40,269 bases of DNA from contig JAPPLM010000063.1 in the NCBI GenBank assembly GCA_028874195.1, forward strand, positions 6,125 to 46,393. Reading direction: 5' to 3'. The notes under the pieces are model-generated. The model made no database searches. It had not been told where the DNA came from and worked only from the letters and a program-made list of their open reading frames with translations. This DNA is from Chloroflexota bacterium (GTDB taxonomy: Bacteria > Chloroflexota > UBA11872 > VXOZ01). Below are positions 1 through 40,269 of this stretch, piece by piece. Within the stretch, counting starts at the first letter, position 1. Each line of letters begins with the position of its first letter. The position numbers were made by a program, and so were the translations under genes.

Positions 1-54
1 CACCACACCCCCAACTTCCCGTTTTAATTGTATTTTCCCGCGTAAATCCCGTGC

Positions 55-75
55 GGGGGGCCCCCCCCCCCCCCC
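55..75. repeat. G6-C15 homopolymer tract
   Basis: A run of six G (55-60) is directly followed by fifteen C (61-75). It lies downstream of the SIMPL gene, near the left edge of the window. A weak hairpin (GCCCT/AGGGC, 98-112) sits between it and the gene and could act in termination, but no T-run follows. Long homopolymers next to a sequence edge are often assembly or sequencing errors, so the exact length is unreliable. Confidence 0.6.
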
Positions 76-125
76 TCTCTCATTGTGCTACTCTAATGCC
101 CTGCCGGAGGGCGGAGCATCTGAAC

Positions 126-920
126 TTACTCGATCGCGAACGTCACGCGGATGTGCGCGGTCACGCTGACCGTGCCGCCTTGCACCGGCGAGGAAAACCC
201 ACCGCTATCGAGTGCTGCTGACTCCGCGAAATAGGCGCGTGCCTGCGGCCGTTCGATCCACTCCTCATTTACGACGAGCGCGGCGCCAAGTTGCACGCCG
301 AGTGTGTCGGCAATGGTCTGCGCCTTCGCTTGCGCGTTCTTCACTGCGGCGATGAGCGCATCCGTAATGATAGTGTCGGTGTCGCTCAAGCCAAAATTGA
401 CGCCGCCAACTTGATTTGCACCGGCTTCTATCGCTACGTCAAGCACTGAGCCCGCCTTATCGATGTCGTGGACCGTGACGCTCACTGAATTTGAGGCCCG
501 GTAGCCGACGATCTCACGTTGCTCGCCGGGTTGCACCAGCGAACGATCTTCGTAGACGGGATACAAGTTGATGCCGGAGGTCTGGATGTTCTTTTCTTCG
601 ATACCGGCCCCCTGAATTGCGTGGATGACGCGGCCCATCTGCTTGCTATTGAGCGCTAGGGCCTCCATCGCCGTTTTACCAGTGGTTTGCACGCCCAATG
701 AAAGCGTGACCAAGTCCGGTTTGGCGCTCACGGTGCCCTGTCCCTGCACCGTGATGCTGCGCTCGCTCGGCTTCTCTTGGCCGCCGTCGTACACGGTCGC
801 GGCGGGCGCTTTTGCGTCTGCGGCGGTAGGCGCGGCTTGCACCGCCGCGGTGGCGCACGCCGACAAGAGCAGGATGCTCGCGATGGCTAGTAGACCGATG
901 AACTTCCTCGTAGAGCGCAT
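126..920 (-). CDS. SIMPL domain (DUF541) lipoprotein
   Basis: This is a 264-residue secreted lipoprotein of the SIMPL (DUF541) family. An N-terminal signal (RSTRKF then a hydrophobic stretch) ends in a lipobox, LLSAC with Cys22, followed by a low-complexity Ala/Pro linker to about residue 50. The SIMPL core starts at ITVQGQGTVSAKPD and contains the family pattern of an alternating strand region, then helices (ALALNSKQMGRVIHAIQ), then IQTSGINLYPVY. The ATG at 920 has a GGGAGGGG Shine-Dalgarno 5-6 nt upstream, which fixes the start. The biochemical role of the family is not settled; members are periplasmic or surface proteins often linked to stress. It stands alone on the minus strand, divergent from uvrC across a repeat-containing gap. 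Confidence 0.88.
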   Translation of the reverse strand: MRSTRKFIGLLAIASILLLSACATAAVQAAPTAADAKAPAATVYDGGQEKPSERSITVQGQGTVSAKPDLVTLSLGVQTTGKTAMEALALNSKQMGRVIHAIQGAGIEEKNIQTSGINLYPVYEDRSLVQPGEQREIVGYRASNSVSVTVHDIDKAGSVLDVAIEAGANQVGGVNFGLSDTDTIITDALIAAVKNAQAKAQTIADTLGVQLGAALVVNEEWIERPQARAYFAESAALDSGGFSSPVQGGTVSVTAHIRVTFAIE

Positions 921-1387
921 TTCGGCCCCTCCCGTTCTCTATGCCTGGACTTCCTTGACTCCATCTTACAGCATTTCGAGGCTGCAAAGCCTCAGGAGTA
1001 CTGTGTTTCATGCCCTTCCTGTAAACGTCAGGAAACTCGTTGACGGATTTGACAGAAAGAGTGATGGGTCTATCGTCGGTTATCCCAGCACACATGTCAT
1101 TCCGAACGGAGCGCAGCGGAGTGTCGCTAAGAGCGCGGAATCTAGAGTGCTAGTTCGCACTTGACTGGTCCTTGGAGCGCCCTTGGATTCCTCGCTGCGC
1201 TCGGAATGACAAGAACCGTCAACGCTGTCTCGTGGACAGGATATTCCGTCAACGAATCACTTAGCACTGACAAGGCGCATATCCGCGCCGAAATTGTCGG
1301 GCGATGGGGGCAGAAGAAAGGGCGTCTCGACCCTGTGCTACTATGCCAGAAGGGGTGGCCTTTCAAACGAGCGTACGGAGAATCCGC
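921..1387. other. Intergenic region with inverted GTCATTCCGA repeats
   Basis: The gap between the divergent SIMPL gene and uvrC has no convincing gene. It holds an inverted pair of a dispersed repeat (1096-1121 and 1185-1210). The short ORFs crossing it have no recognisable domains and run through the repeats. Confidence 0.6.
1096..1210. repeat. Inverted pair of GTCATTCCGA-type repeats
   Basis: The left arm at 1096-1121 reads GTCATTCCGAACGGAGCGCA and onward. The right arm at 1185-1210 reads, on the minus strand, GTCATTCCGAGCGCAGCGAG followed by GAATCC. The arms face each other across about 63 bp. The motif resembles the widespread intergenic GTCATTCCGAGCG-AGCGAGGAATC repeat of many bacteria. 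No transposase is present. Confidence 0.65.
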
Positions 1388-3271
1388 GTGTCGATTCCGG
1401 TCAAAGAAATCCGCGAACAGATGCCTGCCATCCCCTTGCTGCCCGGGTGTTATCTCTTTCGCGACGGCAAGGGTACTGTACTCTACGTCGGCAAGGCCAA
1501 GCTGCTGCGCAATCGCGTGCGGTCGTACTTTGGCCTGCAGGAGCGGCTGCCCTGGAAGACCCGGAGCATGATCGAGAATGCTACGGCTCTCGATTACATC
1601 ATTACCGACACGGAGATCGAGGCCTTGGTGCTGGAGAGCAATCTCATCAAGCACCACCGGCCGCGCTACAACGTGGTGCTGCGCGATGACAAGTCGTTCC
1701 TCTACCTCAAAGTGACGCTCAATGAGAGCTATCCGCGTGTCCTCACAACGCGCCGCATATTGGACGACGGCGCGCACTACTACGGACCATATACCAGCGC
1801 CTATAGCTTGCGCGACACGATGAATCTGCTCAATCGTCTCTTTCCCTACCGGTCGTGCTCGCTCGATATGGAGAAGGAGTATGACCGGCCGTGCCTAGAC
1901 TATCACATCAAGCGCTGTGCCGGACCTTGTATTAGAGCTGTTTCACAAGAAGAGTATGCGGGAATAGTCGAGCAGGTAACGCGTTTCCTGGAAGGCCGGC
2001 CCGGCGACGTGATACAAAACCTCCGCGGTGACATGCGGGAGGCATCGGATGCCCTGGAATTCGAGCGTGCCGCCGTAATGCGCGACCGCATCCGGGCGGT
2101 GGAGCGCGTTCTCGAACGCCAGAAGATTACCAACATTCGCCAGGGGGATATCGACGTGATCGGCTTTGCGCGCGAACAGGATGAAGCCTGCGTTCAAGTC
2201 TTTAGCATTCGCGGCGGCCATCTGCTTGGGCGTGAGAACTTTATCCTCGAGCACGTGTCCGACGAGGAGGACCGCGATGTGATCCGGGATTTCCTGCAGC
2301 AGTTCTACGGCCGCAGCATGCAGATCCCACAGGCGCTCTTTCTGCCGGTCGGCATTCGCGGGGCTGAGTTGTTGCGCGCGTGGCTGCGGGAGCGGCGCGG
2401 CAGCAGCGTGACGCTCAACGTGCCCAAGATTGGGGAGAAGCGGCGGCTCGTGGAATTAGCCGGAAATAACGCCCGCCAGGGCTTGCAGGACCACCGCCTG
2501 CGGCACCTCGACAGCCAGCAACGAGCACAAGTGGCCTTGACTGAACTAGCGGAAGTGCTCGACCTGGATGAAGCGCCGGTACGCATCGAGTGCTATGACA
2601 TCTCGAATATCCAGGGAGCGTACACGGTTGGCGCGATGGCGGTCTTTGTTGCCGGACTGCCGAGTACAGCCGATTATCGCCGCTTCCGTATCAATTCCGT
2701 AGACGGTCCCAACGACTTCGCGAGCTTGCAGGAGATGCTCACGCGGCGGCTGAAGCGCTTGAGCGAGCAGCGAGCGGAAGAGGAAACCGGCGAACATAAG
2801 GAATCCGACGGGCAAATCGAAGCAGATGCGCTAGACACATGGGGTATAAAACCCGACTTGCTCGTGATAGACGGCGGCAAGGGGCAGCTCAACGCGGTGC
2901 TGGAGGTGCTGGCGAACCTGGCGCTGCACGATATCCCGGTGCTGGGTCTCGCTAAGCAGCGTGAAGAGGTTTTTGTACCTGGGGAATCTAGGCCAATCGA
3001 GCTGGCAGAAAGGTCTGAGGCGCGCAAACTGCTACAGCGAGTCCGCGATGAGGCCCACCGCTTCGCAATCACATACCATCGCACGGTACGCACCAAACAC
3101 ACGCTCGGCTCGTTGTTGGACAAGGTGCCCGGCATCGGCACAAAACGCAAAGTGGCGCTGCTGCGGCACTTTGGCAGCGTGGACGCGATCCGGGAGGCGC
3201 CGGTTGAGGCTCTGGCCAGCGCGCCGAAGATGAACCGCTCGGTGGCGGAGAAAATCAAAGAGCACCTGTGA
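1388..3271 (+). CDS. uvrC: UvrABC system protein C (excinuclease subunit)
   Basis: UvrC makes both incisions around a DNA lesion after UvrA/UvrB recognition in nucleotide excision repair. From the GTG at 1388 it is 627 residues. The GIY-YIG nuclease is at about residues 15-95 (GCYLFRDGKG, LYVGKAK). Four cysteines, C157, C169, C177 and C181, have the 12-8-4 spacing of the 4Fe-4S ligands in known UvrC. The UVR helix pair is near residues 195-235 (LEFERAAVMRDRIRA). The RNase H-like incision domain starts near 399 (ECYDISNIQG) with LVIDGGKGQL near 491. A C-terminal helix-hairpin-helix has VPGIGTKRK near 580. I chose GTG 1388 because GGAG lies at 1377-1380 with 7-nt spacing. An upstream ATG at 1343 and ORF extension to 1304 lack such a site and would add non-family residues. 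Confidence 0.95.
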   Translation: MSIPVKEIREQMPAIPLLPGCYLFRDGKGTVLYVGKAKLLRNRVRSYFGLQERLPWKTRSMIENATALDYIITDTEIEALVLESNLIKHHRPRYNVVLRDDKSFLYLKVTLNESYPRVLTTRRILDDGAHYYGPYTSAYSLRDTMNLLNRLFPYRSCSLDMEKEYDRPCLDYHIKRCAGPCIRAVSQEEYAGIVEQVTRFLEGRPGDVIQNLRGDMREASDALEFERAAVMRDRIRAVERVLERQKITNIRQGDIDVIGFAREQDEACVQVFSIRGGHLLGRENFILEHVSDEEDRDVIRDFLQQFYGRSMQIPQALFLPVGIRGAELLRAWLRERRGSSVTLNVPKIGEKRRLVELAGNNARQGLQDHRLRHLDSQQRAQVALTELAEVLDLDEAPVRIECYDISNIQGAYTVGAMAVFVAGLPSTADYRRFRINSVDGPNDFASLQEMLTRRLKRLSEQRAEEETGEHKESDGQIEADALDTWGIKPDLLVIDGGKGQLNAVLEVLANLALHDIPVLGLAKQREEVFVPGESRPIELAERSEARKLLQRVRDEAHRFAITYHRTVRTKHTLGSLLDKVPGIGTKRKVALLRHFGSVDAIREAPVEALASAPKMNRSVAEKIKEHL

Positions 3272-3285
3272 CCTCTGCACGCACC

Positions 3286-3474
3286 GCACTTCGACAGGCT
3301 CAGTGCGAACGGAGGATGATGGTCGCGCCAGGATGATGAATTGCACTTCGACAGGCTCAGTGCGAACGGGGAGTGAACGCTGTGCTGTTTGCTGGATCGC
3401 ACTTTGACAGGCTCAGCGCGAACGAGAGTGATTGCCGGTTGATGGAGTGGACTTCGACAAGCTCAGTGCGAACG
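3286..3474. repeat. Cluster of four CTTCGACAGGCTCAG repeats
   Basis: Four same-orientation copies of a motif close to GCACTTCGACAGGCTCAGTG followed by CGAACGG begin at 3286, 3343, 3399 and 3449 (spacings 57, 56 and 50 bp). Copies 3 and 4 carry point changes (TTTGACAGG, TTCGACAAG). The sequence between copies is unrelated, so this is not a tandem satellite. Related copies occur at 6961, 14162, 34113 and 38287, always outside genes. Confidence 0.85.
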
Positions 3475-3481
3475 TTAGAGT

Positions 3482-3509
3482 GTAGGGGCACGATATATCG
3501 TGCCCCTAC
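3482..3509. terminator. Perfect 28-bp palindrome at the pyrF stop codon
   Basis: Positions 3482-3509 are perfectly self-complementary, GTAGGGGCACGATA joined to its reverse complement, with no loop. The pyrF TAG stop (3506-3508, minus strand) lies inside it. It sits between the convergent uvrC and pyrF and could end transcription from both sides. There is no T-run, so intrinsic termination is uncertain. The sequence resembles a GGGGCACG-CGTGCCCC motif common between genes in other bacteria. Confidence 0.6.
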
Positions 3510-4321
3510 GTAGCTATCGCGAGCGCTTGATTGATGTCTGTATGGAGTTTTGTGGCCGCAGTCGCCGCCGCCTCGGCAAAGTCGTTCTCGTTGCTGGCGT
3601 AGAGAATGCTGCGGGAAGCGTTGATAAGCATCGGAGCTGCTGTGCCTGCTGCTTGGACCGTTGCCGGCAGGTCGCCGCCCTGCGCGCCGATGCCGGGGAT
3701 AAGCAGTGGGAGGTAGGGTGCTACCTGTCGCACCTCTGCCAGTTCTTCAGGGTATGTTGCCCCAGTTACCAAGCCGCAATTGTCGTTCACGTTCCACGAC
3801 TGTACGGCTTTGGCCACCGTGATATAGAGCCGCTCGCCGGTCTCATTGCGCAGGTCTTGGAAGTCCCGCGCGCCGGGGTTTGATGTGCGGCAGAGCACGA
3901 AGACGCCGCGGTCTGGGCGGCTCAAGAAAGGCTCCAAGGATTCGGCACCGAGATAGGGGTGTGCAGTAACCGCATCAAAACCCAGCACGTCGAATACGGC
4001 CACGGCGTAGTGCACGTTCGTAGAATCAATGTCGCCCCGCTTGGCGTCGGCAATCGTGACTACATCGGCTGGAATTTGTCCGCGGACTTCCTCTAGCGCT
4101 TCCAGTCCCCACATACCCATGCTTTCAAAAAAAGCGACATTAGGCTTGTAGGCGGCAGCGAACTGATGGGTGGCTTCGATAATCTCGCGGCAGAAATGCA
4201 CCACACCTTCACGGGTAGCGGGGATGCCAGTCGGCAAGCGGGCGAGGTCAACATCTAAACCGATGCAAAGCGCGCTGTTCTTCTTGGCACAGGTCTGGCG
4301 CAAGCGGGCGTTGAAGGACAT
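3506..4321 (-). CDS. pyrF: Orotidine 5'-phosphate decarboxylase (type 2)
   Basis: PyrF converts orotidine 5'-monophosphate to UMP, the last step of de novo pyrimidine synthesis, in the cytosol. The 271-residue protein has the TIM-barrel landmarks of the longer type 2 subfamily: LCIGLDVDLARLP near the N-terminus, AAYKPNVAFFE, the catalytic IADAKRGDI charge network, TAHPYLG, a VLCRTSNPGA loop and LIPGIGAQGGD in the phosphate-binding region. A GGAGGAG site lies about 12 nt before the ATG. It starts 21 bp after the end of the ModA-like gene on the same strand, so the two are probably co-transcribed, an unusual pairing. No other pyrimidine gene is in the window. Confidence 0.95.
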   Translation of the reverse strand: MSFNARLRQTCAKKNSALCIGLDVDLARLPTGIPATREGVVHFCREIIEATHQFAAAYKPNVAFFESMGMWGLEALEEVRGQIPADVVTIADAKRGDIDSTNVHYAVAVFDVLGFDAVTAHPYLGAESLEPFLSRPDRGVFVLCRTSNPGARDFQDLRNETGERLYITVAKAVQSWNVNDNCGLVTGATYPEELAEVRQVAPYLPLLIPGIGAQGGDLPATVQAAGTAAPMLINASRSILYASNENDFAEAAATAATKLHTDINQALAIAT

Positions 4322-4342
4322 AGAGCTTCGTTTCTCCTCCAG

Positions 4343-5158
4343 CTAACGTAGGTTGAGCAGGCGATAGCCGGCGGCTTCAAAATGGCGCTGCCCCCACTGG
4401 CTGATGAGGTACTTTGTGAATTGCGAGAGCGTGATCGGGTACTTCGTCTCTTGAGCCGTGCCAACGTAGTAGATGATGGGGCGGTGGCTTTGCTCGGGGA
4501 CCGGCGCCTGCACCTTGATGCGTTCTTCAGATGTGACGCTCGACGACGAATAGAGCAAGGCGGCGTCGACTTTGTTGTCAATGAGCCTGTCCGCCAGTTC
4601 CCGCTCATCTTTGCTCTTTGCTCGTTTTCGCCCCAGTGATTCCCATAGGTCGAGACTCTCTAGCGCTTGCCTGGAGTAGATGCCGAGCGCTGACTGCTCC
4701 CAGTCTGCAACTCCTATGCGACTCACCTCATCGCGCAGCAAGTCCTGGGCGGACTGTATCTCCAGACTACTGCTCTGCGGCGTGGCAAGTACGAGCCAGT
4801 TGGACGTAATCGGCCGCATGCTGCCGATCTTGATGTGCCCCGCCTCGACAAGAGGAATGGCAAAAGTGTCCCCGGCGAGCAGCAACGCATCGAAGCGCTT
4901 GCCGCGAAATATGGACTTCATGATGGAGCCTGAAGACGCAAGCGAGAAGGTGAGGGCCACGTGCGGGTTAGCGCGCTCGAAGTCGTCCTTCAGCGCGGGA
5001 GTTGTGGGCCCAAGACTCGAGTCTGCCAGCACGGTGATGTGCTCGCGGTCATCCGTCTCGAAGAGGGATCGCGCACTCTCAAGCGGACTGCACGCAGCAG
5101 CAAGGCCGGTAAGCCCGACCTGAAACCCATAGCGCAGCAGCGTTCGCCGGTCGCCCAT
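4343..5158 (-). CDS. ModA-like molybdate/anion-binding lipoprotein
   Basis: This is a 271-residue substrate-binding protein of the ModA-like (type II periplasmic) family. The N-terminus has a twin arginine (GDRRTLLRYGF) and a lipobox LAAAC with Cys23, so it is probably a membrane-anchored lipoprotein. Core landmarks match ModA: ITVLADSSL at the start, ASSGSIMKSIF, FDALLLAGD, a GVADWEQSALGIYSRQAL segment matching the ModA region before the second lobe, and ADRLIDNKVDAALLYSSS. I placed the start at ATG 5158; the ORF continues to 5257 but that stretch would put 33 extra residues before the signal. No modB or modC is adjacent, so ligand and transport role are open. It precedes pyrF by 21 bp. Confidence 0.82.
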   Translation of the reverse strand: MGDRRTLLRYGFQVGLTGLAAACSPLESARSLFETDDREHITVLADSSLGPTTPALKDDFERANPHVALTFSLASSGSIMKSIFRGKRFDALLLAGDTFAIPLVEAGHIKIGSMRPITSNWLVLATPQSSSLEIQSAQDLLRDEVSRIGVADWEQSALGIYSRQALESLDLWESLGRKRAKSKDERELADRLIDNKVDAALLYSSSSVTSEERIKVQAPVPEQSHRPIIYYVGTAQETKYPITLSQFTKYLISQWGQRHFEAAGYRLLNLR

Positions 5159-5553
5159 GTGAGATCGAGACCTTAAACTAAGAAACCGCCCGCAAAAATA
5201 TCTCTGCGGGAGGCAGTCTGCATGCGTTTCCTTGTTCAACTCCTGGCGGACGAACACCAGTTCCGCTTCATGATAACACCCATTTTGCTATCTCAGCAAG
5301 GCGCTGTTGCGTGCTACGGCTTGGCCAAGGACCTGCCATGCGGCCCGGTACAGCCCCCACCTCACTGCCTGGTGGCCGCCGTCAGGCTGTCTGCCTGACC
5401 AGCGCGCGCAGGTATATAATCCTTGTAGCGGAGGCGCGACTGTTGCCGGGGAAACGTGCAGCTTGCCAGGCGGCGCGTGCCGACGTTGAGCAAGACGTAG
5501 GACCACAGAGGTAAGAACTTGGCCGGAACAACATTGCATACGAAGAGGAGCAG
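5159..5553. other. Divergent intergenic region with hairpin and -10 box
   Basis: The gap separates the ModA-like gene and the PfkB kinase. It has a perfect 7-bp hairpin GTCAGGC/GCCTGAC at 5381-5399 and a TATAAT at 5415-5420 on the plus strand. The overlapping short ORFs on both strands have no recognisable domains. Confidence 0.5.
5415..5420 (+). promoter_or_regulatory. Candidate -10 element for the PfkB kinase gene
   Basis: A TATAAT hexamer lies about 134 nt upstream of the kinase ATG. No good -35 hexamer is found 16-18 bp upstream; the hairpin at 5381-5399 occupies that place. A start here would give an mRNA leader of about 125 nt. Confidence 0.3.
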
Positions 5554-6639
5554 ATGATGAGCTACGGATTGAACATCAATGCAGATGCGGGACGTGACTT
5601 CATTTCTTTGGGAGCGCTGGTGCACCGTTTGGATCCTGGGATTATCCCATTCCGCAAGGCGAACTCATGTGATATTCACGTTAGTGGCGGCGAATTCAAC
5701 ACGGCGGCAAATCTTGCGAACTGTTTCGGCCTGAACACGGGTGTCGCTTCCGCCATGGTTGATTATCCCATCGGCCACTTGATAGCCGAGCGTGTCAGGG
5801 CCATGGGGGTGACGCCTTTCTATAGGCACTTTGACCACAACGGTGTGAACGGGCCGAACATGGCAACGGTATACAGCGACCGGGGCCAGGGCGTGCGCGC
5901 GCCGGTGGTGTTTTACAACCGCTGCAACGAGGCGGCGGCGCAGCTCAAGCCCGGTGACTTCGATTGGGGCGCCATCTTTGCGGGCGGCGTGCGGTGGTTT
6001 CACAGCGGCGGTATCTTTGCGGCGCTTTCGCCAACCACGTCGGAAGTGATCATCGAAGGGATGCAAGCGGCCAAAGCGGCCGGCGCGGTCGTCTCTTACG
6101 ACCTGAACTTCCGCGCCAAGCTTTGGGAGATATGGGGCGGTGAAGACCAAGCGAGTGCCGTAAACCGGCGCATCGTAGAAAACGTGGATGTCTTGGTGGG
6201 AAATGAGGAGGATCTGCAAACGGGGCTGGGTATTCCGGGGCCGGAAGTAGCGGCGACCTCGAAGCTCGACCCTAGCGCCTTTACCGCCATGATCGATCAG
6301 GTGGTAGGGCAGTTTCCGCAGGTCAAAGTCGTGGCTACGACGCTGCGCGAGGTGCACTCGACCAATCGCCATAGCTGGAGCGCGGTGGCGTGGATCAACG
6401 GCGAGACCCACCTCGCCCCTACCGCCGAACTCGACGTCTATGATCGGGTTGGCGGCGGTGACGGGTTCGCCTCCGGTCTCATCTACGGCACAATTTCAGG
6501 TGAGTCCCCGGCAGATGCCGTGAAGCTCGGCTGGGCGCACGGTGCGCTGATTACGACGTTCCCCGGCGACACCACGATGGCGACGGTGGACGATGTACGC
6601 GCCTTTGCGGCGGGCGGGTCGGCACGCATCCGGCGGTAG
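5554..6639 (+). CDS. PfkB-family sugar kinase, KdgK-like
   Basis: This is a 361-residue ribokinase/PfkB-family kinase, which moves the ATP gamma-phosphate to a sugar hydroxyl. The N-terminal HVSGGEFNTAANLAN matches the family's first signature. The anion-hole and catalytic-base signature is DRVGGGDGFASG, with the base at about Asp303. VVSYDLNFRAKLW and NVDVLVGNEEDL are shared with 2-dehydro-3-deoxygluconokinases, my best guess for substrate class. GAGGAG at 5545-5550 precedes tandem ATG codons at 5554 and 5557; the first is used here. An FGGY kinase follows on the same strand 500 bp later, but no aldolase or isomerase is present to confirm a pathway. Confidence 0.88.
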   Translation: MMSYGLNINADAGRDFISLGALVHRLDPGIIPFRKANSCDIHVSGGEFNTAANLANCFGLNTGVASAMVDYPIGHLIAERVRAMGVTPFYRHFDHNGVNGPNMATVYSDRGQGVRAPVVFYNRCNEAAAQLKPGDFDWGAIFAGGVRWFHSGGIFAALSPTTSEVIIEGMQAAKAAGAVVSYDLNFRAKLWEIWGGEDQASAVNRRIVENVDVLVGNEEDLQTGLGIPGPEVAATSKLDPSAFTAMIDQVVGQFPQVKVVATTLREVHSTNRHSWSAVAWINGETHLAPTAELDVYDRVGGGDGFASGLIYGTISGESPADAVKLGWAHGALITTFPGDTTMATVDDVRAFAAGGSARIRR

Positions 6640-6960
6640 ACGTGTAATGCGGACCTCTTGCCGCGACCCCGTGTGTACGGGAATCCATCCTGTGCAAAGT
6701 GGTTCCAAGCGCACTACCGAAGCGTCATTTGTATGTTGAAAGAGGCGGACACATGAGCGAATGTAAGAAGGCAAAGCGAGGGGCGCGCCGTCCGTCATTG
6801 CCATGAAAATAGCACGAGGGACTCTGTCATTACCATGAAAAGAGCGTGACCAAGCCGTTCGCCCCCGTATCGAGTACGGGGCAGGCTCTGAGCACTGTCG
6901 AAGGGTGAACGGCTGAGGTAACGGGTAACATAGCTTTCAACACTCTTCTCTCCGTCCATG

Positions 6961-7000
6961 CTTCGACAAGGGCTTCGCGCAGCCCTCAGCACGAACGGAG
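6961..7000. repeat. CTTCGACA-type dispersed repeat
   Basis: The sequence CTTCGACAAGGGCTTCGCGC followed by AGCCCTCAGCACGAACGGAG is a variant of the 3286-3474 repeat with an inserted stem segment. The GGGCT..AGCCC arms can form a hairpin. A more diverged copy of this type is at 6880-6911. Confidence 0.65.
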
Positions 7001-7083
7001 AGATATGCGTTCATTTTCATTCCCTTGTGCGGCCTGGGCAAGGCCATGGTGATTCCCATAAAATTAGCACGAGGGACTCCGTC

Positions 7084-7103
7084 ATTCCCGCGAAAGCGGG
7101 AAT
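7084..7103. repeat. ATTCCCGC-GAAA-GCGGGAAT hairpin repeat
   Basis: An 8-bp perfect stem closes a GAAA tetraloop, preceded by CCGTC and followed by CCATC. This is the widely distributed GTCATTCCCGCGAAAGCGGG repeat type. It lies 48 bp before the FGGY kinase start and could form a stable structure in its leader. Confidence 0.7.
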
Positions 7104-7151
7104 CCATCTTTGTCTTTCATTGGTCCCCAGCGATACCCGCTATGGGTGACT

Positions 7152-8648
7152 ATGTCTTTTGAATATGTGCTTGGTGTTGATGTCGGAAGCACCGCGACCA
7201 AGGCAGTCCTCTGCGACAAGACCGGGACTATTGTGGCGCGCGGCAGCGTGCCTACACATATCGCGCGCCCGCAGCCAGGCTGGGCGGAAGTGGACTATGC
7301 GCGCTGCTGGGAAGGGGTGGTAGTAGCGTGCCGGCAGGCGCTCGAATCCGCGCCTGACGCTGCAATGCCTCGGCGCATCGTTGGGATTGGCCTCACCTCT
7401 CTCGCACCTTCCGTGGCGCCTTTGGCCCATGACGGCACGCCGTTGCACGCCGGGATCATCTACGAAGACCGGAGGAGTGCGTCGCAGGTTGCACACGTAT
7501 TGGCGCGGGAAAGTCAGTCGGCCATCGTGCCGCGCACGGGTATGCGGATCGAGAGTGGCAGCACGACGCTGAGCAGCATGCTGTGGCTGGTGGCAGAGCG
7601 GCCCGATCTAGTGGAAGCATGCGCCTGCTTTGGCTCTCTGACGACGTATCTCGCACACCGCTTTACCGGAAACTTTGGCATAGATTGGGCAACTGCGCAG
7701 CTTTCCGGTCTATTTTCGCTGGACGACCCGCCCCGATGGCTTGAAGAGTGGTGCCGGCAGCTTGGCATTCCACCTGAGAAGCTGCCGTCGCACATGCCGT
7801 CTCAGGCACGGATTGGTGAGGTCTCCACTGCAGCCGCGGCGCAGTTAGGTGTCCCGGCGGGCACACCCGTCGCTATGGGAGGTCCCGACGCCCAGGCAGC
7901 GGCGGTTGGCGCCGGCCTAGTCGAACCGCAAGCCGGGTTGCTGTCTGTCGGTACCACCAGCGTGCTCACTGTCTGCACGGAGCGCAGCGTGGCCGATCCG
8001 CGGTTCTATACGCGCCGACACGTCCTGCCGGGCCGCTACCTGCACGTGGCGCCGACGCTAATGGGCGGCACGACCCTGCGTTGGGCCGCGTCGCTGCTAG
8101 GTGTTGAGTCTGTCGAAGAAGTGGTAGCGCTGGCGGAAGCAAGCGAGCCCGGCGCCGGGGGTGTGATCTTCCTGCCGTATCTTATGGGCGAGCGCGCGCC
8201 GTTGTGGGACCGTGACGCGCGCGGGGTCTTCTACGGTTTGCAACTAAGTACCGGCCGAGCGGAAATGGCGCGGGCGGTGGTAGAAGGCATTGCGTTTGCC
8301 GCGCGCAACGTGCTCACGCACATGGAGTCCCACCTTGGCGACACGGTTGCGCCCCTCCTCGTGACCGGCGGTGGAGCGTTCCCGGGTGTCGCGCAGACCT
8401 TCGCTAACGTTCTGCAACGCCCGCTCACTGTGATAGAAGGCGGCGAGAGTGCGGCTCAAGGGGCTGCCCTACTGGCTTGGGTAGCCGCTGGAGAAACGGA
8501 CCTGGACTGGCTGGCAAGTTGGCAGCCGAATGTCCAAGAAAACTATGTGCCGGACGGTAGCGTCTGTAGAATGTACGAGCAGAGCTATGAGGTGTTTTGT
8601 ACCCTGTATTCCGCTCTAAGGCGCACCTTTGAGTCACCGGCGGAATAG
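7152..8648 (+). CDS. FGGY-family carbohydrate kinase, xylulokinase-like
   Basis: This is a 498-residue cytosolic FGGY kinase. The N-terminal phosphate-binding loop reads GVDVGSTATKAVLCD (residues 8-22). MGGPDAQAAAVGAG marks the sugar-site region and LLVTGGGAFPGVAQTFANVL is the second FGGY signature. PGWAEVDYARCWEG and LPYLMGERAPLWD also match xylulokinase-type members. The start is ATG 7152, because the family motif begins a few residues later; the ORF runs upstream to 7110 through repeat sequence. The Shine-Dalgarno is weak. It may work with the PfkB kinase upstream in sugar use, but the exact sugar cannot be read from sequence alone. Confidence 0.9.
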   Translation: MSFEYVLGVDVGSTATKAVLCDKTGTIVARGSVPTHIARPQPGWAEVDYARCWEGVVVACRQALESAPDAAMPRRIVGIGLTSLAPSVAPLAHDGTPLHAGIIYEDRRSASQVAHVLARESQSAIVPRTGMRIESGSTTLSSMLWLVAERPDLVEACACFGSLTTYLAHRFTGNFGIDWATAQLSGLFSLDDPPRWLEEWCRQLGIPPEKLPSHMPSQARIGEVSTAAAAQLGVPAGTPVAMGGPDAQAAAVGAGLVEPQAGLLSVGTTSVLTVCTERSVADPRFYTRRHVLPGRYLHVAPTLMGGTTLRWAASLLGVESVEEVVALAEASEPGAGGVIFLPYLMGERAPLWDRDARGVFYGLQLSTGRAEMARAVVEGIAFAARNVLTHMESHLGDTVAPLLVTGGGAFPGVAQTFANVLQRPLTVIEGGESAAQGAALLAWVAAGETDLDWLASWQPNVQENYVPDGSVCRMYEQSYEVFCTLYSALRRTFESPAE

Positions 8649-8720
8649 CAGTTTATGGCGCGTAGGGTTTTACCTGTCTAGAAGAGTGCGTGAGTGAGAG
8701 CCGGCTGCAAATCGTTGGGA

Positions 8721-9269
8721 CTAGAAGATCTCGGCTGGGTCCATTGCGAATTCCGTCAAAGTAAGGGAAGTCAGGGCTTGGCCTTCACCATAAGTGCCGG
8801 CCAATGTGAAGCCGTGATCGTCGTGAAACAGCACCGTCACCGTCTTGGCATCGGTGTCCACCAGCCAGTATTCCTTGACGCCGTGCCTGGCGTAGAGCGA
8901 GCGTTTGAACGTTTGGTCTCGCTCCGCAGTAGATGGAGAGAGGACTTCCACAACCAAATCGGGTGCGCCTTGGACGTTCTCTTCAGTAATGATATGTGCC
9001 CGCTCGTTGGAGATAAACAGTAAGTCAGGCTGGACTACGTCCGTGTCCGAGAGCACTACGTCGAAAGGAGCAGCATAGACGTGACCGGCACCGCTAAGCT
9101 TTACCGACTGGAAAATCAACAAGGAAAGATTCATCAAGACTCTTTGATGGACCTCTTTGGGCGCTGGAACCACAACTAAGTCTCCATCCAACAACTCATA
9201 GCGCTTGTCTTCCGGCGCGTTGCGGTAATCCTGATATGTGAACTTGAATGTGGGCGCAGAGCTTGCCAT
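8721..9269 (-). CDS. Uma2-family (DUF820) PD-(D/E)XK nuclease-fold protein
   Basis: This 182-residue protein belongs to the Uma2/DUF820 family, which has a PD-(D/E)XK nuclease fold and is abundant in Cyanobacteria and Chloroflexota. Landmarks are FTYQDYRNAPEDKRYELLDGDL, VVQPDLLFIS with Asp82, PDLVVEVLSPST with Glu108, a Lys at 122 (FKRSLYARHG) and VKEYWLVDTD. The catalytic acidic residues appear intact. AAGGAG lies 6 nt before the ATG at 9269. The biological role of the family is not established. It follows recX by 81 bp on the same strand and may or may not be in that operon. Confidence 0.92.
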   Translation of the reverse strand: MASSAPTFKFTYQDYRNAPEDKRYELLDGDLVVVPAPKEVHQRVLMNLSLLIFQSVKLSGAGHVYAAPFDVVLSDTDVVQPDLLFISNERAHIITEENVQGAPDLVVEVLSPSTAERDQTFKRSLYARHGVKEYWLVDTDAKTVTVLFHDDHGFTLAGTYGEGQALTSLTLTEFAMDPAEIF

Positions 9270-9350
9270 GATTGCTCTCCTTATCTTCCAACCCCGACAG
9301 CATCATCATAAGCGCTTGCGCGGTCAGGCATCAACCCTGGTTGCGCGGTG

Positions 9351-10067
9351 TTAGTCAACCGCTTCTCGTTCTTCCCAGAGGTCGTCAACCACCTGCTCGA
9401 CAACCTCGTAGCTGAAGCCCCGGCGGGCGAGAAACGGCCCCAGTTTTCTGCGGAACTCATCACAATCTGCGGTGGCCATTGTAGCAGCGCGCTTGCGGGC
9501 GGCTGCGCGTGCCAGTGCTGTCTCATCGCTGCTGTACCGCGCCAGTACGTCTTCGATGATGGCATCGGCAATGCCTTTCTCCCGCAGTTCCCATGCCAGC
9601 GCTCGCTGGCCCTTGGGACGGTGCGTCTCTCGGCTTTCCACCCAGAAGCGGGCAAACGCCGCATCGTCTAGGTAGCCGAGTTCCCGCAGCCGGTGGATAG
9701 CATGTTTGCGTGCCGCCGCAGCGAAGGATTTCCTGCGCAGGTGAGCGTCCACTTCCTTGCTGCTGCGCGGGCGAAAGGAGATGAAATTGAGGCCGGCTTC
9801 GACGGCCTGCCGGTTACTGTCATCATGTTGCCAGGCAAGGATATCAGTGACATTGATGGTGTCGCCTACGTTGAGTCCGCGTGATGCCACCGTCTCCGCC
9901 CGCAAGCGTAGGCTCTCGCTATTGCTAAGCTCCACCGTGAAGGAGGCTCCCTTAGCGCCACGCGGATGGAGCGCAGTGACAGTAACGGTGTCCGCTGCCT
10001 GCTCGTACGCAGGGTTCCCTTCATCTCTTGCAGCAGGATCCTCAGTGAGGTCGTTACCAGGCGTCAC
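9351..10067 (-). CDS. recX: Regulatory protein RecX with N-terminal extension
   Basis: RecX binds RecA filaments and limits recombinase activity. The 238-residue protein has an extra N-terminal domain of about 95 residues (VTVTALHPRGAKG, VELSNSESLRLRAE), seemingly beta-rich. The RecX helical repeats follow (RPRSSKEVDAHLRRK near 99-113, ELGYLDDAAFARFWVESR, PKGQRALAWELREKGI, FLARRGFSYEVVEQVVDDLW). The start is GTG at 10067, with GAGGAGG 6 nt upstream. It begins 32 bp after plsY in the der-plsY-recX run. recA is not nearby in the window. Confidence 0.9.
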   Translation of the reverse strand: MTPGNDLTEDPAARDEGNPAYEQAADTVTVTALHPRGAKGASFTVELSNSESLRLRAETVASRGLNVGDTINVTDILAWQHDDSNRQAVEAGLNFISFRPRSSKEVDAHLRRKSFAAAARKHAIHRLRELGYLDDAAFARFWVESRETHRPKGQRALAWELREKGIADAIIEDVLARYSSDETALARAAARKRAATMATADCDEFRRKLGPFLARRGFSYEVVEQVVDDLWEEREAVD

Positions 10068-10099
10068 TGTACGCCTCCTCGAGCGTTGGTTACCGGCTA

Positions 10100-10723
10100 T
10101 CAGTCTCGCCGTCCTAGCGAGATGCGACGTTCATTGCCGGCCAGCAGCCGCGAGATATTGTCGCGGTGTTGGACAACAATGAGCACGCCGCCAACGATTG
10201 CGTAGACCAGGTAAGCGGTGGGAACGTGCGTCCAGAACATTGCGATGGCGATGAGAACCGGAGCGGCGACAACCGTTGTGAGAGAAGCAAGAGAGACATA
10301 ACGGCTTAAGAAAATGACCGGCAAGAAGATCGCCCAAAGTACGGCCATGAGAGGCGGCACCATGAATGCGAGGCCCGCCGCTCCCGGTACGATCCCTCTG
10401 CCACCACGAAAACCGATGAAGAGGGGCCAGTTGTGGCCGACTATCGCTGCAAAGGCCGCAATGGCTTCGACTTCCGGTTTGTCAGGAAAGAGCAGTCGAA
10501 TAGCCACGAGCGGCACAATCACCTTCAGCGTATCGCCAACGAACGACGCAACGCCCGCGGCTACGCCGAACGTGCGCCACACGTTGGTAGAACCCGTGCG
10601 TCCGCTGCCGTGCTCGCGGATGTCCGTATGATAGAAGAGGCGCGCCACCAGCCACCCGCTGGGAATTGACCCCGCGACATACCCGATACCTAGAAAGAGA
10701 GCAAGCAGGAAGAGATCAGCCAT
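10100..10723 (-). CDS. plsY: Glycerol-3-phosphate acyltransferase PlsY
   Basis: PlsY is a multi-pass inner-membrane enzyme that moves the acyl group from acyl-phosphate to glycerol 3-phosphate, the first step of phospholipid synthesis. The 207-residue protein has the family motifs: GSIPSGWLVARL, GSGRTGSTNVWRTFG and GHNWPLFIGFRGGRGI. Hydrophobic segments recur throughout. The start is ATG 10723 and overlaps the end of der by 8 nt (ATGGCTGA), which indicates translational coupling; the ORF extension to 10819 is inside der. With plsC at 13335 it supplies phosphatidic acid synthesis. Confidence 0.95.
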   Translation of the reverse strand: MADLFLLALFLGIGYVAGSIPSGWLVARLFYHTDIREHGSGRTGSTNVWRTFGVAAGVASFVGDTLKVIVPLVAIRLLFPDKPEVEAIAAFAAIVGHNWPLFIGFRGGRGIVPGAAGLAFMVPPLMAVLWAIFLPVIFLSRYVSLASLTTVVAAPVLIAIAMFWTHVPTAYLVYAIVGGVLIVVQHRDNISRLLAGNERRISLGRRD

Positions 10724-12074
10724 GATGATCGTGGAAGAGCAGCCGTAAGGGCGTCCCGTCGAAACCGAACTGCCGCCTGATGCTATTCTCCAAGAAACGG
10801 CGGTGGGAAAAGTGTACAAGAGAGGGGTCGTTGACGGAGAAAATGAAGGTGGGCGGGTGCGTACTCGCTTGGGTGACGTAGTAGACGCTGAGGCGGCGTC
10901 TCCTCGTTGAGAGGGTGCGATTTGCCAACCAGTTGCGCAACGCGCGGTTTAGAGTTCCCGTGGAAATGCGTCGGCCCCGCTCGGCATACACATCCAGCGC
11001 AGCCGGAAGCACGCGGCCGAGATGGTAGCCGGTCTGGGCAGATATGACCACCAACGGCGCGTGCGGCATCCAGCGTAACCGGCCCTGCACCATCCGTTTG
11101 ACTTCCCCGGCGTCCGCGTCGACCAAGTCCCATTTGTTGATGAGTACCACCAGCCCTTTGTACGCCTCATTGACATAACCGGCAATGTGCACGTCCTGTG
11201 CGGTCAGTCCTTCGGTGGCATCGACCACGAGGAGAGCGACGTTGCAGCGCTCAAGGGCGCGGACCGTGCGGAGAACGCTGTGGGATTCTACGCCGTGCTG
11301 CACCTTGCCGCGCCGCCGAATGCCGGCAGTGTCGATCAGTATGGCGGTGTCTTCTTCATAGGTCACTACGGTGTCAATGGCGTCACGCGTTGTGCCGGGA
11401 ATGTCGCTGACGATGGTTCGTTCGTGTCCGAGCAGTGCGTTGAGCAGCGCCGACTTCCCCACGTTCGGACGCCCGACAATCGCAAATTGAGCAAGCGTCG
11501 ATTCAGATTCTTCAGCAGGATCGTTAGGAAGATGCGCGCAGACGGCGTCGAGAAGGTCTCCTGTGCCGAGGCCGTGCAATGCCGAAAGCGAGATCACGTC
11601 TCCGCTGCCCAAGGAGTAGAATTCGTACGAATGCATGTGCGTCTGTTGGTTGTCCGCTTTGTTCGCGGCAATGACAACCGGCTTATTCGTACTGCGGAGG
11701 AGTCTGGCGATTTCTTCGTCCTGCGGCGTGATGCCGGCTGATGAGTCTACGACGAAGACGATGACGTTTGCCTCCTCGATGGCTGCTTGCACCTGTCCAT
11801 ACACCGAGTCCGCGAGGACATCGACTGCCTCAGCTATGCCGCCGGTATCGGTGACGGTGAAGGCGCGGTCTCGCCACTGCACCACGCCGTAGACGCGGTC
11901 TCGTGTCGTGCCGGGCACGTCCTCAACGACCGCTTGGCGTTGTCCGAGCAGGCGATTGAAGAGGCTGGACTTGCCGACGTTTGGCCGCCCTACAAGGGCG
12001 ACAATGCCGTGCGGGGTGGTGATGGGAGTTGGCGGCGGTGTTTCCACGTTTGGTTGATCGGATGTCGTGCTCAT
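10716..12074 (-). CDS. der: Ribosome biogenesis GTPase Der (EngA)
   Basis: Der is an essential GTPase with two tandem G domains that acts in 50S ribosomal subunit maturation. The 452-residue protein has G1 motifs GRPNVGKSSLFN (residues 29-40) and, in the second domain, GRPNVGKSALLN. Each is followed by a DVPGTTRD or DIPGTTRD switch and DTGG or DTAG. NKAD and NKWD specificity motifs are present. The C-terminal KH-like domain ends in FGFDGTPLRLLFHDH. A Thr/Pro-rich tail of about 20 residues precedes the first domain. It is the first gene of the der-plsY-recX run. A GATACT lies 4 nt before the ATG, and no clear Shine-Dalgarno is seen. Confidence 0.96.
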   Translation of the reverse strand: MSTTSDQPNVETPPPTPITTPHGIVALVGRPNVGKSSLFNRLLGQRQAVVEDVPGTTRDRVYGVVQWRDRAFTVTDTGGIAEAVDVLADSVYGQVQAAIEEANVIVFVVDSSAGITPQDEEIARLLRSTNKPVVIAANKADNQQTHMHSYEFYSLGSGDVISLSALHGLGTGDLLDAVCAHLPNDPAEESESTLAQFAIVGRPNVGKSALLNALLGHERTIVSDIPGTTRDAIDTVVTYEEDTAILIDTAGIRRRGKVQHGVESHSVLRTVRALERCNVALLVVDATEGLTAQDVHIAGYVNEAYKGLVVLINKWDLVDADAGEVKRMVQGRLRWMPHAPLVVISAQTGYHLGRVLPAALDVYAERGRRISTGTLNRALRNWLANRTLSTRRRRLSVYYVTQASTHPPTFIFSVNDPSLVHFSHRRFLENSIRRQFGFDGTPLRLLFHDHHG

Positions 12075-12365
12075 CAGAAGTATCCGTCTTCACTTGACGG
12101 GGGATTTGCTAAAGACAATGCGAGGAATCCCGCGTGAAACTCTGTTTGGCGCCACGTGCCCGCTTCCGAGCGCTTCTGTTTGGTTGAGGCTAGGCTATTG
12201 TACACGAGTCAGGCAGTAGCTCTGCAGCCAGGGTACTTTGTGCAACGGGCAGGCGCATATGCGCTGCTGCGGTGTTTGCAAGAGCAATGCGGGCTGCTAC
12301 GGCCGGCGCGATGTTGGACAATGCTCGGCTAGAGTTCGAGGAGCGGAATGCGCACTGAATCCCCG

Positions 12366-13226
12366 CTAGGAAGCTACCGCGTCAAGCTCTTCGAGCCAGT
12401 CGACAACTTCCTCTACGGACCAGTCCGGTGTCGAAGCGCCGGCGGTGATGCCCACGCTGTCAGAATGAGCAAACCAAGTGGGATCGAGTTCCGCCGCAGT
12501 TTCAATATGGTAGGTGGGCGTGCCTGCCTCGTGGGCAATCTCCGCGAGGTGCGTTGTATTGGCGCTGTTGCGACCGCCAACGACAATCATCACGTCTACC
12601 TGCGGAATGATGTCGCGCGCGGCGGCCTGCTGCTTCGTGGTCGCGAAGCAGAGCGTGTTGACCACGTGCACTTCGAGGGCGTCTTCCAGCGCCAAGTCCA
12701 TGAGCCGGCGGGCAACTGCCTGGAACCGCTCTACCGTTTGCGTGGTCTGGGAAACGAGGCAGATCTTGCGGCGCAAGCGCACGGAATCCAGCGCCTCGGC
12801 ATTCGCTACTGCCACACCGCGGCCTGCGGACCAGCCGAGTATGCCGCGCACTTCCTTGTGCGTGGGGTCGCCGAAGATGAGAATTTGGTAACCGCGCTCG
12901 GCATGCTCCTGAACGATGCGGTGTACCTTGGAAACGATGGGGCAAGTAGCGTCCAAGAGCTCGAGGTTGTGTTCCGCAATCTGCTCTGTTACCGCTTTGC
13001 CGGTGCCGTGGGCGGTGATGGTGGCGATGCCATCCTGCGGGATAGTCTCCATGTCCGCGACGACGTTGATGCCGTCATCCTGGAGCTTCTCTATCACTGA
13101 AGGATTATGGACAAGCTGCCCCAGCGTGTGTATCTCGCCTTTCTCTTTCGCTACGGCTTGGGTCATCTCAATGGCACGCTTAACGCCGTAGCAAAACCCC
13201 ATCTCTTTCGCCAGGATGATGTTCAT
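12366..13226 (-). CDS. ispH: 4-hydroxy-3-methylbut-2-enyl diphosphate reductase
   Basis: IspH is the last enzyme of the MEP pathway and reduces HMBPP to IPP and DMAPP using a 4Fe-4S cluster. From ATG 13226 it is 286 residues. The three cluster ligands are visible: Cys12 (GFCYGVKRA), Cys95 (DATCPIVSKVH) and Cys193 (NTLCFATTKQQ). Active-site residues are also present: His40 in LGQLVHNP, His73, His123 and Glu125 in PTHKEVRG, plus SQTTQT and TAGASTPDW near the C-terminus. The ORF extends to 13301 without a family match, so the internal ATG is preferred. It lies 108 bp behind plsC on the same strand. Confidence 0.96.
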   Translation of the reverse strand: MNIILAKEMGFCYGVKRAIEMTQAVAKEKGEIHTLGQLVHNPSVIEKLQDDGINVVADMETIPQDGIATITAHGTGKAVTEQIAEHNLELLDATCPIVSKVHRIVQEHAERGYQILIFGDPTHKEVRGILGWSAGRGVAVANAEALDSVRLRRKICLVSQTTQTVERFQAVARRLMDLALEDALEVHVVNTLCFATTKQQAAARDIIPQVDVMIVVGGRNSANTTHLAEIAHEAGTPTYHIETAAELDPTWFAHSDSVGITAGASTPDWSVEEVVDWLEELDAVAS

Positions 13227-13334
13227 GCTCTGCCTTTTGCCATGCGCACAGTTGCTTTCATTGTACCGGAGGAAAACTGGCCGAACAACCGATTGGCGCA
13301 CGAGGGCCGGAGAGCGCTATGCTCAACGGATAGC

Positions 13335-14042
13335 CTACTCAGAGAGAAGAGCGATGAGCCGCTGCCTGAGGGAATCCGCGATGGCGTCTGCCTCGTCTCC
13401 CGCGAGCTTCTTCCCATAGTGTTCGTGCAGTTCTACCGGCTCGTCGAAGGTTACGGTAACACCCACCCGCGGCACGGGGAAGTTCCCGCCTCTTGGCAGC
13501 GCCTTTTCGGTGTTCTCGATGGCGGCGAGCACGATGGGTACCCGTTGGTGAACGGCGATGCGCACAAAGCCGGAGTTAAACGGGCCGACCTCTCCGGTCC
13601 GGCTGCGCGTGCCTTCGGGGAAGAGCACGACCGCCTCGTCCTGCTTGAGCAATTGCATGAGAATGCGCACGCTGCGTACGTCATTCGTTTGGCGAATGAT
13701 CGGGTAAGTCCCCCAACGGGGCAGCAAGAAACGCAGCAAGGAATTGCGAAAGAGCTCAACCTTGGCCATGAATGTAAGGGCGCGGTGGGGACACGCTACT
13801 CCCATGGCAAACGGATCGAGGTTGCTGCGGTGATTGCAGATTATGAGCAAAGGTCCCGAACGCGGCGGTTTGCGCCCGACGACCCGCAGTCCCAGATAGA
13901 GATGAAAGAGCGGCAAGAGTATCAAGCCGCCAATAACGAAATACCAGAACCGGTTGCGCATGTTTCGGTGGTTGCGCTGATACTCAATGTCAGCCTCAGA
14001 GATCTGCGAGGGATCGAAACGCGGTTCGATGTCTCTACTCAT
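13335..14042 (-). CDS. plsC: 1-acyl-sn-glycerol-3-phosphate acyltransferase
   Basis: This PlsC-family enzyme acylates lysophosphatidic acid to phosphatidic acid at the inner membrane. From ATG 14042 it is 235 residues. The catalytic HX4D motif is NHRSNLDP (His71, Asp76), and the second conserved block is FPEGTRSRTGEVGPFNSG. A hydrophobic anchor at residues 33-50 follows a charged, His/Asn-rich N-terminus. A GGGAAAG site lies a few nt upstream of 14042; an in-frame ATG at 14072 is a possible alternative. It precedes ispH on the same strand, and plsY is 2.6 kb away. Confidence 0.93.
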   Translation of the reverse strand: MSRDIEPRFDPSQISEADIEYQRNHRNMRNRFWYFVIGGLILLPLFHLYLGLRVVGRKPPRSGPLLIICNHRSNLDPFAMGVACPHRALTFMAKVELFRNSLLRFLLPRWGTYPIIRQTNDVRSVRILMQLLKQDEAVVLFPEGTRSRTGEVGPFNSGFVRIAVHQRVPIVLAAIENTEKALPRGGNFPVPRVGVTVTFDEPVELHEHYGKKLAGDEADAIADSLRQRLIALLSE

Positions 14043-14161
14043 TACGTCTTTCCCGGTGGCGGCAGACCGCATGCTACCCCAATGCTGTCGCAGCGGCGCG
14101 AAGACGCGCCGAAAGCATAATGGCGACGAACACCGTGCCCACATCCCCGGTAGCGCAGGCC

Positions 14162-14193
14162 CTTCGACAGAGCCTGTGCTGAGCCTGTCGAAG
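14162..14193. repeat. CTTCGACAG inverted repeat
   Basis: CTTCGACAG at 14162-14170 pairs with CTGTCGAAG at 14185-14193, a compact form of the dispersed CTTCGACAGGCTCAG family. The preceding GGTAGCGCAGGC (14150-14161) recurs at 37295-37306 beside another hairpin. Confidence 0.65.
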
Positions 14194-14336
14194 TGCTCAG
14201 GACGGGTTGCAACCCCGAATCATACGAAACTACGTTTCGGCGTACGGGGCAGGTTCTGCGGCACAGCAGGGTCAATCTATGTGCACGCTCTCCTCACGCG
14301 AAATCGTCGGCTAATACGCCCTTGCTCTTTACCTTG

Positions 14337-14355
14337 GCGGGGGACAAGCCCCCGC
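14337..14355. repeat. GCGGGGG/CCCCCGC hairpin
   Basis: A perfect 7-bp GC stem with a 5-nt loop (ACAAG). It resembles a common short intergenic palindrome. It is not followed by a T-run and is far from any stop codon. Confidence 0.5.
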
Positions 14356-14828
14356 ACTACGTTAATGCGACAACATTGGCATGCTACCCTGGCACTTCTC
14401 GCCGCGGTGTGCATCGGGTAGCGTGTGCGAGGCCTTTGACTCACCCGACTCCAGCGTGCGTGAGCTTTGCGTGCATTCCTGTACAGGATACCCAAGGGCA
14501 TGGCTTCTTGCCACTACCGGGTGCATGTCAACGCGCCAGTAGAAGTGTACAGTCTCCCAAGAAGTGTGCATGGAGGCACGCAACTGGGGGCGGCGCGGCA
14601 TTGTGCGCTCGCTAAAGAGTCTCCAGGCATGCCGCAGGCTTGGATGGCTGTGCTCTCGGTCTCTGTTGCCCGCTGTTTCGCTGGAGAACCGGCCCGGTAG
14701 AGCCGTCAACGCACATCCTTACGCACTAAGCGGAAGGTAGTCTTTGCATTTACGGCGCTTGCACTGCGTGCTACGCTTGATCTTGAACCCCAATGACCCT
14801 CATGAATCCCGGATTTGGGAGTGAATAC

Positions 14829-15128
14829 ATGTTCACGATCACGGAATCTGCCGCGCGCTTCATCAAGGCGCAAATGGAATCAGAAGGCGAGGGTGAAATG
14901 TACCTTCGCGTCTTCGTTCGCCCCGGCGCGGACGGTATGCAGTTCGGCATGTCGAGCGAGGAAAAGCCCGGCAAGAACGACGAGGTCAGCGACCAATACG
15001 GCCTCAAGGTGCTGGTTGATAAGCTCAGCATGCGCACGCTCGACGGCGTGGTCTTGAGCCTCACGGAAGATGGCGGCTTCAACCTCGGTAAGCCTGCTGA
15101 CGCAGAGACGGATTCTGACGGGGAGTGA
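14829..15128 (+). CDS. HesB/IscA-fold protein lacking the conserved cysteines
   Basis: This 99-residue protein aligns with the HesB/IscA/ErpA family over its whole length: FTITESAARFIKAQM, YLRVFVRPGADGMQFGM, LKVLVDKLSMRTLDGVVLSL and a FNLGKP tail where IscA has FNNPN. It contains no cysteine, so the three residues that IscA uses to bind Fe-S or iron are missing. It is therefore either a non-ligating relative or has another role. The ATG at 14829 has GGGAG at 14817-14821 with 7-nt spacing and fits the family start; ATGs at 14793 and 14802 are less likely. It stands alone, upstream of the tRNA genes. Confidence 0.82.
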   Translation: MFTITESAARFIKAQMESEGEGEMYLRVFVRPGADGMQFGMSSEEKPGKNDEVSDQYGLKVLVDKLSMRTLDGVVLSLTEDGGFNLGKPADAETDSDGE

Positions 15129-15316
15129 CGGATTTTCTTGTCTGCTTTTGCTGGGTACTTTGGCCGGTGTGTGAATCACCGACGAGCATGTGGGCAGATA
15201 CTGGCATCTGCACTGCCCTTGACAAAGAGGCGATCACCGCACTCACAACGCGTTTTGCCTTACTGCAAGAACCTGCGCAGTGACACCGAGTTCCCCTTGC
15301 ATAGTTGGTACTGCGG

Positions 15317-15322
15317 TATAAT
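15317..15322 (+). promoter_or_regulatory. Candidate -10 element of tRNA-Ser(UGA)
   Basis: A TATAAT hexamer ends 11 nt before the mature tRNA 5' end, the expected place for a tRNA promoter. The -35 region is weak. Confidence 0.45.
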
Positions 15323-15333
15323 TTAAGGGAATC

Positions 15334-15416
15334 GGAGGGGTGTCCGAGTGGTTTATGGAGATGGTCTTGAAAACCATTGACCGAAAGGTCCGGGGGTTCG
15401 AATCCCTCCCCCTCCG
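15334..15416 (+). tRNA. tRNA-Ser (anticodon UGA)
   Basis: A class II tRNA with acceptor arms GGAGGGG (15334-15340) and CCCCTCC (15409-15415). The anticodon stem is ATGGT/ACCAT, loop CTTGAAA, anticodon TGA at 15368-15370. A long variable arm (CCGAAAGG region) and the T-loop TTCGAAT fit serine. Bases after the discriminator G (15416) are CCGC, so CCA is not encoded. It reads UCA and other UCN codons. Confidence 0.95.
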
Positions 15417-15624
15417 CCGCAGAAGCCGGCAGTGACAAAGAAGACGTGGGACGGCATTGAGGGCAAAGTGACGTGCTCCAATGTGGCTGGTTCGTTCCTG
15501 CCGCGGCAGCACGCGGACGTGAGCGCAGTGTGCTGATCAGAATTTCGTCTTCTTCTGCTGTGTGTCACGCTTGAAGGCTGCACACGTCCGCACACGGTGT
15601 CGCGGTGCACCTTGCCGGATACGC

Positions 15625-15630
15625 TATAAT
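15625..15630 (+). promoter_or_regulatory. Candidate -10 element upstream of tRNA-Ser(GCU)
   Basis: A TATAAT hexamer lies about 66 nt upstream of the second tRNA and would give the gene its own start. No strong -35 box is visible. Confidence 0.35.
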
Positions 15631-15696
15631 GAGAGTGTCTCCACGAAGCTATCTGAACCGGAGTACGTAGGTTTCGGATGGCGCATTGGAGCATAG

Positions 15697-15790
15697 GGAG
15701 GGGTCGCATAGTTGGTCTAGTGCGGTCGCCTGCTAAGCGACAGTGGGGTTAATAGCTCCACCGAGGGTTCGAATCCCTCCCCCTCCGCCA
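15697..15790 (+). tRNA. tRNA-Ser (anticodon GCU), CCA encoded
   Basis: A class II tRNA with acceptor arms GGAGGGG and CCCCTCC, the same arms as the upstream tRNA-Ser. The anticodon stem is GTCGC/GCGAC, loop CTGCTAA, anticodon GCT at 15732-15734. A long variable arm (GTGGGG..CTCCAC region) and the T-arm GAGGG-TTCGAAT-CCCTC follow. The discriminator is G15787, and CCA (15788-15790) is genomically encoded, unlike the first tRNA. It reads AGC and AGU. Confidence 0.95.
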
Positions 15791-15802
15791 CTAGACTACA
15801 AT

Positions 15803-15840
15803 AGAGAACGGCGCCAACAACACAGTTGGCGCCGTTCTCT
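15803..15840. terminator. Perfect 16-bp hairpin after tRNA-Ser(GCU)
   Basis: AGAGAACGGCGCCAAC (15803-15818) pairs perfectly with 15825-15840 around a 6-nt loop AACACA. TCGTCCTTTGTCG follows, with no true T-run. It begins 12 nt after the tRNA CCA and probably ends tRNA transcription. The symmetric stem could also stop transcription of the opposing gene that ends at 15950. Confidence 0.8.
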
Positions 15841-15949
15841 TCGTCCTTTGTCGATTCGTAACCTGATTAGATGTACTCTTTTAGCGGAAGAGCACATGGC
15901 ACCCAATACGAGCCTGTGAGAGGCTTCTCGCGAATGCCTTGAGCTTCGA

Positions 15950-17383
15950 CTACGAGACCGCGGTGCGCACGGCTCGTTCGATGGCCGGCATCATTTCCGC
16001 AACCGGTCTTTGACCGGAGATCGCCTGGCGCAGCGGCGTTGTCAAATTGCGTCCCAGGGCTTGGCGGCCCAGCACCGGCGACGGGCTCTCTTGGTCAAGC
16101 AAGTCCAGGTACTCCATGTACGTCGGCGTGAAGTTCGTCACCAGCTTGGCCATGGGATACTTCCACTGCGGTTTGAAGGGCAGCGTCATATTCGTGTTGC
16201 CCAGGTAGTCCTGCAGTGTTTCCCTGGTGTAGAGGAAGGTGAGCAGGTCCCAGCCGGAGGTTGGATTGCTGGCAGCCTCGGGAATAGCAATCTGATGCGA
16301 CCAGACCTGCGTCGCGCCCGCGCTGCCGCTCGGCCCTTTCGGCAGCGGCAGCCAGTGAAACTGCAGGTCCGGATTGCTTGACTGTGCCGCCGTATGCACC
16401 CGGACGGCGTGGTTGACCGCATCGGCGTTCACCACGGTCATGGACGTGTCTCCACGCACGAAGAGACGTGCGGTATCGACGTACGGCGACGGATCGCCGC
16501 TCACTTTGTCCTCAGTGACCAGGTCGGCCAGGAACTGGAGTGCTGCCTGCGTGTCAGGGTTATTTACCACAACATTGCCGCCGTCAGCATTGCCCTGGAA
16601 AAAGCCGGTGTTATTGCTGTAGAGCCACGTCAAGACTTGCAGCCAATTAGGGCTTACGTGCATACCCGGACGTGTAACTCTGTCGCCATCACGCTGCGTG
16701 AGCTTTATCGCGGCTTCCCGCAGATTGTCCCAGCCCCATTGCTTGAAGGCCTCGACGTCAACCGACATGCCGGCATCTTCCATATGCTTGGCGTTGATGG
16801 CCAGTCCGATGGCTTGCGGATCGTCGTAGGGGAGCGCATAGATCTGCTCGTTGACTGAGGCGTACGGTAAGACACCCTTCACGAACTGCGTCAACTTTAC
16901 GGTTCGCGGCCAGTCGAGGTACGGGGTGAGGTTTCGCACCAGCGATGCCTCCGCCCAACTTGGCAGTGCGCCCATGGGCACGTGTACCGCGTCCGGGCCG
17001 CCGGTACCCGCGGCCGTGGCCTGTGCGAGTCGGCTCTCTACCTCGCGCTGGCTTCCCAGAAAGACCGGCTGCAGGGTGTTGCCCGTGCGGGCGGCAAACA
17101 AGCCCTGGACGTCCGTAAGCCACTGCTGGGTGGGGCCCGTGGCCCAGGTCCAGAACGTTACGAGTCCTGGTTTGCGAATGATGGGCATTGGCCCTTGCAC
17201 CGGCGTTGGCGTTATCGGGATAAACGGTGTGGGTGTAGGCACGCACGGACCGTCGCAGCGGCGGCGATTCAAGCCGGCGCACGCCGAGAGCAGCGATGTT
17301 CCTGCCGCACCGAGACCAAGTGAGCCTAATGTGCGGAGTACTCTCCGCCGCGAGTGTTCCAATGGGTTAGATTCATTCTTCAT
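15950..17383 (-). CDS. Extracellular solute-binding lipoprotein, family 1
   Basis: This is a 477-residue ABC-importer substrate-binding protein of the family 1 (sugar/oligosaccharide, MalE/UgpB-like) type. The N-terminus has a Tat-like SRRRVLRTLGSLGLG signal and a lipobox LLSAC with Cys35, then a Pro/Thr linker (about 50-68), so it is probably an exported lipoprotein. The core follows the family: VTFWTWATGPTQQWL, PDAVHVPMGALPSWAE, IYALPYDDPQAIGLAINAK, and SHQIAIPEAASNPTSGWDLLTFL before the C-terminal lobe. The ATG at 17383 has GGAGGT upstream and is preferred to 17407. No permease or ATPase genes adjoin it, so the partner transporter must be elsewhere. Confidence 0.88.
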   Translation of the reverse strand: MKNESNPLEHSRRRVLRTLGSLGLGAAGTSLLSACAGLNRRRCDGPCVPTPTPFIPITPTPVQGPMPIIRKPGLVTFWTWATGPTQQWLTDVQGLFAARTGNTLQPVFLGSQREVESRLAQATAAGTGGPDAVHVPMGALPSWAEASLVRNLTPYLDWPRTVKLTQFVKGVLPYASVNEQIYALPYDDPQAIGLAINAKHMEDAGMSVDVEAFKQWGWDNLREAAIKLTQRDGDRVTRPGMHVSPNWLQVLTWLYSNNTGFFQGNADGGNVVVNNPDTQAALQFLADLVTEDKVSGDPSPYVDTARLFVRGDTSMTVVNADAVNHAVRVHTAAQSSNPDLQFHWLPLPKGPSGSAGATQVWSHQIAIPEAASNPTSGWDLLTFLYTRETLQDYLGNTNMTLPFKPQWKYPMAKLVTNFTPTYMEYLDLLDQESPSPVLGRQALGRNLTTPLRQAISGQRPVAEMMPAIERAVRTAVS

Positions 17384-17669
17384 GAGGCGCTTACCTCCGT
17401 CCTGCACGTGCCTGCAAGTGTTGTCTTAACGCTGCGATCATTCCGAACGGCTTCATTGGCTTAGGCAAATAGGATACCCTACCTGTTCCGAGGAAGTCTA
17501 TGCTTCCTAACAAGTCTACGCTCTTTGGCACAGTTTTGCCACCTGCCGGCAAATCCTCGCAAGACCTTTTCTTAGAAACTTCTTAAGTGGAAGCGGCACT
17601 TCTCAAATAACACTATGCTACGATGAAGTCAAGGCATCCAAATATAGGAGTTAGAGGGGGAGAACGTAC

Positions 17670-19295
17670 ATGCAGTCGACAGTACCGTGGCGCAGAGAGT
17701 TTCTTGCCGGGGCGATTGCCGCGGCGGCCTTTCTCGCAATCTACTTTGTCGCCCGTTTCATCTGGCAGATTCCCGCTGTGCCGGAAGCGGTAGCGGAACG
17801 GATATTGAGCTTCGTGCCCCCCGCGCTTTTCGAGGCCGTAGTACAGGTGCTGGGCACTCTGGCAAAGAAGCTCAACTTCTATGCCATACTTATCGCCATT
17901 GTCGGCTTCGGCGGCCTACTGGGATTGCTCTATGGCCGGCTGCTCGCCCGGCTCGGCCCCGCTGGCAGTGGTAATGAACGAACGCCGACAATGCTGCTCT
18001 ACGGGCTTGGGTACGGTCTTCTGCTGTGGCTCGTCTATGCGGTGACGTTGTCGCCGTTCATACTGCGCGGTTTCTTTGGCCTGGATGCGTCCGTGCCGGT
18101 CTACAATGCCGTGGCAACCGATGTCATTGCGTTTCTGGTTTTTGGCCTGGCGCTGGCTTACGTCAGGCAGCCCTTCACGCGCGAGGCGGTAGAGTCCGGC
18201 GCTGAAAACGTGATCTCCCGCCGCTCGCTCGCTCCCTTGGCAGCTTCCGGTCTGGCCGTGGGCGGCGCGTACATGCTCAACCGTACCCTCGGCGCCCAGT
18301 CGCAAGCATACCTGGCCGGCCCGGTAGACACTACGACCACTTCTCCCACCGGCGAGGAAGTCCCCATCTTCCAAGAGGGCTTTGAAGGTCTGGAGCCGCT
18401 GGTAACGCCCAACGATGAGTTCTATGTCATCTCGAAGAACGTCATCGATCCCACCGTGGACGTGAATGACTGGAATCTCACTATCACCGGTATGGTGGAG
18501 AATAAGATGGTCCTGGACTACGAGACGTTCACGGCCATGCCGACCACCCAGCAGTACTGCACGCTCCAGTGCATTAGCAACGAGGTCGGCGGCGACCTGA
18601 TCGGCAATGCGCTCTGGGAAGGGGTGCCGCTGTGGAATCTGCTGCTCCAGGCCGGTATCCAACCGGGCGTAAAGGACATCGTGCTGCACGCGGCAGACGG
18701 TTACCAGGAGAGCATCCCGGTAGAAAAGGCGCAGGATCCGAACGTGATTGCGGCGTTTCGCATGAACGGCGCCACGCTGCCGAACAACCACGGGTTCCCG
18801 GTGCGCCTCGTGGTGCCGAATATCTACGGCATGAAGAACGTGAAGTGGCTGACGCGGATCGAGCCGGTAGACCACGACTTCAGGGGCTTCTGGCAGCAGC
18901 GCGGCTGGAGCGATGAAGCTATCATCAAGACCATGTCCCGCATCGACGCCCCTCGCCACGGCGCATCGGTGAGCGCCAGGGTGGATCGGGAAGTACTGAT
19001 CGGCGGTATCGCCTTTGCCGGCAGCCGCGGCATCAGCAAGGTCGAGGTCAGCATCGACGAGGGCGATAACTGGCAGGAGGCTATTCTCGGCAAGGCGCTG
19101 GCCCCGTTCTCGTGGGTGCAGTGGAAGACCACGTGGGAGCCGCCGGTTGCGGCCAACTACAAGATCCGGGTGCGCGCTTACGACGGCACTGGTGAACTCC
19201 AGGACGAGAAGGAAGTGGAGCCCGCTCCCGACGGCGCCTCCGGCTGGCACCAGGTCAGCACGCGCATCACCGGCATTAGCGACGGGCAGCAATAG
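17670..19295 (+). CDS. Membrane-anchored molybdopterin oxidoreductase, sulfite-oxidase fold
   Basis: This 541-residue protein joins a membrane domain to a Moco-binding oxidoreductase domain. Four hydrophobic segments are at about residues 10-30, 70-92, 107-127 and 145-165. Then comes SRRSLAPLAASGLAVGGAYML (about 185-205), a twin-arginine-like motif with a fifth hydrophobic stretch. The Moco domain begins near residue 235 (PNDEFYVISKN) and carries the molybdenum ligand Cys301 in LQCISNEVGG. WEGVPLWNLL, HAADGYQESIP and GFPVRLVVPNIYGMKNVKWL are typical of the family. A C-terminal Mo-co dimerisation-like domain follows (VEVSIDEGDNWQEAIL). The substrate is unknown; sulfite is only one possibility. 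A GAGGGGGAG site precedes the ATG. Confidence 0.9.
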   Translation: MQSTVPWRREFLAGAIAAAAFLAIYFVARFIWQIPAVPEAVAERILSFVPPALFEAVVQVLGTLAKKLNFYAILIAIVGFGGLLGLLYGRLLARLGPAGSGNERTPTMLLYGLGYGLLLWLVYAVTLSPFILRGFFGLDASVPVYNAVATDVIAFLVFGLALAYVRQPFTREAVESGAENVISRRSLAPLAASGLAVGGAYMLNRTLGAQSQAYLAGPVDTTTTSPTGEEVPIFQEGFEGLEPLVTPNDEFYVISKNVIDPTVDVNDWNLTITGMVENKMVLDYETFTAMPTTQQYCTLQCISNEVGGDLIGNALWEGVPLWNLLLQAGIQPGVKDIVLHAADGYQESIPVEKAQDPNVIAAFRMNGATLPNNHGFPVRLVVPNIYGMKNVKWLTRIEPVDHDFRGFWQQRGWSDEAIIKTMSRIDAPRHGASVSARVDREVLIGGIAFAGSRGISKVEVSIDEGDNWQEAILGKALAPFSWVQWKTTWEPPVAANYKIRVRAYDGTGELQDEKEVEPAPDGASGWHQVSTRITGISDGQQ

Positions 19296-19441
19296 TGACA
19301 CGTACAGCGTCTAGGGCTGATTAATACTAGCGAATAACTTACCTGGGGCGCGTGAAACACATGTAGAAGAGGCGTGCGCGCTGGGGCGACTGCTCACCAC
19401 TGAGAGGTCCCAACTCTGAAGCTAGCACGCTTTTTCGAAGT

Positions 19442-19478
19442 AGCTTCCGGGTCACATGAACGGTGTGGCCCGGAAGCT
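19442..19478. terminator. 15-bp hairpin with one G-T pair
   Basis: AGCTTCCGGGTCACA (19442-19456) pairs with TGTGGCCCGGAAGCT (19464-19478) around a 7-nt loop, with a single wobble. It could be a terminator for the upstream oxidoreductase, about 147 nt away, or a boundary element of the R-M locus. No T-run follows on the plus strand. Confidence 0.5.
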
Positions 19479-19615
19479 TCGCTTAAGGCGGTCTGCAACA
19501 TTCTGAGTGATTTCCGGCTGTGGAGCGACGGACAGGAGTTGGCCGATGTTTGTGAATGGTTGGTTAGGATCCTGTTCATGAAGCCGATAGAGCTACAAGA
19601 CATTTGAGCAGGAAG

Positions 19616-19642
19616 CAGGCTTGACGAACCTCGTCAAGCCTG
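19616..19642. repeat. Perfect 12-bp hairpin with 3-nt loop
   Basis: CAGGCTTGACGA (19616-19627) is followed by ACC and its exact reverse complement (19631-19642). It lies 200 bp before the methyltransferase start. A tight hairpin of this size could be a terminator or a protein-binding site; no function is evident. Confidence 0.6.
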
Positions 19643-19841
19643 ACTATCATGAAGCCGTCCTGTCCGGGATATCTTCCAACCAAGAGAACTCCCAGTCTAG
19701 GGAGTCCGGGTAGTCTACGATGTGGTCTGGGAAGATGAGCTTGATCCGCCAAGTTCAATTGTTCAGACATGCTAGAGTACCACGCTGCCCCCACTTAGTG
19801 TTGAGCCGCCTCAACCTCACCAGAGACAGGAGACGAGATAC

Positions 19842-21233
19842 ATGGAGCCGGTGATGTCTCCGAATGGAGGGGGCGCTAGAGAACGACAGGCTCTTCACGA
19901 GCGTTTCGGCAACCGCATTTCTATCAATGACGAACTCACGCGCAAGGCAGTTTCCTATCAAGGAAATCGGCGCGTCCCAGGCCTTCGTTGGATGAAATAC
20001 AAGGAAGGCTTTTCGCGTGGGCTTGTCGAGCGTTTCATCGACGAACACAAACCAACGGCCGTTCTTGACCCATTCGCTGGTATTGGCACCACACCGTTGA
20101 TTGCTGCGAGCAAGGGAAGTGCGGCGACGGGGATCGAAATAATGCCCGTTGGCGTATTGGTAGGCAACGCGATCACCCATGCTGCCAACGGGGTTTCACA
20201 GTCGGCACTCGAAGCTGCGGGCAGCGATTTGCTTGGTAGGGTGTCATTTAATGAGCCTGCTCCAGCAGAATTTGCGTTCCCTCATGTCGCTATCACGAGA
20301 GCGGCATTTCCAGAAGCGACTGAGATAGCCATCGCCAAGGCTCGACAGTTCATTTCCACCGTTGGCGATTACGCTCTGCAGGCCTTGCTGAACGTGGCAT
20401 GTATGACCATCCTGGAAGACGTAAGCTATACGCGCAAGGACGGTCAGTACCTCCGCTGGGATTATCGATCCGGTCGAACACTTAGAGCGAAAATGCACAA
20501 AGGGCCAATCCTGACGTTTGAGCACGCGCTGGAAGCGCGGCTCTTTGAAATGATCCAGGACATTGAAGTGCTGAAACAAGAGTATGGCGGCGCTAACCCT
20601 ATGTTGGTTGTTGGATCGTGTCTGGATTCGTTGCAAAAGCTGGAGGATGCGCGCTTCGACATGGCGATAACCTCGCCTCCCTACGCCAACAGATACGACT
20701 ACACGCGAACGTATGCGCTAGAACTCGCTTGGCTCGGCTTCGATCAAGGCGAATTCTTAGACCTCAGACAGCGCATGTTGTCCGCAACTGTTGAGAATAA
20801 GACGAAGCTCTTGTGGTTGCGGCAAGTGTACGACAGGAGTCCCGCCCTGTTGAATGAAGCGATCAGCATGTACCAGAATCAAGAAGCTATCCACGAAGTG
20901 CTCGCGATTCTCAATAGGCACGTCGGCGAGTTGAGCAACAGGCACGTTATCAGGTTGCTGGAAGGATACTTTTTGGAGATGGCGATAGTCGTCGCGGAAT
21001 TGGGCCGGGTAATTCGCCCAAACGGAACTGTGATCATGGTGAACGACAACGTCCAGTACCACGGCGAGGAAGTGCCGGTAGACCTCATTCTATCCGACTT
21101 CGCAGAGCAGTCAGGGTTCGCTTGTGAGAATATCTGGATGCTGCCCCGAGGCAAAGGCAACGCAAGCCAGCAGATGGGCCGTTTTGGCAGACGCGAGATC
21201 AGGAAGTGCGTGTACAGGTGGGTACGTAAGTGA
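19842..21233 (+). CDS. Site-specific DNA methyltransferase (N4/N6 amino type)
   Basis: This 463-residue amino-methyltransferase transfers a methyl from AdoMet to an exocyclic amine in DNA. Motif I is VLDPFAGIGTT (about residues 74-84), and the catalytic motif IV is TSPPY (277-281), the form common in N4-cytosine enzymes. FDMAITSPPYANRYDY and VAELGRVIRPNGTVIMVND support the fold. A long variable segment lies between the two motifs and may hold target recognition. AGGAG precedes the ATG at 19842. Its TGA overlaps the GTG of the endonuclease (GTGA), so the pair is a type II restriction-modification unit. If the endonuclease is XcyI-like, the target is probably CCCGGG. Confidence 0.88.
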   Translation: MEPVMSPNGGGARERQALHERFGNRISINDELTRKAVSYQGNRRVPGLRWMKYKEGFSRGLVERFIDEHKPTAVLDPFAGIGTTPLIAASKGSAATGIEIMPVGVLVGNAITHAANGVSQSALEAAGSDLLGRVSFNEPAPAEFAFPHVAITRAAFPEATEIAIAKARQFISTVGDYALQALLNVACMTILEDVSYTRKDGQYLRWDYRSGRTLRAKMHKGPILTFEHALEARLFEMIQDIEVLKQEYGGANPMLVVGSCLDSLQKLEDARFDMAITSPPYANRYDYTRTYALELAWLGFDQGEFLDLRQRMLSATVENKTKLLWLRQVYDRSPALLNEAISMYQNQEAIHEVLAILNRHVGELSNRHVIRLLEGYFLEMAIVVAELGRVIRPNGTVIMVNDNVQYHGEEVPVDLILSDFAEQSGFACENIWMLPRGKGNASQQMGRFGRREIRKCVYRWVRK

Positions 21234-22174
21234 CGAGCCTTGACGATGCGCGGCTTAGGTCAACGCTGATGTCGGAGAGAATCCGGCATCGGACGGATCA
21301 AGCTCTGAGAAAGCTGGTTGAGAGCTTTACCACAAGCCTGGTTTTCCCTCCAATTGAGGAACTTATGATCAGTGAACAAGCTTGGAAGCTCATAATTGAT
21401 TCAGGTATTGACCCCAAGCTAGTATTCGCCCATCCTAAACTTCTCAAGGAGTATCCACAAACATCACAGTATTACCGTGGGATAGCGCTACTGCCGCAGA
21501 AAAGAGTCGCCGACATCGCAGTGCCGGTCGCTTCTTGGGAAGATGGGACTCGCAAATCTCCTATCGGGGACGAACAGAGCTTAGAAGTTGCTCGTCTCTA
21601 TAACGCGGTTATCTCCTCAATCATCGAAGGTACGACCAATTGGACCCTGGAGAACGGCTATAGGAACATAATCGCCAATATGGGCATTGGGCTGGATGGG
21701 ACGTTTCGCAACATCATCGGTCAGGATGCTGAGAAGCTGGTGAAAACCAGGATCAAGAACTGGCTCAAGAGTGAAGGACTGATTCTGAAAGAAGATGGTT
21801 CTGGAACACAATTCGAACTGCCACGCGGCTACTGGATGCGTTTCGGTTCCGAGCCCGACGTACTGTTCCGATTTAGGACCGAGAGACAGAGTGAGGATGT
21901 CGCAACGATAGAGATTAAGGGAGGCAAAGATCCTGCGGGTGCACTGGAGCGTCTGGGTGCTATGCAGAAGAGCTTTGAGGCAACCCCCGCTAACTGCGTT
22001 AATTTTCTTGTTGTAGGCGTAGTAACCGAGGAAATGCGATCCAGACTGAATGCCATGGGCGTTGTAAAAGTATTCTTGCTTGACGAATTGGCGCGCGATG
22101 GCGAGCCCTGGACTCGCTTCCTTAACGAGGTCTTTCACTATACAGTACGAATCACCGACTCGGTCGTAACCTAG
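21230..22174 (+). CDS. Type II restriction endonuclease, XcyI-like
   Basis: This 314-residue protein is the nuclease of the R-M unit. A PD-(D/E)XK active site is visible: SEPDVLFRF (Asp210) followed by ATIEIKGGKD (Glu228, Lys230), then AGALERLGAMQKSFE. This arrangement matches what I recall of the XcyI family (CCCGGG cutters), but the assignment to XcyI rather than another type II family is from memory. The start is GTG 21230, overlapping the methyltransferase stop by 4 nt. The tight coupling would keep methylation and cleavage in step. Base composition of the pair looks less GC-rich than its flanks, consistent with acquisition. Confidence 0.75.
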   Translation: MTSLDDARLRSTLMSERIRHRTDQALRKLVESFTTSLVFPPIEELMISEQAWKLIIDSGIDPKLVFAHPKLLKEYPQTSQYYRGIALLPQKRVADIAVPVASWEDGTRKSPIGDEQSLEVARLYNAVISSIIEGTTNWTLENGYRNIIANMGIGLDGTFRNIIGQDAEKLVKTRIKNWLKSEGLILKEDGSGTQFELPRGYWMRFGSEPDVLFRFRTERQSEDVATIEIKGGKDPAGALERLGAMQKSFEATPANCVNFLVVGVVTEEMRSRLNAMGVVKVFLLDELARDGEPWTRFLNEVFHYTVRITDSVVT

Positions 22175-22284
22175 CGGGTTTCTGGTGGGCCATGGGTTAA
22201 GCCTTCAACTCTACGTGTTAGTGGTGCAAGCGAACTAGGTGATGGCGTGATTCACCATAGTTTTGCAGGCCACTGACCAAATAC

Positions 22285-23346
22285 CTAGAGACGTGCCGAT
22301 AGTGAGGGAATGCCCAGGGCTTCGGCCATGGCATCCAGATCTTCCACGATTTCGGTGGCGAAGGCGATGCCGTCGCGGAGGAAGTTTTCTTTGCGCTCTA
22401 GCTCGATTTCGCCGGGCAGGTAGACGCGCTCGAATCCTTTAGCTTTATCCGAATTGCGCATTTGGCGGATTTGCGCGTCCATGCGCTGCTTAAATTCATC
22501 CACCGGCATCATGTGGCCGATGTCGAGCGCCATGAACATCTGCCCCATGGCCTGGGGCGTGTTGGGAATGCCGCCCCGGCGCACGTCCTGGCCGAACAGC
22601 GCGCCCGTTAGCACTCCGCAGAGCGCGTCAAGCACCACCGCGAGGCCGTAGCCTTTGGGGCCGCCCACCGGGGCCATGAGCGTCGCGATGCTGGGGTCGG
22701 TAGTGGGTACACCCTCGTCAGTCAGCGCCCAGTCCAGCGGGATTGACTCGCCCTTGCGCTTCGCCAAGGCTACCTTGCCTGCTGCCACCACGCTCACGGC
22801 CATATCGAGCATGAGCGGGCGCTCCTCGTGCGCCGGTATGGCGTAGGCAATGGGGGTGTTGCTCAAGCTGGGGGTCGTTCCGCCGTAAGGCGCCATAACC
22901 TGGATGCCGTTGGTCGAGCAAAAGCCTATCGCGTCGTGGTCGACCGCGCGCAGCGTGTAGTAGGCGGCCGCGCCAAAGTGGTTGCTCTCGCGCACGCCCA
23001 CCGCGCCGATGCCGAACTGCTTGGCTTTCGCAATTGCCAGGTCCATGGCCTCCACACCCGCCACCTGGCCCATGGCGTTGCGCGCGCTGATGACGGCCGT
23101 GGCGCCGTTGTCCGCGACCACTTCCGGGGTGGCATTGGGATCAATCGACCCGACCTGAATCCAATTGGTGTACAGCGGCAGAAAGTTGCTGCCGTGGGTG
23201 AAGACGCCGGTGAGATCGGCGTGCACCAACGACTGCGCCACCAGCGACGCATCCCCCGGCAGCATGCCGACTTTGCAAAACGCTTCCGTATCGAACTCTT
23301 CCATTCTTGCGGCCGGGACGCGGACAATGCCAGCTTCGACGGACAT
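22285..23346 (-). CDS. Ldh-family oxidoreductase (malate/L-lactate/ureidoglycolate type)
   Basis: This 353-residue NAD(P)-dependent dehydrogenase belongs to the LDH2/MDG2 family, not the classical Rossmann LDH family. Landmarks are HADLTGVFTHGSNFLPLY, IAKAKQFGIGAVGVRESNHFGAAAYYTLRA (catalytic-region His), GFCSTNGIQVMAPYGG, SNTPIAYAIPA, LDMAVSVVAAGKV and PVGGPKGYGLAVVLDALCGVLTGA. Members oxidise 2-hydroxyacids such as malate, L-lactate, sulfolactate or ureidoglycolate; the substrate cannot be chosen from sequence. The ORF is monocistronic on the minus strand, with an AGGAGACTG-like site before the ATG. Confidence 0.9.
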   Translation of the reverse strand: MSVEAGIVRVPAARMEEFDTEAFCKVGMLPGDASLVAQSLVHADLTGVFTHGSNFLPLYTNWIQVGSIDPNATPEVVADNGATAVISARNAMGQVAGVEAMDLAIAKAKQFGIGAVGVRESNHFGAAAYYTLRAVDHDAIGFCSTNGIQVMAPYGGTTPSLSNTPIAYAIPAHEERPLMLDMAVSVVAAGKVALAKRKGESIPLDWALTDEGVPTTDPSIATLMAPVGGPKGYGLAVVLDALCGVLTGALFGQDVRRGGIPNTPQAMGQMFMALDIGHMMPVDEFKQRMDAQIRQMRNSDKAKGFERVYLPGEIELERKENFLRDGIAFATEIVEDLDAMAEALGIPSLSARL

Positions 23347-23531
23347 GTATCAGTCTCCTAGTGTGTTGCTCGCAAGCCTTCTATTGCTTGAGGAGCCTTT
23401 GCAAACTCGCGAGCACTTTGCAGGCATACCTGTTTGCACGCGGGGAAATACAGCAAAATGAAATGAGAAAGCGTTCCTTGGGGCGTTCTTTAGTATAGCA
23501 TTCATGGCATCGGTCGACAGATGCAGGTGGG

Positions 23532-24119
23532 TTAGGAGCTTGCCGGTTCGCCCAAGGAAGCGGCCAACGCATCCGCCTCGGCGGGATTTCGCAACTCAAT
23601 GATCCGCACATGGGGAAAGGCGCCTTCGTCCAGAATTTGCCGGTACGCCCGCCGCCGTCGCCGATAGGTGGTAGTCGCCCACAGGATGATGGAATCCCGG
23701 CTGAGGAACGCCTGCCGGACGGTCTCCCGATTGCCGGAGAATAGTTCCTCCCGGCTTATCACCCGCCTCGTGGTGCGGTACAGGGCGCGCCACAACACCA
23801 CCCGGAAGGAGAAATTGAGCCAGACTATGGCGGTGGCACGGGCCCAAACGATATCCCGACTGACGCTGTAGTTGCCGTCCACCACCCACCTCTCCCCGGC
23901 TACAGCCTCGCTGACCAATTGCCGAAACTCCTCCGCCGGACGGGATTGCCAGTTGGGCTTCCAGTGAATAGCATCCAGTTCAATGTGGGGCGCCCCGAGT
24001 GCCCGGGACAGTTGCCGTGCCAGGGTGGTCTTGCCGGAGCAGCTTGTCCCCACCACTACCACCCGCTCCATGGCCCGGCGCACGTCTCCTCCCACCACCA
24101 TGCCGGAAACCTGCCGCAT
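23532..24119 (-). CDS. P-loop NTPase, FlaR/adenylate-kinase-like
   Basis: This 195-residue protein is a small P-loop nucleotide kinase-like NTPase. The Walker A is VVVVGTSCSGKTTLA, followed by HIELDAIHWKPNW, ERWVVDGNYS, ATAIVWLNFSF and a basic RRRRRAYRQIL lid-like segment. These match proteins annotated as topology-modulation (FlaR) or adenylate-kinase-like. The true substrate is unknown. The first ATG (24119) overlaps the TauE stop as TGATG and has GAGGTG 8 nt upstream, so coupled translation from 24119 is favoured. The ATG at 24071 just before the P-loop would give a more typical N-terminus. Confidence 0.82.
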   Translation of the reverse strand: MRQVSGMVVGGDVRRAMERVVVVGTSCSGKTTLARQLSRALGAPHIELDAIHWKPNWQSRPAEEFRQLVSEAVAGERWVVDGNYSVSRDIVWARATAIVWLNFSFRVVLWRALYRTTRRVISREELFSGNRETVRQAFLSRDSIILWATTTYRRRRRAYRQILDEGAFPHVRIIELRNPAEADALAASLGEPASS

Positions 24120-25177
24120 CAGGCTTTCACCTCATCGGCAGCCGGCTTCTTGCGGGCGGCCCGCAAGAGCAGTCCCGCAATCACCAGGCAGATGGCGCCG
24201 GACACGCCCAGCAACAATACCGATGCCACCGTGTCCAGGAAGTGCAGGCGGCTCACGCTTTCGGATAGTTCCTTCAACGCCACCGCCGCGCCGCCGCTGA
24301 GCACCGTCACGCCGAACAGGCCGCGTATCCGCCCGGGTTCGACAAAGCGAGTAGCAGTGGCCCCGATTTGCGCCCCCGCCGAGGCGGCGGTCAGCATGAT
24401 AACGGCCATGAGCAGGTCCACGTGGTTGCCCAGGGCGTAGATGAAGGTGCCCACCGAGCCGGTGATGATTATCTGGAAGAGGTCGGTGCCGATGGCCATG
24501 ACGGTGGGGACTCCCACCACGTAGACCAGCAGGGGCATCAGAATGAAACCGCCGCCCGCCCCCAGCAGCCCGGCCATGAAGCCCACGCCGAAACCGATGC
24601 TGAAGGGCACGAATACGGAGATGCTCTGAATCTCCGACAGGGGCAAGGACACCCGCGTCGGCGTGACCCCCCGGCCCGGCAGCCAGACGGCATGGGGCGG
24701 GATTTGTAACGCTTGCACCCGCCGCGCCAGGCTCTCGGTGGAAACCGCGTCGCCGGTCGCTCCGGCGCGGCGGCGCACCTTGAAGTAGTCGTAAACGATG
24801 AACGATCCCAGAGCGCCTAGGAAGACTACGTAGACGTACCGGATCACCGGTCCGATGATGCCCGCTTCAAGCAAGGCAACATTCAGCCGCTCCGCCAGAA
24901 TCTCACCGGGCACGGTGCCGCAGACCATCAGCAGTCCCAGCCGGAAGTCCACGTGGCCCAGACCCTTGTGCTTCAGCATGTTGATGATGGAGGAACCCAT
25001 GACCAAGGTGAGGCCGGTGCCCACCGCGTAGATGGGCGGCACGCCAAAGACCAACAGTCCTCCGGTAATCAGGAAGCCGCCGCCCACACCAAAGAAGCCG
25101 CCCAGGGTTCCCACAATCAACCCCAGCAACACGAGAAGCAACGGGTCAATCACCACGCCGGCGTTGGGGAAGAACAT
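24119..25177 (-). CDS. TauE/SafE-family anion permease
   Basis: This 352-residue integral membrane protein belongs to the TauE/SafE (DUF81) family, whose members export sulfite, sulfoacetate or related anions. It has the family's two-fold internal repeat: GTLGGFFGVGGGFLITGGLLVFGVP in the first half and FMAGLLGAGGGFILMPLLVYVVGVP in the second. A soluble loop of about 70 residues (KVRRRAGATGD to LPLSEIQ) joins the halves. Roughly eight hydrophobic segments are visible. The start is ATG 25177, 2 nt after the stop of the 61-residue gene; the ORF reading to 25423 passes through that gene. It is followed by the P-loop NTPase with TGATG coupling. Confidence 0.9.
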   Translation of the reverse strand: MFFPNAGVVIDPLLLVLLGLIVGTLGGFFGVGGGFLITGGLLVFGVPPIYAVGTGLTLVMGSSIINMLKHKGLGHVDFRLGLLMVCGTVPGEILAERLNVALLEAGIIGPVIRYVYVVFLGALGSFIVYDYFKVRRRAGATGDAVSTESLARRVQALQIPPHAVWLPGRGVTPTRVSLPLSEIQSISVFVPFSIGFGVGFMAGLLGAGGGFILMPLLVYVVGVPTVMAIGTDLFQIIITGSVGTFIYALGNHVDLLMAVIMLTAASAGAQIGATATRFVEPGRIRGLFGVTVLSGGAAVALKELSESVSRLHFLDTVASVLLLGVSGAICLVIAGLLLRAARKKPAADEVKA

Positions 25178-25179
25178 GC

Positions 25180-25365
25180 TTAGCCCTGCCCGCTGTCCCG
25201 GGCACGGCTGCCGGCCCAGGCCGATATGACCCACCGCAGGACCAGTTCCCAGAGGCTGTAGAGGCCCAAAGCAGTACCCGCCACTACCGCCATGACCAGC
25301 AGGGCCCACAGCAGTGGCGACCGGCTGCTGATTTCTTGCAGAAAAGCCGTGAGAGCGTCGTACAT
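25180..25365 (-). CDS. 61-residue single-pass membrane protein
   Basis: This short protein has a charged N-terminal helix (MYDALTAFLQEISSRSP), one hydrophobic segment (residues 17-38, LLWALLVMAVVAGTALGLYSL) and a basic C-terminal tail. I do not recognise the family. Its TAA ends 2 nt before the TauE ATG, and TATACT lies 7 nt before its own ATG. Position and coupling argue that it is a real gene, perhaps an accessory subunit of the transporter. Confidence 0.65.
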   Translation of the reverse strand: MYDALTAFLQEISSRSPLLWALLVMAVVAGTALGLYSLWELVLRWVISAWAGSRARDSGQG

Positions 25366-25372
25366 GCCATCC

Positions 25373-25378
25373 AGTATA
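25373..25378 (-). promoter_or_regulatory. TATACT -10 box, possible leaderless start
   Basis: Reading the minus strand, TATACT is followed by GGATGGC and then the ATG of the 61-residue gene at 25365. A start 6-8 nt after the box would fall at or next to the ATG. The GGATGG could alternatively be a poor Shine-Dalgarno. Confidence 0.4.
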
Positions 25379-25406
25379 GCTAACTGTACCGCGCCTGCGC
25401 GCCGGA

Positions 25407-26501
25407 TCAGCGTGCTCCCTCATTCCACGTCTGAGCGCGGCGCATGAAGACTTGAGGGTCGTTCACCCACTCCGCATAGCCGATGCGCCGGTTGTCAGTC
25501 AGCCAGTTGATCTTCGCGTCGAGACAGGCGGCGAGGGCGGCATCCTCTACGGCCAGCGTAAAGCCGCCGTGCTCAACGGCCTCATCGAGGGCCGTAACCG
25601 CCAGGGCGCCGTCGGCGGTGTGTGCGGCGTCGCGGTTGCCGATCTCGCCCCGGGCCAAGGCGTCGATCTTACCGGCGCGGAGAGCCGCAATGAGCTCCAC
25701 TTCGCCTGATTCATCCCCCAGATAGACCACCTGCGGCATGGTTTCGTCAGGCGGGTAGAGATGTTGCCTCCCGGCAAGGTTCTCCGTTGCGCCCGCGGCG
25801 GTGATTGTGTAGTTCGCACTGCCGTCGGCAGTCACCGTGCCCTGCGCTGTTTCCACGCGCGTGCCGGCCGCCAGCACGCCGTTCGCGTCCACGAGGCCGG
25901 TTAACTCCAGCAGGCGGAACTCGCCGGTTGTGCCGGCAAGCGCGCCCACGCGCATGTCGCTGGTGAGGTCGGCGTGGCTGGCAAGACGTTCCGCGTCCGC
26001 GGCGCGCACCAGCAGCGACTGGCGAAAGGAGATGTGTCCAGCGGTAAAGACGACTACATGCTTGCCCGCAGCGTCGCGGGTGCGCGATTCGAGAATCGTG
26101 ATGCCGCCGCTGATGATGTCGAACTCCGGGCCGGCGGACTGCAACCAAATGCCGTCCCAATGCGCGATGCCCCGGCGGGAGAAGGCCAGTCCCGCGTCTG
26201 CCATGGCCTCGAGCGCGCTGAGCAGGTCCGCCTCGTAGCCGCGATGCGTGTTGAAACCGACGGCATTCGGATCTTCATCGGCACTGAAGCTGACGGGCGC
26301 AAAGTAGGCGTAGAAGCCCACGTTCAGCACGCGCCCCGGCTCCGTGCAGACCTCCGCTCGCTTGACGTCCGCCGCTTCTTTGCCGCTGCTTCTCACCGCG
26401 CCATCCGCCTGTTCCACCCGCTGCAGGCTGCTCACACTCACCCCACAGGCGGCAAGGCATACCAGCGCGGCGCCCAACGCCAGAACTCTAACCACGGCCA
26501 C
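25407..26501 (-). CDS. Extracellular solute-binding lipoprotein, family 3 (AapJ-like)
   Basis: This substrate-binding protein of the amino-acid (family 3) type has 364 residues from GTG 26501. A short signal, RVLALGAALVCLAAC, ends in a lipobox with Cys19. The core shows LNVGFYAYFAPVSFSADE, NTHRGYEADLLSALEAMA, WDGIWLQSAGPEFDIISGGITI, FRQSLLVRA and GEVELIAALRAGKIDALARG, in the family order. The C-terminal DAKINWLTDNRRIGYAEWVNDP matches the last helix. The ORF continues to ATG 26633, which would put 44 residues before the signal; a good Shine-Dalgarno is lacking for every start, so the start is uncertain. No permease or ATPase is adjacent. Confidence 0.82.
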   Translation of the reverse strand: MAVVRVLALGAALVCLAACGVSVSSLQRVEQADGAVRSSGKEAADVKRAEVCTEPGRVLNVGFYAYFAPVSFSADEDPNAVGFNTHRGYEADLLSALEAMADAGLAFSRRGIAHWDGIWLQSAGPEFDIISGGITILESRTRDAAGKHVVVFTAGHISFRQSLLVRAADAERLASHADLTSDMRVGALAGTTGEFRLLELTGLVDANGVLAAGTRVETAQGTVTADGSANYTITAAGATENLAGRQHLYPPDETMPQVVYLGDESGEVELIAALRAGKIDALARGEIGNRDAAHTADGALAVTALDEAVEHGGFTLAVEDAALAACLDAKINWLTDNRRIGYAEWVNDPQVFMRRAQTWNEGAR

Positions 26502-26666
26502 GCGGAAACGGCAAACGGCTGTGACTATCGGGTTCTTCCTTGTGACGAAATCAAGTATCCGTATACACACTGTCAGTGAAACACATTGCCTTGCTAGTAT
26601 AGCATTCCGTGTTGCTGCAAGATTTAGGCGCAAGCATCCAGCGCTCTTTTTAATGTTGATCCGTCA

Positions 26667-26684
26667 TTGCTATGAACGTAGCAA
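26667..26684. repeat. TTGCTA/TAGCAA inverted repeat
   Basis: A 6-bp stem around TGAACG, preceded by CCGTCA. It resembles the GTCATTGCCATGAAAATAGC copies at 6793 and 6827, so it is probably another dispersed repeat. It overlaps the expected -35 zone of the next gene. Confidence 0.45.
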
Positions 26685-26703
26685 GTCAGACACTGAAGAT
26701 TGG

Positions 26704-26709
26704 TATACT
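26704..26709 (+). promoter_or_regulatory. Extended TGG-TATACT -10 box, possible leaderless start
   Basis: TATACT with an upstream TGG extension lies only 6 nt (GGGCGC) before the ATG at 26716. Transcription beginning 6-8 nt after the box would start at the ATG. No Shine-Dalgarno is present. Confidence 0.45.
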
Positions 26710-26715
26710 GGGCGC

Positions 26716-29226
26716 ATGACAAACAGCATCACTGCGCCGCCGCTGCAAGAGAGAAGGAGAGCGGCAATCAAACGTCTCGCACTTCTGCTTGGCTTCGCTC
26801 TGTTTCTCCTCATGCCGACATCCGTTACGGCGACGGAATGTCGATTCGTCCTCGGCTTCAAGACACTGCGCGATCTCATCGGCCACGAGATCGTCGGCGA
26901 GTGCTTGGAAAACGAACGCTACGCCGCCAACGGCAACAGCGAGCAGGAGACCACGGGCGGCTTGCTCGTCTGGCGCAAGGCCGATAACGTGACCGCCTTC
27001 ACCGACGGCTACCGTACCTGGCTCAACGGCCCCAACGGCTTGGTGCAGCGGCTCAATACCGAGCGGTTCGCATGGGAAGCCGACTATGCCCCCGGCGGCG
27101 GCATCGCCACTCCCACCCCTACGCCTTCGCCCACGCCTAGTCCAGAATCGCTCATCCGGGTGGAACAGGCGATAGCGGCCGTTCCTGATATCCAAGAACG
27201 ACCGCTACTCGCCAGCGAACTGCGGCGTCTCGCAGCAGTCTCTCAGCCAGTCTTTTGGAGTTACTTGAACCGGGCCGGAGACAGCCGGCTGGAAGCAAAT
27301 CCGCTTAGGCACACTTCTAATATAGCCCAAATCGACGAGCTAACCGCCCTGCAGATTGTCCAAATGCCCTTTATGAGCACGCCAGACCAAGGAGCTGATT
27401 ACGCGGTGCTCGAGCATGCCAGTCGCCTGGCTAGATCAGATCTGACAAGCCTGAAGCAGGTGCTTTCTCACCCAAAGCTGCATGGCGGTATTGCGGACGA
27501 CCACATAACAACCTTCGTATTGCTCGTCCTCGAACTTAGTCGCCCAGATGCAACAGCGGCAATTCAAGCCTTGCCGTGGATCCAAGATGGAGTTAGCCGG
27601 CACCCATTCAACAATATCACCAGCATCCGCGCAGACCCAGAGCGTTGGGAAGAGCACACAGTGCTAGTACTGGTGAGGATGGCTTCGAAGTCGCAGGAAG
27701 TGGTGATGGCTTTGGCGCGCAAACCTTGGCTTCAAGACGGCCTGGTTGGATGGGAACACCAGGTAATCTTTAATCTCTCCGATATTACTGATGGCGATGC
27801 GGAATCTGCCCTGCAACTTGTGGGCATGCCCTTCCTCGAAAAGTCCGCAACTGCTGACGATGCCGGCATCTTGGATGCTTTGGATGGCGTGCTTTGGTAC
27901 AGCCCTAAAAAGGAAAAGGGGCTTCGAGAACTGCTTGCTCACCCAGCGCTGCGCGGCGGAATCACCGACAAACAACGCGCTACCGTGGAATTGCTTGCTG
28001 TTTCTATGCGAACCCCTGCGATAACAGCGGCCATTGACACCTTGCCGTGGGTGCGGGATGGCATTGACGCTTCCGAAGAAAGAGCTGTCAGCATGTTGCA
28101 TGAGGCATCCCGGGGAACACGGGAGTTGCTCCCAGCCTTAACGCAGAAGTCCTGGGCACGAGACAGCCTCACTATGGATGAACTAGAGATGATTCAGATC
28201 CTTACAGGGATTTCCAGAAACTTCCCACACCCGGACGAACTGGCGGCACTTACCATTCTTGAAATGCCCTTCTTGGCTGACGAAGACTTTGACGCGGCAG
28301 ACTCCGCTGCAATGAGATCTCTCAGTGGCTTGCACTCAGAGTTCGGTGGGAATTATCTGCGGCAGGTCTTATCTCATCCGACTTTGAGTGGCGGGATTGC
28401 AGATGCGAACAGAAGCCGTGTTTCAGTTCTGGCTTCGGTCGTCAGCGAGCGTCCCCACCTATTGGATGTCCTGTTGGACCCTATACAGACTTCAGTCGAG
28501 GAACGGGCGATTGTGCTGCCTAGAGCAGGTGAGATGTTGCTTGCGGTCGTCCACACCAGGCCTGGGAAGTTCCGCACTATGGACATCCTAGAAGACACGG
28601 TGCGTGCGCAGGAAGAGTTCATGCTCGTGGCCTTTCCAAGAAAATTCGTTGGCTTGCTGGTAGCGGACGCCAATCCAGCCGGCGGAACAGGAGGGCAAAT
28701 GGGCATTCCCACAATCGATCCCGGAATGGAAGAGAACATTGCCATTATTGCGCACGAGGTAGCTCATACGTACTGGTCATTTAGCGCTAGCTGGATTAGT
28801 GAAGGTGGCGCGGAAGTGCTGCGTGCAGTGACGGAAGGGGCATCTATTAACGTGCGCCATGCGCAACTTTCGTTGTGTCACCTGGCCGATAGTCTCTCAG
28901 AGATAGAAAGAATCGAATTTGAAGCAATACGAAGTGGGAAAGCTAAACCCTATTCTTACCTTACGGGAAACTGTCCGTACGTTTTGGGATTAGGGCTCTT
29001 TTCGGACCTGTACGAGAGACTGGGTGACGGGGCATTCCGACAAGGGTTCCGCAACCTCTACATAAAGCTAAAGAATGATGAACATGAAGACGTGTGCTAC
29101 GGCGTGGGGCGATCCGTATGCTACGTGAAAGCCGCCTTTGTGACTGACGCTTCCCCCGCGGCTGCGGCGATTGCCGAGCCAATCATCAACCGCTGGTATT
29201 ATGGCTTGGAAAGCGGCGCTCAGTAA
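26716..29226 (+). CDS. Secreted protein with three helical repeat units and a C-terminal HExxH metallopeptidase domain
   Basis: From ATG 26716 the protein is 836 residues. A basic n-region and hydrophobic signal (RLALLLGFALFLLMP, about 20-34) precede a domain with two cysteines in CRFVLGFKTLRDLIGHEIVGEC (about 43-64). A PTPTPSPTPSP linker follows at about 133-145. Three related units of about 150 residues come next. Each has a MPFM or MPFL motif (residues 217, 371, 517), then LSHPxLxGGI or LAHPALRGGI. Units 1 and 2 also have LPWxxDG and KPWLQDGL or KSWARDSL. The C-terminal domain has HEVAH at 680-684 and WISEGGAE with Glu696 or Glu700 as a third ligand, as in gluzincin (peptidase MA-like) enzymes. 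The substrate is unknown. The ORF upstream to 26344 overlaps the divergent gene. Confidence 0.8.
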   Translation: MTNSITAPPLQERRRAAIKRLALLLGFALFLLMPTSVTATECRFVLGFKTLRDLIGHEIVGECLENERYAANGNSEQETTGGLLVWRKADNVTAFTDGYRTWLNGPNGLVQRLNTERFAWEADYAPGGGIATPTPTPSPTPSPESLIRVEQAIAAVPDIQERPLLASELRRLAAVSQPVFWSYLNRAGDSRLEANPLRHTSNIAQIDELTALQIVQMPFMSTPDQGADYAVLEHASRLARSDLTSLKQVLSHPKLHGGIADDHITTFVLLVLELSRPDATAAIQALPWIQDGVSRHPFNNITSIRADPERWEEHTVLVLVRMASKSQEVVMALARKPWLQDGLVGWEHQVIFNLSDITDGDAESALQLVGMPFLEKSATADDAGILDALDGVLWYSPKKEKGLRELLAHPALRGGITDKQRATVELLAVSMRTPAITAAIDTLPWVRDGIDASEERAVSMLHEASRGTRELLPALTQKSWARDSLTMDELEMIQILTGISRNFPHPDELAALTILEMPFLADEDFDAADSAAMRSLSGLHSEFGGNYLRQVLSHPTLSGGIADANRSRVSVLASVVSERPHLLDVLLDPIQTSVEERAIVLPRAGEMLLAVVHTRPGKFRTMDILEDTVRAQEEFMLVAFPRKFVGLLVADANPAGGTGGQMGIPTIDPGMEENIAIIAHEVAHTYWSFSASWISEGGAEVLRAVTEGASINVRHAQLSLCHLADSLSEIERIEFEAIRSGKAKPYSYLTGNCPYVLGLGLFSDLYERLGDGAFRQGFRNLYIKLKNDEHEDVCYGVGRSVCYVKAAFVTDASPAAAAIAEPIINRWYYGLESGAQ

Positions 29227-29399
29227 TAAGGGCACAGGCGGTTGGCAGGCGCGTTGACCGTGAAGAGTCTTTGATAGCCTTCGACCCCGGAACGGCTGCT
29301 TCTCTTAGGCATGGATTCTTGTCAAACACCAGGTTTCAAACCGGAATAGTAAGCGCGCTCGCCGCGCTGTGTGGCGCAGTGCATTGGCTTGTCGCGCGT

Positions 29400-30605
29400 T
29401 CACTCCGCTGCCGGTTCGTTTCGTTGCTCGTTCTCCGCCGTACGCAGGGTTTCCAGCTTTAGCAGTTGCCGATCCAGCGCGCGGCGGCGGGTGCCGGTGA
29501 GGGTGTCGAAGTCGTTAGCGAGGCGCTGGAAGTCGGCTTCCAGTTTTTCGAGCGCGTCGGCGTAGCGCGACCACTCTTTGGAGAAGGCGCCCAGGAGGGT
29601 GAGCATCTCGCCCGCGGTTTGCTGGAGGGAGAAGAATTCGGCCGCCTGGCGAATGACGCTGAGCACGCCAAAGAGGCTGAAAGGCGAGCATAGGACCACG
29701 CGGCTCTCCAGGCTGTTCTCCAGCAGCGTGCTATCGCGCTGGAGGATGAAGCCGTACACCTGTTCCAGCGGAATGAAGAGCAGGGCGCACTCCACCGTAT
29801 TGGCTGCGGGGTCTATATACTCCCGTGAGGCCACGGCCTTCACGTGGCCGCGCACGTCGCGGATAAACTGCTGCTCCAGACGCTCTTGCTCGGTAGCGGA
29901 TTCCGCTTCCAGTGCCCGCAGATAGTTATCGAGCGGAAACTTTACGTCCATATTGAGGATGAGATCTTGCGGCAGCTTGAACGTGAAGTCGGGACGCGTG
30001 CCCGCCGTGGTGGTCGTTTGCTTGGTGTAGTGGATGTTGGGGAGCAGGCCAGCGGCGCGGAGCACGTCCTCGGCCATGCGCTCGCCCCAGGCGCCCCGGG
30101 CGCGGCTGTTCGCGAGCGTTTCCCGCAGCGAGTTGGTGGTCTCGGTAAGCTGCTTTGTCTGGTCGGCGGTGTTGCGGATTTCGGTTGTCAGGGCGCTCAG
30201 CCGCTCTCCGCTCTGGGACTGCATGTCCGTCATGAGCGCGCGCACCTGCTCCAGCGTCGCGCCCATTTGATTGAGCTGCTGGTCGATCAGTCGCTTCTTG
30301 CCGTCGAGTTCCTGGGAGGTCTGCGTCTGCTGCGCGCCAAGCTGGCTCTGCGCAATTTGCACGAGTTGACTCGTGCTCTGATTGAGCGCCTGCAAAGAGA
30401 GGCTGCTGAATTGGTCGGCCATGTGATTGAGCAGCGTCTGCGCCTGTTCCTGCTGCGCCCGCTCGGACTGCGCGCGCAGGCGCTCGCCAATAACCTCGGC
30501 GGTGCGTCTGCGCCACAGACCAAAGAGCGTGGCAAGAGCGAGTCCGAGGATCAGGCCCGCCACGCCGCCAATGATGAGTTCTGCGTAATTGGAAACGCTA
30601 TCCAT
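29400..30605 (-). CDS. rmuC: DNA recombination protein RmuC
   Basis: RmuC-family proteins limit inverted-repeat recombination and have a PD-(D/E)XK-like nuclease fold. The 401-residue protein has an N-terminal membrane segment (LIIGGVAGLILGLALATLFGLW, about 10-32) and a coiled-coil stretch to about residue 180. The conserved core follows: RGAWGERMAEDVLRAAGLLPNIHY, RPDFTFKLP, LNMDVKFPLDNYLRALEAES, CALLFIPLEQVYGFIL and VVLCSPFSLFGVLSVIRQAAEFF. It ends in a helical tail. It lies convergent to the HExxH gene and stands alone on its strand. Confidence 0.95.
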   Translation of the reverse strand: MDSVSNYAELIIGGVAGLILGLALATLFGLWRRRTAEVIGERLRAQSERAQQEQAQTLLNHMADQFSSLSLQALNQSTSQLVQIAQSQLGAQQTQTSQELDGKKRLIDQQLNQMGATLEQVRALMTDMQSQSGERLSALTTEIRNTADQTKQLTETTNSLRETLANSRARGAWGERMAEDVLRAAGLLPNIHYTKQTTTTAGTRPDFTFKLPQDLILNMDVKFPLDNYLRALEAESATEQERLEQQFIRDVRGHVKAVASREYIDPAANTVECALLFIPLEQVYGFILQRDSTLLENSLESRVVLCSPFSLFGVLSVIRQAAEFFSLQQTAGEMLTLLGAFSKEWSRYADALEKLEADFQRLANDFDTLTGTRRRALDRQLLKLETLRTAENEQRNEPAAE

Positions 30606-30705
30606 CGCAAAATCCCGGTGGGAAATGGGATTGTTTCGTCTCCCGCTGGAGACCTTTGCGTAACTGTTCTAAACGGTTGGAATTGGACGGAGTTGGCACA
30701 CGTTT

Positions 30706-30791
30706 CCCCTCACCCCGACCCTCTCTCCCCAGAGCGAGGGAGCCGCAACTGCGAGGCCCTATCACCCCGGCCTTCTCTCCAAGGAGAAGTA
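30706..30791. repeat. CCTCACCCCGACCCTCTCTCC-type intergenic repeat
   Basis: CCCCTCACCCCGACCCTCTC at 30706-30725 is followed by a degenerate second copy (ATCACCCCGGCCTTCTCTCC, 30761-30780). GAGCGAGGGAG and CCAAGGAGAAG form partial stems with them. This resembles a common bacterial intergenic repeat. The region between rmuC and the SDR gene otherwise shows nothing. Confidence 0.6.
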
Positions 30792-30817
30792 GTCATGCAT
30801 GCGCCCGTCCGCGGCCG

Positions 30818-31612
30818 TCATGCCAGGCCCCGGCGCGCGCCGGCGTCGATATCGATAGAGGTGCCAGTGATCATGGCCGCTTCATCTGAAGCTAGGAACG
30901 TCACCAGGCTGGCTACGTCTTCAGGCAGCGTCACGCGCCCCAGCGGATTCGGGGCGCGCATCTCGGCGGCTGCTTCCTGCGCCGGAATTCCCCTCAGCTT
31001 CTCGGTTTGCTGGGCCATATCGTCGATCAGTCCGGTTTCCGTCAGACCCGGATTTACCATGACGATGCGGATGCGGTCCTGGGCGACCTCATCGGCAAAC
31101 GTCTTGGTAAATGCCAGGAGACCGGCGTTCATCACGCTGGCGATGGCCAGCCGCGTGGAAGGATCGTGGGCGGAACCGCCGCCGATGAGAACAATCGCGC
31201 CGCCGCCACTCTGCCGCATGTAGGGCACGGCCTCCCGCGCGCAGCGAATGTAACCGAGCAGCTTGAGACGGATTTGCTCCTCCCAGGCCGCGTCCGGCAC
31301 GTCCAAGGTGCCGCCGACGGTGCCGCCGCCCGCGCATGCAACGAGAATGTCCAGCCGACCGAGGTGCGCAGTGGCTGTTTGCAGCGCAGCTTGAATGTCG
31401 CTCCATTGCGTTACGTCCGCAGTGATGCCGATTGCGCGGCGGCCGGTGTCTCGCGCAATGGCGTCAGCGGTCTCGCTCAAGTCGCCGGACGTGCGCGCCA
31501 AGAGGGCCACGTCCGCGCCTTGACCTGCCAGGGCGCGACCAATCGCTCTACCAATGCCTCGGCTACCGCCGGTCACTACGGCTACACGGTCCTCAAGGAC
31601 TGGCGATCCCAT
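30818..31612 (-). CDS. SDR-family protein without the canonical YxxxK pair
   Basis: This is a 264-residue short-chain dehydrogenase/reductase fold protein. The cofactor loop is TGGSRGIGRA (residues 14-23), followed by LLARTSGDL, TADVTQWSDIQAAL, LDILVACAGGG in place of NNAG, VLIGGGSAHD and MVNPGLTETGL. Where classical members have YxxxK, this protein reads RLAIASVMNAGLLAFTK, with neither the Tyr nor the Lys in register. The C-terminal LPEDVASLVTFLASDEAAMITGTSIDIDAG is typical. It may use another catalytic residue or be a non-enzymatic binder. The start is ATG 31612, since the ORF extension to 31645 adds nothing recognisable. Confidence 0.88.
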   Translation of the reverse strand: MGSPVLEDRVAVVTGGSRGIGRAIGRALAGQGADVALLARTSGDLSETADAIARDTGRRAIGITADVTQWSDIQAALQTATAHLGRLDILVACAGGGTVGGTLDVPDAAWEEQIRLKLLGYIRCAREAVPYMRQSGGGAIVLIGGGSAHDPSTRLAIASVMNAGLLAFTKTFADEVAQDRIRIVMVNPGLTETGLIDDMAQQTEKLRGIPAQEAAAEMRAPNPLGRVTLPEDVASLVTFLASDEAAMITGTSIDIDAGARRGLA

Positions 31613-32021
31613 GTCACTTCTCCTGGATACGCTGCGTAGAAGCAAACGGCACTCTGTACTGAACTTATAGGACTAGATATGTTTATGTTCCAATTGTCAA
31701 AGTGATATGCCAAGAATGCCACGTTATATGAATATTGACTTGCAAAAATTCAATTCGTTCTCTATACTTTACTGAAAAGACCGCTCTTGCTCGACGCTAA
31801 CAGGGCAATAAGGAGTTTGGCGGGGGCGAGGCGCCTAGTTTCTCGCAATCGTCATGGGTCTTCCTAGCGACCTCTTGGGTGAGATTGATACAATTGGGTT
31901 TAGCGTAGCATATTCTCCCTTGGTTGTTCTTGGCGCTTGGATGCGCAAAGCGTCAGGCGCGACCGCATCAAGATGAGAAATCCAAGTCTTCTTTGTAGCG
32001 TAAAGGGATGGAGAGAAAGCA
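31613..32021. other. AT-richer divergent intergenic region
   Basis: This 409-bp gap separates the SDR gene and the adaptor gene. The 31670-31790 part is clearly richer in A and T than its surroundings and holds a good candidate promoter (31740-31768). The minus-strand ORF reaching 31836 is an antisense shadow of the adaptor gene. Confidence 0.55.
31740..31768 (+). promoter_or_regulatory. Candidate sigma-70-type promoter for the MacA-like operon
   Basis: TTGCAA (31740-31745) and TATACT (31763-31768) are separated by 17 bp. The resulting leader to the GTG at 32022 would be about 245 nt. This is the best two-box promoter match I found in the window. Confidence 0.4.
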
Positions 32022-34037
32022 GTGGCCAGATGGCAGAAGATCGCTCTGCTGGTGATAATCGTTGCAGCGCTTATTCTATTGGTCAGGACTGTCGTGTGGC
32101 CGCGACTTAGCGGCTCTTCCGGCGATGCCGCAGTAATCCAAGAGACGGAGTTCGTGACGGTGAGCCGGGGGACGATCATGACCACGGTCAACGCTTCCGG
32201 CAGCATTGTGTACCCGGAGCAAGTATCCCTCGGTTTCTCCACGTCGGCAGATCTGCGTGAAATCTTCGTCGCTGTCGGGGACGAGGTGGCAGAGGGCGCC
32301 CCGCTGGCCTCCATAGACGACACCGACCTCCAACTGATGGCGCAGGAAAAAGCGGCGGACTTGCGCACCGCCGAGGTGAACTTGGAGAGGTTACAGAGAG
32401 CACGGCCTGAAGATATCCGGACGGCGGAGCTTGCGGTTGCCGACGCTGAAACCAAACTGGCGGAACTCCTGGAGGGTCCGTCGCAAACCGAAATCAACGA
32501 CGCGGAAACAGCCGTACTAAACGCCCAAGTTGTCTACGATAAAGCCGTGAAGGCGCTTGAGGCCCTGCGCAGTCCCGAGGAAAGCGATATCGCCGCCGCC
32601 CGTAATGAGGTCAAAACCGCGGAAGATGCCTTGATAGCAGCGCAGGCGAATCTGGACGCGCTGCGCGCCGGCGGCAGCGGGAAGAGGATCCAAGCGGCTG
32701 AAAATGCGCTTCTGATAGCACGAAATAGATATCACGAGGAGCGGGAGCGCATAAAGGAGGGGATCAAGTATCTCGACGAAGAGTTGAAAGACAAGGAAGA
32801 ACGCGCGGAAGGCGACTACGGCAACACAAAAGAGGGGATCAAGAATCTCGTCGAAGAGTTGAGAAACGCGGAAAGGCGCTTGGAAGATGCCAAAGAAGCG
32901 CATGAAGTGAGCGATAACACCTCGACCCGGAGCAAATTAGAGGATGCGCAGGAGGACTACGATGAGATAGAAGAGGAAGCGAAGGAAAAGATAGAAGAGT
33001 TGGTTCTGCAACTCCTGCCAAACCCGCCGCTGGGCACGGAAGCGGGAGAACTCTTGGGCGCGGTGAGAGAGGCGGAGTTCGCGCTTAAAAGCGCGCGTGT
33101 GTCAACCACGGAGGACGAGCAAGCGGCCCAGCGCAGCGTGGAAAGCGCCATGCGGACCCTCACGTCCGCGCAGGATAGACTTGATGCCCTACTCAACCCC
33201 TCAGCGGAAGACGTAACGCTGGCTGAAAGAGAGGCGCACAGCGCCCAGTTGAGCCTGGAGAACGCCCAGCGCAAGCGGGACGAGCTGTTGCAGGGATCGA
33301 AGTCCGAGGACGTGGCAAGGGCGCGCAACGAACTGGAACTCAAGCGCCTGGACCTGCAGGATAAGCGCACCGGCGCCAGCGCGCAAGACCTTGAATTGGA
33401 ACGGCTGAAAGTCGAGCGGGCGCAGCGGAGCTTGGAAACGGCCCAACAAGACTTGGCGGACGCCACCTTGCGCGCGCCGTTTGCCGGCGTAGTGGCGACA
33501 GTGAAGGGCACCGTCGGCCAAGAGCCGGAAGCCGTCGTCGTTACTCTGGTGCGCACGGAGCGGGTCGAAATGCACGCCCGGGTGGACGAGGCGGACGTGG
33601 GGTCCGTGGCGAAAGGGCAGCCGGTGGTCGTCACCACCTACGCATCCCCCGACGTAAAGATTCCCGGCGTGGTGGAAACCATCTCGCCCATTTCTACCAC
33701 GGAGCAGGGTGTGGTGCTCTTCCCCATTACTATCCTTCTGGAACCGGGCGACCAGCGTTTGCGCGGCGGTCTCTCGGCCAACGCGCTGATCGAGGTGTCG
33801 AGCCGCGAGAATGTCCTGTTGGTGCCGAATCGGTCCATACGGCGTGAGGGCGAGGATCGCGTGGTTTACGTACGGCAGGAGGGAGGCGCGCTGGAGCGGC
33901 GCGTCGTTGAGATTGGCGTGCGGGACAGCGAAGTCTCTGAAATCTTGAGCGGCGTGAGTGAAGGGGAGGAAGTTGCCGTGCCGTCACGGGCGGGCGGCAA
34001 TATTGGCGGCGGTGGCATCGACATCCGTACGCGGTAG
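32022..34037 (+). CDS. Periplasmic adaptor (MacA/HlyD-type membrane fusion protein)
   Basis: This 671-residue adaptor links an inner-membrane ABC exporter to an outer layer or channel. One N-terminal membrane segment (ALLVIIVAALILLVRTVVW) is followed by a first lipoyl-like half (TTVNASGSIVYPEQVSL). A very long coiled coil spans about residues 100-490. The second lipoyl half (ADATLRAPFAGVVATVKGTVG) and beta-barrel (VEMHARVDEADVGSVAKGQ) follow, with a C-terminal NRSIRREGEDRVVYVRQEG. At about 390 residues the hairpin is longer than in typical MacA. It contains a 75-nt internal duplication (32759 and 32834). The start is GTG 32022 with GGAGAG upstream. The MacB-like ATPase and permease follow. 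Confidence 0.9.
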   Translation: MARWQKIALLVIIVAALILLVRTVVWPRLSGSSGDAAVIQETEFVTVSRGTIMTTVNASGSIVYPEQVSLGFSTSADLREIFVAVGDEVAEGAPLASIDDTDLQLMAQEKAADLRTAEVNLERLQRARPEDIRTAELAVADAETKLAELLEGPSQTEINDAETAVLNAQVVYDKAVKALEALRSPEESDIAAARNEVKTAEDALIAAQANLDALRAGGSGKRIQAAENALLIARNRYHEERERIKEGIKYLDEELKDKEERAEGDYGNTKEGIKNLVEELRNAERRLEDAKEAHEVSDNTSTRSKLEDAQEDYDEIEEEAKEKIEELVLQLLPNPPLGTEAGELLGAVREAEFALKSARVSTTEDEQAAQRSVESAMRTLTSAQDRLDALLNPSAEDVTLAEREAHSAQLSLENAQRKRDELLQGSKSEDVARARNELELKRLDLQDKRTGASAQDLELERLKVERAQRSLETAQQDLADATLRAPFAGVVATVKGTVGQEPEAVVVTLVRTERVEMHARVDEADVGSVAKGQPVVVTTYASPDVKIPGVVETISPISTTEQGVVLFPITILLEPGDQRLRGGLSANALIEVSSRENVLLVPNRSIRREGEDRVVYVRQEGGALERRVVEIGVRDSEVSEILSGVSEGEEVAVPSRAGGNIGGGGIDIRTR

Positions 34038-34070
34038 CGTGATGTGAGAACACGAGACGGTTCACTATGC

Positions 34071-34260
34071 CTAGAACTCATCTCATGAATACGTTTTTTG
34101 TGCAGATGTGCCCTTCGACAAGCTCAGGGCGAACGGAAAAGCGAGAATCTGTTCGTGCTGAGGGCTGCGCGAAGCCTGGGTTTCATGAAGCCCAGGCTTC
34201 ATGAAACGCCTGTCGAAGCACGAAACGGCATGTCGAGCCGATCTATGAGATAGTTTTTAG
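34071..34260. mobile_element. MITE-like element A (190 bp) between adaptor and ATPase genes
   Basis: The left end, CTAGAACTCATCTCAT (34071-34086), and the reverse complement of the right end, CTAAAAACTATCTCAT (34245-34260), match in about 14 of 16 positions with one gap on each side, so the element has terminal inverted repeats. Its interior holds a CTTCGACAAGCTCAGGGCGA core (34113 onward) and an inverted GTTCGTGCTGAGGGC..CCTGTCGAAGCACGAA arm (34151-34224). There is no open reading frame. It matches element B at 38246. A 46-bp segment near 34162-34207, with nested GCCTGGG hairpins, is absent from B. Confidence 0.6.
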
Positions 34261-34286
34261 TCATGTATCCATAAGGCGGGCGCCCC

Positions 34287-35243
34287 ATGCGCGAGAGCGT
34301 GATCGAAACAACCGACCTCAGGAAGACCTACGTGATGGGTGATTCTGAGATTCATGCCCTCGACGGTGTTTCGCTGCACGTTGAGCGGGGGGAATTGCTG
34401 GCGATCACGGGTCCTTCCGGTTCGGGAAAATCCACGCTCATGAATATCTTGGGCTGCTTGGATCGTCCGGATGCGGGAGACTACTTGCTGGACGGTGAAG
34501 ATGTAGCGACGCTCGATGACAATCGCCTGGCTGAGATTCGCAACCGCAAGATCGGGTTTGTCTTTCAATCATTCAATTTGCTGCCGCGCGTGAGCGCTTT
34601 GGAGCAGGTAGAGCTTCCGTTGCTCTACGGAGGCGGGAATAAGCGGAGCAACTCCGCGCAGCGGTCTCTCCAAGGAACCGAGTCAACACTTCACGCCGGC
34701 AACAAGACGCCCGAATTGTCCGGGGCCCAGCAGCGGGTTGCGGTCGCGCGGGACCTGTTGCTCCAAAGAGGCGGCGCCGAGTGGCGCGACCGCGCGCGGG
34801 AGGCGCTCGTTGCCGTCGGTTTGGAAGATCGTATGTCCCACAAGCCCACGGAGCTTTCGGGCGGCCAGCAGCAGCGTGTCGCCATCGCCCGCGCCCTCGT
34901 GACCGACCCCGCGATTATCCTGGCAGACGAGCCGACCGGCAACCTCGATTCGCGCACCAGCGAAGAGCTCATGGCGCTCCTGTTGCGGCTCAATGCCGAC
35001 CGCGGGATTACGGTGGTCTTCATTACCCACGAGGAGGAAATTGCGCGCCGCACCAACCGCATCATCCGCATGCGCGATGGGCGCGTTGCCGCGGAGGAGC
35101 GCGGTGAGATGGGTGACAGCACACACTCTCCGGCTGGAGCGGAAGCGGATCGCGTACCCAGGGGTTCCCTGAGTCGCGCCGAACCAACATCCGACAAGCG
35201 AGCGGCGCGGCCAGCGTCGCGTCTTGATGAGGCAAAGCCGTGA
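34287..35243 (+). CDS. ABC exporter ATPase (MacB/LolD-type) with duplicated signature-like motif
   Basis: This 318-residue ATPase powers the permease that follows. Walker A is GPSGSGKST (42-50) and the Q-loop glutamine is 94. The canonical signature is [15 protein letters not shown] (190-204), Walker B is IILADEP (210-216), and the H-loop is His248. Between the [10 protein letters not shown] strand (about 117) and [12 protein letters not shown] (about 171) lies an insert of about 50 residues not found in typical MacB/LolD ATPases. The insert contains [17 protein letters not shown] (143-159), close to a second signature. A 60-residue hydrophilic tail follows the ATPase core. The stop overlaps the permease GTG (GTGA). 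Confidence 0.92.
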
Positions 35244-36499
35244 ATTTTGCGACGTTGAAAGTGGCGATCAGCGCGCTGGCTGCCAACAAGCTGCGCACCA
35301 GTTTGACCCTGCTGGGCATGATCATCGGCGTGGCGTCTGTCACCGCGCTCATGTCGATCGGACGGGGGGTGGAGAGACAAATAACGACTGAGCTTCAAGC
35401 GGCCGGTACGAACGTGCTCTTCATCTTTAGCGGGCGTCCCGGCGGCGCGTCTAGTGACGACCCGGTCAAAGAACTCACGTACGAAGATTCGCTGGCGCTT
35501 GAAGAACTGACGTGGGACGGTACGGTCGTAGGGGTGGCCGCGGAGAGTTTCGGCCGCAGTTTGAGTGTGGTTGTGCAAGGTAGGGATAGTAATGTCAGAG
35601 TGGCTGGTGTCACTGCCAACTATCTGTCAGTGCGCAATCTTGCCTTGGCGTATGGACAGTCGCTCTCTCCCTCAGACATAGACACCCGCGCTTCCGTGGC
35701 CGTACTGGGCTCCAAAGTCGCGGAAGACCTGTTTCCTGACGATGATCCCATCGACCAGGTCATCCGCGCGGGGAACCTGCGCCTGCGCGTAATCGGGGTG
35801 TTGGAGGAACAGGGCGGCAGTTCCGGCTTCGGGGACAGCAGCGACAACATGATCTTGGTGCCGATCACGACCGCGCAAGAACGCATCAGCCGGTGGGTGA
35901 CTGCGCGGGGCGAACGGCCTGTCAGTTCCATTAGCATTGAGCTAATGGATGAGCAAGAAGAGACTATCGATGCCGGCGCGGCCGGCATCCGGCAGATTCT
36001 GCGGGAGCGCCATGAAATTCCCGAAGAAGAGGACGACGACTTCATCATCATGAGCCCCAAGGATCTCATCGCGGCGGTGGGCGCGGCGCTGGGCGTTTTC
36101 ACACTCTTCTTGGGCGCGATCGCGGGCATCTCCTTGCTGGTTGGTGGCATTGGCATCATGAACATCATGCTCGTTTCCGTCACCGAGCGTACCCGCGAAA
36201 TCGGTATCCGCAAGGCCGTGGGCGCGAAACGACGAGACATTCTCATTCAGTTCCTTGTTGAGAGCGTAGCGGTAAGTGTGCTCGGGGGCCTGCTTGGAAT
36301 CTTGCTTGGCACTCTCATCTCCTTTGGCATCTCACTAATACCGTTCGGAGGCGATGGGGATAGATTGCAGACCGCGGTTACGCTTGATATCGTCTTGCTG
36401 GCCGTCAGCGTCGCAGCGTCGGTGGGAATCTTCTTCGGCATCTATCCGGCCAATCGCGCGGCACGCCTTGATCCCATTCAGGCCTTGCGTTACGAGTAG
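35240..36499 (+). CDS. MacB-type ABC exporter permease (FtsX family)
   Basis: This 419-residue permease has the MacB topology. An N-terminal membrane helix ([24 protein letters not shown]) precedes a large extracytoplasmic MacB_PCD-like domain (about 45-270). Three C-terminal helices follow: [47 protein letters not shown] and [21 protein letters not shown]. The cytoplasmic [21 protein letters not shown] coupling motif and [16 protein letters not shown] ending are typical. The start is GTG 35240, overlapping the ATPase stop by 4 nt. It completes the adaptor-ATPase-permease exporter; the exported substrate is unknown. Confidence 0.94.
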
Positions 36500-36592
36500 T
36501 GTGCGGATTGCAGGCTAAACACTGAAGGCTTGAGATGAGGCCTTTCGTTTGCGAGAGACCCTTCCCCCGGAAAGCCGCTAAGGAGAGCCACT

Positions 36593-37204
36593 ATGAAACG
36601 GGAATCCTCATACGACGAACGGTACGCTGCCGAGGAGTACTATTGGGGTGCGAAACCGTCTGCAATCTGCCAACGCGTTCTGCAACTGTTGCCGCCGGAC
36701 CGACCGCTGTCGCTGCTCGACATTGGCTGCGGGGAAGGCAGGAATGCCGTCTACTTTGCGTACCAGGGCTACAGAGTTACGGCCTTCGATCTCTCGGCAG
36801 CGGGGGTGGCGAAGGCAGAGCGTTTAGCCGAAATGGCGGAGGTGCCAATCACGGTTCTTCAGGCGGACATGAATGAGCACAGATTGGGGCAAAACTTCGA
36901 CATTCTCTTCTCAACGGGCGTCTTCCACCTCATTCCCCGAGTGCAGAGAGAAGAGATCTTCGGTCATTACAAGCAGCGTACAACCCCTGGCGGCTTGAAC
37001 GTGTTCTCCATTTTCGTCCGCAAGCCCTTCATCGGCAAAGCGCCGGACAGCGACCCGGGCGCGGAGCCCTGGCTGTCAGGAGAACTTTTCACGCTCTATC
37101 ACGACTGGAAGATCGAGTACTGCACTGAAGAGATCTTCGACTGCATGTCCGGCGGCATTCTGCATCAGCATGCGATAAGCCGGATGATCGCGCGGAAGAT
37201 GTAA
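36593..37204 (+). CDS. Class I SAM-dependent methyltransferase, TehB-like
   Basis: This 203-residue cytosolic methyltransferase has the AdoMet motif LLDIGCGEGRNAVYFA (41-56), the acidic strand-2 residue in VTAFDLSAAGVAKAERLA, and ITVLQADMNEH before the catalytic region FDILFSTGVFHLIP. The YYWGAKPS segment near the N-terminus is typical of TehB-like enzymes linked to oxyanion or thiopurine methylation. The acceptor cannot be inferred. AGGAG lies 7-11 nt before the ATG at 36593. It is 93 bp after the exporter permease on the same strand and might be co-transcribed. Confidence 0.88.
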   Translation: MKRESSYDERYAAEEYYWGAKPSAICQRVLQLLPPDRPLSLLDIGCGEGRNAVYFAYQGYRVTAFDLSAAGVAKAERLAEMAEVPITVLQADMNEHRLGQNFDILFSTGVFHLIPRVQREEIFGHYKQRTTPGGLNVFSIFVRKPFIGKAPDSDPGAEPWLSGELFTLYHDWKIEYCTEEIFDCMSGGILHQHAISRMIARKM

Positions 37205-37298
37205 CACGAGTGTTACATGCTTCGCGTAAGGGCAGTGTGACCTCTCATTGCTTCTTCTTTCCCTCTGCTTGCCCAATAGAGCGTTGCCATACCCGGTA

Positions 37299-37319
37299 GC
37301 GCAGGCTTCAAACCTGCGC
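37299..37319. repeat. GCGCAGG/CCTGCGC hairpin repeat
   Basis: A perfect 7-bp stem with loop CTTCAAA. The preceding GGTAGCGCAGGC also occurs at 14150-14161. It lies between the convergent methyltransferase and ABC-2 permease genes and may aid termination. Confidence 0.55.
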
Positions 37320-37398
37320 CCACCTGTCGCTAGAGGCAATCCTTGTGACTGCCCGCGCGTATGCGGCACCGTTGCCGCTTGTGGGTACTCCCTTTTTC

Positions 37399-38241
37399 CT
37401 ACAGGTCTTTCCGCGCGAACACGCGCACGCCCAAGAGCACGGCGAAGGTGATATACAGCAGCGCCCAGGCGAGCATAAAGAGAGAGGGTTGACTGAAGCC
37501 CTCGAAAGGCCCGCCTGCCAGGATGGCAAGTTCCTGCACGTTTAACCGTTGCGCAGCCATGCGCCACAGCGCGTCAGAGGGCAGGAGCAAGCTGGCAATG
37601 ATGCCGATGTTTTGCATAACCTGGTTGTCCAGCAGCACGCCGAGTTGCTCCACCATGCCGCCGACCATGGCGAGACCGTAGAGCATAATAACGGTCACGC
37701 CCGCGGTGAGGGTCGAGAGCAGTGTGCTGGCGCATACGGTAACGCAGGAGAGTAGGATACCCAGCAGGCCGAGCAAGAGCGCCGATTGCAGGCCCGACCA
37801 CGAAAAGAAACCCGCAAAGAGCCAGGTAAGCGTGAGCAGGGCCACGGTGGTCGCAATCGCGAACGCGGCGGACATGGCCCCCAAGCCGCAGCACTTGCCG
37901 ACAAGCACCTGCCAGCGCATGAGGGGCTTTGGGATGATGGCGTGGAGGGTATTTTGTTCCACCTCAGTGGCTATGGCTCCCGCGGATGTAAAGATTGCCA
38001 CCAAGGCCGTGAGCATGCCCGCGACATTGAGGGCCGCAGCCAGGAGTTGGCCGGACACGGCATCGCGGAACACGTCCGGATTCACAAAACGTTCGGGCAC
38101 ATTCAGGTCGCGCATGACAAAGTACATGCCCAGGCCATAGAGCGTAACGAAAGCGGCGGCCAGCAGCACCCCGCCGAGCACGGCTTTCTTGCGTATGCCC
38201 TCTTGCAGCGTGATCTTGGCTATGACGAAAATCGGCAGCAT
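37399..38241 (-). CDS. ABC-2 type transporter permease
   Basis: This 280-residue membrane protein has about six hydrophobic segments. IFVIAKITLQEGIRKKAVLGGVLLAAAFVTLYGLGMYF opens it, and TSAGAIATEVEQNTLHAIIPKPLMRWQVLVGK is the cytoplasmic region typical of ABC-2 permeases that contact the ATPase. The C-terminal helix (LFMLAWALLYITFAVLLGVRVF) ends in a short basic tail. It pairs with the ATPase at 38430-39344. The start is ATG 38241; a TTG at 38244 directly precedes it. A GAGATGAG sequence 9 nt upstream lies inside the terminal repeat of element B. Confidence 0.88.
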   Translation of the reverse strand: MLPIFVIAKITLQEGIRKKAVLGGVLLAAAFVTLYGLGMYFVMRDLNVPERFVNPDVFRDAVSGQLLAAALNVAGMLTALVAIFTSAGAIATEVEQNTLHAIIPKPLMRWQVLVGKCCGLGAMSAAFAIATTVALLTLTWLFAGFFSWSGLQSALLLGLLGILLSCVTVCASTLLSTLTAGVTVIMLYGLAMVGGMVEQLGVLLDNQVMQNIGIIASLLLPSDALWRMAAQRLNVQELAILAGGPFEGFSQPSLFMLAWALLYITFAVLLGVRVFARKDL

Positions 38242-38245
38242 CAAA

Positions 38246-38390
38246 TTGAACTCATCTCATAAACAGATGGATCTATGCAGATATGCTCTTCGACAGGCTC
38301 AGAGCGAACGGAAGAGCCAAATACCCGTTCGTGCTGAGCCTGTCGAAGCACGGTCGACGTGATGAGCCGCTTCATTTAGATAGCTTCCAT
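38246..38390. mobile_element. MITE-like element B (about 145 bp) between ABC-2 ATPase and permease genes
   Basis: The left end TTGAACTCATCTCATAAAC matches the left end of element A. The interior CTCTTCGACAGGCTCAGAGC (38287 onward) and CGTTCGTGCTGAGCCTGTCG (38326 onward) form an inverted pair. TGAGCCG..TTAGATAGCTT at the right end matches the degenerate right end of A (CGAGCCG..TGAGATAGTTT). The right terminus is more diverged, so the boundary is approximate. It lacks the 46-bp segment of A and has no ORF. Confidence 0.55.
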
Positions 38391-38429
38391 GTCTTATCAC
38401 TCAGCGATGATGGTACAGGACTATAGGCA

Positions 38430-39344
38430 TCACGCGCCGGTATCATCCACGGTGCGGACGAAGAGGTCTTCCAGGCTCTCGTGGCGCAGCTCCACGTGGT
38501 GAACGGCAGCGCCTGCGGCAACGAGCATTGACACAACGTGCGGGACGTCGTCAGGATCGGTCAGCGCGAGCGTAAGCCGATTGCCCTCGTGTGCCGCAAG
38601 CTCCCACCGCGCCTTCACGCGCTCCAATGTGCTCTCACTCATACCCTGAGCCTGTACGTCCAACAGGCGACGAGAAGCGAGAAGCTCGTCCAGTGTGCCG
38701 TCGCGCACGACCTCGCCCCGTTGGATGATGGCTACCCGGTCGCACACCGCCTCCACCTCAGAGAGCAGGTGGGAATTGAGGAAAACCGTCTTCTTTTCGG
38801 CCTTGAGTTGGCGAATGATGTCCCGTACCAAACGCCGGCCGATGGGATCGAGGGCGCTGGTGGGTTCATCGAGAAAGATCAACTCGGGATCATGGAGCAC
38901 GGCTTGGGCGATGCCGATGCGCTGGAGCATGCCCTTAGAAAAAGTGCGCAATTGCTGGGCGGCGGCGCGTTCCAGATTGACCAGCGCAAGGACGTCTGCG
39001 ATATGCCGCTTGCGCTGCTTGCCGCTCATGCCGTAGAGCTGGCCGTGAAAATCCAGAAACTCGCGGGCGGTGAACCACTCGTGAAAACGGAATTGCTCCG
39101 GCAGAAAGCCAATTCTTGCCTTGATGCGGTGATCGCCCAAAGGCGCGCCAAGCAGCGTGCCGCTACCCCCCGTAGGAAATACCAAGCCCAAGAGCATCTT
39201 CACGCAGGTGCTCTTGCCGGCGCCGTTCGGACCCAGAAAGCCGAAGATCTCTCCGGTCGGCACCGCGAGATCCAGGCTCGCGACGGCCGGGGTTGTGCCA
39301 TAGACTTTGCGGAGTTGCTGAGTTGTGACGGCAAGTTCGGGCAT
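38430..39344 (-). CDS. ABC-2 type transporter ATP-binding protein
   Basis: This 304-residue ATPase has Walker A GPNGAGKST (38-46), Q-loop LPEQFRFHEWFT, the signature TFSKGMLQRIGIAQAVL, Walker B LIFLDEPTSALDP and the H-loop in FLNSHLLSEVE. The C-terminal 80 residues (ASRRLLDVQAQGMSES onward) form the regulatory-type domain common in CcmA/NatA-type ATPases. It drives the permease at 37399-38241, from which it is separated by element B. It begins 14 bp after the amidohydrolase stop on the same strand, so all three could share a transcript. Confidence 0.94.
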   Translation of the reverse strand: MPELAVTTQQLRKVYGTTPAVASLDLAVPTGEIFGFLGPNGAGKSTCVKMLLGLVFPTGGSGTLLGAPLGDHRIKARIGFLPEQFRFHEWFTAREFLDFHGQLYGMSGKQRKRHIADVLALVNLERAAAQQLRTFSKGMLQRIGIAQAVLHDPELIFLDEPTSALDPIGRRLVRDIIRQLKAEKKTVFLNSHLLSEVEAVCDRVAIIQRGEVVRDGTLDELLASRRLLDVQAQGMSESTLERVKARWELAAHEGNRLTLALTDPDDVPHVVSMLVAAGAAVHHVELRHESLEDLFVRTVDDTGA

Positions 39345-39358
39345 GATTGGGGTGACGA

Positions 39359-40135
39359 TTAGGCGAAGAGCGTGTGACTGTGCGACTGTTGAGCGAAGGC
39401 GGCTTGCGCATTCTTGTAGAGAATTCTCTCCTTCTCCTCGGCAGAGATGTCCGCAGCATAAACCTTGGCCAACTGCGAGATGAAGGAGCGTCCGGTGCCG
39501 TCGCTGCCTTGGACGATGTGATTGGCGCCCACGTACTTGACGAGCATCTCTGTGTAGCCGTTGGTCGCCTCGCAGCCGCCGATGTCGAGATAGATGTTCG
39601 GCAGGCCGGGGGCGAGTTTCACCGTATACTCCACGTCGCCGCTGGCGTGACCCCAGAAGAAAGTCACACCAGGGTGACGCAAGGCGGCGGCGCGCATGTC
39701 AAAAGGATCGGTCTCGCCGGGGAGATTGCCCGTCACTTCCAGCCACGTGTGCTGCAATACGGGCAGCCGGTAGTCGGCGCACATGGCGAATACCGCGTCA
39801 GCCCGCGGGTCGTTGGCCTTGACCGCCGTCCAGAGCTTTACCCCCTGCGGGCCGCGGTGATTCTTGACCCGCCGCGCTAACTCAGCCACCGCAAACCGGC
39901 CGTGGGCGGGATTGAGATACCACATGGGTATGACGCGCTCAGGATGGGCCGCAGCAACTGCGGCAGTCTGGTCGTTGCAGCGCGTTATAAACTCTTGCGA
40001 CGGGAGGTTTGGCGAACTGCTGCCAATCAGGTTGATGCTGTTGAGACACAGAATCATGTCAAGCTGTTCGGCCTGGCGCAGCGCGCGGGCAAGCATCTGT
40101 TCGGAGCGGATGTGCACGTGGACGTCGATGATCAT
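39359..40135 (-). CDS. Amidohydrolase-2 family metal-dependent hydrolase
   Basis: This 258-residue TIM-barrel hydrolase or decarboxylase belongs to the amidohydrolase-2 family. The first metal motif is DVHVH (residues 4-8). Further candidate ligands are LQHTW, FFWGHASG and the late Asp in VQGSDGTGR. GVKLWTAVKANDPRADAVFAMCADY matches the family core. Members hydrolyse or decarboxylate diverse substrates, and none can be inferred here. An Asn/Ser-rich loop (LNSINLIGSSSPNLPSQ) is near residue 35. It sits 14 bp before the ABC-2 ATPase, suggesting an operon. Confidence 0.85.
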   Translation of the reverse strand: MIIDVHVHIRSEQMLARALRQAEQLDMILCLNSINLIGSSSPNLPSQEFITRCNDQTAAVAAAHPERVIPMWYLNPAHGRFAVAELARRVKNHRGPQGVKLWTAVKANDPRADAVFAMCADYRLPVLQHTWLEVTGNLPGETDPFDMRAAALRHPGVTFFWGHASGDVEYTVKLAPGLPNIYLDIGGCEATNGYTEMLVKYVGANHIVQGSDGTGRSFISQLAKVYAADISAEEKERILYKNAQAAFAQQSHSHTLFA

Positions 40136-40269
40136 GGAGCGTGGATCTGTGTCCTTTCGGACCGCGTCTCCGGTCGGACTCTTTCACCGAAGAAAGTGGA
40201 TTTCGCTCTTCCGCCGCTTCATCCGTTCGCCCTTATATCTTAGGGAAAGGGAGATAAAATGAGAGCAGG

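Follow-up and report, generated by a model that had tools for sequence, protein, structure and literature searches.

The window analysed here, a stretch of 40,269 nucleotides from a Chloroflexota bacterium, contains on its forward strand a reading frame for an 836-aa protein. From the N- to the C-terminus, the protein consists of a signal peptide, a module with two cysteines (residues ~41-125), a Pro/Thr linker, a helical region (146-590) and a candidate metallopeptidase domain (593-832). An earlier note, made from the sequence alone, gave the frame, its coordinates and its length correctly. The features are listed below, with the evidence for each in brackets.

26716..29226, forward strand: whole coding sequence, 836 aa (start codon uncertain)
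26716..26832, forward strand: N-terminal extension and Sec-type signal peptide, residues 1-39 (sequence; predicted helix 10-31; aligned with signal peptides of paralogues)
26836..27090, forward strand: N-terminal module ECRFVLGFKTLRDLIG...RLNTERFAWE, residues 41-125 (14 copies in the genome, on otherwise different proteins)
27091..27150, forward strand: Gly/Thr/Pro linker, residues 126-145 (sequence; pLDDT low up to residue 139)
27151..28485, forward strand: predicted alpha-solenoid of about eleven ~35-aa units, residues 146-590 (motif spacings, unit profiles, AlphaFold model, shuffles, unit-unit profile comparison)
27331..27792, forward strand: super-repeat 1, with MPF, HP, LPW and KPW units, residues 206-359 (motif spacings, unit profile comparison)
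27793..28230, forward strand: super-repeat 2, with MPF, HP, LPW and KSW units, residues 360-505 (motif spacings, unit profile comparison)
28231..28449, forward strand: half super-repeat 3, with MPF and HP units only, residues 506-578 (motif spacings, unit profile comparison)
28492..29211, forward strand: candidate M1-like gluzincin catalytic domain, residues 593-832 (family alignment, profile search, AlphaFold models, Foldseek)
28753..28767, forward strand: HEVAH, residues 680-684, with putative zinc ligands His680 and His684 and putative general base Glu681 (conservation, alignment to M1)
28801..28803, forward strand: Glu696 in WISEGGAE, putative third zinc ligand (conservation, alignment to M1)
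28876..28878, forward strand: Cys721, almost invariant and probably disulphide-bonded to Cys753 (conservation)
28972..28974, forward strand: Cys753, invariant (conservation)
28978..28980, forward strand: Tyr755 in CPYVLG, aligned with the proton-donor tyrosine of M1, YxxG (conservation, alignment to M1)

The gene is surrounded by a restriction-modification pair, Ldh_2, TauE, a solute-binding protein and RmuC. The pair, at 19842-22174, consists of a DNA methylase and an XcyI-type restriction endonuclease. The genomic neighbours gave no clue to function, and nothing in them pointed to a surface protease or to a host or matrix role, both of which had been suggested earlier.

The signal peptide and the Pro/Thr linker are visible in this sequence and in the paralogues, in agreement with the earlier description of the protein as secreted. 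Several paralogues start at an ATGAARCG codon. The aligned codon in this gene is ATC (26767-26769; region 26701-26769), and GGAG at 26756-26759 precedes it. The ATG of the reported start lies 51 nt upstream of the ATC and 6 nt after TGGTATACT. Three possibilities could account for this: leaderless translation from 26716, a rare ATC start, or a base error.

The N-terminal module has the consensus ECxFxLGFKTLRDLIG..VGECLEN...TTGGLLVWRKADN.TAFTDGYRTWINGPNGL.QRLN.ERF.WE (L016-L024; 26836-27090 in this gene). In 17 copies compared, drawn from two genomes of the genus, conservation of the module is 72%. Its other carriers in the same genome are proteins with LRR, GSDH, NHL or other metallopeptidase-like parts. 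The module was observed in 36 of 201 genomes of the phylum, with up to 20 copies per genome. Pfam and PDB searches with it produced no significant match. Homologues from family f3 (L062-L072) have a different conserved N-terminal module, GCLFTITGxDTPDPDDGYAVTN...GYPISQRW...QAFQKVILQW; homology of the two modules is unsupported (hhalign probability 0.5%). A link to LGFP is likewise unsupported, with a best E-value of 0.16 in one member.

Helical repeat region

The earlier note described three units of about 150 residues, marked by motifs that recur in the same order. The motifs and their order are as described. MPF is found at residues 217, 371 and 517 (the spacings of 154 and 146 also hold), HPxLxGG at 252, 409 and 554, LPWxxDG at 286 and 443, and K(P/S)WxxD at 336 and 478; an extra LPW-like unit at residue 157 precedes the first super-repeat. 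There are 10 motif matches in residues 141-575, compared with 0 or 1 in 2000 composition-preserving shuffles.

However, the basic repeating unit measures about 35 residues. Successive motifs are separated by 35, 34, 50, 35, 38, 34, 35, 39 and 37 residues, and MPF, HPxLxGG, LPWxxDG and KPWxxDG occupy the same position within successive ~35-residue helical units. In the AlphaFold prediction, made with 24 sequences, nearly every unit is predicted to form a short helix, a short turn at the motif and a long helix. Unit profiles made from relatives score 10-35 bits on the matching units of this protein, whereas the best score in 200 shuffles is about 5 bits. When unit profiles are compared with each other, same-flavour units match with 97-98% hhalign probability and LPW units match KPW units with about 89-96%. 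The MPF and HP flavours match other flavours weakly (below 20%), mostly in register.

The order of the four flavours recurs every 142-157 residues over the eleven units. Since the unit profiles match by flavour and the motifs mark units of about 35 aa, the period of 150 residues is genuine and reflects a super-repeat of four units; since its third copy contains MPF and HP units only, it is present in about 2.5 copies and not in three. The number of recognisable units varies among relatives. The long helical scaffold proposed earlier thus corresponds to a predicted alpha-solenoid. No relative of the solenoid was found by sequence in PDB, and HEAT, ARM or TPR repeat profiles from Pfam matched none of the 24 members.

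Catalytic domain

The HEVAH...WISEGGAE site is intact at residues 680-700. Searches with the single protein gave no match in Pfam, NCBIfam or PDB, nor in PADLOC, PHROGs or plasmids, consistent with the earlier statement that it belongs to no named family. However, a profile of the catalytic domain, made from an alignment of 13 sequences in which His680, Glu681, His684, Glu696, Tyr755, Cys721 and Cys753 are all invariant, does reach the M1 aminopeptidases ERAP2, ERAP1, IRAP and APN in PDB, with E-values from 1e-7 (ERAP2) to about 2e-3. The alignment to these enzymes spans the region from HExxH to the YxxG tyrosine.

The AlphaFold models are confident over the solenoid and the catalytic domain. 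With the isolated domain model, Foldseek yielded 153 matches at E <= 0.001, and among the matches listed all are M1 enzymes; the probability for this predicted model to match M1 structures is 1.00. TM-scores over the catalytic domain are about 0.45-0.55, and the domain is thus a distant relative of M1. As in other gluzincins of clan MA(E), HExxH is followed by a downstream glutamate in the position of the third ligand, and a thermolysin-like alpha/beta catalytic fold is predicted. The earlier note's suggestion of a metallopeptidase, for which it had named a gluzincin-like fold in structure predictions as a check, is supported by the models, for which M1 structures rank on top, and by the retention of the catalytic residues in all nine members of the protein's clade.

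Function and family

We propose, with a probability of roughly 0.7, that the protein is an exported zinc metallopeptidase with an M1-like gluzincin domain and a solenoid body, with cleavage more likely of the endo type, that processes extracellular protein. Firstly, the Sec signal peptide would export the protein from the cell. Secondly, the N-terminal module, common to many exported proteins of the genome, may have an attachment role, probably holding the protein at the cell surface or matrix through the flexible Pro/Thr linker. The solenoid, as the body of the protein, may present or select protein substrates. Finally, judging from conservation and the alignment to M1, His680, His684 and Glu696 would bind zinc, Glu681 would activate water, and Tyr755 would stabilise the transition state. 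The likely role is digestion or processing of extracellular protein.

The M1 signature comprises HEXXHX18E and GXMEN, located 22-38 residues upstream of HEXXH (PMC2241622). GXMEN is absent from our protein: the equivalent strand carries GTGGQ, and intact relatives have no glutamate there, the equivalent position having been assigned visually and from the order of strands, in a region of lower confidence with many gaps. As GXMEN holds the free amino terminus of the substrate in M1 aminopeptidases, the protein more likely cuts inside proteins or holds the substrate end otherwise, and an endopeptidase preference may be inferred. Alternatively, it could be an aminopeptidase like true M1, with other residues replacing GXMEN and the solenoid serving as a lid on the active site, the part played in ERAP1 by the C-terminal helical domain. 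M1 aminopeptidases are indeed the closest folds and sequence profiles, and relatives without GXMEN, such as aminopeptidase O and short actinobacterial proteins, are catalogued inside M1 (PMC2241622). However, apart from the lack of a conserved glutamate at the GXMEN position, the solenoid flanks the catalytic domain on the opposite, N-terminal side, the M1 domain order is not kept, and ahead of the catalytic core the AlphaFold model has just two strands (593-613) and no full M1 N-terminal beta-domain. We therefore consider an aminopeptidase unlikely and retain the exported endo-type peptidase.

Of the 400 Chloroflexota genomes sampled, 20 carry the catalytic domain; 19 of these 20 belong to f1 and f3, two families of the class that includes this genome. 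A scan of genome contigs with the single protein gave no match; with alignment A3 it gave ten loci, mostly through the N-terminal module. Paralogues, which the earlier note had proposed to look for, are present in the same genome. Frames on contigs C33 (623 aa) and C26 (533 aa) have intact sites. In a third paralogue, on C32 (L016 3361-5180, reverse strand), two overlapping frames of 448 and 176 aa each hold part of the peptidase site, which probably reflects a frameshift or an assembly error.

Among 33 sequences covering the zinc site, this protein included, the site is full in 22. His680, Glu681 and His684, whose conservation had been suggested as a check, are kept together with the rest of the site in all nine members of the protein's own clade. 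The refuting observation named in the earlier note, homologues that routinely lack the HExxH residues, applies in part: 11 homologues have degenerate sites, but all of them fall outside this clade. On the tree, the state of the zinc site requires four changes, at least two of which are forced by well supported branches. With open frames as long as about 730-826 aa, the degenerate homologues look like retained pseudo-enzymes that lost the zinc site at least twice. Loci L069, L072 and L074-L080 are such long homologues without the zinc site, with the cysteines mostly kept. As about one third of the relatives, mostly distant ones, have lost the site, catalysis is not the sole thing kept in the wider family.

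This could mean that the protein acts chiefly at the surface, in binding or as a structural component, and that its peptidase domain is incidental or decaying. The mostly full-length frames and retained cysteines of the degenerate homologues fit this possibility, as does a 611 aa frame on C32 that has the N-terminal module and repeats and no peptidase. However, the clade has kept every zinc-site residue although its members are only about 38-46% identical to our protein in the catalytic domain, which makes such a role distinctly improbable; the protein is probably an active exported peptidase. The named relatives come from uncultured Chloroflexi MAGs, e.g. SB0662_bin_44, and no paper on the family or on these MAGs was found in the literature. 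Action on a eukaryotic host, for instance on sponge matrix or immune proteins, is highly doubtful: hosts can be targets of exported proteases with repeat scaffolds, and some of these MAGs are presumably sponge-derived, but no tool gave a host link and the gene has the neighbours listed above.

The protein is best read as belonging to a family that is new and lineage-restricted, has an unusual scaffold and falls within a known clan. A broader scenario is offered tentatively. In a new gluzincin family that hardly occurs beyond one Chloroflexota class, the four-flavour solenoid would choose substrates, an aminopeptidase N-type fold would have become an exported endopeptidase by loss of GXMEN, and side branches would have become pseudo-enzymes. 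The analysis adds an unannotated family of putative exported peptidases to the uncultured Chloroflexota, with a repeat type unrecognised in Pfam or PDB. The family may serve as a test case for an M1-like fold working without the motif that anchors the N-terminus. The analysis also brings to light an N-terminal module, widespread and without a name, on many exported proteins of the phylum.

Relation to known systems

The predicted helical units of about 35 aa resemble those of two-helix alpha-solenoids such as HEAT, ARM and TAL effectors; the TAL effector dHax3 (4osm) is a weak fold match to the model (probability 0.60). However, the repeat has no match among PDB sequences or Pfam repeats, and is distinguished by its PWxxDG type signature and its four-flavour super-repeat.

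A short spacing from HExxH to EG is known from BSP, the peptidase of plants and bacteria (PF04450). BSP weakly matched four relatives (best E 0.0069) and did not match our protein, and the Foldseek matches listed for the isolated domain are M1, not BSP. The best fold match of the full model is a short M1-like enzyme, the two-domain M1 peptidase of Deinococcus radiodurans (PDB 6a8z, 6ifg). It is about 15% identical to our protein, and has neither the 35-aa solenoid nor the N-terminal module.

The M1 aminopeptidases (ERAP1/2, APN, LTA4H; MEROPS M1, Pfam PF01433) share with the protein the thermolysin-like fold, HExxH, the downstream glutamate ligand, the YxxG tyrosine and the helices that follow. 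The equivalent of Tyr755 is kept in 19 of the 22 sequences with an intact zinc site. The PF01433 model itself did not match the protein and matched some relatives weakly (best E 0.0035). The zinc site is spaced as HEXXH-x11-E in this protein and in most intact relatives, compared with x18 in M1. As the third ligand follows at x11 rather than x18 and GXMEN is missing, we regard the protein as a gluzincin that resembles M1 but does not belong to family M1 proper.
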